Below are positions 1 to 64,000 of a stretch of 64,000 bases of DNA, piece by piece. Source of the DNA: Mesorhizobium sp. B2-3-12 (GTDB lineage Bacteria > Pseudomonadota > Alphaproteobacteria > Rhizobiales > Rhizobiaceae); NCBI RefSeq assembly GCF_006442205.1, contig NZ_VFVR01000003.1, positions 496,001 through 560,000 on the forward strand, given 5' to 3'. The stretch's first letter is position 1; each line of letters begins with the position of its first letter. A program made the position numbers and the translations under genes. A model generated the notes under the pieces. That model made no database searches. It worked only from the letters and a program-made list of their open reading frames with translations, and was not told the origin of the DNA.

Positions 1-516
1 GATCGCCACCTGTTCGCCCTGACGGGCCACCTTGCCGTCGGGACCGAGGCGCACGACCATGGTCGCCTTGCGGCCGCAGCGGCAGATGGTGCGCACCTCG
101 CGCAGATCGTCGGCGATCGCCAGCAGCGCTCGCGAGCCGGAAAACAGCTTGCCCTGGAAATCGGTGCGCAAGCCGTAGCACATGACGGGAATGTTCAGCC
201 GGTCGGCGATGCGGGCGAGTTGCCAGACCTGCTCTTCCTCCAGGAACTGCGCCTCGTCGACGAAGACGCAGTGCACGGCGCTGCGCTGATGATGTTCGGC
301 GACGCGAGCGAACAGGTCGTCGCCGTCGCGGAACATCTCGGCTTCCGTTTCCAGCCCGATGCGCGACGAGATCAGGCCGGTGTCGCCCTTGCGATAATGG
401 CCGGCGACGAACAGCATCGTCTCCATGCCGCGCTCGCGGTAATTGTAGGACGCCTGCAGCAGCATTGTCGTCTTGCCGGCATTCATCGTCGCGTAGTGGA
501 AGTAAAGCTTGGCCAT
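1..516 (-). CDS. tdk: Thymidine kinase (partial, runs off the left edge)
   Basis: Type II thymidine kinase, which phosphorylates thymidine with ATP in the nucleotide salvage pathway in the cytoplasm. The visible 172 residues start with ATG at 516 and carry the P-loop MNAGKTT near residues 11-17, the FVDEAQF Walker B/DEAQ motif near residue 90, and the start of the zinc-binding region (CRCGRKA). The C-terminal end, roughly 20-30 residues by family length, lies outside the window. It is divergent from choX with about 260 bases between them. Confidence 0.93.
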   Translation of the reverse strand, partial: MAKLYFHYATMNAGKTTMLLQASYNYRERGMETMLFVAGHYRKGDTGLISSRIGLETEAEMFRDGDDLFARVAEHHQRSAVHCVFVDEAQFLEEEQVWQLARIADRLNIPVMCYGLRTDFQGKLFSGSRALLAIADDLREVRTICRCGRKATMVVRLGPDGKVARQGEQVAI

Positions 517-778
517 GACGCTCTTTTAAGCCGACTTCTCGTCCCGCGGGGAGAGGCCGGCGCCGCATTCCCCCGAAAAAGCCGCCGTTGCCGGGGCGGA
601 TCGCACTTGGGCTAGACATGGAAAGCGTCAGCGGTGTCGCTGATGGGCCAGCCAGCGCCGTTGATCGTGATTGTCTTAGCGCTTGAAACCACTCCAGAAT
701 GGTGTTTGGCTGACGAAACAAGGCGGGCACAAAAACCGTAACTTCGCTTCGCCAAAGAATCGAAATGGGAGAATACAG

Positions 779-1714
779 ATGTCGCGTATGAATTCCTTCG
801 TCGCCGGCCTTGGCTTGGCGGCTTTCCTGTCCACGGGCGCCGCCTTCGCCGGCGATCCGGCAAGCTGCAAGGCGGTGCGTCTCTCCGATGTCGGCTGGAC
901 CGACATCCAGGCCACCACCGGGCTGGCCTCGGTGCTGCTCACCGCGCTCGGCTACGAGCCGCAGGTGATCCAGCTCTCGGTTCCGGTGACCTATGCGTCG
1001 CTGAAGAACAAGGACCTCGACGTCTTCCTCGGCAACTGGATGCCGTCGATGACCAATGACATCAAGGATTATACGGCCGACGGTTCGGTCGAGACCGTCA
1101 GCCAGAACCTGGCCGGCGCCGGTTACGGCATCGTCGTGCCGACCTATGTCGCGGATGCCGGCGTCAAGTCGCTGACCGACCTCGGCAAGTTCAAGGACAA
1201 GTTCAACGGCAAGATCTACGGCATCGAGGCCGGCAATGACGGCAATCGCATCATCCTCGACATGATCAAGAACCCGAAGGACAATCTCGACGGGTTCGAA
1301 CTGGTCGAGTCCTCCGAGGCCGGCATGCTGACGCAGGCCGAGCAGTCGATGAAGAGCAATGAGTGGATCGCCTTCCTCGGCTGGACGCCGCATCCGGTGA
1401 TGGGCGCCATGAAGATCACTTATCTCGACGGCATGGGCGACAGCGGTTTCGGTGCCGCCACCGTCTCGACCAATGTGCGCAAGGGCTACACGACCGAGTG
1501 CCCGAATGTCGGCAAGTTCATCACCAACCTGAAGTTCAATCTCGACATGGAAGGCGAGATGATGGACGCCATCCTCAAGGGCAGCGATGCCAACAAGGTG
1601 GCAACCGACTGGCTGAAGAAGAACCCTGACGCCGTGAAGCCCTGGATCGAGGGTGTCACCACTTTCGACGGTGGCGACGCCGCGGCGGCAATCAAGACCG
1701 CGCTCGGAAGCTGA
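779..1714 (+). CDS. choX: Choline ABC transporter, periplasmic substrate-binding protein ChoX
   Basis: 311-residue periplasmic binding protein for choline uptake. A signal peptide occupies about residues 1-24 (cleavage after AAFA). The aromatic-box residues known from Sinorhizobium ChoX are recognisable with a constant offset: W40 (DVGWTD), W87 (GNWMP), a Tyr in GAGYGIV and a Trp in LGWTPHP. The ATG at 779 is preferred over a longer in-frame start at 683 because it follows a GGGAG ribosome site and directly begins the signal peptide. It is first in the cho cluster and is separated from choW by a terminator. Confidence 0.93.
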   Translation: MSRMNSFVAGLGLAAFLSTGAAFAGDPASCKAVRLSDVGWTDIQATTGLASVLLTALGYEPQVIQLSVPVTYASLKNKDLDVFLGNWMPSMTNDIKDYTADGSVETVSQNLAGAGYGIVVPTYVADAGVKSLTDLGKFKDKFNGKIYGIEAGNDGNRIILDMIKNPKDNLDGFELVESSEAGMLTQAEQSMKSNEWIAFLGWTPHPVMGAMKITYLDGMGDSGFGAATVSTNVRKGYTTECPNVGKFITNLKFNLDMEGEMMDAILKGSDANKVATDWLKKNPDAVKPWIEGVTTFDGGDAAAAIKTALGS

Positions 1715-1746
1715 GCCGACTGTGATTTCGGCGTGACCGAAACAGA

Positions 1747-1778
1747 GGGCAGCCATTGTGGAAAAGGCTGCCCTTTTT
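1747..1778 (+). terminator. Intrinsic terminator between choX and choW
   Basis: The 8-bp stem GGGCAGCC / GGCTGCCC with an 11-base loop is followed by TTTTT. It lies 32 bases after the choX stop and about 70 bases before choW. I infer that it limits read-through so that the binding protein is made in excess over the membrane parts. Confidence 0.85.
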
Positions 1779-1849
1779 CGTATCCTGTGACAAGATGACG
1801 TCGCGACAGTACGGGGCCGAAGGCAGAGCTCTGGCACAAGAGGGGTGAG

Positions 1850-2704
1850 ATGGATCCGATTTCCAAATTCATGGTCGATCACAAGATCCCGATCGGGGCC
1901 TGGGGAAAGGCGTTCTTCGGCTTCCTCACCGACAATTTCGACACCGTCTTCAGGGCTTTCTCGAATGGCCTCAACTTCCTGCTCGACGGGCTGGTCAACA
2001 TCCTTCTGATGGTGCCGCCGGTGGTGCTCGCCTTGGTGATCGCGGTCGTCGCCTGGCTGCTGCAGCGCTCGCGGCCGCTCGCCATCGGCGTGTTCCTCGG
2101 CCTGATCTTCATCATCAATCAGAACCTGTGGAAACAGACGGTGCAGACTCTGGTGCTGGTTGTCGCTGCGGCGGCGGCGGCGATGGCGATCGGGGTGCCG
2201 CTCGGTATCTGGGCGGCACACAAGCCGAAGGTCTACCGCATCATGTTGCCGGTGCTCGACCTGATGCAGACGTTGCCGACCTTCGTCTACCTGATCCCGG
2301 TGCTGACGCTGTTCGGCCTCGGCAATGCGCCGGGCCTCATCGTCACCATCATCTTCGTCATCCCGACCGCGGTCAGGCTTACCCATCTTGGTGTCGTCTC
2401 GGTGCCGAAGTCGATCATCGAGGCCGGCGAAGCCTTCGGCGCCACCAAGAGCCAGCTGTTGTGGAAGGTGGAACTGCCCTCGGCGCTGCCGACCATCATG
2501 GCGGGCCTGACGCAGTCGATCATGCTGTCGCTGTCGATGGTGGTGTTCGCCGCCCTGATCGGCGCCGGCGGCCTCGGTACGGAAATCAACCGCGCGCTGG
2601 GCTCGCGCCGCATCGATCTCGGACTTGAGGCGGGCTTGGCAATCGTCGTGCTCGCCATCGTGCTCGACCGGATGACGCGCATTGGCGTTGGAGGGAAGAA
2701 ATGA
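1850..2704 (+). CDS. choW: Choline ABC transporter permease ChoW
   Basis: 284-residue inner-membrane permease of the ProW/OpuAB type. Several hydrophobic segments are visible (about residues 40-65, 70-90, 95-120 and onwards). The EAA loop that contacts the ATPase reads EAGEAFGATKSQLLWKVELP in the C-terminal half. ATG at 1850 follows GAGGGGTGAG. Its last four bases overlap the first codon of choV (ATGA), so the two are probably translationally coupled. Confidence 0.93.
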   Translation: MDPISKFMVDHKIPIGAWGKAFFGFLTDNFDTVFRAFSNGLNFLLDGLVNILLMVPPVVLALVIAVVAWLLQRSRPLAIGVFLGLIFIINQNLWKQTVQTLVLVVAAAAAAMAIGVPLGIWAAHKPKVYRIMLPVLDLMQTLPTFVYLIPVLTLFGLGNAPGLIVTIIFVIPTAVRLTHLGVVSVPKSIIEAGEAFGATKSQLLWKVELPSALPTIMAGLTQSIMLSLSMVVFAALIGAGGLGTEINRALGSRRIDLGLEAGLAIVVLAIVLDRMTRIGVGGKK

Positions 2705-3882
2705 CCGTCGCCGTCGATTTCAGGAATGTCGATATCGTCTTCGGCGCCGACCAGGCCGGCTCGCTGGCGATGATCGACAAGGGTGCGACGCGCGCCGAAA
2801 TCCTCGAGAAGACCGGCAATGTGCTGGGCTGCGCCGGCGCCAGCCTGACAGTGCATGAAGGCGAAATCTCGGTGCTGATGGGCCTGTCGGGCTCCGGCAA
2901 GTCGACGCTGCTTCGCGCGGTCAACCGGTTGAACGTGGTGTCGCGCGGCCAGGTGCTGGTCAAGGACGGCGACCGCACGGTCGACGTCGTCACCTGCGAC
3001 GAGCCGACCTTGCGGCGCCTGCGCCAGAAGCAGGTGGCGATGGTGTTCCAGCAGTTCGGCCTGTTGCCGTGGCGCACGGTGGAGGAAAATGTCGGGCTCG
3101 GCCTCGAACTCGCCGGCGTGCCGGATGCCGAGCGCAAGGAGCGCGTGCATCGGCAGCTCAAGCTGGTCAACCTCGATCAGTGGTCGAACAAATACGCCCA
3201 TGAACTCTCGGGCGGCATGCAGCAGCGCGTCGGCCTGGCGCGTGCCTTCGCCACCGAGGCGCCGATCCTCTTGATGGACGAGCCGTTCTCGGCTCTCGAC
3301 CCGCTGATCCGCACCAAGCTCCAGGACGAACTTCTGCAGCTGCAGGCGGAACTGAAGAAGACCATCATCTTCGTCAGCCACGATCTCGAGGAAGCGCTGA
3401 AGATCGGCAGCCACATCACCATCATGGAGGGCGGCCGCATCGTCCAGACCGGCGCGCCGGAAGACATCGTGCTGCGGCCCGCCAACGACTATGTCCGCGA
3501 CTTCATCGCCAATGTGAATCCGCTGTCGGTGCTGACCGCCTGGAATGTGATGCGCGACCGCCGCGACCTCGAACAGGGCACGGATGGCTGGGTGTGGCTC
3601 GACCGGCGCAAGACGACGCGCTTCAAGATCGACGAGCACGGGCTGGTGGCGGCGGCCGAGCGCGACGGCAAACCGGCGGTATGGGTGTCCTGCGCCGATG
3701 TCGAAGGCCAGTCCGAGGAAGTCGCGCAGGTGTTCTGGGCCAATCCCGGCACCTCGCTGAAGACCGTGATGCTGGCCATGCACCGCTCGCAGACGGCACC
3801 GGTGGCTCTGTTCGACGACCAGTCGCGCTTCGTCGGTGCGATCGGCATCAGGGATGTGCTGAGTGCGGTGCTGCGGCGGTAG
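2701..3882 (+). CDS. choV: Choline ABC transporter ATP-binding protein ChoV
   Basis: 393-residue ATPase of the ProV/OpuAA family that powers choline import with ChoW and ChoX. Walker A GLSGSGKST is at residues 61-69, the signature LSGGMQQ at about 169-175 and Walker B LLMDEP at about 190-195. The C-terminal 120 residues after the ATPase domain resemble a degenerate CBS-type regulatory region (ending in VGAIGIRDVLSAVLRR), as in quaternary-amine transporters. It overlaps choW by 4 bases. Confidence 0.93.
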   Translation: MTVAVDFRNVDIVFGADQAGSLAMIDKGATRAEILEKTGNVLGCAGASLTVHEGEISVLMGLSGSGKSTLLRAVNRLNVVSRGQVLVKDGDRTVDVVTCDEPTLRRLRQKQVAMVFQQFGLLPWRTVEENVGLGLELAGVPDAERKERVHRQLKLVNLDQWSNKYAHELSGGMQQRVGLARAFATEAPILLMDEPFSALDPLIRTKLQDELLQLQAELKKTIIFVSHDLEEALKIGSHITIMEGGRIVQTGAPEDIVLRPANDYVRDFIANVNPLSVLTAWNVMRDRRDLEQGTDGWVWLDRRKTTRFKIDEHGLVAAAERDGKPAVWVSCADVEGQSEEVAQVFWANPGTSLKTVMLAMHRSQTAPVALFDDQSRFVGAIGIRDVLSAVLRR

Positions 3883-3901
3883 AGGTCTCAAGCGATAAGG
3901 C

Positions 3902-5311
3902 CTACGCCGCCAGCGGCAGCCTCAGTTCGGTCAGCAACCCGCCTTGCGGGTGATTGGACAGGCGGACTTCGCCGCCCGCCGCGCGTGCGATGTTGCGGGC
4001 GATGGTCAGCCCGAGCCCGAGCCCGCCGGTCTGGCGGTTTCGGGACTGTTCGAGGCGCACGAAGGAGCCGAAGACGGCGTCGATCTGGGCCTGGGGTATG
4101 CCCGGCCCCTCGTCGCGGATGGCCAGCGTAATGGTGCCGTCCGAGCGGCTGAGGCTGAGATGCGCCATTTTTCCGTAAGTCACGGCGTTCTGCACCAGAT
4201 TGGTGACGCAGCGCTTGAGCGCCACCGGCCGCGCCATGCAGATCAGGCCGCGCGAGCGGGTGTCGTCATTGTCGAAAGACACGGTGTCGTAGCTGTCGGC
4301 GATCGATTCCACGAGCGACCAGAAATCGATCCTCTCAGCCTTCTCTTCCGTCACCTCGAATTTGGCGAAGTCTATCACCGAACTGGCGATGCTTTCGATG
4401 TCGGCGAGATCGTGGGCGAGCGCTTCGCGCGCCGGTGACCTGCGCAGCAGTTCCAGGCGCAGCCGCATCCTCGTCATCGGCGTGCGCAGGTCGTGCGCAA
4501 GGGCCGCCGCGAGGTGCTCGCGGTCCTCGACATATTCGCGCAGCCTCGTCTGCATAGCGTTGATCGCCCTGGCGGCGGCGCGCACCTCCCGGCTGCCGCT
4601 CTCGGTGACCGGCGGGCTTTTGAGGTCGTTGCCGATCCGGTTGACGGCGGTTTCCATCATCCGGTAAGGCGCGGTCAGCCGGCGCAGCGACCAGATCGAC
4701 ATGATCACCACCAGCCCGGCGATCAGCCCATAGAGCGGCAGGCTGTCGACGCTCAGGATCGGGCCGACAGGTGTGATCGGTTCGGTGAAATTCAGCCACT
4801 GGCCGTCGGCGAAGCGCAGCGAGGCCGTAAGCTTGTCGCTCTGGGCGAAATCGGCGGCCAGCACCAGAAGGTCCCGCTCGACCTGGCCGATCTCGGGCCC
4901 GGGCGCGGCGCCGCCGGCATCGTCGGCTTCGCGCGTCGCAGGATCGCGGCGCACGCGCGCGTCGGTGATGCCGAACTTGGACAGCCGGCCGACGAGGATG
5001 TCCTCGAGCTCGGCCAGTTCGTCGTCGCCGGCGATCGAGGAGGTGACGGCGGGCGTGTCCGAAACGGTGAGCGCGTAGGTGGAATTGAACAGGCCGGTCG
5101 CCGTCGCCTTGCGCTCCTCCGGTGTGGCGTCATGCATGAGCTGCACCAGCGAGAAAGCGCGGTCGTTGAGGCGGTAGAGGTCGACCACGTCATTGGCGGC
5201 GGCGCGGTCGCGCGACACGATATAGAGGGTCGCGACCTGGCTGATCAGCAGGCCTGATATGACGATCAGCAGCACCCAGACAGGCAGGGTCTGCGGCAGG
5301 AAACGTCTCAT
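3902..5311 (-). CDS. Two-component sensor histidine kinase (EnvZ-like)
   Basis: 469-residue membrane sensor. A transmembrane segment lies near residues 10-32, followed by a periplasmic region of about 155 residues and a second membrane segment near 190-208. Then come a HAMP linker, the H-box AHDLRTPMTRMRL with the phospho-accepting His273, and a C-terminal HATPase with DEGPGIP and GLGLGLTI (G boxes). It is encoded just downstream of its response regulator with a 4-base overlap. The signal sensed cannot be read from the sequence. It is convergent with choV, but that does not show a link. Confidence 0.9.
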   Translation of the reverse strand: MRRFLPQTLPVWVLLIVISGLLISQVATLYIVSRDRAAANDVVDLYRLNDRAFSLVQLMHDATPEERKATATGLFNSTYALTVSDTPAVTSSIAGDDELAELEDILVGRLSKFGITDARVRRDPATREADDAGGAAPGPEIGQVERDLLVLAADFAQSDKLTASLRFADGQWLNFTEPITPVGPILSVDSLPLYGLIAGLVVIMSIWSLRRLTAPYRMMETAVNRIGNDLKSPPVTESGSREVRAAARAINAMQTRLREYVEDREHLAAALAHDLRTPMTRMRLRLELLRRSPAREALAHDLADIESIASSVIDFAKFEVTEEKAERIDFWSLVESIADSYDTVSFDNDDTRSRGLICMARPVALKRCVTNLVQNAVTYGKMAHLSLSRSDGTITLAIRDEGPGIPQAQIDAVFGSFVRLEQSRNRQTGGLGLGLTIARNIARAAGGEVRLSNHPQGGLLTELRLPLAA

Positions 5312-6024
5312 TCGGAGGTCGTTTCGGGCAGGAACTGGTAGCCGCCGCTGCGCACGGTGAGGATCAGCTTGGGCGTCTTGGGGTCGTCTTCCATCTTGCG
5401 CCGCAGCCGGCTGACCAGGATGTCGATGCTGCGATCGAAGGAATAATCGCTGTCGCCGCCGGACAGTTCGATGAGCTGGTCGCGGGTCAGCACGCGCCCC
5501 GCGCTCTTGACGAAGGTTTGCAACAGGTTGAACTCGGCCATGGTCAGCTCGACCCTGACGTCGTCTGGCGCGGTCAGCCGGCGCCGCGAGCAGTCCATGG
5601 TCCAGCCGGCGAAGTGGTAAATCTGCTTGGTGGTGGCGCGCTTGGGCTCGGCGGCGCCATTGCGCCGCAGCACGGCGCGGATCCGGGCCAACAATTCGCG
5701 CGGATCGAAAGGTTTGGGCACATAGTCGTCAGCGCCCATCTCCAGCCCGACGACGCGGTCCGTCGTCTCGGTGACGGCGGTCAGCATGATGATCGGCGTC
5801 GTATACTGGGCGCGCAGGTCGCGGCACAATTCCAGCCCGCTCCTGCCGGGCAGCATCACGTCGAGCACGATGAGGTCCACCTGCGCGCGGCGCAGGATGG
5901 CCTCCATCTCGTCGCCATCGGCGGCAACCGAAGTGTGCAGGCCTCGCTTCTGGAAGAACTCCTGAAGCAGGTCGCGGATGCCCTTGTCGTCATCGACGAT
6001 CAGTATATGCGCATCGGATTTCAC
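5308..6024 (-). CDS. OmpR-family response regulator
   Basis: 238-residue receiver plus winged-helix regulator paired with the kinase just downstream. The acidic pocket DDD is at residues 11-13, the phospho-acceptor is Asp55 (VLDVMLPG) and the conserved Lys lies in VPKPFDP. The C-terminal wHTH ends RSGGYQFLPE. I chose the GTG at 6024 because AGGG lies about 5 bases upstream and it gives the normal OmpR length. An in-frame ATG at 6054 would add 10 residues, and a longer open frame to 6474 is not credible as protein. Confidence 0.88.
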   Translation of the reverse strand: MKSDAHILIVDDDKGIRDLLQEFFQKRGLHTSVAADGDEMEAILRRAQVDLIVLDVMLPGRSGLELCRDLRAQYTTPIIMLTAVTETTDRVVGLEMGADDYVPKPFDPRELLARIRAVLRRNGAAEPKRATTKQIYHFAGWTMDCSRRRLTAPDDVRVELTMAEFNLLQTFVKSAGRVLTRDQLIELSGGDSDYSFDRSIDILVSRLRRKMEDDPKTPKLILTVRSGGYQFLPETTSE

Positions 6025-6301
6025 AGCTGCCCTGTCAGGTTGTCGGCCAAGCATTTCCTGGCCGGTGAGCCACACGATAGAATTCGGGCCATATGTTGGC
6101 CAGTGCCTTGCTTTCAAGGGAGAATGAATTGCGCCTTCTCCACTGGAAAGCAGCAGCCAAGCTGGCTCGGCCTGCCAGACACAATCCAGAAACAAAATTC
6201 TACAATCGGGAAAAACTCCTGAAAAGGTAGGCCGGCATAACGGTGCCGTGGCGGTCAGGTTATCGGCTGCGACGCTAGTCTCCGGGTTCACGGATAAACC
6301 G

Positions 6302-6601
6302 ATGCCAAGTTTGTCGATCAGTTTGTTGGGTGCGTTGCTGGGCCTGGGCCTGGTCACCGCCGCTGTCGGACAATCGGACGCAAAGGCGCCGCTCACCCGG
6401 AGCGAACGGTGCGCCAATCTCAGCCACCAGTTTGATGAAGCCCTCGAAACCCATGCCACGGCAACGCAGGTCACCGCGGCAAAGGCACTTCAGAGAAAGG
6501 GCAATCGGTACTGCGCCGCCAAGAAACAGGCGCAGGGCATCCGGATGCTCGCCAACGCTTTGAAGCTGCTTGGAGTGGCACCGAACGACCCGGTCCAGTG
6601 A
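6302..6601 (+). CDS. Small secreted hypothetical protein
   Basis: 99 residues with a signal peptide-like start (SISLLGALLGLGLVTAAVGQ). The mature part is basic and helical and contains two Cys (ERCANLS and NRYCAAKK). ATG at 6302 is preferred over 6248 because it begins the hydrophobic leader. No family was recognised. It lies just upstream of another small secreted protein in the same direction. Confidence 0.6.
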   Translation: MPSLSISLLGALLGLGLVTAAVGQSDAKAPLTRSERCANLSHQFDEALETHATATQVTAAKALQRKGNRYCAAKKQAQGIRMLANALKLLGVAPNDPVQ

Positions 6602-6640
6602 CACTCAAAACCGACCCGCATAAAAAGGAAAAACGAAGCC

Positions 6641-6934
6641 ATGAAAAAGTCCATCCTGTCCGCCCTTGGTCTCGCCGTCGCTCTCGCATTCTCGATGCCG
6701 GTTCTCGGCAACGCAGCCGCCACCACGACCGCTGCCCCGGCTGCTGCCACCACGACCACCGCACCGGCTGCTGCCGCGACGACCGCGGCTCCGGCCAAGG
6801 CTGCTCCGAAGAAGGTCGCCAAGAAGACCGTCTGCAAGGTGACCAAGAAGCACAAGTGCCCGGTCAAGAAGGCGCCCGCGATGGCGGCTCCCGCGAAGAT
6901 GGCCCCCGCGAAGGCCGCTCCGAAGAAGCCCTGA
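6641..6934 (+). CDS. Secreted Ala/Pro/Thr/Lys-rich low-complexity protein
   Basis: 97 residues. A clear signal peptide (about 1-25, ending NAAA) is followed by Thr/Ala/Pro-rich tracts and then a Lys/Ala/Pro C-terminus (KKVAKKTVCKVTKKHKCPVKKAPAMAAP). The composition of the second half resembles histone H1-like tails, but the signal peptide argues for an envelope location. Two Cys at about 65-73 could form a disulfide. No function is assigned. A hairpin lies just after the stop. Confidence 0.65.
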   Translation: MKKSILSALGLAVALAFSMPVLGNAAATTTAAPAAATTTTAPAAAATTAAPAKAAPKKVAKKTVCKVTKKHKCPVKKAPAMAAPAKMAPAKAAPKKP

Positions 6935-6957
6935 TCGGCTTCGAGGTTCGTTCTATC

Positions 6958-6992
6958 AAGGCCGTTCCAGCCGCACCGGCTGGGGCGGCCTT
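6958..6992 (+). terminator. Hairpin after the low-complexity gene
   Basis: Two stacked stems, AAGGCCG/CGGCCTT outside and CCAGCCG/CGGCTGG inside, close on a CAC loop. Only TTC follows, so it is a strong hairpin but not a textbook U-tract terminator. Confidence 0.6.
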
Positions 6993-7094
6993 CTGCCAGG
7001 GGCATGGCCGATGAGTTGAACACCGCCAGCTTCCAGCCACGCATCTCGATCGTGCTTAACCCGTTTTCAACGCCGGCCTTGTAGGGCAATCCGC

Positions 7095-7409
7095 ATGAAG
7101 AAGCGGCTTTCGTCCATTTTGCGCTCGATGGTCATCGGCGGCCTTGTAGCCACCGGTGTCGCCAGGGTGCTGATCCTGTTCTCCGCCAGCCCGGTGCCGG
7201 ATCCGGCGAGCGGGCGCACCGAGCCTTCGCTGTTCGCGCCAGCGATTTCCAGCAACTGGGACTACATCACCCCGACGCAGACATGGCTGCTGGTCGTGCT
7301 TGCCGGCGTGACGCTGATCTGCGTCGCCGGGTGGCCGATCGCGGCCTGGATGGAACGCCGGGCCGACGCCGGCGCAAATCGGCGCATCCTCGGCCGTCAG
7401 GGCCGTTGA
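7095..7409 (+). CDS. Small inner-membrane hypothetical protein
   Basis: 104 residues with two predicted membrane segments, about 12-32 (MVIGGLVATGVARVLILFSA) and 62-84 (TWLLVVLAGVTLICVAGWPI), and a basic C-terminal tail. ATG at 7095 is the only sensible start. No family was recognised. It precedes clpS in the same direction with 128 bases between. Confidence 0.6.
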   Translation: MKKRLSSILRSMVIGGLVATGVARVLILFSASPVPDPASGRTEPSLFAPAISSNWDYITPTQTWLLVVLAGVTLICVAGWPIAAWMERRADAGANRRILGRQGR

Positions 7410-7537
7410 ACCGCGACCGACTATTTCCCACATGACAGTGAAGGACCGGGCCCGCCCGCCGACGGTCCGCAAATGGACGATGGCTGCCGCCCGTGGCAGA
7501 ATGCGGCCTTGAGCTCGATCGCAGACTGTCGGTTCGG

Positions 7538-7843
7538 ATGCCTGAAATCACCATAAAACCACGCGTAAAGGTCAAGCCGCAGACCGAACGGCCGAAGCTC
7601 TACAAGGTCATCCTCGTCAATGACGATTTCACGCCGCGAGAATTCGTGGTGACGGTGCTGAAGGGCGAGTTCAAGCTATCGGAGGACCAGGCGCACCGGG
7701 TGATGATCACCGCGCACCGGCACGGCGTCTGCGTGGTCGCTGTCTTCACCAGGGACGTCGCCGAGACCAAGGCGACGCGGGCCACCGACGCCGGCAAGGC
7801 CAAGGGCTATCCGCTGCTGTTCACGACTGAGCCGGAGGAGTAG
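7538..7843 (+). CDS. clpS: ATP-dependent Clp protease adaptor ClpS (ClpS2-like)
   Basis: 101-residue cytoplasmic adaptor that delivers N-degron substrates to ClpAP. The core LYKVILVNDDFTPREFVV, the AHRHG segment and the C-terminal AKGYPLLFTTEPEE are typical. The short N-terminus (PEITIKPRVKVKPQTERPK) resembles the second alphaproteobacterial paralogue, ClpS2. ATG at 7538 is chosen over 7493 because it gives the normal length. No clpA is adjacent. Confidence 0.9.
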   Translation: MPEITIKPRVKVKPQTERPKLYKVILVNDDFTPREFVVTVLKGEFKLSEDQAHRVMITAHRHGVCVVAVFTRDVAETKATRATDAGKAKGYPLLFTTEPEE

Positions 7844-7853
7844 GGGGAGCGTC

Positions 7854-7907
7854 TTTCTCCCCGTCACTATACGGGGAGAAATGTCCGGCAGGACAATGAG
7901 GGGCTGC
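7854..7907. repeat. Palindromic intergenic repeat, copy 1
   Basis: It contains an inverted repeat built on TTTCTCCCCG...CGGGGAGAAA, then a GTCCGGCAGGAC hairpin, and ends ATGAGGGGCTGC. It is the inverse orientation of the element at 7969-8026. Elements with this CTCCCCGT core are familiar as dispersed intergenic repeats of rhizobia. It sits just after the clpS stop and may also act as a terminator. Confidence 0.8.
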
Positions 7908-7968
7908 GCCGAGGTGACGATAGTTTCGTCTACGCAAGCGATGGAAATTGCCAAATACTTCAGGTCAG

Positions 7969-8026
7969 TGCTGCCCCTCATCCGCCCTTCGGGCACCTTC
8001 TCCCCGTATAGTGACGGGGAGAAGGG
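7969..8026. repeat. Palindromic intergenic repeat, copy 2 (inverted)
   Basis: It starts GTGCTGCCCCTCATCCGCC, contains a CGCCCTTCGGGC hairpin and then CTTCTCCCCG...CGGGGAGAAG. It faces copy 1, with about 60 bases of unique sequence between them, and ends 2 bases before the stop of the VWA-like gene on the other strand. Confidence 0.8.
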
Positions 8027-8028
8027 AA

Positions 8029-10101
8029 CTACCGCCCCTCGCGGTACCACATCGAGCCCATCGCCAGGAGCAGCAGGCCGAGGCCGAGGAAGCCGCCGAA
8101 CAGCGGCACGCGCGACACGGCCTTCAGCACGCTGTCATCGGTGGTGCGCAGGCCGATCCAGTCGCTGCCCGACGCTTCGCCGGCCGAACGCACCGGCACG
8201 ATGGAAGGCAGCGTCACAGCGCTGCCCGCGGACGAGGCCAGCCGGCGCACGCTGCCGCCGGTCGCTTCCGCCGGTGCCTTCAGCCGGTCCGGCGTGGAGA
8301 CGACGTCGGCGAACTCCGGCGCGTTGACCGGTCCGACATGGGCGAGCGCGGTGAGATCGCCATTGGCGACCTGGAAGAGGCCGATCTCGCTGGTCTGGAC
8401 GCTGCCGAGGAAGACACCGGGTTCGGATTTGTCGAGCTTGACGGTGAGCGTCTTGCCGGACGGGGTGATGATCTGCGCCGGGCCGGGATCGTCGGCCATC
8501 GTCTGGCGGCGGATCTCCAGCACCATGCCGCGTCCCTCGGCGGTCAGCCGCTCTTCCTCGAGCTCGGGCTCCTTCATCAGCCAGTGGGCGATGCGCCGGT
8601 AGAGCTGGACATGCGGGCCGCCGCCCTCGAAGCCGCGGGCCCACAGCCAGCCCTGGTCCGACAGAAGCATGCCGACGCGGCCTTCGCCCTTGCGGTCGAG
8701 CAGCAGCAGGGGCCGGTTGTCAGCCCCCTTCATCACCACTTCGCCTTGCGGATTCTGAACGCCGATGGTGCGGAACCAGCGGCTCCAATGCGGCGGCTCG
8801 GTGGCCGAACCGTCGAGGCCGCGCGTCACCGGATGACGTTGGCCGAGGTCGGTCAGGCGCGGATAGAACGCCTTGTCGACCACTTCGCCGGTCGGCATCG
8901 CCGGCAGGGCCGACATCAACGGCGTGCGCGCGATCGACGCCTCGCCGGCATATTCGGGGCCGGCGGCAATCAGCAGCGCGCCGCCCTTTTCGACATATTC
9001 GGAGATGTAGTCGTAATAGAGGATCGGCAGCACGTCGCGATGCTGGTAGCGGTCGAAGATGATGAGGTCGAAATCCTTGATCTTCTCGACGAACAGCTCG
9101 CGGGTCGGGAAGGCGATCAGCGACAATTCATTGATCGGCGTGCCGTCCTGCTTTTCCGGCGGCCGCAGGATGGTGAAATGGACGAGATCGACCGAGGCAT
9201 CGGATTTCAACAGGTTGCGCCAGGTGCGCTCGCCGGCATGCGGCTCACCCGAAACAAGCAGCACGCGCAGGTTCTCGCGGATGCCGTCGACCAGCGCGAT
9301 GGCGCGGTTGTTGGTGTCGGTCAGTTCGCCCGGCTCGCGGTCGATGGCGAGTTCGATGATGTTGCGGCCGGCACCCGGGATGGTCACCTGCAGCGGCATG
9401 GCCTGGCCGACAATGGCATGCTCGACTGAAACCTGCTCGCCATTGACCGAGACGCGCACATCGACCGGTGCGGTCTCGTTTTCGGTCGAGATGACGCGGT
9501 AGCTCATGTCGAGCGGCTTGCCGACGAGGCCGAAACGCGGCGCGTTCTCGAAACGTATGCGGCGGTCCTTCTCATGCTCGTTGCCGGTGATCAGGGCGTG
9601 CAGCGGGGCGTTGAATTCGGGCGTACCGGCGGGCGCGTCATGCACCTCGCCATCGGTGATCATGATGGCGCCGCCGACGCGTGACGGCGGCACGTCGCGG
9701 AAGGCGCCTTCGAGCGCGCCGAACAGCCGGGTCGCCGTGCGTTCCTCTGCGGCCTCGGACTTGCCAGCCTCGACGACGCGGACGTCGAACTGCTTGAAGC
9801 GGCCAAGGCGCTGCTGCAGCCCGGCCAGCGCCTCGTCGGTCTGTTTCGTCCGTTCGCCGATGTCCTGGCTCTGGCTGCGGTCGACGATCAGCGCGACGAC
9901 GCTCTTCAGCGGTTCGCGCTCCTCATTGAGGAACACCGGATTGAACAAAGCGGCGGCGAGTGCCAGCAAAGCGACGAAGCGCAACACCGCGCCGCGCTGG
10001 CGAAACCACAGGCCAACGAGCGCCAGCAGCGACAACGGCACCAGCACCAGGGCCAGAAGCGGCCAGGATAGAAGCGGTTCGAAGGAGATCGACCAGTTCA
10101 T
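8029..10101 (-). CDS. Membrane-anchored VWA/glutamine amidotransferase-like protein
   Basis: 690 residues. Two N-terminal membrane segments (about 12-32 and 38-57) are followed by a VWA-like fold with a MIDAS-type DRSQS motif at residues 74-78 and an ITDGE motif near 150. A central region resembles the class I glutamine amidotransferase-like fold of BatA-type proteins (LLIAAGPEYAGEA). One membrane segment lies near the C-terminus. It is last in the MoxR operon, 60 bases after the DUF4159 gene. Such proteins work with MoxR ATPases at the membrane, but the exact job is unknown. Confidence 0.8.
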   Translation of the reverse strand: MNWSISFEPLLSWPLLALVLVPLSLLALVGLWFRQRGAVLRFVALLALAAALFNPVFLNEEREPLKSVVALIVDRSQSQDIGERTKQTDEALAGLQQRLGRFKQFDVRVVEAGKSEAAEERTATRLFGALEGAFRDVPPSRVGGAIMITDGEVHDAPAGTPEFNAPLHALITGNEHEKDRRIRFENAPRFGLVGKPLDMSYRVISTENETAPVDVRVSVNGEQVSVEHAIVGQAMPLQVTIPGAGRNIIELAIDREPGELTDTNNRAIALVDGIRENLRVLLVSGEPHAGERTWRNLLKSDASVDLVHFTILRPPEKQDGTPINELSLIAFPTRELFVEKIKDFDLIIFDRYQHRDVLPILYYDYISEYVEKGGALLIAAGPEYAGEASIARTPLMSALPAMPTGEVVDKAFYPRLTDLGQRHPVTRGLDGSATEPPHWSRWFRTIGVQNPQGEVVMKGADNRPLLLLDRKGEGRVGMLLSDQGWLWARGFEGGGPHVQLYRRIAHWLMKEPELEEERLTAEGRGMVLEIRRQTMADDPGPAQIITPSGKTLTVKLDKSEPGVFLGSVQTSEIGLFQVANGDLTALAHVGPVNAPEFADVVSTPDRLKAPAEATGGSVRRLASSAGSAVTLPSIVPVRSAGEASGSDWIGLRTTDDSVLKAVSRVPLFGGFLGLGLLLLAMGSMWYREGR

Positions 10102-10161
10102 GCCCTATCCTCCCGCGTCGGGGGAGGAGCGATCTTGAGGGGCGCGAGATAACACATCACC

Positions 10162-12984
10162 CTACTGCCCCAGCCGTTCGAGCAGGATGGGAACATGCAC
10201 CTGGTCGGATTTGTAATTGCCGGTCAGCATGTACATCATGATGTTGACGCCGGCGCGCAGCGCGTAGACCCGCTGCATCGGATCGTTCGGCACGGTCGGC
10301 AGCAGCGGATCGCCATTCTCGTCGACCGCCCAGGCACCGGCGAAATCATTGGCGGTGATCATGATCGGCGAGACGCCATCGCCAGTGCGCACCGGCCGGT
10401 TGTCGGCATTGCTGGCATCGAGCGATGCCTCGACCCAGAGCGGGCTGCCGGCGAAGCGACCGGGAAATTCGGGCAGGATGAAGAAGGACTTGGTCAGCAC
10501 ATGGTCCGACGGCACCGGCTCCAGCGGCGGCACGTTGAGGTTGCCGAGGATGTCGCGCAGCCGCTCGGTCGCCGGGCTGGTGGAATCGGCGCCGATGCCG
10601 TTGGCGAACTGGTCGCGCGTGTCGAACAGCACGGTGCCGCCCTGCTGCATATACGCGTCGATGCGGGCGATCGCGGCCTGGCTCGGCATCGGTGCCGCAG
10701 GGTCGATCGGCCAGTAGATCAGCGGATAGAAGGACAGCTCGTCCTTGGAAATGTCGACACCGGCCGGAGCCCCGGGTTCCAATGCGGTCTTCTCGATCAG
10801 GAAGCGGGTCAGGCCCTCGAGCCCGGCGCGGCTGATCGAATCGACACCCGGCACGCCGGTCAGCACATAGGCGATACGGGTTTTCGAAATCGCCTCGATT
10901 GCGGCCTGGTCACCCGGTTTGGCATCGTCGGCGCGGGCAAGGTCGGCATGGCCGAACAGCGCGCCAAGCGCAATCAGGATCGCGGCGGCGGTCGCGGCGG
11001 CGCCGGCGCGGCGCGGCCGGCGCGAAAACAGGCCGCCCATCCACAACACCGCCAGCGTGTCGAGCAGCATCAAAAGCAGGGCCGCCGCAACCAGCCCGCC
11101 CTTCAAATTGCGCGATTCGTCAAAGGCATACTGGATGGTTGTGACCGGCACCGTCACTTGCGGGCGCGCCAGCGGCTCGAACGTGCTCGCGGCCTCGAGC
11201 AGGTTGTGAGCGAAGACGCCGGTTTCCGAGCCATAGAGGCCGGGCGGATTCTCGAAGGTCACCGGCAGTGCGCCCGCGCCCGGGACCAGCGGCCGTGCAT
11301 CCGGCGTCGGCGGCACCAGCGAGCCGTCGGCCGCGATCATGCGGTAGGGGGCGAGCGAGGTGGCGGCGGCTTCGGCATTGGCGATCGCCGCGCCCTGGTT
11401 GCGCGACAATTGCACGATGCGGCGCAGCATCTCGACGAAGCTGCCCGAGATCGGCAGGTTCGACCACGTCGCCTCGGGCGTGACGTGGAACAGCACCAGC
11501 GTGCCCTTGCCCTTCTTCAGCCCGGTGACCAGCGGCGTACCGTCGGCAAGGGCCGCCCAGGTGCGCTCGACGATATCGGGTGTCGGCTCGGCCAGCACCT
11601 GCCGGGTCACCGTGACCTCGGTCGGCGGCGCCAGGTCGGCGAAGGGACCGGCCTTGGGAAATTCGGTGACCGGCTGCGGCGATGTCCATGACAGCGCGCC
11701 GCCCAGCGAACGTTCCCCGGTGCGCAGGCGGACCGGCAGCAAATCGTCGTCATTGCCGGCGGCCGCCAGCCGCGAGCCGGCGAAACGCACCAGCGTGCCG
11801 CCATTGTCGACCCAGTCGACCAGCCTTTGCCGGACCTGCGCGGGAATGGTGCCAATATCGGCCATGACGATCATCGCCGGCTTCTGGTCGAGGATCTGCG
11901 GGATGGCGTCGGCGAGATCGGCGCTGGAGGGTTCGACCAGATCGGCGAAGGGCTGCAGCGCGCGCCTGATGTAGTAGAGCGGCGACAGAAGCGGCTGCGC
12001 CTGGTCGGCCTCGGCCTGCGACAGCAAGCCGACGCGGCGGCGCTTGGAGCTTTCGTCGAGCACGCGCACGGCGCCCGCATGCCGCTCGCCATCGAGCGCG
12101 ATCGAGGCGAAGTCGTTGCGCAATTCGAACGGCACCGCCATGGTGCCGGTGGCCGTGGCCTCGCCCGGCGCGAAGGTCAAGGTCGCGTCAGCGATGCGGC
12201 GGCCCTTGTCGTCGAAGGCGCCGGCGATGACCTGCGCCGGGGCGGGATCGCCGGGCGCGCGGATGGCGGTCAGGCCAAAGCCGTCAACCTGGTTTTCGGC
12301 CGATGTCAGGCCGGTCAGGGAAAGCCGGTCGGCCACGGCCCAGACGACGCGGGCGGCATTTTTCGACAACAGCGTGTTGAAGGCGGCCTCGTCGCCCTTT
12401 GCCGCTAGGCCATCGGCCAGCACGGCGACGCTGGCGCCGGGCAAGGTTTCCAGCATGCCGGCGACGCGGGCATAGACGGCGGGCCGGTCGGTGGGGATCG
12501 GCCGCGGCTTGGCGGCGCGCAGCCGGTCGAGCGCGGCGGCGGCATCGAAGGGGCCGATCTCAGCATTGGGTTTTTCGGCGGTGAAGGCGATGATGACAGG
12601 CACGCCGTTCGAGCCGGCGTCGTTGATCAGCCGCTCGGCGGTGGCGACGCGCTTGTTCCAGTCGGCGGCACTTGCCCAGTCATTGTCGATGGCCAGCGCC
12701 AGCGCCGCACCCTCGGTCGGCAGCTTTTCGCGTGGGTTGAAGACCGGTTCTGCCAATGCCGCGACGACGAGGGCCGCCATCAGCAGCCGGAGCAGTGTCA
12801 GCCACCAGGGGCTGCGCTGCGGTGTCTCCTCGCGCTTCAGCACGCGGGCGAGAATCTTCAGCGGCGGGAAGACCTCGGTCTGCGGCTTGGGCGGAGTGAG
12901 CCTCAGCAACCACCAGATCACCGGCAGCGCCAGCAGGCCCCACAGCACCATGGGGGCGCCGAAGGAGAGCGGCAGCCAGCTCAT
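10162..12984 (-). CDS. BatA N-terminal / DUF4159 membrane protein
   Basis: 940 residues. The N-terminus is a BatA-type double membrane anchor (LWGLLALPVIWWLLRLTPPKP and LLRLLMAALVVAALAEPVFNP). A long extracytoplasmic region follows, then a membrane segment near 640-690, and a C-terminal DUF4159 domain (SFYPLIYWPIDPAAP, GGTVLFDTRDQF). The start codon overlaps the DUF58 gene by 4 bases. It is part of the MoxR/DUF58/BatA/VWA complex-type operon, linked in other bacteria to envelope stress or metal insertion. The role here is inferred from the family only. Confidence 0.85.
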   Translation of the reverse strand: MSWLPLSFGAPMVLWGLLALPVIWWLLRLTPPKPQTEVFPPLKILARVLKREETPQRSPWWLTLLRLLMAALVVAALAEPVFNPREKLPTEGAALALAIDNDWASAADWNKRVATAERLINDAGSNGVPVIIAFTAEKPNAEIGPFDAAAALDRLRAAKPRPIPTDRPAVYARVAGMLETLPGASVAVLADGLAAKGDEAAFNTLLSKNAARVVWAVADRLSLTGLTSAENQVDGFGLTAIRAPGDPAPAQVIAGAFDDKGRRIADATLTFAPGEATATGTMAVPFELRNDFASIALDGERHAGAVRVLDESSKRRRVGLLSQAEADQAQPLLSPLYYIRRALQPFADLVEPSSADLADAIPQILDQKPAMIVMADIGTIPAQVRQRLVDWVDNGGTLVRFAGSRLAAAGNDDDLLPVRLRTGERSLGGALSWTSPQPVTEFPKAGPFADLAPPTEVTVTRQVLAEPTPDIVERTWAALADGTPLVTGLKKGKGTLVLFHVTPEATWSNLPISGSFVEMLRRIVQLSRNQGAAIANAEAAATSLAPYRMIAADGSLVPPTPDARPLVPGAGALPVTFENPPGLYGSETGVFAHNLLEAASTFEPLARPQVTVPVTTIQYAFDESRNLKGGLVAAALLLMLLDTLAVLWMGGLFSRRPRRAGAAATAAAILIALGALFGHADLARADDAKPGDQAAIEAISKTRIAYVLTGVPGVDSISRAGLEGLTRFLIEKTALEPGAPAGVDISKDELSFYPLIYWPIDPAAPMPSQAAIARIDAYMQQGGTVLFDTRDQFANGIGADSTSPATERLRDILGNLNVPPLEPVPSDHVLTKSFFILPEFPGRFAGSPLWVEASLDASNADNRPVRTGDGVSPIMITANDFAGAWAVDENGDPLLPTVPNDPMQRVYALRAGVNIMMYMLTGNYKSDQVHVPILLERLGQ

Positions 12985-13894
12985 GCGACGGCCCTCCCGG
13001 CGGAGGGACCATCAGCGGTCATCGCCATATGCAGGCGCACCAGCGCCTCGGAGGCCAGCCGGTCGGTGTGGTTGACGGTAAAGCTCCAGCCGAGGCGCTT
13101 GCACCAGGCCGCCAGTTCCTCGCGGCGGGCGCGATAGAGCAGGCGGTATTCCTCGCTCAACGTCTCGGCGCGGCCGGCTGTCAGCTTGTCGCCGGTCTCG
13201 GGATCGGTGAACTCGGTGCGGCCGGCATAGGGGAAGGTTTCCTCTGCCGGGTCGGCGACCTCGATCAGATGCGCGCGCACGCCGTGGCGGGCGAGCACGT
13301 CGAGCCAGGCCATTGTCTCCTCGACCGGATCGAGGAAATCGCTGACGATGACGATGTCGCAGAAGCGCCTGATATCGGAGAGATCGGGTTTGGCCGGCAA
13401 TTCGCCGGCATGCATGAGCTGGGCCGCGATACGCTCGGCGCCGTTGCGGGCGGTGAACGGATCGGTCAGATCAGGCCAGGCGATGCGCTCGCCGCTGCGC
13501 GACAGAAGTTCGGCCACGGCCAGTGCAAGCACCAGCGCGCGCGACTGTTTGGAAACACTGGCGCCGGTCGACTTGTAGAGCATGGATGGCGAGGGGTCTG
13601 CCCACAGCCACACCGTGTGGGCGGCTTCCCATTCGCGGTCGCGCACATAGGTGTGGTCGTCGCGGGCCGAGCGGCGCCAGTCGATGCGCGAGGCGTCGCC
13701 TTCGACATAGGGCCGGAATTGCCAGAAATTCTCACCGATGCCGCGCTTGCGGCGGCCATGCCAGCCGGCGATCACGGTGTTGACGATGCGGCGCGCCTCG
13801 ACCAGCAGGTCAGGCACGAGCGAAGCCCGCAACCGGCCGCGGGCGAGCGCGTCACGCGTCGCCGCCGGAGCCTGGACCTCGCCGATGCGCGCCA

Positions 13895-13898
<4 letters not shown>
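12981..13898 (-). CDS. DUF58 domain protein of the MoxR operon
   Basis: 305-residue cytoplasmic protein. The DUF58 hallmark FRPYVEGDASRIDWRRSARD lies near residues 65-85 and is followed by a VWA-like fold (WLWADPSPSML, VIVSDFLDP). It overlaps moxR upstream and the DUF4159 gene downstream by 4 bases each, so the operon is tightly coupled. DUF58 proteins are regular partners of MoxR AAA+ ATPases. Confidence 0.9.
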
Positions 13899-14899
<1,001 letters not shown>

Positions 14900-15055
14900 G
14901 CAGCTCGATCCCTTTTGCCTGGAGATACCTATGGTTGGAAATACGGCAGCACCATAGCATAAGTTGCCGCGATTCGGCCTCGCGTAGTGGCTATGGTCGA
15001 ACTTAAATCACAGACTTAGGCTGACAAGCGGAACAACAGTGACTATTTCGTGACG

Positions 15056-15685
15056 ATGACGGAACACCACGAACATCGCCAACAAAGCCTTACGCAGGCA
15101 ACCGAAGCGCGGGGGCTCGAGGCGCTGATCTCGCGCGCGGCGCGTGCCGGCAAGGGCGCGGCACCGGTCGAGCGCTGGAATCCCGACTTTTGCGGCGATC
15201 TCGACATGGAGATCAAGGGCGACGGCACCTGGTTCTATCTGGGAACGCCGATCGGCCGCATGCCGCTGGTGCAGCTTTTCTCCTCGGTGCTGCGCAAGGA
15301 CGACGACGGCAGGACCTATCTCGTGACGCCTGTGGAAAAGGTCGGCATCCGCGTCGCCGACGCGCCGTTCATCGCTGTCGAAATGGATGTTTCCGGCGGT
15401 GGCGACCAACAGATCATCACTTTCCGCACCAATGTCGGCGACGTTGTCGAGGCAGGAACGGACCGGCCGCTGCGCTTCGTCGACGAGAACGAGACCGGCG
15501 GCCTGAAGCCCTATGTGCTGGTGCGCGGCCGGCTGGAGGCGCTGGTGGCGCGGCCGGTCATGTACGAGCTGGTCGGGCATGGCGAGGAGATCGAGATCGA
15601 CGGCAAGACGATGTTCGCCGTGCGCTCGAAGGGTGCCGTGTTTCCGATCATGCCGGCCGAGCAGCTGAAACGGCTGAGCGCATGA
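15056..15685 (+). CDS. DUF1285 domain protein
   Basis: 209 residues, with the typical DUF1285 block WNPDFCGDLDMEIKGDGTWFY and YLVTPVEKVGIRVADAPF. The function is unknown. The ATG at 15056 is used, but a GTG at 15050 in frame is equally possible. It forms a coupled operon with the NUDIX gene (ATGA overlap) and cca, an arrangement common in Rhizobiales. Confidence 0.85.
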   Translation: MTEHHEHRQQSLTQATEARGLEALISRAARAGKGAAPVERWNPDFCGDLDMEIKGDGTWFYLGTPIGRMPLVQLFSSVLRKDDDGRTYLVTPVEKVGIRVADAPFIAVEMDVSGGGDQQIITFRTNVGDVVEAGTDRPLRFVDENETGGLKPYVLVRGRLEALVARPVMYELVGHGEEIEIDGKTMFAVRSKGAVFPIMPAEQLKRLSA

Positions 15686-16317
15686 TGGACCAGGTGTCAC
15701 CGGTGCCGTTTTCATCGGCAGATTTTCGCGCGCGCTTTGCCGCGCAGCCGCAAGCGCATGCCGGCGACGATTATGGCGACCATCGTTTCAATCCCGGCCA
15801 TCCGCGCCTCGATCCGGGCAAGCCGCTGCGCAATGCGGCGGTGCTGATCCCGGTGGTCGACCATGACGGCGAGGGGAGCGTCCTGCTGACCAAACGGGCC
15901 GAGAAACTACGCAACCATTCCGGGCAAGTGGCTTTCCCTGGCGGCACGATCGATGCGACCGACGCAAGCCCGGAGGCGGCGGCGCTGCGCGAGACCTTCG
16001 AGGAGATCGGCCTTGGCCAGGATCGCATCGAGATCATCGGCCGCATGCCCGATTACGTCGCTGGCAGCGGCTACCGCATCGCGCCGGTGCTCGGCATCGT
16101 GCGGCCGCCTTTCCAACTGACCTTGAACATCGACGAGGTCGATGCGGCCTTCGAGGTGCCGCTGCGCTTCCTGATGGATCCCGCCAACCACAAGCGCGAC
16201 AGCCGCATGTGGAACGATCTCGAATGGTTCTTCTACGACATGCCCTATGGCGACCGGCGCATCTGGGGCGTCACCGCCGGGATCATCCGTACGCTCTATG
16301 AAAGGCTCTATGCGTGA
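15682..16317 (+). CDS. CoA pyrophosphatase-type NUDIX hydrolase
   Basis: 211 residues. The NUDIX box runs from GGTIDATDASPEAAALRETF into EEIGL, with catalytic Glu residues in REtfEEiG. The upstream LRNHSGQVAFPGG is the UPF0035/CoA-diphosphatase signature, so it probably cleaves coenzyme A or similar nucleotide diphosphates. ATG at 15682 overlaps the DUF1285 stop. Its own stop overlaps the GTG start of cca. Confidence 0.9.
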   Translation: MMDQVSPVPFSSADFRARFAAQPQAHAGDDYGDHRFNPGHPRLDPGKPLRNAAVLIPVVDHDGEGSVLLTKRAEKLRNHSGQVAFPGGTIDATDASPEAAALRETFEEIGLGQDRIEIIGRMPDYVAGSGYRIAPVLGIVRPPFQLTLNIDEVDAAFEVPLRFLMDPANHKRDSRMWNDLEWFFYDMPYGDRRIWGVTAGIIRTLYERLYA

Positions 16318-17579
16318 GTGTTTCGATCGCGGGCAGGGCCGACTGGCTCACCGACAAGCATCTGCGGCGCCTGCTTGGCGCGCTCAGCGAAGGCGGTGAA
16401 GAGGCGCGTGTCGCCGGCGGCGCCGTGCGCAACGCGCTCATGGGACAGCCGGTCGCCGACATCGACATCGCCACCACTTGCCTGCCGCAGGAAACCATCC
16501 GTCGCGCCGAGGCGGAAGGCTTCAAGACGGTGCCGACCGGCATCGAGCATGGTACGATCACGGTTGTCGCCGGTGGCAAGCCTTATGAAATCACCACCTT
16601 GCGCGCCGATGTCGAAACCGATGGCCGCCGCGCGAAGGTGTCTTTCGGGCGCGACTGGAAGCTCGACGCGGAGCGGCGCGATTTCACCATCAACGCACTC
16701 TATGCCGAGGCCGATGGCAGGGTTGTCGACCTTGTCGGCGGCATCGCCGATATCGAGGCGCGCCGGCTGCGCTTCATCGGCGACCCGGAGGCGCGCATCC
16801 GGGAGGATTATCTGCGCATCCTGCGCTTCTTCCGCTTCTTCGCCTGGTACGGCGACGGCCGCCCCGACGCCGAGGGCCTGAAGGCCTGCGCCCGGCTGAA
16901 GGAGGGCCTCGCCCAACTTTCGGCCGAGCGCGTCTGGTCGGAACTGAAGAAGCTTCTGTCGGCGCCCGACCCCTCGCGCGCACTGCTCTGGATGCGGCAG
17001 GCCAGTGTGCTGACCGCGGCGCTGCCTGAAAGCGAGAAATGGGGCATCGATGCCATCCACGGACTGACCAGGGCCGAGAAGGACCTGGGCTGGACGGTGG
17101 ACCCGATGCTGCGGCTTGCGGCGATCGTACCGCCTGATGCGGCACGCATGAAGACGCTGGCCGAGAGGCTCAGGTTCTCGACCTCCGAAGCCGACCGCAT
17201 GCTTCGCTGGGCGCTCTCGACGGCGGTCGAGCCGAAGACGACCGAGGGCGAATTGGCGAAAAGGCTCTACCGCGGCGACCGCCAGGGATTTGTCGATCGG
17301 CTGAGGCTGTCGCTGGCGTCGGCGCGGGTGCGCGCCGTCGATGACAATGACGCTCTGCTCGAAGCTGGCGGCTTTTCGCGCCTGCTTGCCTTCGCGCTCA
17401 AATGGGAAAGGCCCGAATTTCCGCTACGTGGCGCCGACCTCACCGCGCTCGGCGCAACGCCGGGGCCGAAACTCGGCGAAGTCCTCAAAAATATCGAGGC
17501 GGAATGGATCGAAGCCGGATTTGCACCTGATCGCGACGCGTTGCTCGAACGCGCCGCGCAGGCCCTGGCCGCGAGGTAA
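16314..17579 (+). CDS. cca: CCA tRNA nucleotidyltransferase (class II)
   Basis: 421 residues. The enzyme adds or repairs the 3'-CCA end of tRNAs in the cytoplasm. The head domain has GGAVRNALMGQPVADIDIAT with the two catalytic Asp of DxD, then RRDFTINALYAE and EDYLRILRFFRF, as in the polymerase beta-like class II family. The start is GTG at 16314, overlapping the NUDIX stop by 4 bases (GTGA). Confidence 0.94.
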   Translation: MSVSIAGRADWLTDKHLRRLLGALSEGGEEARVAGGAVRNALMGQPVADIDIATTCLPQETIRRAEAEGFKTVPTGIEHGTITVVAGGKPYEITTLRADVETDGRRAKVSFGRDWKLDAERRDFTINALYAEADGRVVDLVGGIADIEARRLRFIGDPEARIREDYLRILRFFRFFAWYGDGRPDAEGLKACARLKEGLAQLSAERVWSELKKLLSAPDPSRALLWMRQASVLTAALPESEKWGIDAIHGLTRAEKDLGWTVDPMLRLAAIVPPDAARMKTLAERLRFSTSEADRMLRWALSTAVEPKTTEGELAKRLYRGDRQGFVDRLRLSLASARVRAVDDNDALLEAGGFSRLLAFALKWERPEFPLRGADLTALGATPGPKLGEVLKNIEAEWIEAGFAPDRDALLERAAQALAAR

Positions 17580-17611
17580 GGATTCTTCGCGGCAAGTTTC
17601 AGGTCGGCAAG

Positions 17612-17640
17612 TTTCAGGGGAAGCGCCGGGCGCCCTGAAA
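17612..17640. terminator. Hairpin between convergent cca and DUF1059 genes
   Basis: Inverted repeat TTTCAGGG / CCCTGAAA with an inner GCGCC/GGCGC pairing. A tandem 13-base repeat, GGCAAGTTTCAGG, begins just upstream at 17591. It may serve as a bidirectional terminator, although only short T tracts are present. Confidence 0.5.
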
Positions 17641-17649
17641 TGCTTCCGA

Positions 17650-17835
17650 TCAGGCGGCGTCGCGGACTTTCTCGATGCGCGATCGGATGGCCTCGATCAT
17701 CGTTTCACGGATGGTCGTCTCGCCATGTGTCTCGCGCATGTGCTCGACGGCGCGGCGCATGACTTCGGCCTCCTCGTCCGCACGGGTATGCCACTCGCAG
17801 CCGGGAACCAGCGACCCGCAGTGAAATTGCTTCAT
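17650..17835 (-). CDS. DUF1059 small protein
   Basis: 61 residues, MKQFHCGSLVPGCEWHTRAD at the N-terminus, with the two Cys and CxWxT-like pattern of DUF1059. The rest is helical. Function unknown. A purine-rich GGAAAAGGAGAAATCCG lies before the start at 17835. Confidence 0.8.
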   Translation of the reverse strand: MKQFHCGSLVPGCEWHTRADEEAEVMRRAVEHMRETHGETTIRETMIEAIRSRIEKVRDAA

Positions 17836-17966
17836 CGGATTTCTCCTTTTCCTCCGTGGAACCCTGTCGGGCTCCGGTATTTTCTTGGCCTGTGACCAGC
17901 TTTCCGATCACGGCAGGGGTGGAAGCCATAACACAGATGGGGTGCCATTGGTTGCGGTCAATGTTG

Positions 17967-17992
17967 AAAAGGCGGAGCAGCGCTGCTCCGCC
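17967..17992 (-). terminator. Terminator of the DUF1344 gene
   Basis: The perfect 22-base palindrome GGCGGAGCAGC/GCTGCTCCGCC is followed on the minus strand by TTTTC. It lies about 30 bases past the stop of the DUF1344 gene. Confidence 0.8.
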
Positions 17993-18021
17993 CTCTTCAC
18001 GCTAGCCCATCGGGCAGGCCA

Positions 18022-18282
18022 TCACTTCACGATCTTGACTGCCTCGGCAACCTTGTCCTTGCCGCTCATGTCCCACGAAATTCTGACCTTCTCGCCGACC
18101 TTCAGGCCAGGATCCTTGAAAGTCTCGGGAAGCGTAAAAGACGATCCATTGTCGAGAACCAGGCTCTTTGCCGTCGCATCGAAGCTCTTGACCGTTCCGG
18201 TGGTGTGCTTGACGGCGGCGAACGCCACCGAACCGGAAGCAAGAAGGGCGGCAGCGGCCGCGGAAACGATGATCTTTCTCAT
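18022..18282 (-). CDS. DUF1344 small secreted protein
   Basis: 86 residues. A signal peptide (about 1-22, ending VAFA) is followed by a small beta-rich domain, TGTVKSFDATAKSLVLDNG and GEKVRISWD, typical of the DUF1344 family of rhizobia. It is probably periplasmic. Function unknown. It has its own terminator and appears monocistronic. Confidence 0.8.
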   Translation of the reverse strand: MRKIIVSAAAAALLASGSVAFAAVKHTTGTVKSFDATAKSLVLDNGSSFTLPETFKDPGLKVGEKVRISWDMSGKDKVAEAVKIVK

Positions 18283-18383
18283 GCTGATATACTCCTGGGA
18301 GAGCGGGATCCTTCTTGACGAGGATGATCCGCATCGTCTTTGGGCCGTCCGGTCGCGTCGAGTCGCGGCTCGCCTTGTTGCAA

Positions 18384-18427
18384 GGCAATTCCGAAGGGAA
18401 AGCGGGTTGCATTTTCCCGGAATTGCC
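18384..18427. repeat. Inverted repeat upstream of the DUF1344 gene
   Basis: Arms GGCAATTCCG and CGGAATTGCC are complementary over 10 bases, with GGGAAA/TTTCCC pairing inside. It lies in the 304-base gap between the DUF1344 and hemF genes, about 100 bases upstream of the former, and could be a transcript hairpin or a regulator site. Nothing else was recognised in this gap. Confidence 0.6.
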
Positions 18428-18586
18428 CTTGGGGCAAACCACCGGCGCTTCCCGACCCAACTGTGACAAATAACCCAATTTTTTCAGATGGATATTAGAC
18501 GAAAAAGATATTCCTGGCGCCACATTCGGCGCCCAGATTCGACAAATGGGACATCAATGCGGCCTCACATCGCGCTCACCGTCTTG

Positions 18587-19525
18587 TTACGGCCAGCGCA
18601 CCTCCGGCGGCAGGCTGGAAAGGATCGAGGCGACATTGCCGCCGGTCTTCAGGCCGAAGATGGTGCCGCGATCGTGAAGCAGGTTGAATTCGACGTAGCG
18701 GCCGCGGCGGATGAGCTGTTCGTCGCGGTCGCCATCGGTCCAGTTGCCGTTGAAATTGGCGCGCACGAGGTGGCCGTAGACGACGAGAAAAGAACGCCCG
18801 ACATCCTGGACGAAGTTGAAATCGGCATTCCAGCCGCCTCTGTCCTCGCCCGAATGCAAATAGTCGAAAAAGATGCCGCCAACGCCGCGCGGCTCGTTGC
18901 GGTGCGATAGATAGAAGTACTCGTCGCACCAGGCTTTGTATTTCGGATAGTCGGCGACGGCGGCATTCTTCTCGCAAGCGAACTGCATGGCGCGGTGGAA
19001 GGCCGTCGTGTCGGGGTCGTCCTGGGTGCGGCGGCGGTCTAGCACCGGCGTCAGGTCGGCACCGCCGCCGAACCATTGCCTGGATGTGACCACCATGCGC
19101 GTGTTCATGTGCACGGCCGGAACGTTGGGGTTCCAGGGATGCGCGATCAGCGAAATGCCCGATGCCCAGAAGCGCGGGTCTTCCTCGGCGCCAGGCATCT
19201 GCTTCCTGAATTCGGGCGAGAATTCGCCATGGACGGTCGAGGTGTGGACGCCGACCTTCTCGAAGACGCGGCCGTGCATCATCGACATGGTGCCGCCACC
19301 GCCCTTGCCCTGGTCGCGCTCCCACGGCGTCTTTTCGAAACGGCCCGGCGACCACGAGGCCAGCGGCCCCTGGAGATCCTGCTCGATCTGCTCGAAGGCG
19401 CCGCAGATGCGCTCGCGGAGCGCCTCGAACCACAGCCGCGCCTTCATCTTCTTCTCTTCGATGTCGGCGGGCAGGCCTGCCGGTATTTCGGGTCGTTCCA
19501 AGTGCCGTCTCCGGTTGTGGGCCAC
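18587..19525 (-). CDS. hemF: Aerobic coproporphyrinogen III oxidase
   Basis: 312 residues. It oxidatively decarboxylates coproporphyrinogen III to protoporphyrinogen IX in haem synthesis using O2. Family motifs are visible: [60 protein letters not shown] and [12 protein letters not shown]. The length is normal for the family. It stands alone between small genes. Confidence 0.95.
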
Positions 19526-19633
19526 CCGTGGCGGGGATTCCCGATAAATGACTCGTCTTTTGCCGGCGCGATCCCTAATCTCTTGGGGATCAGGGTCAAG
19601 TCCCGTCTGATTTAGGGTGTAAGGAGTTGCTTC

Positions 19634-19891
19634 GTGCGCACCCCGGCAAGACCGCCGCTGGATGGCTTGAAGAAAAGGCTCGACCAGAGCCGGGCCGAGC
19701 GCGAGCTCAAACCGCGCGACGGTTTTCTGCGCGAAACCTTCGTCCTGCCGCGCTCCGACGCCCGCCTCAAGGCCAAGGAGTGGTTCGAGCGCTTCCCCAA
19801 ACAGGCCTACTGGACCGAGATCGAAAGCTGGTTCGAGCGCCCGGGCGACCTGATCGAGTTCACGATCAGGCGGCTGCCGGCGGCGGATTAG
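19634..19891 (+). CDS. Small conserved hypothetical protein
   Basis: 85 basic residues without membrane segments. The C-terminal part is regular and soluble ([33 protein letters not shown]). The GTG start at 19634 is supported by AAGGAG 7 bases upstream. Its 3' end overlaps the soxR stop region by 4 bases, so the two genes are convergent. No function is assigned. Confidence 0.65.
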
Positions 19892-20334
19892 GATCCTACC
19901 ACCAGCCGTCTCGCGCCCGTTCCTTCCCGCGCCAGCCTGTCACCCTTGTTCCTGAGCGGACATTTGTCGATCGACATGCAGCCGCAGCCGATGCAGTCGG
20001 TCAGCCCGTCGCGCAGTTTCTTCATCTGGGCGATCTTGTGGTCGAGTTCGTCGCGCCAGGCACTTGAAAGCAGGCTCCAGTCGTCACGCGTCGGCGTGCG
20101 GCCTTCGGGAAGCGCCGCCAGCGCGGCCCCGATGTCGGCCAGCGAGATGCCGACCTCCTGGGCAATCCTGATGACCGCCACGCGCCGCAGGACGTCGCGC
20201 CCGTAGCGGCGCTGGTTGCCCGACGTGCGATGGCTGCGGATCAGGCCGCGCGTCTCGTAGAAATGCAGCGCCGACACCGCGACACCGCTGCGCCTGGCCA
20301 CCTGGCCGACCGTCAATTCCATTATCGGAGCCAT
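19888..20334 (-). CDS. soxR: Redox-sensitive MerR-family activator SoxR
   Basis: 148 residues. The N-terminal MerR helix-turn-helix ([25 protein letters not shown]) is followed by a dimerisation helix and the [2Fe-2S] motif with Cys114, Cys117, Cys119 and Cys125 ([12 protein letters not shown]). SoxR senses redox-cycling compounds. ATG at 20334 is used; an ATG four codons later is possible. A SoxR operator lies 20 bases upstream. No soxS-like gene is adjacent. Confidence 0.93.
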
Positions 20335-20348
20335 GTCTCACTTTCCGC

Positions 20349-20379
20349 TTGACCTCAACTTAAGTTGAGCTTGTAGCCA
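20349..20379 (+). promoter_or_regulatory. SoxR-type operator and promoter
   Basis: The 16-base palindrome CTCAACTTAAGTTGAG at 20354-20369 closely matches the known enterobacterial SoxR box. On the + strand it is placed like the soxS promoter: TTGACC at 20349-20354 and a weak -10 (TAGCCA) after a 19-base spacer. On the other strand it lies just before soxR, so autoregulation is also likely. Confidence 0.8.
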
Positions 20380-20479
20380 GGAAATATCGAGTGGGCAATT
20401 GAAAGGAAAGGCGATGTGCGCCTGGGCCGGAATAACTGGTGAAACTGCCACGGTTGGGGACGAGGAGAGGCTGAAACTT

Positions 20480-20938
20480 CTAGCGGAGCTGCCGGATGGC
20501 TTCGCCCGCCACCATGGCCACGGAAAGAGCGACGTTGATGCTGCGCGCGTTGGGCTGCATCGGGATGGTCAGCCGCGCGTCCGCCGCCTGATGGACTGGA
20601 TCCGGCACGCCCGCGGATTCGCGGCCAAACAGCAGGATGTCGCGGTCGGTGAAGCTGAAGTCGGTGTAGGGGATCGCGGCCTTGGTCGACAGCAGCACCA
20701 GCCGGTCCGCGCGGGCCTTGCGCCACGCCTCGAAGGCGTTCCAGTCGACATGCCGGGTCAGGGCGGCCATTTCGAGGTAGTCCATGCCGGCACGTTTCAG
20801 CGCCTTGTCGGAAAGCGGAAAGCCGGCAGGCTCGATGATGTCGACGCCAAGGCCGAGGCACGCGGCGAAGCGCAGGATTGTCCCGGTATTGCCGGCAATG
20901 TCCGGCTGGTAGAGCGCGATGCGGAGACCATTGTTCAC
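20480..20938 (-). CDS. trmL: tRNA (cytidine/uridine-34-2'-O)-methyltransferase TrmL
   Basis: 152-residue SPOUT methyltransferase that methylates the wobble ribose of certain tRNA-Leu. Motifs: ALYQPDIAGNTGTILRFAA, then LLFGRESAGVP and IPMQPNARSINVALSVA, which form the knotted SAM site. Full length and normal start at 20938. Any transcript from the SoxR-type promoter reading right would be antisense to it. Confidence 0.93.
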   Translation of the reverse strand: MNNGLRIALYQPDIAGNTGTILRFAACLGLGVDIIEPAGFPLSDKALKRAGMDYLEMAALTRHVDWNAFEAWRKARADRLVLLSTKAAIPYTDFSFTDRDILLFGRESAGVPDPVHQAADARLTIPMQPNARSINVALSVAMVAGEAIRQLR

Positions 20939-21078
20939 TTCCGCGTCCTTCTAATAAGTGGCAGATCGGCCACAGCGGCTCCCTGGTTTTGGAAATTCCT
21001 GGACCCGCGGGTGGCCATTTTTTTCGAAGTCGGGTATACGACCAGCATTGTCAACCCGAACCGAAGGAGGGGTAATTC

Positions 21079-21156
21079 ATGATGACCATGCACATCCAGC
21101 GCCCCACCCGTGGGCTCAACTGCGCCCTGGCGGTTTCGGTACGACGTTTCTCCTGA
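21079..21156 (+). CDS. Candidate 25-residue leader peptide upstream of ABC exporters
   Basis: ATG at 21079 follows an almost ideal ribosome site (AAGGAGGGG, 6-base spacer). The peptide begins MMTMHIQRPTRG and ends ALAVSVRRFS, then TGA. An Arg-Arg-Phe near its end and its place before ABC exporter genes suggest a regulatory leader rather than a functional protein. The segment GGTTTCGG inside it can pair with CCGAAACC at about 21185-21193. A possible -10 (GTATAC) lies at 21034-21039. Confidence 0.55.
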   Translation: MMTMHIQRPTRGLNCALAVSVRRFS

Positions 21157-21221
21157 TCTTTTAGGCACTTCCGCACCGATCTCCGCCGAAACCATACCCT
21201 GGTCTTCGAAGGAATCCTGCG

Positions 21222-21743
21222 ATGTTTTTCAAGCTGCCGAAGGGGCCGATGGCCCCGTCCCAACGCGTTCCGACTGATCCGCCGCCGATCCCGCGGCACG
21301 ATGTCGATCATCCTTTCTATCTCTATTTCAACACGGAGGACGGACCGATGTTCGATCCCTACAGAATACCGGGCTCGAGGAGCCTGCATATCCACCGGCT
21401 GCCGACCTGGGCGCTGTTGATCGGCGAGACCTATTCGTCGGCGGTCCATGCCGAAGTGCGCCGCCGTCCGCATCGCGGCATGCTGCCGGACGTCGATTTC
21501 TCGCGCGCGGTCCCCGACCCGGGCCGGCCTTCGCTGGTGCGCCGCATCATCCGGCTGATCCGGCCGGGAGCGAAAAGCCGGACCGGTGGTGCCGTGTCGT
21601 CAGGATCGACAAAGATGCCTGTCGGCGAAAAGCCGGCGAACTCCTATATAGCGCGAAGCAGGGCCGACGCTCCGGATGATTCCGGAGCGTCGGCCCTCGA
21701 TGCCATGCGGTCCGAGGACTTCGTACGCCGCCAAGCCGCGTAA
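21222..21743 (+). CDS. Unrecognised ORF between leader peptide and ABC exporters
   Basis: 173 codons with AAGGA ahead of ATG 21222. The predicted protein is Pro/Arg-rich, has no membrane segment, signal peptide or known motif, and ends with a low-complexity tail. Near its 3' end (21660-21697) the DNA forms a perfect 17-bp hairpin, unusual for coding sequence. It may be a small regulator, a rapidly evolving protein, or not translated beyond the hairpin. It ends 29 bases before the first exporter gene. Confidence 0.4.
   Translation: MFFKLPKGPMAPSQRVPTDPPPIPRHDVDHPFYLYFNTEDGPMFDPYRIPGSRSLHIHRLPTWALLIGETYSSAVHAEVRRRPHRGMLPDVDFSRAVPDPGRPSLVRRIIRLIRPGAKSRTGGAVSSGSTKMPVGEKPANSYIARSRADAPDDSGASALDAMRSEDFVRRQAA
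21660..21697. other. Perfect 17-bp hairpin before the ABC exporter genes
   Basis: AGGGCCGACGCTCCGGA pairs exactly with TCCGGAGCGTCGGCCCT around a TGAT loop. No T-run follows, so it is more likely an RNA stability, pausing or attenuation structure than a simple terminator. It lies 76 bases upstream of the exporter start. Confidence 0.8.
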
Positions 21744-21772
21744 GCGGAAAACAGATTTTACAGGCATGACCT

Positions 21773-23659
21773 ATGTTGTTGTTTAGCTGGTTTGAAAGAA
21801 GGCTCGATCCGTTCCCGGCAGCGGAGCCGGTCGAGCCGCCCAGGACGCTGGTTGCCTTCTGCCTGCATTATACGCGCGGGGCATGGTCCTATATTCTTGT
21901 CGATGCGGTGCTGGTCGCGGCCATCGCCATCGCGGAAGTGTGGATGTTCGGCTTCCTCGGCCGCATCGTCGACTGGCTGTCGGGCCAGAACCGCGAGACC
22001 TTCCTGCAGACGGAAGGCTGGAAGCTCGCCGGCATGGCCTTCATCGTATTGTTCGCGCTGCCCGGCACGGTTTGGCTGCATTCGCTGCTCAACCAGCAGA
22101 CGCTGATGGGCAATTACCCCATGCGCATCCGCTGGCAGGTGCACCGCTACCTGCTCAAGCAATCGATGAGCTTCTACCAGGACGAGTTCGCCGGCCGCAT
22201 CGCCACCAAGCTGATGCAGACCGCGCTTGCCGTGCGCGAATGCGTCATCAAGGTGATCGACGTCCTGAACTACGTCGTCGTCTATTTCCTCGGCATGCTG
22301 TTGATTGTCGGTTCGGCCGACTGGCGGCTGGCGGCGCCGCTTGGCGTCTGGATGGTCGGATATATCCTGTTGCTGCGCTTCTTCATCCCGCGACTGGGCA
22401 AGGTCGGCGAGGAGCAGGCGAATGCGCGCTCGACCATGACCGGCCGCGTCGTCGACAGCTACACCAACATCCAGACGGTCAAGCTGTTTTCCCATTCACG
22501 CCGCGAGGCCGCCTTCGCCAGGGAAGGCATGATGGGCTTCCTCGATACGGTCTACCGGTCGATGCGGCTGGTGACGCTGCTGTTCGGCTCGCTCTACATA
22601 CTGAACGCGCTGCTGCTGTTCTCGGTCACCGCCATCTCGCTGTGGCTGTGGATGGGGCAAGTGGTGACGATCGGTGCGGTCGCCGTGGTCATCGGTCTGG
22701 TGCTCCGGATGTGGGGCATGTCGCAGTGGATCATGTGGGAAATGTCGAGCCTGTTCGAGAATATCGGCACGGTGCAGGACGGCATTGCCTCGATTTCGTT
22801 GCCGCGCCTGGTCGAGGACAGGCCGGATGCCAAGGAGATCATCGTTTCCAAAGGCGATATCCGCTTCGAGGATATCCGCTTCCATTACGGCAAGCAGAAA
22901 GGCGTCATCGAAAACCTGTCGCTGGTGGTCAAGCCGGGCGAGAAGGTCGGCATTGTCGGCCGCTCGGGCGCCGGCAAGTCGACGCTGGTCAATCTCTTGC
23001 TGCGCTTCTACGACCTGGAAAGCGGCCGGATCCTGATCGACGGCCAGGAGATCGCCGGCGTGAAACAGGATTCGCTGCGCGCGCAGATCGGGATGGTCAC
23101 GCAGGATACCTCGCTGCTGCATCGTTCGGTGCGCGAAAATATCCTCTATGGCCGGCCCGATGCCACCGACGAGATGCTGCTCGAGGCGGCGCGGCGGGCC
23201 GAGGCGATGGATTTCATATCAGGACTTTCGGACCATCATGGACGCAAGGGGTTCGACGCCTATGTCGGCGACCGCGGCGTCAAACTGTCCGGCGGTCAAC
23301 GGCAACGCATCGCCATTGCTCGCGTTATGTTGAAGGACGCGCCCATACTTATCCTTGACGAGGCGACGTCGGCGCTCGATTCCGAGGCGGAAGCCGCCAT
23401 CCAGGAGAACCTCTACAAGCTCATGCAAGGCAAGACCGTCATCGCCATCGCGCACCGGCTGTCGACCATCGCGGCGATGGACAGGCTCGTCGTGATGGAC
23501 CAGGGTCGCGTCATCGAGGAGGGCTCGCACGAGGAACTGGTCGCCAGAGGCGGACTCTACGCGCAGCTCTGGCAGCGCCAGTCGGGTGGGTTCCTGCTCG
23601 ATGACGTCCCAGTCGAAGCCGCCAATGACGCAATAGCAAAGGGGCAAGCCGCAGAATGA
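21773..23659 (+). CDS. ABC exporter half-transporter (fused permease-ATPase) 1
   Basis: 628 residues. The six-helix type IV exporter membrane domain covers about residues 30-330. The ATPase has Walker A GRSGAGKST at 396-404, LSGGQ at 505-509, ILILDE at 525-530 and an IAHRLSTI H-loop. It resembles MsbA/multidrug-type exporters of rhizobia, but the substrate cannot be told. It is followed after 10 bases by a paralogue, suggesting a heterodimer or a duplicated pair. Confidence 0.9.
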   Translation: MLLFSWFERRLDPFPAAEPVEPPRTLVAFCLHYTRGAWSYILVDAVLVAAIAIAEVWMFGFLGRIVDWLSGQNRETFLQTEGWKLAGMAFIVLFALPGTVWLHSLLNQQTLMGNYPMRIRWQVHRYLLKQSMSFYQDEFAGRIATKLMQTALAVRECVIKVIDVLNYVVVYFLGMLLIVGSADWRLAAPLGVWMVGYILLLRFFIPRLGKVGEEQANARSTMTGRVVDSYTNIQTVKLFSHSRREAAFAREGMMGFLDTVYRSMRLVTLLFGSLYILNALLLFSVTAISLWLWMGQVVTIGAVAVVIGLVLRMWGMSQWIMWEMSSLFENIGTVQDGIASISLPRLVEDRPDAKEIIVSKGDIRFEDIRFHYGKQKGVIENLSLVVKPGEKVGIVGRSGAGKSTLVNLLLRFYDLESGRILIDGQEIAGVKQDSLRAQIGMVTQDTSLLHRSVRENILYGRPDATDEMLLEAARRAEAMDFISGLSDHHGRKGFDAYVGDRGVKLSGGQRQRIAIARVMLKDAPILILDEATSALDSEAEAAIQENLYKLMQGKTVIAIAHRLSTIAAMDRLVVMDQGRVIEEGSHEELVARGGLYAQLWQRQSGGFLLDDVPVEAANDAIAKGQAAE

Positions 23660-23669
23660 TGGCCGCCGC

Positions 23670-25553
<1,884 letters not shown>

Positions 25554-25557
25554 GCGC

Positions 25558-26049
25558 ATGGGTGGATCGCCAGAGGTCAGCCCAGGAATCGACCCAGAGA
25601 GGGGCTATGTGCTCAAGCGGCTGCGGCCAACCGTGGCGGCCTTCGACACGTTGAAGGAAGAGAGCCGGCTGGAAGGCTACTGGATGCTGGTGCGCCTGAG
25701 CGATGGCTGGGCAAGCGGCCGCAACAAGTTCCTGAAGCGGGGCGAGGCGCTGTTCGGGGCATGGCATGACCGGGACCTCGCCGGCGTGTGCGGGCTGAAC
25801 ATCGATCCCTATTTCGAGGGCAGGGACCAGGGCCGGGTCCGTCACCTGTTCGTCAGCGCGCGCCACCGCCGCAACGGCCTTGGCCGCATGCTGGTGGAAA
25901 CTGTTGCCGACAGGGCTCGCCAGTATTTTTCAGTCTTGAACACCCGCGCGCCACCGGAAGCCTTCGGTTTTTACGAACGGCTTGGCTTTCAACGCGTGGA
26001 AGGCGAAGAATTCGTCACCCATCGCATGATTTTCGGGAAAGGGGGCTGA
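25558..26049 (+). CDS. GNAT-family N-acetyltransferase
   Basis: 163 residues. The acetyl-CoA site motif RHLFVSARHRRNGLGRML is present (residues about 96-115), followed by LNTRAPPEAFGFYERLGFQ, the usual GNAT C-terminal strand-helix. ATG at 25558 lies 4 bases after the exporter stop, so it is probably cotranscribed. The substrate is unknown. An acetyltransferase next to exporters may modify an exported or toxic compound, which is inference. Confidence 0.85.
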   Translation: MGGSPEVSPGIDPERGYVLKRLRPTVAAFDTLKEESRLEGYWMLVRLSDGWASGRNKFLKRGEALFGAWHDRDLAGVCGLNIDPYFEGRDQGRVRHLFVSARHRRNGLGRMLVETVADRARQYFSVLNTRAPPEAFGFYERLGFQRVEGEEFVTHRMIFGKGG

Positions 26050-26050
26050 A

Positions 26051-26362
26051 ATGTCCTTGCGTCCACCGTCTCATCTTGCCGGCGCTACCGCTGCCGAAGC
26101 CGCCTTCGATGCGCTCGGTCATGAAATCCTGGCGGAAAAAGCGGCCGCTCTCGGGCGCGCCGGTCAAAAGGTGGAGGAAACGCTGGCCCGGCTGGCCAGC
26201 AATGCCGAGGAGGACCTGCGTCCCCTTCTTCTCAAGGAGGCCGCCGTGGCCGTCCACGCCTATTTCATCCAGCGCGAACTGTGCGGCTTTCGAAAGCACG
26301 ATGCCGTCATCCGCGAATACAACATCCCCAGGGCGGTACTTGTCCGGTTGGGAGCGACGTAA
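26051..26362 (+). CDS. DUF6665-like small helical protein
   Basis: 103 residues, helical, with the block HEILAEKAAALGRAGQKVEETLARL and a C-terminal REYNIPRAVLVRLGA. I recognise this as the DUF6665 type found in Rhizobiales. Function unknown. It begins one base after the GNAT stop and so belongs to the same operon. It is convergent with the cupin gene. Confidence 0.7.
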   Translation: MSLRPPSHLAGATAAEAAFDALGHEILAEKAAALGRAGQKVEETLARLASNAEEDLRPLLLKEAAVAVHAYFIQRELCGFRKHDAVIREYNIPRAVLVRLGAT

Positions 26363-26365
26363 GGA

Positions 26366-26710
26366 TCACTCCAGCCATTCGGTGATGAACGTGCCGTTCT
26401 CGTGGATGTCGGTCGTTTCCAGCGGGCCGGGGCCGAGATTGGTGAATTTGTGCGGCGTGTTGGGCGGCACGATGACGATCTGGCCGGCGGAGGCCTCGAT
26501 TTCCCGGTCGCCGACCGTGAACAGGGCGCTGCCCTGGCGGATGATGAAGATCTCCGCATAGGGATGGGAATGCAGCCGCGGGCCGCCGCCTGTGTCGGGC
26601 AGATGATTGAAGATCAGGCAGGAGTTGGAACCGTAGACGCCGCACTGCAGTTCGCCCTTCCAGCGGTCGGGACGAACAGCCCATTCCTCGCGATCGATGA
26701 CATGCGCCAT
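26366..26710 (-). CDS. Cupin-domain protein
   Basis: 114 residues, one small beta-barrel. The first cupin motif is GGGPRLHSHPYAEIFIIRQG with metal-binding His residues, and the second is PPNTPHKFTNLGPG. It could be an oxygenase, isomerase or sensor, and the fold alone does not tell. The gene is monocistronic, and its start at 26710 is followed upstream by a 314-base gap. Confidence 0.85.
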   Translation of the reverse strand: MAHVIDREEWAVRPDRWKGELQCGVYGSNSCLIFNHLPDTGGGPRLHSHPYAEIFIIRQGSALFTVGDREIEASAGQIVIVPPNTPHKFTNLGPGPLETTDIHENGTFITEWLE

Positions 26711-27024
26711 GACGGGGAAGATAGATCACACCGACATCCTGTGTCGAGGTAAACAGAGATGCCGGATTTGCGGTTGTTTCCCGGTTGTTTAGCCGTCCTT
26801 CGCGGCCATTCGCCGCCTTGTCGCGCGATAGGGTATTTTGTCCCCGCGACAATCTGCCCTTGTGCCTTGACCCGTCTGGACAAAAACGGGCTTCACGCAT
26901 AAACCGAAGTCCAAATGCCGGAGGAATTCGCTAGCCTGTTCGCCATGCGCTGTCGGGTTGGCGTGATTGAGCGGGGAACAAGGCTCGGCCACCGGCGCGG
27001 AAGAGGCGAAAGGATCAGGCACCC
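26711..27024. other. Intergenic region before petA
   Basis: 314 bases between the divergent cupin gene and petA. It should hold the petABC promoter. A TTGACC at 26867-26872 is a possible -35, but I see no convincing -10 at 17 bases. No ORF with coding character was found. Confidence 0.5.
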
Positions 27025-27585
27025 GTGAGCGCAACCGACATCCACGATCCCAATCGTCGAGATTTTCTCTACGTCGCCACCGGCATGGCCGCTGTGGTCG
27101 GCGCCGGTGCCGTCGCCTGGCCGTTCATCGACCAGATGCGCCCTGACGCCTCGACGCTGGCGCTCGCTTCGGTCGAGGTCGACGTCTCCTCGCTGACGCC
27201 TGGGAGCTCGCTGATCGTCAAGTGGCGCGGCAAGCCGGTCGTGGTGCGCAACCGCACCGAAAAGGAAATGAAGGACGGCGAGGCCGTCAGCCTCTCCGAT
27301 CTCAAGGATCCGATCGCCCGCAACGCCAATTTGCCGTCCGATGCGCCGGCGACCGATGCCAACCGCACCACGCCCGGCAAGGAAGCCTGGATGGTGATGG
27401 TTCAGGTCTGCACGCATCTGGGCTGCATTCCACTCGGCCAGGAAGGCGATTTCGGCGGCTGGTTCTGCCCGTGCCACGGCTCGCAATACGACACCGCTGG
27501 CCGCATCCGCAAAGGCCCGGCGCCGGAGAACATGGCGATTCCGGTATTCAAATTCATTTCCGATACCAAACTCCTTATCGGTTGA
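27025..27585 (+). CDS. petA: Ubiquinol-cytochrome c reductase Rieske iron-sulfur subunit
   Basis: 186 residues. A twin-arginine-like start ([11 protein letters not shown]) precedes the single membrane anchor (about 16-36). The [2Fe-2S] ligands are Cys129 and His131 (CTHLGC) and Cys148 and His151 (CPCHG). It takes electrons from ubiquinol at the Qo site of the bc1 complex. The start is GTG at 27025. petB follows after 16 bases. Confidence 0.96.
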
Positions 27586-27601
27586 GGCAGGGGATATTTC
27601 G

Positions 27602-28903
27602 ATGAGCGAGGGACACTCGACCTATACGCCGAAGACCGGTATCGAACGCTGGTTCGACGCCCGCATGCCGCTGCCCAGGATGGTCTATGACAGCTTCATC
27701 GCCTATCCGGTGCCGCGCAACCTGAACTATATGTGGACCTTCGGCGGCATCCTGGCGATCATGCTGGTTTCGCAGATCCTGACCGGCATCGTGCTGGCGA
27801 TGCACTATACGTCGGACAGCGCTCTCGCCTTCAATTCGGTCGAGAAGATCATGCGCGACGTCAATTCCGGCTGGCTGTTGCGCTACATGCATGCCAACGG
27901 CGCCTCGTTCTTCTTCATCGCGGTCTACCTGCATATCTTCCGCGGTCTTTATTACGGCTCCTACAAGGCGCCGCGCGAACTGCTGTGGATCCTGGGCTGC
28001 ATCATCTATCTGCTGATGATGGCGACCGGCTTCATGGGCTACGTGCTGCCTTGGGGGCAGATGAGCTTCTGGGGCGCCACGGTCATCACCGGCTTCTTCA
28101 GCGCGATTCCGCTGGTCGGTGACTGGATCCAGCAGTTGCTGCTCGGCGGCTTCGCCGTCGACAACCCGACGCTGAACCGCTTCTTCGCGCTGCATTATCT
28201 CTTGCCGTTCATGATCGCCGGCGTCGTCGTGCTGCACGTCTGGGCGCTGCATGTCGTGGGCCAGTCGAACCCGACCGGCATCGAGGTCAAGTCGAAGACC
28301 GACACCGTCGCCTTCACGCCCTACGCGACCATCAAGGACGCGTTCGGCATGATCGTGTTCCTGTTCATCTTCGCCTATTTCATCTTCTTCCTGCCGAACT
28401 ATCTCGGCCACGCCGATAATTACATCGTCGCCAACCCGCTGAAGACGCCAGCCCATATCGTGCCGGAATGGTACTTCCTGCCGTTCTACGCGATCCTGCG
28501 CGCCATCACCTTCAACATCGGGCCGATCAATTCCAAGCTCGGCGGCGTGCTGTGCATGTTCGGCGCTATCGTCATGCTGTTCCTGGTGCCGTGGCTCGAC
28601 ACCTCCAAGGTGCGCTCGGCGGTCTACAGGCCCTGGTACAAGCTGTTCTTCTGGCTGTTCGTGGCCGATGCCATCCTGCTTGGCTGGCTGGGCTCGCAGC
28701 CGGCGGAAGGCAGCTATGTGTTCATGGCGCAGATGGCGACACTGTTCTACTTCGCCTTCTTCCTGATCGTCCTGCCGGTGCTCGGCCTGATCGAGACGCC
28801 GCGCAGGCTGCCCAACTCGATCACCGAGGCGGTGCTCGAGAAGAACAAGGGCGGCAGCGGGCATCCGGCGGGCGCCACGGCAGCACCTGAGACCAAGGGC
28901 TGA
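27602..28903 (+). CDS. petB: Cytochrome b of the bc1 complex
   Basis: 433 residues with eight hydrophobic helices. The Qo motif [13 protein letters not shown] is present, and the haem-ligand histidines lie in helices 2 and 4 (e.g. [18 protein letters not shown]). petB and petC are separate genes here, unlike the fused fbcH arrangement of Bradyrhizobium. Confidence 0.96.
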
Positions 28904-28930
28904 GCGGTAGAGAATCTAAGGGGATTTGGC

Positions 28931-29788
28931 ATGAAAAAGATTCTCACCTCGCTGGCGCTGATCGGCCTCGTGGCCGCCGGCACAGCCGCCTTCGCGGCCG
29001 AAGAGGCGCACGACGCGGCGGCTCCGACGCATTTCCCGATCCACGAGCCGAAGGAAATGAGCTGGAGCTTCACTGGCCCGTTCGGCACCTATGACAAGGC
29101 GCAGCTGCAGCGCGGCCTGAAGGTCTACAAGGAAGTCTGCTCGGCCTGCCATTCGATGAACCTTGTGGCGTTCCGCACGCTGTCGGACCTCGGCTACAGC
29201 GACGCCCAGGTCAAGACTTTCGCGGCCGAATACACCATCCATGACGGTCCCAACGATGCCGGCGACATGTTCGACCGTCCCGGCAAGCCGTCGGACCATT
29301 TCCCGGCGCCGTTCGCCAACGAGGAAGCCGCGGCTGCCTCCAATGGCGGCGCGGCACCGCCCGACATGTCGCTGCTGGCCAAGGCGCGCGGCGTGGAACG
29401 GGGTTTTCCGCAGTTCGTCTTCGACATCTTCACCCAGTATGACGCGGGCGGCCCCGACTACATCCATTCGCTCCTGACCGGCTATGACGAGAAGCCGCCG
29501 GCCGGAATGGTCATTCCCGAAGGCACGCATTACAACCCGTACTTCATGTCGGGCGTGTCGCTGAAGATGCCCAAGCCGCTCTCCGACGGCCAGGTGACCT
29601 ATGACGACGGTTCGCCGCAAACCGTCGACCAGTACGCCCGTGATGTGTCGACCTTCCTGGCCTGGGCGGCCGAGCCGCACATGGAAGCCCGCAAGAAGAC
29701 CGGCTTCCGCGTGCTGGTGTTCCTGCTTCTGTTCGGCGCCCTGGTCTATCTGACCAAGCGCAAGGTCTGGGAAGCCGTCGCCCACTAA
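28931..29788 (+). CDS. petC: Cytochrome c1 of the bc1 complex
   Basis: 285 residues. A signal peptide (1-22, TAAFA) is followed by the haem motif CSACH at 70-74, the RP-loop region (about GKPSDHFPAPFANEEAA), the methionine ligand region YFMSGVSLKMPKPL and one C-terminal membrane anchor (about 258-275). It is third in petABC, 27 bases after petB. Confidence 0.95.
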   Translation: MKKILTSLALIGLVAAGTAAFAAEEAHDAAAPTHFPIHEPKEMSWSFTGPFGTYDKAQLQRGLKVYKEVCSACHSMNLVAFRTLSDLGYSDAQVKTFAAEYTIHDGPNDAGDMFDRPGKPSDHFPAPFANEEAAAASNGGAAPPDMSLLAKARGVERGFPQFVFDIFTQYDAGGPDYIHSLLTGYDEKPPAGMVIPEGTHYNPYFMSGVSLKMPKPLSDGQVTYDDGSPQTVDQYARDVSTFLAWAAEPHMEARKKTGFRVLVFLLLFGALVYLTKRKVWEAVAH

Positions 29789-29800
29789 GGCCTGTTGACC

Positions 29801-29916
29801 TTCAGGTCAGGCCGAGTCGAAAACGATGGCTTCCTGTGCTTCCGGTGCTCACGTACTTCAAGTACGCTCCGCTCCGGTTCTCGGAAACCATCGTTTTCGA
29901 CTCGGCCTGACCTGAA
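29801..29916. repeat. Large cruciform repeat with perfect 29-bp arms
   Basis: The left arm at 29801-29829 (starting TTCAGGTCAGGCCGAGTCGA) is the exact reverse complement of 29888-29916. The centre contains a second small palindrome, CGTACTTCAAGTACG, and the string CGGTGCTCACGTAC. A degenerate sibling lies at 60039-60154. It begins 12 bases after the petC stop. Confidence 0.9.
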
Positions 29917-29951
29917 TCTCAAAAGGCCTTGGCCGTTCAATGCACAAAGTG

Positions 29952-29975
29952 GGGCGTCGAGAGGCGCCCTTTCTG
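29952..29975 (+). terminator. Candidate terminator of petABC
   Basis: GGGCGTC and GGCGCCC form a 7-bp stem (one G-T pair) closed by a GAGA loop, followed by TTTCTGCTTTT. It lies downstream of the cruciform repeat. Confidence 0.6.
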
Positions 29976-30071
29976 CTTTTGAGGTGGATTACACCACCAC
30001 GCCTCGGCGGTGTCACATGGCCGTCACCGCACATCGCGATCCTGCGGCGCTCTCATCAAAGGATCACGCCC

Positions 30072-30767
30072 ATGAAAAGATACGCATCGCTCGCGGCAGG
30101 CCTGCTGCTGCTTGTCGTCGGCTCCGCGGCCCGTGCCGAAGACGCAAAACCGTTCATCACCAACAAGGATGTCGACCTGACGATGATCCTGCCGCCGCCG
30201 CCGGCCAATGATTCGGCCGAGACCAAGGCTGAACTTGGCGAGGTGCTGACCATGCAGGTCACGCGCACACCTCAGATGGAAGCCCGCGCCATCGCCGATG
30301 CCGAGGAAAACGTCTGGCGTTTCGCCGATGTCATGGGGCCGAATTTCAACAAGGACAAGCTGCCGAAATTCAGCGCCTTCTTCGATCGCGTGGTGGAGAC
30401 CGAAGGCGCCGTCGTCGACCCGGCAAAGGATGTCTGGAAGCGACCGCGCCCGCATCAACTCAGCGATCTCGTCAAGCCGGTGGTCAAGCTGTCGAGCTCC
30501 GGTTCCTGGCCGTCAGGGCACGCGACCGTCGGCACGATGATGGGCATCATCCTGTCCGACATGGTTCCGGAAAAGCGCGCCGAGATCATGGCCCGCGCGG
30601 CCGAGTTCGCCCACAACCGAATCGTCGGCGGCATCCATTATCCGTCCGACGTCGAGATGGGCAAGATTTCCGGCAGCGTGATCGCCGCGGTCCTGCTCAA
30701 CCGGGAGGATTTCAAGGCCGAGTACGAAGTGGCCAGGGCCGAGCTTCGGTCCGATCTCGGCATGTAG
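30072..30767 (+). CDS. Class A (PAP2-type) acid phosphatase
   Basis: 231 residues. A signal peptide (1-22, ARA) points to the periplasm. The three conserved blocks of the PAP2 class A acid phosphatases are present: KDVWKRPRP, then PSGHATVG, then a block ending HNRIVGGIHYPSD with catalytic His and Asp. It probably removes phosphate from small organic esters. ATG at 30072 is chosen over a longer frame from 29940. It ends 28 bases before a terminator. Confidence 0.9.
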   Translation: MKRYASLAAGLLLLVVGSAARAEDAKPFITNKDVDLTMILPPPPANDSAETKAELGEVLTMQVTRTPQMEARAIADAEENVWRFADVMGPNFNKDKLPKFSAFFDRVVETEGAVVDPAKDVWKRPRPHQLSDLVKPVVKLSSSGSWPSGHATVGTMMGIILSDMVPEKRAEIMARAAEFAHNRIVGGIHYPSDVEMGKISGSVIAAVLLNREDFKAEYEVARAELRSDLGM

Positions 30768-30795
30768 GGTTTGGCAAATAACCATCCGTTCGAGC

Positions 30796-30820
30796 GGGGC
30801 GCCTTCGGGCGCCCCTTTTT
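30796..30820 (+). terminator. Terminator of the acid phosphatase gene
   Basis: GGGGCGCC - TTCG - GGCGCCCC followed by TTTTT is a textbook intrinsic terminator with a UUCG tetraloop. Confidence 0.93.
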
Positions 30821-30997
30821 CGTGGCTGCGCCAACGGCAGGAAAAATCGCCGACGTCTGCTCCCAGGCCCTGATCAAATCCTTTGCCGGATGCGCTTGTT
30901 TCGGCCGCCACATCGCGCTAGCCGTTGTCGGTCGCGCCGGGTTACGATCGGCCCCGCGCCGTTTTACTTTGTCAGCCGGATCATTCGGAGCCGCTTC

Positions 30998-31543
30998 ATG
31001 AAACCTTCTCTCGAAGACACGCTGCTGGCGTCGATCCGCACCATTCCGGACTATCCCAAGCCCGGCATCCTGTTTCGCGACATCACCACGCTGCTCGGCA
31101 ATGCGCGCGCCTTCCGCCGCGCCATCGACGAGCTGGTGCATCCCTATGCCGGGCAGAAGATCGACAAGATCGCCGGCATCGAGGCGCGGGGCTTCATCCT
31201 TGGCGGCGCCGTCGCGCACCAGCTCTCGGCCGGCTTCGTGCCGATCCGCAAGAAGGGCAAGCTGCCCTATGAGACGGTGCGCGTCGCCTACAGCCTGGAA
31301 TACGGGCTGGACGAGATGGAGATGCACAAGGACGGCGTCGCGCCCGGCGAGAAGGTGATCCTTGTCGACGACCTCATCGCCACCGGCGGCACGGCGGAAG
31401 CGGCGGTCAAGCTGCTGCGCCAGATCGGCGCGGACATCCTCGCCGCCTGCTTCGTCATCGACCTGCCGGATCTGGGTGGACGCGCCAAGCTCGAAGCGCT
31501 GGGTGTTCCGGTGAGGACGCTGATCGGGTTCGAGGGGCATTAG
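30998..31543 (+). CDS. apt: Adenine phosphoribosyltransferase
   Basis: 181 residues. It converts adenine and PRPP to AMP in purine salvage. The PRPP-binding loop [14 protein letters not shown] is present, as is the APT N-terminus [22 protein letters not shown] at 30998 follows CGGAG and gives the normal length. It is convergent with the MaoC-like pair. Confidence 0.95.
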
Positions 31544-31547
31544 TGTT

Positions 31548-31602
31548 GGGAATAGTGAATAGTGAATAAGCGTTGCGCTCACTCACTACTCACTACTCAC
31601 CT
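31548..31602. repeat. Imperfect inverted repeat of heptamers
   Basis: Two heptamers AATAGTG on the left face CACTACT heptamers on the right across a short centre, forming an imperfect hairpin between apt and the MaoC-like gene. It includes the last codons of the latter. It may work as a shared transcript end. Confidence 0.5.
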
Positions 31603-32050
31603 TCACCAGCACGGCGCTTTCGAACTCCAGCACCTTGGCGCCGTTCGAATCGGAGGCCTCGCAGAGCAGCGCCAGCAGCCGCCAGCCCGGGCGCGACGCG
31701 ATCGGGCGGTGGGAAAGCGCGGTGCGCGTGAAAGTGATGGTTTGCCCGGCATAAACGGGTTTCAGCCACTTCAGGTTCTTGAAGCCGGGCGAGGGGCCGA
31801 ATTCGGGCACCGCGCCGTCCCAGCCTTCGGCGTCCAGGCGGGTCTCCAGGTTCAGCTTCATCCAGGTGGCGGCGGTGTGCCAGCCGGAGGCGCAAAGCCC
31901 GCCGAGCACGCTTTTCCGGGCGGCTTCCTCGTCGATGTGGAAGATCTGCGGGTCGTACTTGCGGGCGAACGCCTTGATCGCGTCGGCCTCGAATGTGTGC
32001 GAGCCCAGCGTCACCGTGGTGCCGATGCGGAAGAATTCGTCCAAGGTCAT
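31586..32050 (-). CDS. MaoC-like hot-dog dehydratase 2
   Basis: 154 residues with a single hot-dog fold. The MaoC-like hydratase block AIKAFARKYDPQIFHIDEEAARKSVLGGLCASGWHT carries the conserved Asp and His. It probably hydrates or binds a 2-enoyl-CoA, but the true substrate is unknown. It overlaps the upstream paralogue by 4 bases. The pair may form a heterodimer. Confidence 0.85.
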   Translation of the reverse strand: MTLDEFFRIGTTVTLGSHTFEADAIKAFARKYDPQIFHIDEEAARKSVLGGLCASGWHTAATWMKLNLETRLDAEGWDGAVPEFGPSPGFKNLKWLKPVYAGQTITFTRTALSHRPIASRPGWRLLALLCEASDSNGAKVLEFESAVLVKVSSE

Positions 32051-32517
32051 GACAGGTTACCCGCGGCATCGCGTGTCAGGAACATGACGGAGTTCTCCAA
32101 CTCGAAAACGCTTTCGCCGCGTTGGTTGACCAGTTCGCTGCGCATGGTGACGAAGCCCAGTTGGGGCTTGGATTTCGACAGGCGCCTGGCCAGGACCACG
32201 AGGTTGCCCCGCAGCGTATCGCCGGCCAGCACCGGCTTCTTCCACTTGACCTGATCGACGCCAGGCGCGCCCTGGCAGGTGGAGTCCAACAGGAAGGCAT
32301 CGCACAGCATGCGCATGAACATGGCGCATGTGTGCCAGCCCGAGGCCGAGAGGCCACCGAGGATGCTGGCCTTGCCAGCTTGCTCGTCGAGATGCATCGG
32401 CTGCGCATCGAATTCGCTGGCGAATTCGATAATCTCCGCCGCGCTTACCTGTTTGGCGCCGAGGTCGAACGAGGCACCCTCGACGAAATCCTCATAGGCC
32501 CATGTCTTTGCGGTCAT
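32047..32517 (-). CDS. MaoC-like hot-dog dehydratase 1
   Basis: 156 residues, a paralogue of the next gene with the same motif (IIEFASEFDAQPMHLDEQ, ILGGLSASGWHT). ATG at 32517 (MTAKTWAYEDF) is chosen because the extra upstream residues of the longer frame to 32583 look non-coding. The two genes are translationally coupled. Confidence 0.85.
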   Translation of the reverse strand: MTAKTWAYEDFVEGASFDLGAKQVSAAEIIEFASEFDAQPMHLDEQAGKASILGGLSASGWHTCAMFMRMLCDAFLLDSTCQGAPGVDQVKWKKPVLAGDTLRGNLVVLARRLSKSKPQLGFVTMRSELVNQRGESVFELENSVMFLTRDAAGNLS

Positions 32518-32631
32518 GTCGGCAATCCGGTTGAATCCCAAGGATCGGGCAACCCGGATGCAGGCCGGCGGCGTTTTGGTCAAGTCCTTTCTGGTGAGCC
32601 AGCATGGAGCAGCCGGCGCCGGCGGCGGTGG

Positions 32632-33606
32632 TCAGAGCCAGCCGCGGCGGCGGAAATACCAGAAGGGCAGGATCGCGGACAGGATCATCATGGCGATGGC
32701 GAAGGGATAGCCGAACTCCCATTTCAGCTCGGGAATGACGTCGAAATTCATGCCGTAGATCGAGGCGACGAGTGTCGGCGGCAGGAAGATGACGGCGGCG
32801 ACCGAGAAGATCTTGATGATGGCGTTCTGCTCGATCGAGATCATGCCGAGCGTGGCGTCGAGCAGGAAGGAGATCTTCTGCGACAGGAAGGTGGCGTGGT
32901 CGGCGAGCGACAGCACGTCGCGCGACAGCGTCTTGATGCGGGCGCGCACATCCTTGCTCATCTTGGTCTGGGTCGCGACATGGGCGAGGAAACCCGCCAG
33001 GCGCTGCAGCGAGATCAGGCTGTCGCGGACGGAGGAGGCGATGTCTTCCTTGCGGCCGATCGCTTTCAGGAGTTCCTGGAAGTCGCGGTTGCGCTTCGAC
33101 ACCTTGGTCGAACGTGCTTCGAAAATATCGCGCGAAATCACTTCCACGTCGCGGCCTGCGCGTTCCAGGATGTCGGCGAGACGGTCGACGATCGCTTCCA
33201 GCAGGCCGATCAGGATGGTGTCGCCGCTTGTGCAGCCGGTCGCCACCTTTTCGGCGCGTAGCGGGAAGGTCTTGAAGGCCTTGGGTTCATGATAGCGAAT
33301 GGTGATCAGCCTTTTGCCGGCGAGCGCGAAGGTGACCGGCGACATCAGGGGATCGTCGACCTCGGTCTGCGCGGGCAGGGTGGCGGTCATGAAATAGGCG
33401 CCGTCCTCGATGTAGAGGCGGCTGGAAATCTCGATCTCCTCCATCTCCTCGCGGGTCGGGATGGCGACGCCGAGCCAGCTTTCGATGGTGGCCTCTTCCT
33501 CCTTGGTCGGATTGAAGAGATCGGCCCAGACGATCTTGTCGCCATCCGCCGCGAAATCGTCGGTGAGGCGCAGGCGATCATTGTCGACGGCGAAGGCTTT
33601 GATCAT
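32632..33606 (-). CDS. corA: CorA-family magnesium/metal transporter
   Basis: 324 residues. A long helical cytoplasmic domain is followed by two C-terminal membrane helices. The selectivity motif YGMNF follows the first helix, and the protein ends with a basic tail (YFRRRGWL). It is an inner-membrane homopentameric Mg2+ (or Co2+/Ni2+) channel in the family. It is monocistronic, and no riboswitch is evident in the 180 bases upstream. Confidence 0.92.
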   Translation of the reverse strand: MIKAFAVDNDRLRLTDDFAADGDKIVWADLFNPTKEEEATIESWLGVAIPTREEMEEIEISSRLYIEDGAYFMTATLPAQTEVDDPLMSPVTFALAGKRLITIRYHEPKAFKTFPLRAEKVATGCTSGDTILIGLLEAIVDRLADILERAGRDVEVISRDIFEARSTKVSKRNRDFQELLKAIGRKEDIASSVRDSLISLQRLAGFLAHVATQTKMSKDVRARIKTLSRDVLSLADHATFLSQKISFLLDATLGMISIEQNAIIKIFSVAAVIFLPPTLVASIYGMNFDVIPELKWEFGYPFAIAMMILSAILPFWYFRRRGWL

Positions 33607-33788
33607 CGCCAGATTTCCCTGCCAAAGCTGCGCTCGGATAGACGCATCGTGTCGGATTTCACAGGGCAGGCCCTTTCGACGAGAGCGCCGACCGCGTGCA
33701 GCAGCCGATTAGACCCGCGATGTGACAAGGTCAAGGCAGGGCAAAAAGCCGTAGCCAGCCAGCGTGGCTGATCACGGGGTCGAGCCCG

Positions 33789-34892
33789 TCAGGTGTTGAA
33801 CTTGAACAACAGCACGTCGCCGTCCTGGACGACATATTCCTTGCCTTCGTCGCGCGCCTTGCCGGCTTCCTTGGCCGCCACCTCGCCGCCGAGCGTGACA
33901 TAGTCGTTGTAGGCGATGGTCTGGGCGCGGATGAAGCCGCGCTCGAAATCGGTGTGGATGACGCCGGCGGCTTGCGGGGCCTTGTCGCCCCTGTGGATGG
34001 TCCAGGCGCGCGTTTCCTTCGGACCGGCGGTGAAATAGGTGATCAGATGCAACAGGTCGTAGCCGGCGCGGATGACCTTGTTGAGGCCCGGCTCGTCGAG
34101 GCCGAGCGAGGACAGGAACTCCATCTCTTCCTCGTCCGAAAGCTGGGCGACCTCGGCTTCGATCGCGGCCGAGATCACCACCGTGCCGGCGCCCTGCGCG
34201 GTTGCCATCTTTTCCACGGCCCTGGTGTGCTCGTTGCCGGTCGCGGCATCGGCCTCGGCGACGTTGCAGACATAGAGCACGGGGTGCGAGGTCAGAAGGT
34301 TCAGCCCCTGCAAGATGCGCAGGTCCTCCGCCGAAATGCCCTTGAGCAGGATGCGGGTCGGCTTGCCGGCCTGCAGCAGCTCGAGCGCCGCCTCCATCAT
34401 CGGCAGCACCGTGGTGGCTTCCTTGTCCTTGCTGCCGGCGCGCTTGCGGATCTGCACGATGCGGCGCTCGAGGCTGTCGAGGTCGGCGAGCATCAGCTCG
34501 GTCTCGACCGTCTCGGCGTCGGCGACCGGGTCGATGCGGCCCTCGACATGGGTGATGTCGTCATCCTCGAAGCAGCGCAGCACATGCACGATGGCGTCGA
34601 CCTCGCGGATGTTGGCGAGGAACTGGTTGCCCAGCCCTTCGCCCTTGGAGGCGCCGCGCACCAGGCCGGCAATGTCGACGAAGGAGATGCGGGTCGGGAT
34701 GATCTCCTTCGACTTGGCGATCTCGGCGATCTTCCGCAGGCGCGGATCGGGCACCGCCACCTCGCCTGTATTCGGTTCGATGGTGCAGAAGGGGTAGTTG
34801 GCGGCCTGCGCGGCGGCCGTCCTCGTCAGCGCGTTGAAGAGCGTCGACTTGCCGACATTGGGCAAGCCAACGATGCCGCATTTGAAACCCAT
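33789..34892 (-). CDS. ychF: Redox-responsive ribosome-binding ATPase YchF
   Basis: 367 residues. The Obg-like P-loop GLPNVGKST is at the N-terminus, followed by DIAGLVRGASKGEGLGNQFL (switch II) and the YchF-specific ATP-binding NVAE motif. The C-terminal TGS domain ends VVQDGDVLLFKFNT. It is encoded after pth, an arrangement conserved in many bacteria (rplY-pth-ychF). Confidence 0.96.
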   Translation of the reverse strand: MGFKCGIVGLPNVGKSTLFNALTRTAAAQAANYPFCTIEPNTGEVAVPDPRLRKIAEIAKSKEIIPTRISFVDIAGLVRGASKGEGLGNQFLANIREVDAIVHVLRCFEDDDITHVEGRIDPVADAETVETELMLADLDSLERRIVQIRKRAGSKDKEATTVLPMMEAALELLQAGKPTRILLKGISAEDLRILQGLNLLTSHPVLYVCNVAEADAATGNEHTRAVEKMATAQGAGTVVISAAIEAEVAQLSDEEEMEFLSSLGLDEPGLNKVIRAGYDLLHLITYFTAGPKETRAWTIHRGDKAPQAAGVIHTDFERGFIRAQTIAYNDYVTLGGEVAAKEAGKARDEGKEYVVQDGDVLLFKFNT

Positions 34893-34987
34893 TGTGTCCG
34901 GTCCTATCGGGAAAGCGAAATTTGATGAGGGCTATGGGCGATAGGGGTCGGGAACGTCAAGCCCTGTAACGCCGATGGTCCCGCGAC

Positions 34988-35710
34988 TCAGTCCTTGTTG
35001 CCGAAGAGTTTCTTCAGCATCGCGGCCATCGGGCCGGTGTCGGACAGCTTGGCGGGCGCCTGCTGGGGGCGGGCCTGACGGACGTGGCTTTGCTGTTTCG
35101 GAGCCTGTTTTTGCGCCGGCTTTTCCGGTTCGGCGCCGGCCTTGCCTTGCACGGCAAGGGCGGCCTTGTTCATGAAGCCGGATTCGTCGCCCTTGACGAT
35201 CATCGCGGCGTTGTCGGCGATGGCGTCGAGCAGCGGGTCGAGCCATTCGCGGTCGGCCTTGGCGAAATCGCCCAGCACATGATGCTGGACCATTTCCTTG
35301 ACGCCGGGATGGCCGACGCCGATGCGCACGCGGCGATAGGTATTGCCGACATGGCCATCGATCGAGCGGATGCCGTTGTGGCCACCGGCACCGCCGCCGG
35401 TCTTGATGCGCAATTTGCCCTCGGCGAGATCGATCTCGTCATAGAAAACGGTGAGGGCGGAGGGAGCGAGCTTGTAGAAGCGCAGCGCCTCGCCGACGGA
35501 CTGGCCGGACAGGTTCATGAAGGTCTGCGGCTTGATCAGGATGATCTTTTCGCCGCCGAGCGTGCCTTCGGCGATCAGGCCCTGGAACTTCTTCGACCAG
35601 GGCGAAAAGGAATGGCGGCGGGCGATAGCGTCCGCCGCCATGAAGCCGACATTGTGCCGGTTTTCAGCGTATTTCGCGCCCGGATTGCCGAGGCCTGCAA
35701 ATACAAGCAT
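34988..35710 (-). CDS. pth: Peptidyl-tRNA hydrolase
   Basis: 240 residues. It releases peptides from stalled peptidyl-tRNA. The motifs [19 protein letters not shown] (catalytic His), [16 protein letters not shown] and [12 protein letters not shown] are intact. A Lys/Gln/Pro-rich C-terminal tail of about 45 residues is added to the usual core, as in other rhizobia. Confidence 0.96.
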
Positions 35711-35734
35711 CGTCGTCTCCGGGCGTGAAAGGAG

Positions 35735-36376
35735 TTACTTCTCTTCGGCGGCGGGAGCCGCTTCAGGAGCCGCGGCCTCGACCGTCTCTTCCGTCTCCGG
35801 CTTCATCGCCGACGAACCGGCGACGGTCGCGATGGTGAAGTCGCGGTCGGAGATCACCGGCTTGACGCCGGCCGGCAGCTTGACCGCCGAGATGTGGATC
35901 GAATCGCCGATGTCGGCGCCGGTGAGATCGACGGTGATGAATTCCGGAATCGCATTGGCCGGGCAGTGGAACTCGACTTCGTGACGCACGATGTTGAGCA
36001 CGCCGCCGCGCTTGATGCCGGGCGACTTGTCTTCATTGATGAAGTGCACGGGAACATCGACGTTGACTTCGGTATCCTTGCCGATGCGCAGGAAGTCGAC
36101 ATGGACAGGGAAATCCTTGACCGGGTCGAGCTGAAAATCCTTCGGCAGAACCTGGATCTTCTTGCCGCCGACATCGATCGTGGCGACCGTGGTCAGGAAC
36201 CCGCCGCCATGGATCTTGTAGTAGACGTCCTTGTAGTTCAGCGCAATCGCCAGGGGAGGCTGCTTGTCGCCGTAAATCACTGCAGGCACTTTACCATCGC
36301 GGCGAACTGCACGGGCGGACCCCTTACCGACCTGTTCGCGCGCTTCGGCCTTGAGCTCGTAAGTATCGTGGCTCAT
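35735..36376 (-). CDS. rplY: 50S ribosomal protein L25 (general stress protein CTC type)
   Basis: 213 residues with the 5S rRNA-binding L25 domain ([27 protein letters not shown]) and a C-terminal TL5/CTC domain. The tail is acidic Ala/Glu-rich. It is first in rplY-pth-ychF, with 24 bases to pth. A possible promoter lies about 190 bases upstream, implying a long leader. Confidence 0.95.
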
Positions 36377-36563
36377 GGTTTTTCCTTTCGCGTGTTATGG
36401 AGCGCCTACGGTTGGTGATGTGCCAGGCCGTAAACGTCGAAAGCCGCCGGACCTCGATGTCCGAATGCCGGAAACCGCAGCGAGCGGATCTTTGTTCGGG
36501 ATCACAAGGGGAAGGCAGCCTTCCGCCGCGTTGCCTCCAAGGGTGTCTACGCGGGTGGCGGCT

Positions 36564-36591
36564 CTATAGCGGAAGGCGGGCGAGGGTGCAA
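36564..36591 (-). promoter_or_regulatory. Candidate promoter for rplY-pth-ychF
   Basis: On the minus strand TTGCAC (36591-36586) and CTATAG (36569-36564) are separated by 16 bases, a good match to the rhizobial housekeeping pattern. It would give a 5' leader of about 180 bases. Confidence 0.5.
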
Positions 36592-36613
36592 GCGGCGGCC
36601 GGAGGGGCCGCCA

Positions 36614-37042
36614 CTACCGCTCGCCAGTCAAGGCATCGCACAGCGCCTGGACCTGCCGGTTCAGGGCGTCGAGCTCGGCCAGTGTCATGCCCGAGCGTTC
36701 GACCAGTGTCTCGTTCAGGCAGTTGCACTGGACAAGCAGCTTGCGGCCGGCTGCCGTCAGGTCGACCTGCACCTGGCGCTCGTCGGTCTGGCTGCGCTGG
36801 CGGGTCACCAGGCCGGCCTGTTCCATTCGCTTGACCAGCGGCGTGACCGTGCTCGATTCCAGGGCGAGCCTGTGCGCAATCCTGCCGACAGACATGCCGT
36901 CGGCCTCGCCCAGCGCGTTGAGCACGAGATATTGCGGATAGGTGATGCCCATCTCGTCCAGCATCGGCTTGTAGGTGCGATTGATCGCCATTGAGGTGGC
37001 GTAGAGGGTGAAGCAGAGCTGATTGTCCAGCGGAAGAGGCAC
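36614..37042 (-). CDS. MarR-family transcriptional regulator
   Basis: 142 residues. The winged helix-turn-helix includes MGITYPQYLVLNALGEAD, VGRIAHRLALESSTVTPLVKRME and the wing TRQRSQTDERQVQVDLT. A Cys sits near the N-terminus (LDNQLCFTLYATS), as in OhrR-type peroxide sensors, and another lies further on. It is divergent from an alpha/beta hydrolase, with motif repeats in the shared promoter region. Confidence 0.9.
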   Translation of the reverse strand: MPLPLDNQLCFTLYATSMAINRTYKPMLDEMGITYPQYLVLNALGEADGMSVGRIAHRLALESSTVTPLVKRMEQAGLVTRQRSQTDERQVQVDLTAAGRKLLVQCNCLNETLVERSGMTLAELDALNRQVQALCDALTGER

Positions 37043-37093
37043 GACGCGTTCCTTTGCCGATTAAGCGTCCATGACATGTACCACGAAAAATGA

Positions 37094-37175
37094 TATCGCG
37101 ATACATATTTTTCTGGACAAGGAGATCGAGCTGCCTTAGCGGTGTCTATGTCGCGATATTGTTTATTGCGATATC
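37094..37175. promoter_or_regulatory. Repeated GCGATAT motifs, probable MarR operators
   Basis: TATCGCGATA at 37094-37103 is a perfect 10-base palindrome. TGTCGCGATATTG lies at about 37149-37161 and TTGCGATATC at 37166-37175. All share the core CGCGATA or TGCGATA. They lie between marR and the hydrolase and could control both. Confidence 0.65.
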
Positions 37176-37194
37176 AAATCAAATGGAGATTGAG

Positions 37195-38052
37195 ATGACC
37201 TCGCAGACCAAATCCGGCTCAGGCAGCGGCACGATCACCACCAAGGACGGCACGCGGATCTATTACAAGGACTGGGGAACCGGTCAGCCCATCGTCTTCC
37301 ATCACGGCTGGCCGCTGAGCGGCGACGACTGGGATGCCCAGATGCTGTTCTTCCTGGCGCAGGGCTACCGCGTCATCGCCCATGACCGGCGCGGCCACGG
37401 CCGGTCGACGCAGACCGATATCGGCAACGAGATGGACACCTATGCCGCCGACGTGGCTGAACTTGCCGCGCATCTCGACCTCAGGGACGCCATCCATGTC
37501 GGCCATTCGACCGGCGGCGGCGAAGTGGCGCGTTATGTTGCCCGGTATGGAGCGGGCGGCCGGGTTGCCAAGGCCGCGTTGCTCGGCGCGGTGCCGCCGA
37601 TCATGCTCAAGACCGCAGCCAATCCCGGCGGCCTTCCCATCGAGGTGTTCGACGGCTTCCGCGCCGGCGTCGCGGGCAATCGCGCGCAGCTTTACGTGGA
37701 TGTTCCCGCCGGCCCGTTCTACGGGTTCAACCGGCCGGGCGCCGCGGTCTCGCAGGGCGTGATCGACAATTGGTACCGCCAGGGCATGATGGGTGGCACC
37801 AAGGCGCATTATGATTGCATCAAGGCCTTCTCGGAAACCGATTTCACCGAGGATCTGAAGGCGATCGAGGTGCCGGTGCTGGTCATGCACGGCGACGACG
37901 ACCAGATCGTTCCGATCGCCGATTCGGCGCTGCTGGCGATCAAGCTGCTCAGGAAGGGCGAGCTCAAGGTCTACAAGGGCTTTCCACACGGCATGGCCAC
38001 GACGCATGCGGACGTCATCAACGCCGACCTGCTGGCCTTCTTCAAGGCCTGA
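37195..38052 (+). CDS. Alpha/beta hydrolase (non-haem chloroperoxidase type)
   Basis: 285 residues. The nucleophile elbow is GHSTGGGE, the oxyanion region is [12 protein letters not shown], the acid is in HGDDDQIVP and the His in [10 protein letters not shown], forming a full Ser-Asp-His triad. This subfamily hydrolyses esters and can show perhydrolase activity. ATG at 37195 follows GGAGATTGAG. It is divergent from marR, which probably regulates it. Confidence 0.9.
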
Positions 38053-38072
38053 ATCCTTCCCGCTTGAACGAA

Positions 38073-38102
38073 AAAGGCACCCGCCATGTGGCGGGTGCCT
38101 TT
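38073..38102. terminator. Bidirectional terminator between hydrolase and fsr
   Basis: AGGCACCCGCC / GGCGGGTGCCT with an ATGT loop has TTT after it on the + strand and a run of five T on the minus strand, so it can end both convergent transcripts. Confidence 0.9.
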
Positions 38103-38125
38103 GCCTGGACCTAACTCGGATGATT

Positions 38126-39433
38126 CTAAGCGGCTGCTTGCGCCTTGCGGGCTTCCTTCATGTTGGGCAGGAACACCGTCAGCAGCCCCAGGAACGGCAG
38201 GTAGGAGCAGATCTGGAAGACGAAATCGATGCCCTTCATGTCGGCGACGACGCCAAGCACGGCGGCCGCGATGCCGCCGACGCCGAAGGCGAAACCGAAG
38301 AAGATGCCGGCGATCGTGCCGACGCGGCCCGGCACCAGTTCCTGCGCGAAGACGACGATGTTGGAGAAGGCCGACGACAGGATGAGGCCGATCAGCACGG
38401 TCAGCACCATCGTCCATTCCATGTTGGCGTAGGGGAGCGCCAGCGTGAAGGGCAGGACCCCGACGATCGAGAACCAGATCATCGCCTTCTGGCCATAGCG
38501 GTCGCCGAACGGACCGCCGAGCAGGATGCCCAGCGCCGAGGAGCCGAGGAAGAGGAACAGCATGACCTGCGACATCTGCACCGAAACGCTGAACTTATGC
38601 ATGGAATAGAAGGTGTAGTAGCTGGCCAGGCTGGCGATATAGGCGTTCTTGGTCAGCACCAGCAAGGTCAGCACCGCCAAGGCCCACATCACCTTGCGGC
38701 GCGGGAAGGGCGAGACGAAGCTTGCCGTCTTGCGATTGCCTTGCGCGGCGCGCAGGCGGCTGTACCAGCCACCGACCTGCCACAGGACGAAGATGCCGAT
38801 CAGCGAGCCGACGGCGAACCAGGCGATGCTGGTCTGGCCGAAGGGCACGACGATGAAGGCGGCCAGCAAGGGGCCCATCGACTGACCGAAATTGCCGCCG
38901 ACCTGGAACAGCGACTGCGCCAGCCCGAACCGGCCGCCGGACGCGAAGCGGGCGATACGCGAGGATTCGGGATGGAAGATCGCCGAGCCGATGCCGATCA
39001 GCGAGGCGCCGATCAGGAGCAGGTAGTAGTGCCCGGCATAGGCCAGCACGACTAGGCCGATCAGCGAGGACGCCATGCCCCAAGGCAGCGAATAAGGCAT
39101 CGGCCGCTTGTCGGTGACCGCGCCGATGATCGGCTGCAGCAGGGATGCCGTGACCTGGAAGGTGAAGGTCAACAGGCCGATCTGCCAGAAATCGAGGCCG
39201 TAATTCTCTTTCAGAAGCGGATAGATGGCCGATAGCAGCGACTGCATGATGTCGTTGATGCAGTGGCAGAGGCTCACCGCCAGGATGACGGTGAAGGCCG
39301 TCGCCTGGGCTGAAGCGTGACTGGCCGTCGCGGGTGCCGCGACGCTGGTGGCTGTCGTATCGGTCAAGATAGGCTCCGTGGTCTTTTTGGCGGGCGCAGC
39401 CGCGGGCAGATTGGCGGACGCTCCTGCGACCAC
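38126..39433 (-). CDS. fsr: MFS efflux transporter, fosmidomycin resistance (Fsr) type
   Basis: 435 residues with 12 hydrophobic helices. The Fsr signature region HCINDIMQSLLSAIYPLLKE follows a soluble Ala/Thr-rich N-terminus of about 45 residues. IGIGSAIFHPESSRIARFAS in the middle is also typical. The first start is a GTG at 39433 without a clear ribosome site. A TTG at 39367, preceded by ACGGAG, would remove 22 low-complexity residues and may be the true start. The AraC gene is divergent. Confidence 0.9.
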   Translation of the reverse strand: MVAGASANLPAAAPAKKTTEPILTDTTATSVAAPATASHASAQATAFTVILAVSLCHCINDIMQSLLSAIYPLLKENYGLDFWQIGLLTFTFQVTASLLQPIIGAVTDKRPMPYSLPWGMASSLIGLVVLAYAGHYYLLLIGASLIGIGSAIFHPESSRIARFASGGRFGLAQSLFQVGGNFGQSMGPLLAAFIVVPFGQTSIAWFAVGSLIGIFVLWQVGGWYSRLRAAQGNRKTASFVSPFPRRKVMWALAVLTLLVLTKNAYIASLASYYTFYSMHKFSVSVQMSQVMLFLFLGSSALGILLGGPFGDRYGQKAMIWFSIVGVLPFTLALPYANMEWTMVLTVLIGLILSSAFSNIVVFAQELVPGRVGTIAGIFFGFAFGVGGIAAAVLGVVADMKGIDFVFQICSYLPFLGLLTVFLPNMKEARKAQAAA

Positions 39434-39517
39434 CTTAGGACGGTTGCCTTATAAGCTGCTTGCGGGGCGACTTCTTTCGTGGTTTGGTCCAATAGTTTCG
39501 CAAGTGGGCCAGACCCG

Positions 39518-40414
39518 ATGCCACATGGCAGGGAAATCTTTCGCGCCGGCAATGCCAATCTCGGCCAATTGCACGAGAGCCGCTGGCAGTGGCTGGAGCA
39601 GGTGTCGGGACCAGCGGTCGCGCTGCCGACCGAATATCCCGACGGCTACCATGTGCCGCAACACCGCCACAGCCGCAGCCAGTTGCTGCATGCGCTGGTC
39701 GGCGTCGTGCTGGTGACGACGCGGTACGGGCGGTGGATGGTGCCGCCCGACCATGCGATGTGGATACCGGCCGGCACGGAACATTCCGTCGAAATGCTGG
39801 GCGACGTCTCGATGCGCTCGGTCTATGTCATGCCGGGCGCGATCCCCGGGCTGCCGGAAGGGTTGCGCGTCGTCGGGGTAACCGAGTTGATGCACAGCCT
39901 GATCGTGGAATCGGAAAAGCTGCCGCAGGGCGGCGTGCTGGAAGGGCGCGGCGGGTTGATCATGAACCTGCTGCTGCATGAAATCCCGACCTTGCCGGAA
40001 CGGCCGCTCGGCCTGCCTTTCCCTTCCGACCCCCGGCTGGCGATGCTATGCCGGCGCTTCGTCGCCGCACCTTCGCCGCATGCCACGATCGACGAATGGG
40101 CCGACGCCGCCGGCATGAGCCGGCGCTCCTTCACCCGCGCCTTCCAGCGCCAGACCGGCCTGTCGCTGTCGACATGGCGCCAGCAGGCCTGCCTGTTCGC
40201 GGCCTTACCGAGGCTCGCCGATGGCGAGCCGATCACGCGCGTGGCGCTCGATCTCGGCTATGACAGCGTGCCGGCCTTCATCACCATGTTCAAGCGCATG
40301 CTCGGCTCCTCGCCGCGCGGCTATATGCGCGGCGCGCGTGATGCCGGCGAAGGCATGCGGCGAACCCCGGCCCGGCTGGAGGCGCCGACGCCATCGGCGT
40401 TGCCAAAGGGGTAA
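39518..40414 (+). CDS. AraC-family regulator with N-terminal cupin
   Basis: 298 residues from ATG 39518; a GTG at 39479 would add 13. The N-terminal cupin (YHVPQHRHSRSQLLHA, VPPDHAMWIPAGTEHSV) is followed by two C-terminal helix-turn-helix motifs (DEWADAAGMSRRSFTRAFQR and ALDLGYDSVPAFITMFKRMLG). This NimR-like layout often controls an adjacent MFS pump, here fsr, which is divergent. Confidence 0.88.
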   Translation: MPHGREIFRAGNANLGQLHESRWQWLEQVSGPAVALPTEYPDGYHVPQHRHSRSQLLHALVGVVLVTTRYGRWMVPPDHAMWIPAGTEHSVEMLGDVSMRSVYVMPGAIPGLPEGLRVVGVTELMHSLIVESEKLPQGGVLEGRGGLIMNLLLHEIPTLPERPLGLPFPSDPRLAMLCRRFVAAPSPHATIDEWADAAGMSRRSFTRAFQRQTGLSLSTWRQQACLFAALPRLADGEPITRVALDLGYDSVPAFITMFKRMLGSSPRGYMRGARDAGEGMRRTPARLEAPTPSALPKG

Positions 40415-40438
40415 CTGGGCCGCAGGGGTAACAGGTTT

Positions 40439-41374
40439 TTAGTCGAACAGGCTCGACACCGATTCCTCGGTCGCCGTGCGCGAGATGGCTTCGCCCATCA
40501 GGTCGGCGATCGAGATGACGCGGATGTTGGGCGCGTCGAGCACGCCTTGCGTCGGCTGGATGGAATCGGTGATCACCAGTTCCTGCAGCTTCGAGCCGCT
40601 GATGCGGGCGACGGCACCCCCCGACAGCACGCCGTGGGTGATATAGGCGGTGACGCTGGTGGCGCCGTTGGCCAGCAGCGCTTCGGCGGCGTTGCACAGC
40701 GTACCGCCGGAATCGACGATATCGTCGATCAATAGGCAGTCCTTGCCGGCGACCGCGCCGATGATGTTCATGACTTCCGATTCGCCCGGGCGCTCGCGGC
40801 GCTTGTCGACGATGGCGAGCTGCGCGTCGAAGCGCTTGGCCAGCGCACGGGCGCGGACCACGCCGCCAATGTCGGGCGACACGACCACGACATTGCCGAG
40901 CTGCTTGTATTTCGCCTTCACGTCGCGGGCCATCACCGGCACCGAGAACAGATTGTCGGTCGGTATGTCGAAGAAACCCTGGATCTGGCCGGCATGGAGA
41001 TCCAGCGTCAGAACGCGGTCGACGCCGGCGCGGGTGATCATGTTGGCGACCAGCTTGGCCGAGATCGGCGTGCGCCCGGAAGCGCGGCGGTCCTGCCTGG
41101 CATAGCCGAAATAGGGGATAACCGCCGTGATGCGCTTGGCCGAGGAGCGCATGAAGGCATCGATCATGATGAGCAGTTCCATCAGGTGATCGTTGGTCGG
41201 GAACGAGGTCGACTGCAGGATGAAGACATCCTCGCCGCGCACGTTCTCCTGGATTTCGACGAAGATTTCCTGGTCGGCGAAGCGCCTGACACTGGCCTTG
41301 CCCAGCGGGATGTTGAGATAGCGGGCGACCGCTTCGGCCAGCACCCTGTTGGAATTGCCCGCGAAGAGTTTCAT
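40439..41374 (-). CDS. prs: Ribose-phosphate pyrophosphokinase
   Basis: 311 residues. It makes PRPP from ribose 5-phosphate and ATP. The motifs [27 protein letters not shown] and the PRPP loop [16 protein letters not shown] are intact. Alone in its transcript as far as visible. apt at 31 kb uses its product. Confidence 0.96.
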
Positions 41375-41523
41375 GCACCGTTCCTGGTGGAGGACGGAGA
41401 GGCCTGGCGGACTCTCCTGCGCCTGTTAACCGGGCTTTTAGCGGCCCGCGCTGGTATTGCAAGCGCCGAGATCGGGAATCCGCCGGCTAAGGTCAAGAAA
41501 GCTGTTCGGCGGCGGACAACACC

Positions 41524-42141
41524 TCAACTCGCCTTGCCGCTGAGAAAGGCGGCAAACTGGTCGATGGTCTGGTCAGCGATCGCCTGCATGGTGGCCGGCG
41601 ATACCGACTTCCAGCTGTCGGCGCCCGTGCTGTCGCCGGAACCGGTCGAAGGCGCCTTCATCTGGCCGTTGATGCGGTGCAGCCGGTTGCCGGAGGGGTC
41701 GTAGACATCCCAGACATAGATGACGGTGGTGTCCTTGCCCTCCGACATCGCCGAGAAATAGCCCTTGAGCACATGGGTCGCGGTCTGGTCCTGGCTGCCG
41801 GCCAGCGTGATGCCGCGCTGCTTGGCGCGTGTCTGCAGTTCCGCCGTCAGCGGCGTGGCGGCTTCCACCGAAGCGCCGACGATCGGCGCGATCTGCAGCC
41901 GGGTCTTCGACAGGATGGCGGCGGCCTGGGCGGAGGTGACGGGTGCCGTCGTCGTGGCGGTCGAAGCGGCCGTCGATGGTGCCGGGGCGGGAACGGTGAC
42001 TGTGGCGCTGCCCTGCGCGGCCGGCCCCGAGGCCGCCGGCGGGGTGATGGCGGAAGGTTCGAGAACATCCTTTGCGTTGGTGCAGGCAGCCAGAGCCAAT
42101 GCCACAAGCAATGACACGGTCGTCACATGCGATCGTCTCAT
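41524..42141 (-). CDS. Hypothetical lipoprotein
   Basis: 205 residues. The signal peptide ends in a lipobox, LALAAC, with Cys at about residue 20. A Pro/Ala/Thr linker of about 60 residues precedes a C-terminal domain with VLKGYFSAMSEGKDTTVIYVWDVYDPSGNR, which looks like a periplasmic or outer-membrane lipid-anchored fold. ATG at 42141 is used because it starts the signal peptide. Function unknown. Confidence 0.75.
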   Translation of the reverse strand: MRRSHVTTVSLLVALALAACTNAKDVLEPSAITPPAASGPAAQGSATVTVPAPAPSTAASTATTTAPVTSAQAAAILSKTRLQIAPIVGASVEAATPLTAELQTRAKQRGITLAGSQDQTATHVLKGYFSAMSEGKDTTVIYVWDVYDPSGNRLHRINGQMKAPSTGSGDSTGADSWKSVSPATMQAIADQTIDQFAAFLSGKAS

Positions 42142-42184
42142 TTGCCTTCTAACTCCTTGGCGAAGAACGCCTCCCATTATGGAT

Positions 42185-43336
42185 TCACTGCACGATCAAG
42201 TCGAGATCATGGCGGGACAGCGCCTTCGGCTGGGATTCGGTGGTCAGGTAGGTGCGGCCAAGCGTCATCGCCGTCTCGGTCTCCGAATCCATGATGATCA
42301 TGTGGGCGAACAGCGTCATGTTCGGCGCGATCGGCTCGGGATTGCCCTGGTAGAACATCGGCATGTCCATCCAGGACGGCGTGAAGCGTGCGCCGACCGA
42401 ATAGCCGCAGGCGTTCAGCCGGTGCTTGGTCAGGCCGTGCGCCTCCATGGTGCGGGCGTGGGCGTCGAACACGTCGCCGAAGCTGTTGCCCGGCGTCATT
42501 GCCTTTTCGACGGAAAGAAGCGCGGCGCGCGCGGCGTCGAACAGCTCCTGATGGCGCTTGGAGACCTTGCCGGTCAGCACCGTGCGCATCATCGGCGCAT
42601 GGTAATGGTGGAAGACGCCGGCCCATTCGAGCGTCAGCTGGTCGTTCTTGGTGAGCTTGCGGCGGCCGGCCTTGTAGCGGCACAGCAGCGCATCGACGCC
42701 GGAGCCGATGATGAACTCGTTGGCCGGATAATCGCCGCCGCCGGCAAAGATCGCGCCTTGCATGGCGGCCAGGATCAGGGCTTCGTCGCCGCCCTGCTTG
42801 ATCAGCGGCAGGGCCGCGTCCAGCGCGTCGTCGGAGAGATTGGCGGCCTTTTCCGCCTTGGCGACCTCGGCCGGGCTCTTGAACAGGCGCAGCCGCCCGA
42901 CGATACCGGAGGCATCGGCGATCTGGCCGAAGGTCTGCAATTGCTCGTCCAGGCGGCGGCCATTGTAAGCGGTCAGGCCGTGCGTGTCGTATTCGACGCC
43001 GATGCGGGCGCCGAGCAGGTCGAGTTCGTTGAGCAGGTTGCGCAGATCGACGGCCGGATTGGCGCCGTCGCGGTCGGTCCACAACACGATGTTGTCGATG
43101 ATCGAGGTGTGGCGCGCCTGGCGCAAATCGGCCGAGCGGGTCAGAAGCACCATGGAGCCGTCGGCCTTCACCACCAGGCACTGGAAGAAGCAAAAGCCGA
43201 ACGTGTCGTAACCGGTCAGCCAGTACATGCTCTCCTGCGCGAACAGCAGGATGGCGTCGAGCTTCTTTTCGGCCATCTCGATCATCAGCCGGTCGCGCCG
43301 CGCGTCGAATTCCGATCGTTCAAAATGCAGCGCCAT
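42185..43336 (-). CDS. M24-family Xaa-Pro peptidase-like protein
   Basis: 383 residues. An N-terminal creatinase-like domain (ILLFAQESMYWLTGYDT) is followed by a pita-bread M24 catalytic domain. The usual metal ligands are only partly clear (e.g. WAGVFHHYHAPMMRT, GYSVGARFTPSW), so catalysis is not certain. Its start overlaps the pgeF stop by one base (TAATG), suggesting coupling. Confidence 0.85.
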   Translation of the reverse strand: MALHFERSEFDARRDRLMIEMAEKKLDAILLFAQESMYWLTGYDTFGFCFFQCLVVKADGSMVLLTRSADLRQARHTSIIDNIVLWTDRDGANPAVDLRNLLNELDLLGARIGVEYDTHGLTAYNGRRLDEQLQTFGQIADASGIVGRLRLFKSPAEVAKAEKAANLSDDALDAALPLIKQGGDEALILAAMQGAIFAGGGDYPANEFIIGSGVDALLCRYKAGRRKLTKNDQLTLEWAGVFHHYHAPMMRTVLTGKVSKRHQELFDAARAALLSVEKAMTPGNSFGDVFDAHARTMEAHGLTKHRLNACGYSVGARFTPSWMDMPMFYQGNPEPIAPNMTLFAHMIIMDSETETAMTLGRTYLTTESQPKALSRHDLDLIVQ

Positions 43337-44130
43337 TATTCACTCTCCAAAACGATTGCCGAAACCTGCCGGCCATAATCGGGTTCCTTGCGGTGCGTGG
43401 TGCGCCGGTAGGAGTAAAACAGATCTTCCTCGGCATAGGTGCAGCGGCCAAGGCCATCGGCCCTGACGCCGGCTCTGGCCAGACGGTCGACCGTGTAGCT
43501 GGCGAGGTCGAACATCGAGTGGCCGGCATGTGCCGAAGGCACGAAATAGCGGGCATTTTCGCTGTCGGCCTCGACAAAGCGGGCGACGAATTCCGGCCCG
43601 ACTTCGTAATTGTCGGGGCCGATCGAAGGACCGAGCACGGCGACGATGTTTTCGCGCCGGGCGCCGAGGTTTTCCATGGCGGCAATGGTGTTTTCCAGTA
43701 CGCCCGTGAAAGCGCCTTTCCAGCCGGCATGCGCGGCGCCGATGATGCGCGCGCCGGCATCCGCGAACAGGACCGGGCCGCAATCGGCGGTCGAGGCGCC
43801 GATGGCGATGCCGGGCCGGTCGGTGACGATGGCGTCGGCCTTTGGCCGTTCGCCCGCGAACGGTTCCCTGGCGATGACGACGTCGGGCGAATGGACCTGC
43901 CAGGCGGTCAAGAGATGGCTCGCGGGCACGCCCATCCAGGCGGCGACGCGGGACCGGTTCTCGGCGACCAGCGCCTGGTCGTCATCCGACCCGGTGCCGA
44001 TGTTGAGGCCCTGGTAGATGCCCGTGGAGACGCCGCCGATGCGGGTGAAATAGCCGTGGCGGATGCCTTGCGCCTGCGCCTTGTCCAGCAGCGGCGACCG
44101 AACGGGATCCGGTTTGGTCTGATTGAGCAT
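43336..44130 (-). CDS. pgeF: Peptidoglycan editing factor PgeF (laccase-domain protein)
   Basis: 264 residues of the YfiH/DUF152 family. Metal-site residues appear in STADCGPVLFAD and GAAHAGWKGAF with a His in WQVHSPDVV. The family has been described as a purine nucleoside phosphorylase and as an editor of peptidoglycan precursors. It is downstream of the MidA-like gene with 102 bases between. Confidence 0.9.
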   Translation of the reverse strand: MLNQTKPDPVRSPLLDKAQAQGIRHGYFTRIGGVSTGIYQGLNIGTGSDDDQALVAENRSRVAAWMGVPASHLLTAWQVHSPDVVIAREPFAGERPKADAIVTDRPGIAIGASTADCGPVLFADAGARIIGAAHAGWKGAFTGVLENTIAAMENLGARRENIVAVLGPSIGPDNYEVGPEFVARFVEADSENARYFVPSAHAGHSMFDLASYTVDRLARAGVRADGLGRCTYAEEDLFYSYRRTTHRKEPDYGRQVSAIVLESE

Positions 44131-44232
44131 GCGGGCGTTGTTGTCCGTGTGGGCGGTTTCGTCAAGGAAAAGCGGCCGGCGGTCCGGCGCTCTTTTACCG
44201 GACGGGAGATTGGGAGGGGCTGCGGTGAAAAG

Positions 44233-45321
44233 TCAATCCGCCGTCGCGAAAGGCCGAAGGGCCGTGCCGCGCGGAACGACGGCGAGCGCCTTGAAGAGTT
44301 CGCCCATGGCTTGCGGGCCGGCGAGGCGCTCGACGGCATCCGCTATCTCATCGCGCGCCGCCTGGCCGGCATTGGCGCCGAGCTGGCCGGCGCGCTCCAG
44401 AATGCCCATGCCGAGCAGGAAATTGCCCTGCGTCGACAGATGGGCGTCGAGGCCATGCGCGCGCACGACAGTCGCAAGGGCGGCGAAATCGACATGGGAC
44501 GTCAGGTCAACCTCGCCCGGATTGGCCAGCACATCGTCGTGATTGTGCCGGCGCAACGCCTGCAGCGTGTCGCCGATGCCGGGCAGCAGATGGCCGTAGT
44601 CGAGGAACAGCCCGCCGCCGCCGTCACTGGCTATGCGCTCGGCGATCGCGGCCATCAGGGCTGTGCGGGCGGGCGCGACTTCGACGATCGCGCCCTGAGG
44701 CGCGTCGCCCGCATCCCTGGGCAAGAGCGTCGGATCGAGCGAGCCGGCGCCGGCGAAGAAGCAGAGATTGTCGGCGTCGTCCAGGCCGACCATGCGTTCG
44801 CGCCATTCGGCGCCGGCGCGGACGAACTGGCGGATGGGCACGGCGTCGAACAATTCGTTGCCGACGATCAGCAGCGGCTGCCGTGGCAGCGTGTCGATGG
44901 TTTCGTGCCAGGAGATGGCAAAGGGTGTCGCGCCGAGCGTCTGCTTCTGGACGTCCGCCAGGCGCGGGCTGGTCTCGACCATGGCGAAGGCGGCGCCATT
45001 GGTCAGGGCCGGGTCGAGCCGTGACAGGGTGCGCAGCATGTCCTTCATCAGTGTGCCGCGGCCGGGACCGATCTCGGCGACGGTGACCGGCAGCGGTCGG
45101 CCGATGGCTTGCCAGCCCTGGTAGAGCCAGACGGCGACGAGTTCGCCGAACATCTGGCTGATCTCCGGCGCGGTGATGAAGTCGCCGGCCGCGCCGAACG
45201 GTTCGCGCGTCGTGTAGTAGCCGTCGCGGGGATCGAACAGGCACAGTGCCATGTATTCGTTGACGGGCATCGGGCCCACCGCTTCGATCAGCTCGACGAT
45301 GCGGGCCTTCAGCCGCGTCAT
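44233..45321 (-). CDS. MidA/NDUFAF7-like SAM-dependent methyltransferase
   Basis: 362 residues. Motif I of the Rossmann fold reads [19 protein letters not shown]. The N-terminus [37 protein letters not shown] (written in parts) is typical of MidA, the mitochondrial complex I assembly arginine methyltransferase. It overlaps the lgt stop by 4 bases. Lgt, MidA-like and PgeF often form one operon in Rhizobiales. Confidence 0.9.
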
Positions 45322-46178
45322 GTCGCCTGCGGCTGCGCTTGCGTCACCGGCTTGGCTGTCGCCATCGCCCAGATGCCGGCCAGCACCATCGGCGTCGACA
45401 GGATCATGCCCATGGTCAGCCAGTTGGTGCCGAGGAGATAGCCGAGCTGCTGGTCGGGCTCGCGGAAGAATTCGACGAAGATGCGCGACAGGCCGTAGCC
45501 GCAGATGAAGGCGCCGCCAACGAAGCGCGGCGTCTTCAGCTTGAGGCGCGAATGGGTGAGGATGCGCAGCACGACGAACAGCAACAAGCCTTCGAGCAGG
45601 GCCTCGTAGAGCTGGCTCGGATGGCGGGTGAACGGGCCGCCATTGGGGAATTCGATCGCCCAGGGCACATCGCTCGGCCGCCCCCAGAGCTCGGAGTTGA
45701 TGAAGTTGGCGACGCGCACGAGGCCCAGCCCAACCGGCACGCCTGCTGCCACGACATCGAACAGTGACCAGGTGCGGATGCCGCGCTTGATGGAGAAAAG
45801 CGTCATGGCGAGGATGACGCCGAGCAGGCCGCCATGGAAGGACATGCCGCCTTGCCAGACCGCGAAAATGTCGAGCGGGTGGGCGATGTAGCGCGCCAGG
45901 TCATAGAACAGGACATAACCGGTGCGGCCACCCAGAACCACGCCGATGGCGGCCCAGACGATGAAATCGTCGAGATCCTCCGGCTTCATCGGCAGGACGC
46001 CGTCGGGCCAGAGTTTGGGATTGGCGGCGAGCCGCTTGGCGTACCACCAGGCAAACAGGATGCCGACGATGTAGCCGATGCCGTACCAATGCACCGCCAG
46101 CGGCCCGATCTGGACGAGGATCGGGTTGATGTTGGGAAACGGCAGCGAAGCCAGCGGCAGCAGGAAATATTCGTTCAA
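45318..46178 (-). CDS. lgt: Prolipoprotein diacylglyceryl transferase
   Basis: 286 residues with seven membrane helices. It transfers diacylglycerol to the lipobox Cys of prolipoproteins. The Lgt signature [19 protein letters not shown] and the SFHGGLLG motif with the essential His are present. It is first in the lgt / MidA-like / pgeF / M24 run. The lipoproteins at 42.1 and 57.1 kb are possible substrates. Confidence 0.95.
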
Positions 46179-46306
46179 CGGGAAGCTCTCGGTTGCGATC
46201 GGCGCGGACCATGCGGCAGGGTTTTGGCAGGGTCAAGGCAGGCTAACGGCCGTCAATGGCCCGCGAGCGGGATCGCTTCAACCCTCCATCGCGCGGATAG
46301 CGATGC

Positions 46307-46549
46307 TCAACCCCTGGTCTTGGCGGCCACCAATTCACGCAAGGCGTCGTTGATCCTGTCCTGCCAGCCGGGGCCATCTTCCTGGAAATGCTCGAGCACG
46401 CCCCGGTCGATCCGGATCGAGACGAGCTCGCGGACATTCGGAGCCGCCGAGGGTTCGCGTGGCGGCGGCGGGGCCGCCTTCTTGACCGGCTTGAAGACGG
46501 CTTCGGCGGCGTCCATCGGATTTGTCGGTCGGCGCGGGGGCGTTGCCAT
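46307..46549 (-). CDS. BrnA-like antitoxin (orphan)
   Basis: 80 residues. The C-terminal ribbon-helix-helix resembles BrnA (VSIRIDRGVLEHFQEDGPGWQDRINDALREL), and the N-terminus is Pro-rich. No BrnT toxin gene is next to it on either side. It may be a solitary repressor or a remnant of a pair. Confidence 0.75.
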   Translation of the reverse strand: MATPPRRPTNPMDAAEAVFKPVKKAAPPPPREPSAAPNVRELVSIRIDRGVLEHFQEDGPGWQDRINDALRELVAAKTRG

Positions 46550-46670
46550 TGGTTGATCCTGACTGAAGACGACTCATGCTTAATGCAAGTCGCGACGATG
46601 ACACCACATTATGCGACTTGGCGCCCTTCCGTACAGAAGGAGCCGCTCGAAGTCCTTGCAGGCGCAGTGC

Positions 46671-46832
46671 CTATGTCGGCGATTTCACTGTCAATGCCTT
46701 GTACTTGGCCTCCAGGCGATCGAACACCTCCCCTGCTGGCTTGACCCGCCCTGCATCCGCATCGCCGATGCCTTGGGCAAGCGCTGCGTCGAGTGCGGCA
46801 AGGTGCCGGTCCAAATCCGCCTTGATAGCCAT
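46671..46832 (-). CDS. 53-residue ParD-like antitoxin C-terminal fragment
   Basis: ATG at 46832 has AGGA about 8 bases upstream. The sequence DRHLAALDAALAQGIGDADAGRVKPAGEVFDRLEA resembles the toxin-binding tail of ParD/RelB-type antitoxins, but the DNA-binding N-terminus is missing, an in-frame stop lies just before the start, and no toxin follows. It is either a very short antitoxin or a decayed remnant. Confidence 0.45.
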   Translation of the reverse strand: MAIKADLDRHLAALDAALAQGIGDADAGRVKPAGEVFDRLEAKYKALTVKSPT

Positions 46833-46989
46833 GGAAGGGTCCTACCCAGATGCTCTTGCCTAGATGGTACCAGCTATTGGCTGTCAGTTCAGATCAAATC
46901 GCATCCGACTTGATGCCGCACCAGCCCTCAACGTTCTTGCATTCGGCGCGTGGCACCACTAACTCAAATCAAGCAAGCGAGGATTTGCC

Positions 46990-47292
46990 ATGTCGACCGG
47001 ACCGAACCGCATTCTCGATGAATTCGCCAAGCTGATGACCGATGCCGCCGGCGCCGCCCAAGGCGTGCGGCGCGAGGTGGAGACGGCCTTCAAGGGCCAG
47101 GCGGAGCGTATCCTCAACTCCATGGATGTCGTGCAGCGCGAGGAATTCGAGGCAGCGCGCGAGATGGCGGCCAAGGCGAGGGAAGAGAACGGCAGGCTGG
47201 CCGAGCGCATCGAAGCGCTCGAGGCCAGGATCGCCGAACTGACCGGTCAGGCCACACCTGCGGCTCCGGCGAAGCCCAAACCAAAAAAATAA
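46990..47292 (+). CDS. ubiK: Ubiquinone biosynthesis accessory factor UbiK (BMFP domain)
   Basis: 100 residues. The BMFP block NRILDEFAKLMTDAAGAAQGV is followed by a coiled coil (about residues 50-85) and an Ala/Pro/Lys tail. UbiK proteins help ubiquinone synthesis and bind membranes. ATG at 46990 is used. Monocistronic. Confidence 0.88.
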   Translation: MSTGPNRILDEFAKLMTDAAGAAQGVRREVETAFKGQAERILNSMDVVQREEFEAAREMAAKAREENGRLAERIEALEARIAELTGQATPAAPAKPKPKK

Positions 47293-47633
47293 TTCGTTAA
47301 ACTTTTCCACAAAGCACCAGCCTGAAAATCGCTTTGCCGTGAATCGCTTACCGGCATTGCGTGACTCTTTGTGACAGGCACCTTTCCACATGCGAATGCC
47401 GCAGTGCGAAAAATTGGGCTGTTCACGCGACTCCCGATCAATAGACTGAATTTGTTGCATGATTCGGAGCAGGGTCATGCCGCCGGGCGGTGGGGTTCGG
47501 TCTGGGGTCTTTGCGTTGAGAAGTAGTCCTTAGCGCGAAGTAAAGTCCTGGCCGTCCGAGTTCTAGACAAGATTGTTCGTCGTGTGTGCCCCGCGGAGCG
47601 TGTGGCGCTCCCCCTGAACACAGGAAGCATTCC
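47293..47633. other. Intergenic region between ubiK and the YbjN-like gene
   Basis: 341 bases. A short stem GGAGCG/CGCTCC lies at 47595-47611, just before the ribosome site CAGGAAG of the next gene. No ORF with coding character and no clear promoter were recognised. Confidence 0.5.
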
Positions 47634-48134
47634 ATGGAACTTCTCGAACTCGAATTTTCCCGCGAAATCCATCCGGTGGATGTGATCGAGCAGGTGGCCC
47701 ACAACAATGACTGGTCCTTCGAAAGGGCCGGCGACGACGAAATCTCGATCTCGGTTGCCGGCAGCTGGACCGACTATCACGTCTCCTTCTCGTGGATGGA
47801 GGATTTCGAGGCGCTGCATCTGGCCTGCGCTTTCGACATCAAGGTGCCGGAAACCCGCACGCTGGAAGTGATGCGGCTGTTGTCGCTGATCAACGAACAG
47901 ATGCTGTTCGGCCATTTCGACCTCTGGGAGCAGGAAGGCGCGATCATGTTCCGCCAGTCGCTGCTGCTCGCCGGCGGGGTCGAACCCTCGAGCCAGCAGG
48001 TCGAGGTGCTCTTGTCCTCGGCGCTGGAAGCCTGCGAATGCTACTTCCAGGCTTTCCAGTTCGTCGTCTGGTCGGGAACCTCGGCCAAGGACGCGCTCGC
48101 CGGCGTTCTGTTCGAGACCTTCGGCAACGCCTGA
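47634..48134 (+). CDS. YbjN-domain protein
   Basis: 166 residues, soluble and acidic, with the YbjN layout: an N-terminal strand region ([19 protein letters not shown]), central [26 protein letters not shown] and a C-terminal helical half. YbjN proteins act as type III secretion chaperone-like folds of unknown role. ATG at 47634 is chosen over 47586 because CAGGAAG precedes it. It is followed 16 bases later by csaA. Confidence 0.88.
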
Positions 48135-48150
48135 GCCGGGTAAGACAAGG

Positions 48151-48510
48151 ATGAGTTCGAGCAGCGAGCGCAAGCCCGAGATCAGTTTTGCCGACTTCGA
48201 TCGTGTCGACATCCGCGCCGGCACGATCGTCGAGGCCGAGCCGTTTCCGGAAGCGCGCAAGCCGGCCTTCAAGCTCAGGATCGATTTCGGGCCTGGCATC
48301 GGCATCAAGAGATCGTCGGCGCAGATCACCAAATATTATACGCCCGAGACCTTGATCGGCCGGCAGGTGTTCGCGGTGGTCAATTTCCCGCCACGCCAGA
48401 TCGGGCCGTTCATGTCGGAAGTTCTGACGCTGGGCTTTCCCGACGAGGAGGGCGCCGTGGTGCTCGGCGCCATCGAGCGCAAGGTGCCTGACGGCGGACG
48501 ATTGTTTTAG
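48151..48510 (+). CDS. csaA: CsaA-like tRNA-binding/chaperone protein
   Basis: 119 residues, a single OB fold. The family region [29 protein letters not shown] and the C-terminal [16 protein letters not shown] are recognisable. CsaA-like proteins bind tRNA and act as export-related chaperones in Bacillus. It is convergent with the glycosyltransferase, overlapping by 4 bases. Confidence 0.9.
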
Positions 48511-49529
48511 GCCGCCAGCTTGCGCGTCCTGCCGAGGGCTTCTTCGACCGTGTCGAGAAACATCTCCGCGCAGGCCTTCCAGCTGTAGCGCATGGCGCGT
48601 TCGCGCGCTTCGGCGCGGTCGACCTTGAGGGCGGCGAGGCAGGCCTCGCGCAGATCGGTCGAGACCGCGCCGCCAATGCCGTCGCCGACGATGTCGATCG
48701 GCCCGGTTACCGGATAGGCGGCGACCGGTGTGCCGCTGGCCAGCGCCTCGATGATGACGTTGCCGAAAGTGTCGGTGCGGCTGGGGAAGACGAAGACATC
48801 GGCCGAGGCGTAGATTTCGGCCAGTTCGTCATTGGGGCGATGACCGAGGAAATGCGCCTTGGGATATTTCGCCTTGAGCTTAGCGAACTCGGGACCTTCG
48901 CCGACGATCACTTTGCTGCCGGGCAGGTCGAGATCGAGGAAGGCCGATAGGTTCTTTTCGATGGCGACGCGGCCGACGCAGAGGAAAACCGGGCCGGGGA
49001 AGCCGAGATCCCTGCGCTTGTCGGGCCGGAAATGGTCGGTGTCGACGCCACGCGTCCAGGGCCTGAGCTTGTTGAAGCCGCGCGCCGAAAGATCATCCGC
49101 CAGCGACTGGGTGGCGACCAGCGTGCCCTGCCCGGAATTGTGGAAGTCGCGCAGCCAGCGATAGGCCCAGCTCTCCGGCACCGGCAGGCGGGCGCTGAGA
49201 TATTCGGGAAAGCGGGTATGATAGCTGGTGGTGAACGGCCGGCCGGCATTGCGGCAATAACGACGAGCCATGATGCCGAGCGGCCCCTCGGTGACGATGT
49301 GGATGTGGTCGGCCTTGTAGCCGCCGATCAGGCGCGCGACATGGCCGGGCGTGGTCAGCGCCAGGCGGATGTCGGGGTAGGTCGGCAAGGGCAAGGTGCG
49401 AAAGATGTTTGGGGTCAGGAAATCCACCGCGACGTCGAAGGATTTCAGCGTCTCGGTGAGCCGCTCCAGCGTGTGGACGACGCCGTTGACTTGCGGGCGC
49501 CAGGCGTCGGTGACCATCAAGATGCGCAT
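48507..49529 (-). CDS. Glycosyltransferase family 4 (GT-B)
   Basis: 340 residues. The N-terminal GT-B domain starts [18 protein letters not shown]. The donor-binding C-terminal half contains [33 protein letters not shown] with the ExG-like EALASG motif. This subtype resembles the glycolipid or alpha-mannosyltransferase-type MgtA. ATG 49529 is chosen over a 20-residue longer frame. Confidence 0.9.
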
Positions 49530-49839
49530 GGCGGCCCTTTGCTCCGGAGGTCGACGGTTGCCTTGAAACGATGCCGGAAGGGCGACCATGCGGCCGCCCT
49601 CGCTTCGCTCCAGCGCACCCTGGCGGGCACGGGGTCGAAGTGAGGCGGCAAGGACGAATCAAGTGCGGTCGCGCGCTTCATGCGCGCTCTTGACCATGGT
49701 TTCATGACGGGCGGATGAAGACCGGCCCATGATCTTGGCAATGTGGAGCCGGCTTTCTGACAAGACAAAAGGCGTGGAAGAAGAGGGGACTGTTGCCGAC
49801 CCGCTCTATTTGAATGCCGTCAGCCTTAGTCTGGCGTCG
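49530..49839. other. Intergenic region between glycosyltransferase and sensor kinase
   Basis: 310 bases. It includes the promoter side of the glycosyltransferase and the downstream side of the kinase gene. Nothing specific was recognised, and no credible ORF. Confidence 0.5.
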
Positions 49840-51255
49840 TCAGGCGGGAACCTTGATCACGGCGCGCAGGCCACCCATCGGACTGTCGCCAAGCGTGATG
49901 TCGCCGCCATGGCTGCGGGCGATGTCGCGGGCGATCGACAGGCCGAGCCCGGTGCCGCTGGCATCAAGGTTGCGGGCCTCGTCGAGCCGCACGAAGGGCT
50001 TGAACACGTCCTCGCGCCGGTCGGTCGGGATGCCAGGACCGTCGTCGTCGATGGTGACGACGAGGAAGCCACGGCTGTGGTTGGCGTTGACGTCGACGGT
50101 CTCGGCATAGCGGAAGGCGTTGCCGATGACGTTGGACAAGAGCCTGGCGAAGGCATTCGGCCGGACATGCACGGTCGGATCGCCGGAAAGCGTCGTCGAC
50201 AGCTTGCATTTGCGCAAGCCCGCTTCCTCGCCGAGCTTCTGGAAATAGGCATCGAGGTCGAAGCGTCCCGGGTCCTCCGTGGCTTCGCCGCGCGCAAAGG
50301 CGAGATAGCCTTCCAGCATCGACTGCATGTCGTCGATGTCCTGGTCCAGCGCCGCCTTGGTCTCCGGCTTGCCGGCGGTCAGCGCAAGCTGGAGCTTGAA
50401 CCGCGTGAGGATGGTCCTGAGGTCATGGCTGACGCCGGTCAGCATGGCCGTGCGCTGTTCGATCTGGCGTTCGATGCGCTCACGCATCTGGATGAAGGCG
50501 AAGCCGGCGCGGCGAACCTCCTCGGCGCCACGCGGGCGAAAATCGCGCGACATCGGCCGGCCCTTGCCGAAACTTTCGGCCGCCTCGGCAAGCGCCAGGA
50601 TCGGCCGGATCTGGTTGCGCAGGAAGGGGATGGCGATCATCAGCAGCACCAGCGAGGTGCCGACCATCCAGATCAGGAAAATGTGGGTGTTGGAGGCATA
50701 GGCCTGGCTGCGCCGCACGAAGACGCGCAGCACCTTGTTCTCGAGCTGGACGCGCACCTCGACGATGTTGGAATTGCCGACCGTGTCGATCCAGAAGGGC
50801 CGGTTGATCTGACGGGTGATTTCGGCGGAGAGAACGTCGTCGAGGATCGAGAAGAACGGTTTTGGACCGGGCGGCGGCAATGGATCGGGCGGCAGGAGAT
50901 CGACCTTGAGCTGCATGCGGTCCTGCGCGATGCGGATGATGTTGGCGTAGTCGGCGTCGTGCGGGTAGGTCTCGATCAGGTCGATGATGGCGGCGATGTC
51001 GCGCACGGTTGCCTGCGACAGGCGTTGCGTCACGGTTGCCCAGTGACGTTCCATGAAATCGAAGGCGACAACCGACTGCAAAAGGATCATCGGCGCGATG
51101 ACGATGATCAGCGAGCGCGCGTAGAGGCGCTTGGGCATGTAGAGCGAAACGAGGCGCCAGAACCGGTTCCAGATGCGCGGCACCGCCTTGAGCGTGCGCG
51201 TGGCGCGTGCGCTCAAGCCGTCATTGTCCGGTTGTTCCAGTTCCGTGGTCGCCAT
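49840..51255 (-). CDS. Sensor histidine kinase, CenK-like
   Basis: 471 residues. It has a cytoplasmic N-tail, a membrane helix at about 47-68, a periplasmic region of about 120 residues, a second helix at about 191-212, a HAMP, and the H-box SHDLRTILTRFKL with His277. The usual Pro after DLRT is Ile. The HATPase has NVIGNAFRYAE, DDDGPGIP and GTGLGLSIA. It is third in the MarR / response regulator / kinase group. The resemblance to CenK (cell-envelope control) is from family knowledge. Confidence 0.9.
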   Translation of the reverse strand: MATTELEQPDNDGLSARATRTLKAVPRIWNRFWRLVSLYMPKRLYARSLIIVIAPMILLQSVVAFDFMERHWATVTQRLSQATVRDIAAIIDLIETYPHDADYANIIRIAQDRMQLKVDLLPPDPLPPPGPKPFFSILDDVLSAEITRQINRPFWIDTVGNSNIVEVRVQLENKVLRVFVRRSQAYASNTHIFLIWMVGTSLVLLMIAIPFLRNQIRPILALAEAAESFGKGRPMSRDFRPRGAEEVRRAGFAFIQMRERIERQIEQRTAMLTGVSHDLRTILTRFKLQLALTAGKPETKAALDQDIDDMQSMLEGYLAFARGEATEDPGRFDLDAYFQKLGEEAGLRKCKLSTTLSGDPTVHVRPNAFARLLSNVIGNAFRYAETVDVNANHSRGFLVVTIDDDGPGIPTDRREDVFKPFVRLDEARNLDASGTGLGLSIARDIARSHGGDITLGDSPMGGLRAVIKVPA

Positions 51256-51283
51256 TGGCTCTTTTCATCCGTCGGCGGTATTG

Positions 51284-51355
51284 GAGCATGATCCCTGGAC
51301 GGAAACCGTTTGTCTGTCCGAGAAAACCGGTTCCCGTTTTTCAGGATCATGCGCT
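51284..51355. repeat. GAGCATGATCC palindromic element
   Basis: The ends are AGCATGATCC and GGATCATGC in inverted order, with AAAACCGGTTCCCGTTTTT in the centre. This matches an intergenic element I know to be very common in rhizobial genomes. It lies between the response regulator stop and the kinase start and so is inside the transcript if the genes are cotranscribed. Confidence 0.8.
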
Positions 51356-51373
51356 TGGACCGCCGCCGGTATT

Positions 51374-52093
51374 CTATTCCACGCTGAGCCGATACCCAAT
51401 ACCGCGCACGGTCTGCAACCAGACCGGATTGGATGGATCGCGCTCGATCTTGCGGCGCAGCCGGTTGATCTGGACGTCGATGGTGCGCTCGCCGACTTCC
51501 GAATCGTCGCCGACCAGTTCGTGGCGGGGAATGGTTTCGCCGGCACGCGCGGCGAAGATCGCCAGGATCTCCTGTTCGCGGTCGGTCAGTTTCAGCGCTT
51601 CGCCGCCGCGCTTCAGTTCGCGCCTGGCGATCTGGAAGGTGTAGGGACCGAAGACCAGCTGTTCGACCTTGGGCGTCGCCGCCGGGCCGCCACGGCGCAG
51701 GATATTGTTGATGCGCAGGATCAGCTCGCGCGGGTCGAAGGGCTTTGGCAAATAATCGTCGGCGCCAGCCTCGAGCCCGGAAATGCGGCTATCGGTTTCC
51801 GACAGGGCCGTCAGCATCAGGATCGGCACGTTCTTTTCGGCGCGCAGCGACTTGGTCAGGTCGACACCGGTTTCGCCCGGCATCATGACATCGAGCACGA
51901 GCAGGTCGAAGTCGAGGCCGGCGAGCTTGCGGCGGGCCTCGCCGGCATTGCCGGCGACGGTGACGCGAAAGCCGTTTTCGGTCAGATACTGCTTGAGAAG
52001 ATTGCGGATGCGGGTGTCGTCGTCGACCACGAGCAGATGCGGTGCGTCGTCGTCCGGTGCGGCCGCCTGGTCGACCCTCTCATTGCTCTCCAT
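51374..52093 (-). CDS. OmpR-family response regulator, CenR/OtpR-like
   Basis: 239 residues. The receiver has DDD (24-26), phospho-acceptor Asp68 (VLDVMMPG) and the Lys in LPKPFDP. The DNA-binding domain ends in VWLQTVRGIGYRLSV. The ATG at 52093 overlaps the upstream marR stop by 14 bases. The full-length match to the Rhizobiales regulator called CenR or OtpR (envelope/beta-lactam stress) is my inference from family memory. Confidence 0.9.
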   Translation of the reverse strand: MESNERVDQAAAPDDDAPHLLVVDDDTRIRNLLKQYLTENGFRVTVAGNAGEARRKLAGLDFDLLVLDVMMPGETGVDLTKSLRAEKNVPILMLTALSETDSRISGLEAGADDYLPKPFDPRELILRINNILRRGGPAATPKVEQLVFGPYTFQIARRELKRGGEALKLTDREQEILAIFAARAGETIPRHELVGDDSEVGERTIDVQINRLRRKIERDPSNPVWLQTVRGIGYRLSVE

Positions 52094-52616
52094 GGCTTTT
52101 CCCCGACAGTTTTGCGGACCCAACGTCGATCTGAGCTCTCAGTTCCGGATTGACCATCGCTTCGAGGAAGCGTTCCACCAAGGTCCGTTCGGTGGCGCCG
52201 GAATCTTTCAATGCAGCATGGATGCGGCGCGACTGTGGCCGCGCCAGGGCCAGCGCCAGCGCACGGCCCTTGGCCGTCGGATAGAGTTCGCGCTGGCGGC
52301 GGTCGCGCGGACCCTGCAACTGGACGACGTGATCGGTGTCGATCAATTGCTTGAGCACGCGCGCCAGGCTCTGCTTGGTGATCTTCAGCACGTCGAGCAG
52401 TTCGGCGACGGTCAGGCCCGGCCGGCGGTTGACGAAATGCAGCACCCGGTGATGGGCGCGGCCGAAGCCGTAATCGGCCAGGATCTGATCGGGATCGGAG
52501 GTGAAGTCGCGATAGGCGAAAAAGAAGAGTTCGATGATGGCGAAGTCGATGCCGTCCTCGGTGGTGATCGCGGTCCTGATCGGTTTTCCGGCGGCTGGGC
52601 TTTTATCCGGCATCAT
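52080..52616 (-). CDS. MarR-family transcriptional regulator
   Basis: 178 residues from ATG 52616 (or 52613). The winged helix includes YGFGRAHHRVLHFVNRRPGLTVAELLDVLKITKQSLARVLKQLID (written in parts in the protein) and a wing DRRQRELYPT. It overlaps the response regulator by 14 bases and is transcribed first. A 25-base palindrome in the region upstream is a likely operator. Confidence 0.9.
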   Translation of the reverse strand: MMPDKSPAAGKPIRTAITTEDGIDFAIIELFFFAYRDFTSDPDQILADYGFGRAHHRVLHFVNRRPGLTVAELLDVLKITKQSLARVLKQLIDTDHVVQLQGPRDRRQRELYPTAKGRALALALARPQSRRIHAALKDSGATERTLVERFLEAMVNPELRAQIDVGSAKLSGKSHGEQ

Positions 52617-52635
52617 TTCTCCATGGGAACGGGAG

Positions 52636-52660
52636 ATTATGTCAGTACTATTGACGTAAT
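52636..52660. promoter_or_regulatory. Palindrome, probable MarR operator
   Basis: ATTAxGTCA ... TGACxTAAT is symmetrical over 25 bases and lies 20 bases before the marR start and about 215 before ilvE. The right half contains the -35 of a possible + strand promoter. Confidence 0.7.
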
Positions 52661-52679
52661 TTCCCCGCAATGGTAATTT
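52651..52679 (+). promoter_or_regulatory. Candidate promoter reading toward ilvE
   Basis: TTGACG at 52651-52656 and TAATTT at 52674-52679 are separated by 17 bases. If used, the transcript has a leader of about 190 bases before ilvE and the MarR palindrome overlaps its -35. Confidence 0.5.
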
Positions 52680-52875
52680 TTGACAAGCTTTTGGGCGGAT
52701 TGCGAACGAAAAGGCAAGACAGGCCGGTTTTTCCGGAACTTCCTGAGTTTGCCAGGGCGCGATTATCCGCTTACGCTTCGAGACACCGGCCGGCGTCTCC
52801 AATCACATGGCGCGGCCAAAAAAGAACACGCAACGACACCAAGGATAGGCGGACCGAGATCCGCGGGAGGTTACA

Positions 52876-53769
52876 ATGGCATCCGTTCCCTTCGATCAAC
52901 TGGACGGCTTCATCTGGATGAATGGCGAGTTCGTCGCGTGGGGTGACGCCAAGATCCATGTGCTGACCCACGGCCTGCATTACGCAAGCGCGGTCTTCGA
53001 GGGCGAGCGCGCCTATGGCGGCGAGATCTTCAAGCTCAACGAGCATACCGAGCGCCTGCATGAATCGGCGCGCCTGCTCGGCTTCAAGATTCCCTATTCG
53101 GTCGCCGAGCTCAACGGCGCCTCGACCACGCTCCTGAAGAAGCAGGGCTTCCAGGACGCCTATGTCAGGCCGATCGCCTGGCGCGGCAGCGAGCAGATGG
53201 GCGTTTCGGCGCAAAACAACCGCATCAACGTCGCCATCGCCATCTGGCAGTGGCCGAGCTATTTCGACCCGGCACAGAAGCTGAAGGGCATCCGTCTCGA
53301 TGTTGCGGAATGGCGTCGGCCCGACCCGCGCACCGCGCCGTCGCGGTCGAAGGCCGCCGGCCTCTACATGATCTGCACCATGTCCAAGCATGCCGCCGAG
53401 GCCAAGGGTTATGCCGATGCCATGATGCTCGACTGGCGGGGGCAAGTCGCGGAAGCAACGGGCGCCAACATCTTCTTCGTCAAGGACGGCAAGATCCACA
53501 CGCCCAAGCCCGACTGCTTCCTCGACGGCATCACCCGCCGCACGGTCATTGGCCTGGCCAGGGATCGCGGCCTGGAGATCATCGAACGCGCCATCATGCC
53601 GGAAGAACTGGAAGGATTCGAACAGTGCTTCCTGACAGGGACCGCGGCGGAAGTAACGCCGGTCTCGGAGATCGGGCCTTACCGATTCGAGGTCGGCGAG
53701 ATCGCCAAGAATCTCATGAACGACTATTCTGTGGCCGTTCAACCGAAGCATGCGATCGCCGCAGAATAA
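52876..53769 (+). CDS. ilvE: Branched-chain amino acid aminotransferase
   Basis: 297 residues, fold type IV PLP enzyme, last step of Ile/Leu/Val synthesis. HYASAVFEGERAY, the PLP Lys in SRSKAAGLY, MMLDWRGQVAEATGANIF and FLTGTAAEVTPV are conserved. GGGAGG precedes the ATG at 52876 by 6 bases. A terminator follows 28 bases after the stop. Confidence 0.95.
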   Translation: MASVPFDQLDGFIWMNGEFVAWGDAKIHVLTHGLHYASAVFEGERAYGGEIFKLNEHTERLHESARLLGFKIPYSVAELNGASTTLLKKQGFQDAYVRPIAWRGSEQMGVSAQNNRINVAIAIWQWPSYFDPAQKLKGIRLDVAEWRRPDPRTAPSRSKAAGLYMICTMSKHAAEAKGYADAMMLDWRGQVAEATGANIFFVKDGKIHTPKPDCFLDGITRRTVIGLARDRGLEIIERAIMPEELEGFEQCFLTGTAAEVTPVSEIGPYRFEVGEIAKNLMNDYSVAVQPKHAIAAE

Positions 53770-53797
53770 CGAAAGTCACAGCTTTTCACGCAAGCAG

Positions 53798-53823
53798 GGG
53801 CGGTTTTAGGGCCGCCCTTTTTA
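53798..53823 (+). terminator. Terminator of ilvE
   Basis: GGGCGG / CCGCCC with an 8-base loop, then TTTTTATTT. Confidence 0.85.
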
Positions 53824-53915
53824 TTTCAGCGTTTCTGCATTTGACTTTCATCCAATTCGGCGTCTCATGATGGTTGTCGGCCCGGGAGGCTGGCAGCTAT
53901 GGAGGGACTAATCAT

Positions 53916-54233
53916 ATGGACATGAACACGCTTCTTCCGATCATCATTCAGATCATTACAGGCATTATCGGTGGTCAGGCGGTCGGCGCGGCGATCAAGA
54001 CGGCGGCGCTGGGGCAGCTTCCCAAAATCCTGGGCGGAGCCATTGGCGGCGTCGGCGGCGCGGCGATCCTGGGCAGCCTGCTCGGCGGCGGCGCGGTGGA
54101 TCCGGCGGCGGCTGCCGCTGCGACGAGCGGTCTCGGCAGCGCGCTCAACCTGCAGAACATCGTCGGTGGCGCCGGCGGTGGCGCGATCCTGACCGGCATT
54201 ATCGGCGCGGTCATGGGCGCCATGAAGAAATAA
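53916..54233 (+). CDS. Glycine-rich hydrophobic small protein
   Basis: 105 residues from ATG 53916, with GGAGGG 9 bases upstream. It is Gly/Ala/Ile-rich with repeated GxxxG-type spacing (GGAIGGVGGAAILGSLLGGG, then GGAGGGAILTGIIGAVMGAM) and ends KK. This pattern suggests membrane-inserting or glycine-zipper helices. No family was recognised. It has its own terminator. Confidence 0.65.
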   Translation: MDMNTLLPIIIQIITGIIGGQAVGAAIKTAALGQLPKILGGAIGGVGGAAILGSLLGGGAVDPAAAAAATSGLGSALNLQNIVGGAGGGAILTGIIGAVMGAMKK

Positions 54234-54257
54234 GCCTGCCGATCTCGGGCTTCGCAG

Positions 54258-54290
54258 AATGGGCGGCTTCGGCCGCCCATTTCCTTTTGA
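54258..54290 (+). terminator. Terminator after the glycine-rich gene
   Basis: AATGGGCGGC - TTCG - GCCGCCCATT is a perfect 10-bp stem with UUCG tetraloop followed by TCCTTTT. Confidence 0.88.
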
Positions 54291-54370
54291 CACGCACTGT
54301 TTGGCCTTCCGGCTGTGGACGGTCTTGACCGATGCCTCTACATGAACGCTGACACAGCGAAAGGACGATC

Positions 54371-55009
54371 ATGGGTCAGCTCAACGCCGGCATCGTGCCG
54401 GTCACACCGTTCCAGCAGAACTGCACCATCCTGTTCGACATGGACGACAAGCGCGGCGTGGTCGTCGATCCGGGCGGCGACATCGACAAGGTGCTGGCGG
54501 TGTTGAAGGACAATGCGATCACGGCCGAGGCAATCTGGATCACGCACGGCCATATCGACCATGCCGGCGGCGCCATGGAGTTGAAGGAGGCACTTGGCAT
54601 CGAGATCATCGGCCCGCATGAAGCCGACAAGATGCTGCTCGACAATCTGGAGAACCAGGGCAGGCGCTACGGCATCGACGGCGTGCGCAATTGCGTGCCC
54701 GACCGGTTCCTCGCCGAAGGCGAGACCGTGTCGTTCGGTGCCCATGTGTTCGAGGTGCTGCATTGTCCCGGCCACGCGCCCGGCCATGTCGTCTATTACA
54801 ACCGTGCCGCCAAGTTCGCCCATGTCGGCGACGTCCTGTTTCGCGGCTCGGTCGGCCGTACCGACCTGCCGGGCGGCGACCATGCGGCCCTCATCGCCTC
54901 GATCAAGGACAAGCTGTTGCCGCTTGGCGACGACATCGGCTTTATCTGCGGCCATGGCCCGGGCGGGCGTTTTGGCGAGGAACGGCGGACCAATCCGTTT
55001 TTGACCTGA
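54371..55009 (+). CDS. MBL-fold metallo-hydrolase (glyoxalase II-like)
   Basis: 212 residues. The metal motif THGHIDHAGG is complete, with later ligands in HCPGHAPGHV, DVLFRGSVGRTDLPGG and the C-terminal GHGPGG. This pattern is that of the YcbL/glyoxalase II-like group, which hydrolyse thioesters. It is followed by two hairpins. Confidence 0.9.
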   Translation: MGQLNAGIVPVTPFQQNCTILFDMDDKRGVVVDPGGDIDKVLAVLKDNAITAEAIWITHGHIDHAGGAMELKEALGIEIIGPHEADKMLLDNLENQGRRYGIDGVRNCVPDRFLAEGETVSFGAHVFEVLHCPGHAPGHVVYYNRAAKFAHVGDVLFRGSVGRTDLPGGDHAALIASIKDKLLPLGDDIGFICGHGPGGRFGEERRTNPFLT

Positions 55010-55022
55010 ATTGGATCTGGAC

Positions 55023-55088
55023 CGCCCGTGGGCTCGAAAGCCCGACGGGCTGATGAAAAAAGCGCCGGCCTTTCAGCCAGCGCTTTTT
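55023..55088. terminator. Two hairpins between MBL and BA14K genes
   Basis: The first is GCCCG-GGGCT/AGCCC-CGGGC at 55026-55050. The second, at 55056-55088, is AAAAAGCGC/GCGCTTTTT with GGC/GCC inside, and has T-runs for either direction. It can end both the MBL (+) and BA14K (-) transcripts. Confidence 0.8.
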
Positions 55089-55106
55089 GTTTGGGGCAGG
55101 GAAGCC

Positions 55107-55547
55107 TCAATTGGCAGTGCAGAAATGCTGTTCGCCGTCATTGCCGGTGAAGGTGCCGGTGCGGGAATTGAAGGTGCGGTAGCGGTCCGAGCAGTACTCG
55201 TACCAGCCACGCGTCCACGGTTCGGCGTAGCGGTCGGCGTAGACCACCTGCGGCTCGGCGTAGTAGCGGCGGACCGGGGCGGGGCGTATCCGCACGTCAC
55301 GATCGTAATAGCCGTCATCGTAATAACGGTCGGCATCGGGCGGCGGCCGGTCATTGGCCAATGCGCCACCGATCAACGCTCCGGCTGCCAGGCCCAGAAC
55401 GCCGGCCGCGACAGCATCTCCATTTCCATGGCCGTGGCCATGATGATGCCAACGGCGCCAGTCATCGGCATTGGCCGCCGAAAAGGTCGCGAGCGTGGTG
55501 GCGACCACGGCGGCGGACAGCACGGCTGTCTTGAAAATACGGTTCAT
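55107..55547 (-). CDS. BA14K family protein
   Basis: 146 residues. A signal peptide (about 1-27, SAANA) is followed by a His/Gly tract, a hydrophobic Gly-rich segment (AAGVLGLAAGALIGGALA) and the C-terminal BA14K motif WTRGWYEYCSDRYRTFNSRTG with two Cys. In Brucella such proteins are surface-associated and immunoreactive, and are described as lectin-like. Role here unknown. Confidence 0.9.
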   Translation of the reverse strand: MNRIFKTAVLSAAVVATTLATFSAANADDWRRWHHHGHGHGNGDAVAAGVLGLAAGALIGGALANDRPPPDADRYYDDGYYDRDVRIRPAPVRRYYAEPQVVYADRYAEPWTRGWYEYCSDRYRTFNSRTGTFTGNDGEQHFCTAN

Positions 55548-55736
55548 CTTGGTCTCCTTCGTACGGACCGTGCAGTTTGCAGGGGATGCGGTCCGGCTTT
55601 ACGAATGACTAATATGAGACCGTGGCTGAACGGGGGCTGAACAAAAATTTGGCCGCACGCCCTGTTTCACGGCATCCAACCCGCGCGCTGGGCGCGGATC
55701 CCACTCTGCCGGGGCCGGCATCGGTCCGAAGCCGGC

Positions 55737-55949
55737 TTAGCCGACCGACAGGTTGACGGCCTTGGGTCCCTTGCCGCGTTTGTCCGGCTCCGTGTCGAAT
55801 GTCACTTTCTGCCCATCTTCAAGACCGGGAAGACCCGACGCCTGCACGGCTGAAATATGCACGAAGACATCCTTCGCGCCATCATCCGGTGTGATGAAGC
55901 CGAAGCCCTTGGCATGGTTGAAGAATTTGACGGTGCCGGTCTGCGGCAT
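55737..55949 (-). CDS. Cold-shock domain protein 1
   Basis: 70 residues from ATG 55949, with AAAGGAG about 6 bases upstream. RNP1 KGFGFITPD and RNP2 VFVHISAV are present. It binds single-stranded nucleic acid and works as an RNA chaperone. Its leader shares a hairpin with the second csp gene. A longer in-frame start exists at 55970 but is less likely. Confidence 0.93.
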
Positions 55950-55980
55950 GGGAAGCTCCTTTGATCCCATAAACTCCAGT

Positions 55981-56002
55981 CTCGGGCCGGCAAATGCCCG
56001 AG
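55981..56002 (-). promoter_or_regulatory. Leader hairpin shared by csp genes, copy 1
   Basis: On the minus strand CTCGGGCATTTGCC and the closing CCCGAG form a 6-bp stem. The same CGGGCATTTGC core with closing CCCG appears in the leader of the second csp. It lies 32-53 bases before the start codon. Confidence 0.6.
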
Positions 56003-56052
56003 TGGAAATTTGTCCTTTATTTTAGCGTCATCGGCAAGTGAAAGTTTTTCGG

Positions 56053-56081
56053 GCACTTAAAGCAGGTCGCGCTTTAAGTGC
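56053..56081. repeat. 11-bp-arm palindrome upstream of csp 1
   Basis: GCACTTAAAGC and GCTTTAAGTGC are exact inverted arms around AGGTCGC. It lies about 105 bases before the csp 1 start, so it could be a promoter operator, a dispersed palindrome or part of the leader. Confidence 0.7.
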
Positions 56082-56155
56082 TTGTTATGACGCGTGTCAT
56101 TGGGCCGGACCGGGATGAACTTCCAGATGAGACGAGGTCATGCTGCACCACGGAC

Positions 56156-56194
56156 ATGAAAAAGGCGCGACGAAAACCGCCGCGCCTTTCAAAA
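56156..56194 (-). terminator. Terminator of csp 2
   Basis: On the minus strand AAAGGCGCGGCG and CGTCGCGCCTTT form a long stem (one mismatch) followed by TTC. It lies 80 bases after the csp 2 stop. Confidence 0.75.
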
Positions 56195-56269
56195 ATCCGT
56201 CCGCCCGCCAAGGTGCTGGTCAAGCTTCTCGTTCGCCCATCCGCCTGGGATGCGCGGCGCGCCGATCGC

Positions 56270-56482
56270 TCAGGCCGCGCGCAGGTTGACCGCCTTCGGG
56301 CCCTTGCCCATGCGGTCCGGCTCGACGTCGAAGGTGACCTTCTGGCCGTCGACGAGCGTGCGCAGGCCCGAGGCCTCTATCGCCGAAATATGGACGAACA
56401 CGTCCTTGGCGCCGCCGTCGGGCGTGATGAAACCGAAGCCTTTGGTCGCATTGAAGAATTTAACGGTGCCGGTCTGGGCCAT
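56270..56482 (-). CDS. Cold-shock domain protein 2
   Basis: 70 residues, about three-quarters identical by eye to csp 1 ([19 protein letters not shown]). It is a tandem paralogue in the same direction with about 320 bases between the two genes and a separate terminator, so each seems to be its own transcript. Confidence 0.93.
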
Positions 56483-57065
56483 TGGGGAAACTCCTTCACC
56501 CGTTCAGTCTTGGTGGTCCTGCCCGCCACCTGGCGTCGAGGGCAGTTCCTGGTGGTTGCTTTCGGCAGTCATGCATTGGCGCATGGTCAAACCCCCCGCC
56601 GAAAAACGGGGCCGTCAGAGATTCACAGTATCGGGGAAAGGTCGTCCAAAACGTTCCGCTCTCCGGGTCGCAAATGCCCGAACACAGAATTTATCGCACG
56701 GAAACGTGAAGGTTGCAAGATAGCGCCGCGGGCCGCCGCCACAGGCGCATCCCGACGCAAAAATCGACCGATCAAAGCGTCGACCGGCCGCAAATAGGCT
56801 TCGTTGCCCGAGGGGTCATCGGCCCACAGCCCCGGTCATGCATGGGCCAGAAGCGATGATTGGCGGCGGCGCGCGGCGGGGGCTACCGGTCCGGGCGTCG
56901 TTCTCCCACAGTAGCCGCGAACAGGGGTTGCAATTGGCAGTGGAATGGCGAGGATCGCGCCAAGGGTGACTGATTTAAGTCTTGTTTTGATCGATATCAT
57001 TTTCAGCGAACCGCCGGCGGTCTTGGGCGGTACGCACCTGGGCGGGGATCGAGGGAGAGACGATC
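56483..57065. other. Intergenic region between csp 2 and the Kazal gene
   Basis: 583 bases. It contains the csp 2 leader hairpin (56661-56682) and a stem CCCC/GGGG near 56590-56610 with a five-A loop. The remaining part (from about 56720) is GC-rich with no ORF that looks coding. A GATCGATATC near 56990 is a weak palindrome. Confidence 0.5.
56661..56682 (-). promoter_or_regulatory. Leader hairpin shared by csp genes, copy 2
   Basis: TTCGGGCATTTGCGACCCGG on the minus strand matches the copy upstream of csp 1. It lies about 180-200 bases before the csp 2 start, so csp 2 may have a long leader. Confidence 0.55.
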
Positions 57066-57485
57066 ATGAGGTTTCTTGCGGCAATCTTTTCACGGCAGGG
57101 TTTTACCATCCTGTTCCTGTCGGCAATTCTTGCCGCCTGTACGGTCGTCGTCGATGAGGGACCGGGGCCGCGCCCGCGTCCGCCGCGCCCTGAACCGCAA
57201 TTCTGCACCAAGCAGTACGAACCAGTCTGCGCCCGGCGCGGCGGCGATCGCCAGACCTTCGCCAATTCCTGTCTGGCCGACCGCGCCGGTTACCGCATCG
57301 TGCGGGACGGTCCCTGCCGCGATGGCGGCGATGGCGGTGGCGGCGGCGGTGGCGGCGAGCAGACCTTCTGCACCCGCGAATACGCGCCGGTGTGCGGCCG
57401 CCGGCATGGCGACATGCGCACCTTCCCCAACGCCTGCGAGGCCCGTGCATCGGACTATCGCATCGTCGGCGACGGGCCGTGCTGA
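57066..57485 (+). CDS. Tandem Kazal-like lipoprotein
   Basis: 139 residues. A lipobox LAAC gives Cys25 as the lipidation site. A Pro/Arg-rich linker is followed by two near-identical repeats separated by an Asp/Gly stretch. Repeat 1 spans about Cys47-Cys84 and repeat 2 Cys102-Cys139, each with four Cys at identical spacing (C-x7-C-x13-C-x14-C) and PVCxRR...TFxNxC...DGPC like Kazal inhibitors. The third-helix Cys pair of classical Kazal is missing. A protease-inhibitor role is inferred. Confidence 0.8.
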   Translation: MRFLAAIFSRQGFTILFLSAILAACTVVVDEGPGPRPRPPRPEPQFCTKQYEPVCARRGGDRQTFANSCLADRAGYRIVRDGPCRDGGDGGGGGGGGEQTFCTREYAPVCGRRHGDMRTFPNACEARASDYRIVGDGPC

Positions 57486-57525
57486 GAGCTTACCTTCTCC
57501 CTTGTCGGAGAAACTGAAATTGCAG

Positions 57526-58143
57526 TTATTCTTCCACTCCAACATAGGCTTTGGTCTTGAGCAGGCCGGCCAGATGGGCGGCGTTTGAAGCCGCCATTTC
57601 GATGGCTTGGGCGACCTTGTCGGGGGTCTTCGGCAGATCGACATAATTGACGTCGCCCATGGCTTCACCGACCCAGTAGACGCCGCCATTGGCGGGGATG
57701 GTGAAGCCGACGTCGTTGAGCGCCTGGAAGCATTCCGCGTGGCAGTGATGCGCGCCGTCCTCGTTGCCGACGATCGCCACCAGCGCGACCTTGCCGGCGG
57801 CCGGCATGCGGCCCTTGTTGTCGGTTTCGTCCAGAAAGGCGTCCATCCGCTCCATGACGCGCTTGGCGACGCTCGACGGCTGGCCCAACCAGATCGGCAG
57901 ACCGAGGATGAAGATATCGGCAGCGACGATCTTTTTGCGCAACTCAGGCCAATCGTCGCCCTTGCCCATGTCAGAGAGCACGCCGGGCTTGATGTCATGA
58001 TCGAGCGCACGAACGACCTCGCCCTTCACGCCATGCGGTTTGAGCGCCGCGAGCAGATCGGCGACGATCTTATCGGTGGAGGATTTTTCCTTGTCGCCGG
58101 AAGCTTTCAGCGAACAGTTGAGGGCAAAGGCGGTAAGGGACAT
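57526..58143 (-). CDS. Flavodoxin-like NAD(P)H FMN reductase family protein
   Basis: 205 residues. The flavodoxin fold includes ALNCSLKASGDKEKSSTDKIV at the N-terminus and ADIFILGLPIWLGQPSSVAKRVMERMDAF, the usual WLGxPS FMN-phosphate region. It resembles the NADPH-dependent FMN reductase/quinone reductase group. It is divergent from the TPR protein. Confidence 0.88.
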   Translation of the reverse strand: MSLTAFALNCSLKASGDKEKSSTDKIVADLLAALKPHGVKGEVVRALDHDIKPGVLSDMGKGDDWPELRKKIVAADIFILGLPIWLGQPSSVAKRVMERMDAFLDETDNKGRMPAAGKVALVAIVGNEDGAHHCHAECFQALNDVGFTIPANGGVYWVGEAMGDVNYVDLPKTPDKVAQAIEMAASNAAHLAGLLKTKAYVGVEE

Positions 58144-58402
58144 TGCGGAACTCCTGCATCTGGGGGTGCAGGCTCAACGTCGCGAGGCGCTTGCGGTTGC
58201 GCGGCGGCGATGGGGCCCCTCGGCCCTTCGGCCAGCCTCGCACCTTGAATCTCCGCGCGGCATGGCTTAGGTCCCGCAAGCACACAAACACGGCAGGTGT
58301 CCCATCAACAGAGATCAGAGAAGAGCGGCGGGCGCGGGAGCCAAGTCCGGCGCGGCCAAGTCTGGCGCGGGAGGACAGCCGCCGCTGGGCCTCGACCAGT
58401 AT

Positions 58403-60037
58403 GTGCAGCAGGCGCTGCAACTGCACCAGGCCGGACGCCGGCAAGAGGCCGAGGCGATCTACCGGCAGGTGCTGGCGCGTCAGCCCAAACACGCCGCCGC
58501 CGCGCATTTCCTGGGTTTGCTGCTGCACCAGACCGGGCGCAGCGAAGAAGGGATGGATTTCCTGGAGCAGTCGGTTCATCTACAGCCGACGAACCCCGAC
58601 TTCCTCAACAATTTCGGCACGGTGATGCGCGATCTCGGCCGCGTCGCGGCGGCCATCGATTTCTTCCGCGGCGCGGTGGATCTGCGACCGGAACAGCTCG
58701 CGGCACGTGACAATCTCGGCTCGTCGCTGAAGCAGATCGGCCGGTTCGACGAGGCCGAGGACATCTATCGCGGCACGGTGCAGCGCAATCCATTCCACGT
58801 GCGCGCCCGCATCGGGCTTGCCGAAACCCTGCAGGAAGCCGGACGCCTCGACGAGGCGCTGGCCGCCTTCCAGGAGGCCCTGACCATTCGCCCCAAGGAT
58901 GCCGACCTGCTGCACGGGCTGGGCGTCGGACTGATGGAGAAGGGCAAGCTCGACGAGGCGACGGACCTGTTCCGGCAGGCGGTGGCCATCCAGCCCGGCA
59001 TGGCCCGCGCGTGGCTGATGCTGACGCAGGTCAAGCGCCAGCAGGAGCGCGATGCCGAATTGGCCGGCATGGAGGCGCAGCACGCCAAGGCCCCTCAGGA
59101 CAGCCTGGCACGCATGCAGCTCTCGTTTGGCCTCGGCAAGGCCAATGACGATCTCAAGGATTACGGCAAGGCCTTCGACTATTTCGCCGAAGGCAATGCC
59201 ATCCGGCGCAAGGGCATCGACTATGATCCGGTGAAGACGCGCGCCGAATTCGAGGCGATGAAGGCAGTGTTCGATGCCGGCTTCTTCGAAAAGCACAGGC
59301 CGAGCCCGATCACCGACGACGCGCCGATCTTCGTCGTCGGCATGCCGCGTTCGGGTACGACGCTGGTCGAGCAGATCATCGCCAGCCACCCCCAGGTCTA
59401 TGGCGCGGGCGAGCTTGGCATCTTGAAGACGGCGGTCGGCAAGCAGTTTCCCTCGAACATGCCGGGCGGCTTCCCCTGGGGCGTGGCCGACACGGACGAT
59501 ACGGATTTCGCCGAGGCGGGGCAGGCCTATCTCGACATGCTGCATGCCCGCTATCCGCATATGCGCCACGTCACCGACAAGATGCCGGGCAACTTCCTGC
59601 TCGTCGGCTTCATCCACATGATGCTGCCGAAGGCCAGGATCATCCACTGCGCCCGCGATGCGGCGGCGACGTGCCTGTCGATCTACAAGGTGCATTTCCG
59701 CGGCGACAGCCACCGTTATGGCTATGACCTGGGCGAACTCGCCGATTTCCACAATCTCTACACCGACATCATGGCGCATTGGCACAAGGTGCTGCCCGGC
59801 GTCGTGCACGATGTGCGCTACGAGGATTTCGTCGCCGACCAGGACGGACAGAGCCGGGCGCTGATCGACTATCTCGGCCTGCCATGGGACGACGCCGTGC
59901 TGTCGTTCCACCAGACCGACAGGCCGGTGCGCACGGCGTCCGCCGCGCAGGTGCGCCAGCCCATGTACCAGGGCTCCGTCGATCTGTGGAAGCGCTATGG
60001 CGACAGGCTGAAGCCGCTGCTGGACAAGCTAGGCTGA
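58403..60037 (+). CDS. TPR-repeat sulfotransferase-like protein
   Basis: 544 residues from GTG 58403. Six or so TPR units (e.g. AEAIYRQVLARQPKHAAA, EAEDIYRGTVQRNPFHV) precede a sulfotransferase domain with VVGMPRSGTTLVEQIIASHP (the PAPS 5'-phosphosulfate loop) and ARDAAATCLSIYK. No ribosome site stands before this GTG, and the same Lys/Ser/Gly/Ala-rich reading frame is open upstream to 58271 with no ATG or GTG in it. See the frameshift finding. Confidence 0.85.
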   Translation: MQQALQLHQAGRRQEAEAIYRQVLARQPKHAAAAHFLGLLLHQTGRSEEGMDFLEQSVHLQPTNPDFLNNFGTVMRDLGRVAAAIDFFRGAVDLRPEQLAARDNLGSSLKQIGRFDEAEDIYRGTVQRNPFHVRARIGLAETLQEAGRLDEALAAFQEALTIRPKDADLLHGLGVGLMEKGKLDEATDLFRQAVAIQPGMARAWLMLTQVKRQQERDAELAGMEAQHAKAPQDSLARMQLSFGLGKANDDLKDYGKAFDYFAEGNAIRRKGIDYDPVKTRAEFEAMKAVFDAGFFEKHRPSPITDDAPIFVVGMPRSGTTLVEQIIASHPQVYGAGELGILKTAVGKQFPSNMPGGFPWGVADTDDTDFAEAGQAYLDMLHARYPHMRHVTDKMPGNFLLVGFIHMMLPKARIIHCARDAAATCLSIYKVHFRGDSHRYGYDLGELADFHNLYTDIMAHWHKVLPGVVHDVRYEDFVADQDGQSRALIDYLGLPWDDAVLSFHQTDRPVRTASAAQVRQPMYQGSVDLWKRYGDRLKPLLDKLG

Positions 60038-60038
60038 T

Positions 60039-60154
60039 ATTGAGGTGAGGCCGGCCTGCGAACGGTGGTTCCCTGCGCTTCCGGTGCTCACGTACCTTAA
60101 GTACGCTCCGCTCCGATTCTCGGGAATCATCATTCTCGACGGCCTGACCTCAAT
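60039..60154. repeat. Degenerate copy of the 29801-29916 cruciform repeat
   Basis: Outer arms ATTGAGGTxAGGCCG are inverted, and the centre has TTCCGGTGCTCACGTAC and GTACGCTCCGCTCCG, as in the first copy. Inner arm bases have diverged. It begins directly at the stop of the sulfotransferase gene. Confidence 0.8.
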
Positions 60155-60180
60155 CTCAACCCAGCTTGAGGCCGAGTTGC

Positions 60181-60534
60181 TCAAAGCTGGATGAACGGCT
60201 GGAAGCCGCCGAAGATCATGCGCTTGCCGTCGAACGGCATGGCGGACCAGTCCATCTTGATACGCTCATCGGCCATCACCTTGGCCATCACCGCATCGCG
60301 GCTTTGCCTCGATTCATAGACCACCCAGGCGAAGACGACGATCTCGTCGTCTTTTGCCTGAACGGCACGCGGGAAAGAGGTGACCTCGCCATAGGGCACG
60401 TCGTCGCCGATGCATTCGACATAGGAGAGCGCGCCGTGCTCCATCCAGATCGGACCCGCGAGATTGGCCAGCTTCTTGTAATCATCGAGGTTGGCCTTCG
60501 GCACGGCAAGCACGAAACCGTCTACATAGGACAT
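60181..60534 (-). CDS. DUF1428 protein
   Basis: 117 residues. The family motifs YVDGFVLAVPKANLDDYKKLA, HGALSYVECIGDDVPYGE and MPFDGKRMIFGGFQP match DUF1428, a dimeric ferredoxin-like fold. Function unknown. It lies upstream of a VOC gene in the same direction and may share its transcript. Confidence 0.9.
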   Translation of the reverse strand: MSYVDGFVLAVPKANLDDYKKLANLAGPIWMEHGALSYVECIGDDVPYGEVTSFPRAVQAKDDEIVVFAWVVYESRQSRDAVMAKVMADERIKMDWSAMPFDGKRMIFGGFQPFIQL

Positions 60535-60627
60535 GATGAAACTCCTTGCTGAAACGGGCGCCGGGTCGGCGGGGATACGACCCGGCGCGGTTGGCCGCGT
60601 CCCTCGGCGAGGGCGGGCCGCTAAAAC

Positions 60628-61044
60628 TTATTCAGTCGGTGCGTTCATCGCCCAGGCGACGCCGAAGGGGTCCTTCACCTGACCCCAGCGGTCGCCCCAG
60701 AACATCACCTGCAGCGGCGTGGCGATCTCGCAGCCGGCGTCGACGGCGCGCTTCCACCAGGCATCGATATCATCCTTGCCGAGATGGAGCTGCAGCGTAT
60801 AGCCCTGCGCCGCCTGGTGCGGATGGCCGTGTTCCGGATAGGCGTCGCCCAGCATCAGCGTCGAGCCGTTGATATGGAGATGGATATGCATGGTGCGGCC
60901 TTTTTCATCCGCCGGATAGGCAAAGACTTCCTCGGCCGCGAAAGCCTTCTTGTAGAACTCGGCGGCCTTGATGGCGCCGTCTACCTGCAAATAGGGCGTC
61001 AATCCACCGAGAACCTTGGGGCGGGGCGGGGTCTGGTCGGTCAT
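60628..61044 (-). CDS. VOC-family (PhnB-like) protein
   Basis: 138 residues from ATG 61044. LTPYLQVDGAIKAAEFYKKAFAAEE and MFWGDRWGQVKDPFGVAWAM are typical of the PhnB/glyoxalase-like group. Enzymatic role uncertain. It is transcribed ahead of the DUF1428 gene. Confidence 0.9.
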   Translation of the reverse strand: MTDQTPPRPKVLGGLTPYLQVDGAIKAAEFYKKAFAAEEVFAYPADEKGRTMHIHLHINGSTLMLGDAYPEHGHPHQAAQGYTLQLHLGKDDIDAWWKRAVDAGCEIATPLQVMFWGDRWGQVKDPFGVAWAMNAPTE

Positions 61045-61199
61045 TCTCGTGTTCCTCTTCTCGTTTGGTTTGGCCTTGCCAACCATAGGACGGACGAGGT
61101 GACGCCAATCCTACAGGGTCGGAAGAATTTTTCGCCTGGCCCGGATCTCCGGGCAACCGGCCGGTCTTGGAGGTCGATGCATGGGCTGGCTGGCTATGG

Positions 61200-61382
61200 T
61201 CATATGACCTTGGCCGAGGACGTGGCGGCGCGACGGCTGTCGCGGGCATCGAAGATTTCCGGAAAGCCGATATCCTTGCGCAGCTCGGCTGGCAGTGCCA
61301 GCAGGATGCGTTCGCTGCGATGACGGGCGCGCGCCGCGGCATAGCGGGTTGCGATGCGGCCGATGGATGACAGGACGGACAT
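61200..61382 (-). CDS. DUF1127 small protein
   Basis: 60 residues from ATG 61382. The C-terminal DUF1127 motif LLALPAELRKDIGFPEI is recognisable and is preceded by an Arg/Ala-rich helix. Some DUF1127 proteins of alphaproteobacteria bind RNA or affect phosphate or stress metabolism. Role here unknown. Confidence 0.8.
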   Translation of the reverse strand: MSVLSSIGRIATRYAAARARHRSERILLALPAELRKDIGFPEIFDARDSRRAATSSAKVI

Positions 61383-61510
61383 GGTAGCTTCTCCCTGGGT
61401 TGGCGCCGGCATCATCGTGTCGGCATCCCAAGGACGGGAGAGGTCCGGGCGATCCGACAGATCGCCCGGAATTTTTGATCGGCCTTTGTTATCGGCGCGA
61501 CGCGCTTACT

Positions 61511-61810
61511 TCAGGCAGCGGTCTCCAATCGCTCGATCGTTTCAAGGTCGGCTCTCTTGGCCTTCCCCTCGACGGCGAGGTCATAGCTTGCCTGCATGTT
61601 CATCCAGAATTGCGGTGTGGTTCCGAAGAACTTCGCAAGGCGCAATGCAGTGTCTGGTGTTACCGGTGTCGCCTCGCTGGCCAGGCGCTCGATGCGCGTG
61701 CGCGGCACATGCAGCTTTTTGGCAAGCGTGTAAGGCCTCAGACCGAGCGGGACGAGATACTCTTCGCGGAGAATTTCTCCGGGATGGACTGGCGGGTTGA
61801 TATCAAGCAT
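61511..61810 (-). CDS. higA: HigA-type antitoxin
   Basis: 99 residues of the VapI/HigA XRE family: PPVHPGEILREEYLVPLGLRPYTLAKKL and a helix-turn-helix VPRTRIERLASEATPVTPDTALRLAKFFG. It lies 13 bases after higB in the typical reversed toxin-first order. It should bind HigB and repress the pair. Confidence 0.93.
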   Translation of the reverse strand: MLDINPPVHPGEILREEYLVPLGLRPYTLAKKLHVPRTRIERLASEATPVTPDTALRLAKFFGTTPQFWMNMQASYDLAVEGKAKRADLETIERLETAA

Positions 61811-61823
61811 TTGGGACCTGCCT

Positions 61824-62105
61824 TCAATGGTACTCGGTTATTTCAACATCTTCTGCTTGCCCATCGACCCAGCGAAAGCAGATGCGAAACTGATCGTTGA
61901 TACGGATCGAATGCTGACCGGTCCGGTTGCCTTTCAACGGCTCGAGCCTGTTGCCGGGAGGCGTCTTGAGGTCCGACAGTTCGGCTGCATTGTCGATCAT
62001 GTACAGCTTCCGTTGGGCTGACCGGACAAGGTCCGAAGGGAAACCCTTTGGAGCCTTGCCGTTCGAAACGGCTTCGCTGGTCTTGTCCCTGAACGAGCGT
62101 ATCAT
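61824..62105 (-). CDS. higB: HigB-type mRNA interferase toxin
   Basis: 93 residues from ATG 62105. It shows the RelE/HigB fold: SFRDKTSEAVSNGKAPKGF, KLYMIDNAAELSDL, PPGNRLEPLKGNRTGQHSIRINDQFRICFRW. The basic residues of the active region are present. It sits with higA in an otherwise ordinary part of the chromosome. Confidence 0.93.
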   Translation of the reverse strand: MIRSFRDKTSEAVSNGKAPKGFPSDLVRSAQRKLYMIDNAAELSDLKTPPGNRLEPLKGNRTGQHSIRINDQFRICFRWVDGQAEDVEITEYH

Positions 62106-62205
62106 CGGTCGGCTCCGAAGGACGTACCGTCGCATGATACGTTCGGCGAGTCAAGGGAACGTCTCATGCAATGATACGAAGAATCGACCTGCCACAACAC
62201 CCCGC

Positions 62206-63732
62206 TCAGCCACCTGCTCCAGCCACCTCGCGGAAGAAACTCTCAGGATCCTCGACCTCGGTCAGCCTGCGCTTCTCGATCAGCCAGAAACGGTTGCCGA
62301 TGGCGCGGATGAAGGAGCGATCGTGCGAGGCGAGCAGGCAGCTTGCCTGGTGCTTCAGCAACTCCTCCTCCAGTGCTTCCTGGCCGTCTATGTCGAGATG
62401 GTTGGTCGGCTCGTCGAGCAGGTAGAAGTTGGGATTGGCGAGCCTCAGCGCCAGCATCATCAGCCGGGCCTTCTGGCCGCCCGACAGCACGCCGATCTTT
62501 TTCTCCTGCATCTCGATGACCACGCCGGCGCCGGCGAGCAGCGAGCGGGCGCGCTGTTCGCCGACATCGTAGCGGCGCGAGACCATGGCCAGCGGCGTGT
62601 CGTCGCCGCTGATGCCGGACAGCGCCTGGTCGCTATAGCCGAGCACGGTCGACGGCGTCACCTTCACATTGCGCACCGTGTCCGGTTCGAGGATGGCGTT
62701 GCGGATCAAGGTGACGAAGCGCGACTTGCCGACGCCGTTGCGGCCGAGCAGCACGATGCGATCGCCCTGGCAGATGTGGCGTTTGCCGGTCCGAAACAGC
62801 AGCGTGCCGTCGGGCGTTTCCACCGTGGCGTCGTCGAGCGTGATCAGCACCTTGGCGTGCGTGCCGCGATTGGCGAGTTTGATCGCCCCCGCCGATCTTT
62901 CACGATGCGCGGGATTGGCGGCCTCTTCGAGCTTTTCCGCCCGCTGGTTGAGCTGCTTGGTCTTGACCGTCAGGAGGTCGCTGCCGGAATTGATGCCGAT
63001 ATTGTTGAGCTTGGCGGCCTGCCGCCGCAATTGCTGCGCCACCTTCATGTCGCGCTGGAATTTTCGTTCGGTCGAGGCGTCGACCTCGTCCAGCGCATCC
63101 CTGGCACGCGAGTAGGGCAGCGAAAACACCGGCGACTGTTCCGGGCGCAGGAACAGCGTGCGGTTGGTGGTTGCGTCGAGGAAGGCCCGGTCGTGGCTGG
63201 CGATAACGACGGGCACCTCGCGTGGCAGCGCGTTGAGCCAGGTTTCCAACTGGCTGATGCGGGCGAGGTCGAGATGGTTGGTCGGCTCGTCGAGCAGCAG
63301 CACATCGGGATCGGTGACCCAGACGCGGGCGATCAGCGCCAGCCGCTGCCAGCCGCCGCTCAGCGCCTGCATCCGCCGCTCGCGCATCGCCTCGGGCACA
63401 TCGAGCGAATCCAGCACCACGTCGACGCGCCACGTCTCGCTGTCGGCCTGTTCCGGCGGCAAGGCGTCGGCCACCACCTCATAAAAAGTACGGCCGAACA
63501 GGGCAGGGGCTACGGACTGTTCGACATGGCCGACACGCAAGCCGCGCGTGCGGGTGATGTCGCCTGTTGTCGGCTCCAGCTCGCCGGTCAGGCATTTCAG
63601 CAAGGTCGACTTGCCGCGGCCGTTGGCGGCAACGATGCCGAGCCGGTCGCCGCCGCCGATGGTGAGGTCGAGATTGGAGAAGAGCGGCGCACTCATGGTG
63701 ACGCCAAGGGATTTGAGGCTGATCAGGGCCAT
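62206..63732 (-). CDS. ABC-F family ATPase (translation factor or resistance type)
   Basis: 508 residues, two ATPase domains, no membrane segments. Walker A 1 is AANGRGKST, the second is GRNGVGKSR (the last Thr is Arg). LSGGW and LSGGQ signatures and two LLDEPTNHLD Walker B motifs are present. The linker (about 190-285) is helical and basic, as in ribosome-binding ABC-F proteins. ABC-F members act on ribosome A or E sites, and several protect against antibiotics. A leader ORF lies upstream. Confidence 0.92.
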   Translation of the reverse strand: MALISLKSLGVTMSAPLFSNLDLTIGGGDRLGIVAANGRGKSTLLKCLTGELEPTTGDITRTRGLRVGHVEQSVAPALFGRTFYEVVADALPPEQADSETWRVDVVLDSLDVPEAMRERRMQALSGGWQRLALIARVWVTDPDVLLLDEPTNHLDLARISQLETWLNALPREVPVVIASHDRAFLDATTNRTLFLRPEQSPVFSLPYSRARDALDEVDASTERKFQRDMKVAQQLRRQAAKLNNIGINSGSDLLTVKTKQLNQRAEKLEEAANPAHRERSAGAIKLANRGTHAKVLITLDDATVETPDGTLLFRTGKRHICQGDRIVLLGRNGVGKSRFVTLIRNAILEPDTVRNVKVTPSTVLGYSDQALSGISGDDTPLAMVSRRYDVGEQRARSLLAGAGVVIEMQEKKIGVLSGGQKARLMMLALRLANPNFYLLDEPTNHLDIDGQEALEEELLKHQASCLLASHDRSFIRAIGNRFWLIEKRRLTEVEDPESFFREVAGAGG

Positions 63733-63871
63733 TTTCGATTTCTCTGGTCTGTCCGGGAAGTCCGGCTCAATGCACTTTGACGGTGCGCGTGCCGGCCATC
63801 AGGCTCAGGATTGCGCACCACGAAGGGCAGACCAAAAAATCGAAGCGGGAAAAAACCCGGACCGTCCCTGG

Positions 63872-63943
63872 TCAGCCCTGCAAGCAAGCTCGCAGGGCAG
63901 AAATCGGGCCACGCTGACGATGGTGACGAAAAAACGTAAACAC
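63872..63943 (-). CDS. Candidate 23-residue leader peptide upstream of ABC-F gene
   Basis: GTG at 63943 follows AAAGGAGGG with a 5-6 base spacer. The peptide begins MFTFFRHHRQRG and ends RACLQG, then TGA. Its last codons overlap a hairpin, GCCCTGC / GCAGGGC with inner AGC/GCT (63875-63898). T6 runs follow at about 63850-63855 and 63834-63839. The ABC-F start lies 139 bases after the leader stop. Confidence 0.6.
   Translation of the reverse strand: MFTFFRHHRQRGPISALRACLQG
63875..63898 (-). other. Hairpin overlapping the leader peptide end
   Basis: GCCCTGC and GCAGGGC are exact inverted arms with AGC/GCT pairing inside. A second weak stem (CGGG/CCCG around T6) follows. Together they could serve as an attenuator, although neither is a perfect terminator. 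Confidence 0.6.
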
Positions 63944-64000
63944 GTGAGCCCTCCTTTCGAGACGTTCGAGTGTGACGACTGGCTACACCAAAGGCGGGGC

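Follow-up and report, generated by a model that had tools for sequence, protein, structure and literature searches.

The window analysed here is a 64,000-nucleotide stretch of the genome of Mesorhizobium sp. B2-3-12. It carries a tandem pair of ABC exporter genes preceded by a short leader ORF and a longer middle ORF, with a tRNA methyltransferase-like gene divergent from them and a second leader, upstream of an ABC-F gene, near its far end. The closest PDB relatives of the first exporter, ABC1, are plant ABCB proteins and P-glycoprotein-type exporters. An earlier note on this DNA had called a 25-codon ORF with a ribosome-binding site and a 17-bp hairpin ahead of the exporters; both are present, and the hairpin falls inside the 173-residue middle ORF, near its end. 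The features are as follows.

20480–20938, minus strand: divergent trmL-like gene (tRNA 2′-O-methyltransferase); SpoU_methylase in Pfam, with TrmL models the top NCBIfam matches, below cut-off
21034–21039, plus strand: −10-like box GTATAC, with a putative transcript start a few bases downstream
21055–21064, plus strand: segment 1 (CCCGAACCGA), which could pair with a post-leader segment (P1)
21064–21072, plus strand: leader Shine–Dalgarno sequence AAGGAGGGG, which could pair with C-rich leader codons (P0)
21079–21156, plus strand: leader ORF, 25 codons plus TGA, reading MMTMHIQRPTRGLNCALAVSVRRFS
21125–21224, plus strand: match to covariance model R1, 70.2 bits, E = 6.3e-17; the window is one of the 55 rows of R1
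21129–21140, plus strand: left arm of P2, GGCGG TT TCGGT
21172–21221, plus strand: P3 hairpin over the Shine–Dalgarno core GGA (21211–21213) of the middle ORF, from the fold of the window segment and family covariation
21175–21187, plus strand: right arm of P2, ACCGA TCT CCGCC, overlapping the left arm of P3 (21172–21184)
21222–21743, plus strand: middle ORF (putative relay), 173 residues, no known family, fast evolving
21660–21697, plus strand: perfect 17-bp hairpin (21660–21676 with 21681–21697) inside the 3′ end of the middle ORF
21773–23659, plus strand: ABC1, ABC-B-type exporter (membrane and ATPase parts), 628 residues; Pfam ABC_membrane and ABC_tran
23670–25553, plus strand: ABC2, second exporter, 627 residues; Pfam ABC_membrane and ABC_tran
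63872–63943, minus strand: ABC-F leader VFTFFRHHRQRGPISALRACLQG with a GTG start, 5′ of the ABC-F ORF (62206–63798, minus strand)

The trmL-like gene lies beside the leader in all 30 Mesorhizobium loci read and in 74 of 80 loci from the rest of the family, and the middle ORF and ABC1 follow the leader in 29 of the 30 genus loci (the other, L031, ends with its contig). The leader is present once in the host genome (6.2 Mb, 35 contigs). At E ≤ 10 its peptide is matched in 73 of the 81 genomes of the genus, and the leader ORF is not a chance one, because 65 of the 81 match over at least 24 of the 25 residues at E < 0.1; two of these 65 (G006 and G051) have a TGA inside the leader. On sequence, then, the ORF is conserved and precedes the exporters, rather than varying freely or standing before unrelated genes only, as the earlier note had said it would if its reading were wrong. 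The DNA for the leader ending AVSVRRFS is near-constant in the genus, synonymous positions included, and the leader ending therefore overlaps an RNA element; the Mesorhizobium leader runs through the segment concerned in P2 (segment 2) and stops after it. Over the first 17 codons of 23 distinct genus leaders, variable sites number 9, 8 and 9 by codon position, with no third-position bias, and therefore the act of translation, rather than the peptide sequence, seems to be preserved.

The family sample comprised 297 genomes in 109 genera, 279 of which have an ABC1 match at E ≤ 1e-220. From the ABC1 matches listed, 80 loci outside Mesorhizobium were chosen by hand and the 1.5 kb upstream of each was fetched. 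A strict rule (a short ORF with a ribosome-binding site whose end adjoins the motif) was passed by 56 of these loci and eight leaders were added by eye, giving 64 family leaders (within L066–L145). Their typical layout is GAACCGA-nGGAGG-ATG, 14–26 codons (most commonly 18), a stop, and then CGGCGG-n-TTCGGTTCGACG. The stop is TGA in 57 of the 64 and lies directly 5′ of the P2 arm in 53; in Mesorhizobium the left arm of P2 falls within the 3′-terminal part of the leader, and in most other loci it comes just past the stop. Next starts were sought 65–135 nt past the leader stop, and in the 53 loci where a script called one the two are separated by 88–103 nt (s.d. 3.8). Of the 64 loci, 47 have an N-TATA box 41–43 nt upstream of the leader ATG and one more has it at 54 nt, whereas neither of two control windows contains the box in any of the 64. 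A frame-blind test, in which the ribosome-binding site fixed the start and the RNA motif the end, could use the 55 of 80 loci that had both: the distance from start to P2 is a multiple of three in 49 of the 55, a stop codon touches the P2 motif in 49, and frame 0 is open to its end in all 55, compared with 13 and 39 for the other frames. These results point to a short ORF with its own ribosome-binding site that is apparently translated.

The leader peptide is not conserved between genera, and the sequences are mostly unlike one another. A peptide search over the 109 family genera reached E < 1e-7 in g1 and g86 only, and a DNA pattern derived from Mesorhizobium had hits in 5 of 397 genomes of the order, each belonging to that genus, because the leader differs elsewhere. 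The peptide pattern proposed in the earlier note as a search handle fails beyond the nearest genera; the RNA and the position of the stop codon are conserved instead. Named genomes contain the exact motif 12 times; 11 copies adjoin ABC1 (in Mesorhizobium, Pseudaminobacter, Aquamicrobium and assemblies named as Rhizobiaceae or alphaproteobacterial), and the twelfth (L153), inside another coding sequence with no adjoining exporter, is unrelated. Arginine makes up 13.4% of leader residues, and Arg/Lys-x-Arg/Lys occurs in 25 of the 62 distinct leaders of L066–L145 compared with 13.5 (s.d. 2.9) on shuffling, a result that is not a probability because the leaders are related. RNA constraint may cause this Arg-rich run, since it overlaps codons able to pair with the Shine–Dalgarno sequence, and the leader of the window itself lacks Arg/Lys-x-Arg/Lys. 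In three loci (L092, L110 and L127) the leader and the following ORF are duplicated in tandem before ABC1, and L066 and L067 each have two adjacent R1 matches.

We analysed the RNA on an alignment, A3, of 50 of the 64 family leaders and five others, 14 leaders having been omitted as unalignable or near-duplicates. RNAalifold on the full alignment predicted no pairs, because the leader is hard to align, and helices were drawn from single folds, chiefly that of L071, and then tested on the alignment core. P2 joins the segment at the leader stop to another lying about 50 nt further downstream; on A3, 93.5% of its 493 cells are paired compared with 18.7–70.6% when it is slid, although a structure drawn from one of the tested sequences tends to beat slid controls for that alone. 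Its covariation score of 0.084 is reached by 1 of 500 shuffles and its three double-change cells on A3 by 27 of 500, and on a 65-row core alignment it has seven double-change cells compared with 1.5 on shuffling, with 0 of 300 shuffles reaching seven; shuffle counts for P2 and P3 alike are not probabilities, because the sequences are related. P3 pairs the downstream segment with the Shine–Dalgarno sequence of the next ORF, with 72.9% of cells paired compared with 23–50% when slid, and has 39 double-change cells compared with 24.1 in shuffles; neither this number nor its covariation score is reached by any of 500 shuffles. One pair, the Shine–Dalgarno pair, accounts for 23 of the 39, reading UA in 18 family loci, AU in 16, GC in 5, GU in 2 and otherwise in 13; the inner and outer stems of P3 show no excess over shuffles.

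P2 and P3 are mutually exclusive because they share one arm, and P2 is an alternative pairing able to free the Shine–Dalgarno sequence. The pairing proposed earlier from this window alone, GGTTTCGG (21132–21139) with CCGAAACC (21186–21193), does consist of exact complements, but the one conserved in the family is the overlapping GGCGG..TCGGT/ACCGA..CCGCC of P2. Upstream, GAACCGA/TCGGTTC (P1) is conserved in the family, with 81% of cells paired, and is broken by one base in Mesorhizobium; P1 as a covarying helix is not supported, showing no excess over shuffles. For P0, the pairing of the leader Shine–Dalgarno sequence with leader codons, the mean z over 55 loci is −1.2 (below −1 in 60%), with −15.6 kcal/mol for own compared with −14.1 kcal/mol for swapped sequences.

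The covariance model R1 was used to find the element in genomes. In the host genome it scores at most 20.2 bits away from the leader, compared with 70.2 bits there. At E ≤ 1e-5 it matches 85 of 297 family genomes in 34 of 109 genera, with scores of 36–111 bits and three genomes matched twice. Among the 80 fetched family loci 58 match at this threshold (50 included in the model and eight outside it), and for these the match position was checked against ABC1; eight genus genomes outside the model score 63–94 bits. Four family loci with a plain leader (L093, L107, L108 and L111) reach just 19–22 bits. Outside the family, 40 of 386 genomes of the order sample match at E ≤ 0.01, with a maximum of 30 bits, which is more than the rough E-values predict; we take these weak matches as chance, but a few could be real because the four plain-leader family loci score so low. 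Related exporters occur at E ≤ 1e-200 in 80 of 140 order genomes, five of them in the family. We examined 26 of these exporter loci, one in the family (L213) and 25 outside it, from 25 of the 75 matched outside-family genomes. R1 does not precede the exporter in any of the 25 outside-family loci; L210 has one 14-bit match behind the exporter on the opposite strand. On this comparison, the switch looks younger than the exporters. In L207 and L209, two of the loci, which come from another family of the order, ABC1 is preceded at about 250 nt by a shared but unrelated short ORF, MRIRFGCYPPGIPRMRAA.

By these comparisons the leader is a real, conserved leader-ORF RNA element, present in about a third of sampled Rhizobiaceae genera (in the wide sense) and tied to one exporter locus. 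Rfam has no match in the window at gathering score, and none at E ≤ 1 in E-value mode for eight family loci. Applied to 20939–21780 it gives six matches at E ≤ 5, none of which reaches the gathering score or lies before 21534, the best being sX6 (26.5 of 40 bits) at 21597–21714, over the 17-bp hairpin. The proposal that the ABC-F gene in the same window shares the leader design is not supported: R1 reaches at most 11 bits elsewhere in the window and has no match at the ABC-F leader at E ≤ 10, and the same element at that gene is rejected. The ABC-F leader VFTFFRHHRQRGPISALRACLQG is conserved in its own right, with hits at E ≤ 0.1 in 73 of the 81 genomes of the genus.

Ensemble folding of 55 loci gave a mean probability for P2 of 0.29 in free RNA, 0.48 with a ribosome at the leader start, 0.42 with it in mid-leader and, by construction, 0.00 with it at the stop; the corresponding means for P3 are 0.37, 0.25, 0.32 and 0.44. 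On average, both helices shift in the direction expected of a switch. A ribosome at the start raises P2 in 23 of the 55 loci and lowers it in eight. In the window P2 goes from 0.33 in free RNA to 0.11 with the ribosome at the start and 0.64 with it in mid-leader, and in L071, the source of the helix drawings, it stays at 0.15 or less. With the leader omitted, the energy of P2 is below that of P3 in 48 of 55 loci and within 4 kcal/mol in 23, in a comparison that penalises P3 by forcing it into the alignment register. Accessibility of the next ORF's Shine–Dalgarno sequence is flat across ribosome positions (0.39, 0.40, 0.40 and 0.39 over 53 loci), and we rejected it as a readout of the switch. 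Taken as a model, a switch is plausible.

Neither Pfam nor NCBIfam matches the middle ORF at E ≤ 0.1, and in that sense it remains unrecognised, as first described, but its median dN/dS of 0.41, compared with 0.12 for ABC1 (27 of 30 genus loci), indicates that within the genus it is evolving as weakly constrained coding sequence. Across the family its length and sequence are highly variable. The 17-bp hairpin in the window is 100% complementary with a 4-nt loop; at least 15 perfect base pairs, with compensating changes, occur in 21 of 30 genus loci and 6–13 in eight, one locus being too short. The ORF from the next start ends 0–200 nt before ABC1 in 46 of 64 family loci and overlaps ABC1 in five. 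In the other 13 it ends more than 200 nt before ABC1, so that a universal relay ORF is not borne out; three of these 13 are tandem modules and three have TTG or GTG starts that look wrongly called. In L071, middle-ORF homology carries on in another frame. We infer that the middle ORF is a relay ORF, though not a universal one.

GC-rich hairpins whose loop contains TGA or TAG, beginning about 44–58 nt before ABC1, occur in L069, L071, L075, L077, L082 and L117, and in several of them the loop stop is the stop codon of the middle ORF. As a general feature, a hairpin with the middle-ORF stop in its loop is rejected: it reaches at least 9 bp in L069, L077 and L082 and not in most of 28. In genus g72 (L136, L138, L142 and L143) the middle ORF is missing, and the exporter's own Shine–Dalgarno sequence is enclosed in a hairpin when three of the four loci are folded freely, the fold of the other having stopped short of it. 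The g72 leader variant reads MNVLMLTRLPGVVGHRLA in three loci, with a close relative in L142, and this genus also has a terminator-like stem with a T-rich stretch and a repeat able to hide the ABC1 Shine–Dalgarno sequence.

Translation attenuation of ermC and cat works through 1:2, 2:3 and 3:4 pairings and a hidden Shine–Dalgarno sequence, with the stall set by the leader peptide or codon. The present locus is like these systems in its pairing scheme and hidden Shine–Dalgarno sequence and unlike them in having no conserved peptide. Comparison with three further systems draws on excerpts of the cited accounts. In E. coli toiL–topAI, stalling in an upstream ORF in response to several antibiotic classes opens the next ORF, with Rho termination when it is untranslated (PMC12121999). 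An upstream ORF and a hidden Shine–Dalgarno sequence of the next ORF are common to both, whereas host, downstream genes and sequence differ; the toiL ORF itself pairs with the next ribosome-binding site, a task that falls here to a separate segment, and the excerpts on toiL–topAI mention no relay ORF (PMC12121999). In B. subtilis bmrB–bmrCD, antibiotics induce through leader translation and alternative stem–loops (PMC4191407). Here too a leader ORF lies 5′ of two tandem ABC exporter genes, with the middle ORF between, and there are alternative stem–loops; by contrast, an intrinsic terminator inside bmrB decides transcription in that system (PMC4191407), whereas in the window sequence, as read, neither P3 nor the 17-bp hairpin is followed by a U-tract, and what is hidden is a Shine–Dalgarno sequence. 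The duf1127 upstream ORF of S. meliloti, likewise rhizobial, responds to tetracycline; its RNA matters rather than its peptide, and its ribosome-binding site pairs with C-rich early codons, a pairing to which P0 may correspond; it differs in its gene and in a probable Rho site inside the upstream ORF, and no pair like P2 and P3 is described in the excerpts (PMC12218461). The part consulted of an S. meliloti Ribo-seq paper mentions small ORFs in ABC transporter operons and does not name the present leader, and we found no description of it in searches of the open text of PubMed Central.

A conserved, apparently translated leader ORF that precedes tandem ABC exporters and is coupled to alternative RNA pairings has the appearance of a ribosome-sensing switch, the central suggestion of the earlier note. 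Comparison of loci supports conservation of the neighbourhood, the reading frame, the stop position, P2, P3 and the link to the exporter locus; we infer the switch itself, its direction, its signal, the role of the relay and the use of P1. We lean towards a cis-acting translation attenuator of the toiL/erm kind, with a fast-evolving relay ORF that would often pass its output on to the exporters. Transcription from the promoter box, some 42 nt upstream, would yield an mRNA opening with the short ORF (14–26 codons in the family). A ribosome that has reached the leader end would cover segment 2, and P3 would then form and silence the next ORF. In ribosome-free RNA, segment 2 may be captured by segment 1 through P1, and P3 would form again. 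A ribosome that stalls or slows early or midway in the leader would leave segment 2 free to form P2, opening P3 and permitting translation of the middle ORF, which would melt the hairpin near its end and carry ribosomes towards ABC1, or keep Rho off. The signal would be general translation stress, such as ribosome-targeting antibiotics, because no peptide is conserved. Several results speak against this model: the flat Shine–Dalgarno accessibility, the drop in P2 with a ribosome at the leader start in the window and its low probability in L071, the few double-change cells of P2 on A3, the lack of excess covariation in P1 and in the inner and outer P3 stems, a Mesorhizobium leader that stops past segment 2 and, for the relay, the 13 loci in which the middle ORF ends well short of ABC1 and the change of frame in L071. 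A fuller version of this attenuator may be entertained tentatively: a two-stage relay in which a leader ORF with no conserved peptide would sense general ribosome stress by its stop position, an RNA switch would open the fast-evolving second ORF, whose chief function would be its own translation, and that translation would melt a hairpin and so turn on exporters of the P-glycoprotein type. Some genera have tandem copies of the module, and one genus lacks the middle ORF and has a hairpin over the exporter's own ribosome-binding site.

Rho-dependent transcription attenuation, in which the leader and the following segment would act mainly as a Rho loading site exposed or hidden by translation, as has been proposed for the S. 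meliloti duf1127 upstream ORF, and P3 would be secondary, seems to us unlikely. The missing U-tracts agree with it, as does the tendency of the leader Shine–Dalgarno sequence to pair with its own codons, reported in S. meliloti in the excerpts consulted (PMC12218461), and an untranslated middle ORF would presumably expose RNA to Rho. A bare Rho site, however, needs no covariation of P3 exactly at the next ORF's Shine–Dalgarno sequence, and Rho and a translation switch can act jointly, as the excerpts on toiL–topAI describe (PMC12121999). We give still less credence to a constitutive 5′ element that sets the translation rate or stabilises the mRNA with no response to a signal: the flat Shine–Dalgarno accessibility fits it, but without switching it is difficult to account for two exclusive conserved helices and a fixed stop position. 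That the peptide itself is active, either by sequence-specific ribosome arrest in cis or by acting in trans, for which peTrpL is a precedent (PMC10117765, in part), is highly improbable, since the arginine content and the enrichment of Arg/Lys-x-Arg/Lys, an erythromycin stall motif in the excerpts of PMC12121999, are set against leader sequences that differ greatly between genera, the lack of third-position bias within the genus, an Arg-rich run that overlaps Shine–Dalgarno-pairing codons and a window leader without the motif.

Antibiotic-sensing leaders are best known from Gram-positive bacteria, according to the part of PMC12218461 consulted. The translation attenuator proposed here makes a comparative case for such a leader in a large soil- and plant-associated group of Alphaproteobacteria. 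The element is unusual in that the RNA and the stop position are conserved and the peptide is not, and it may therefore report general ribosome traffic. For the exporters, this supplies a defined element and a likely cue, translation stress.
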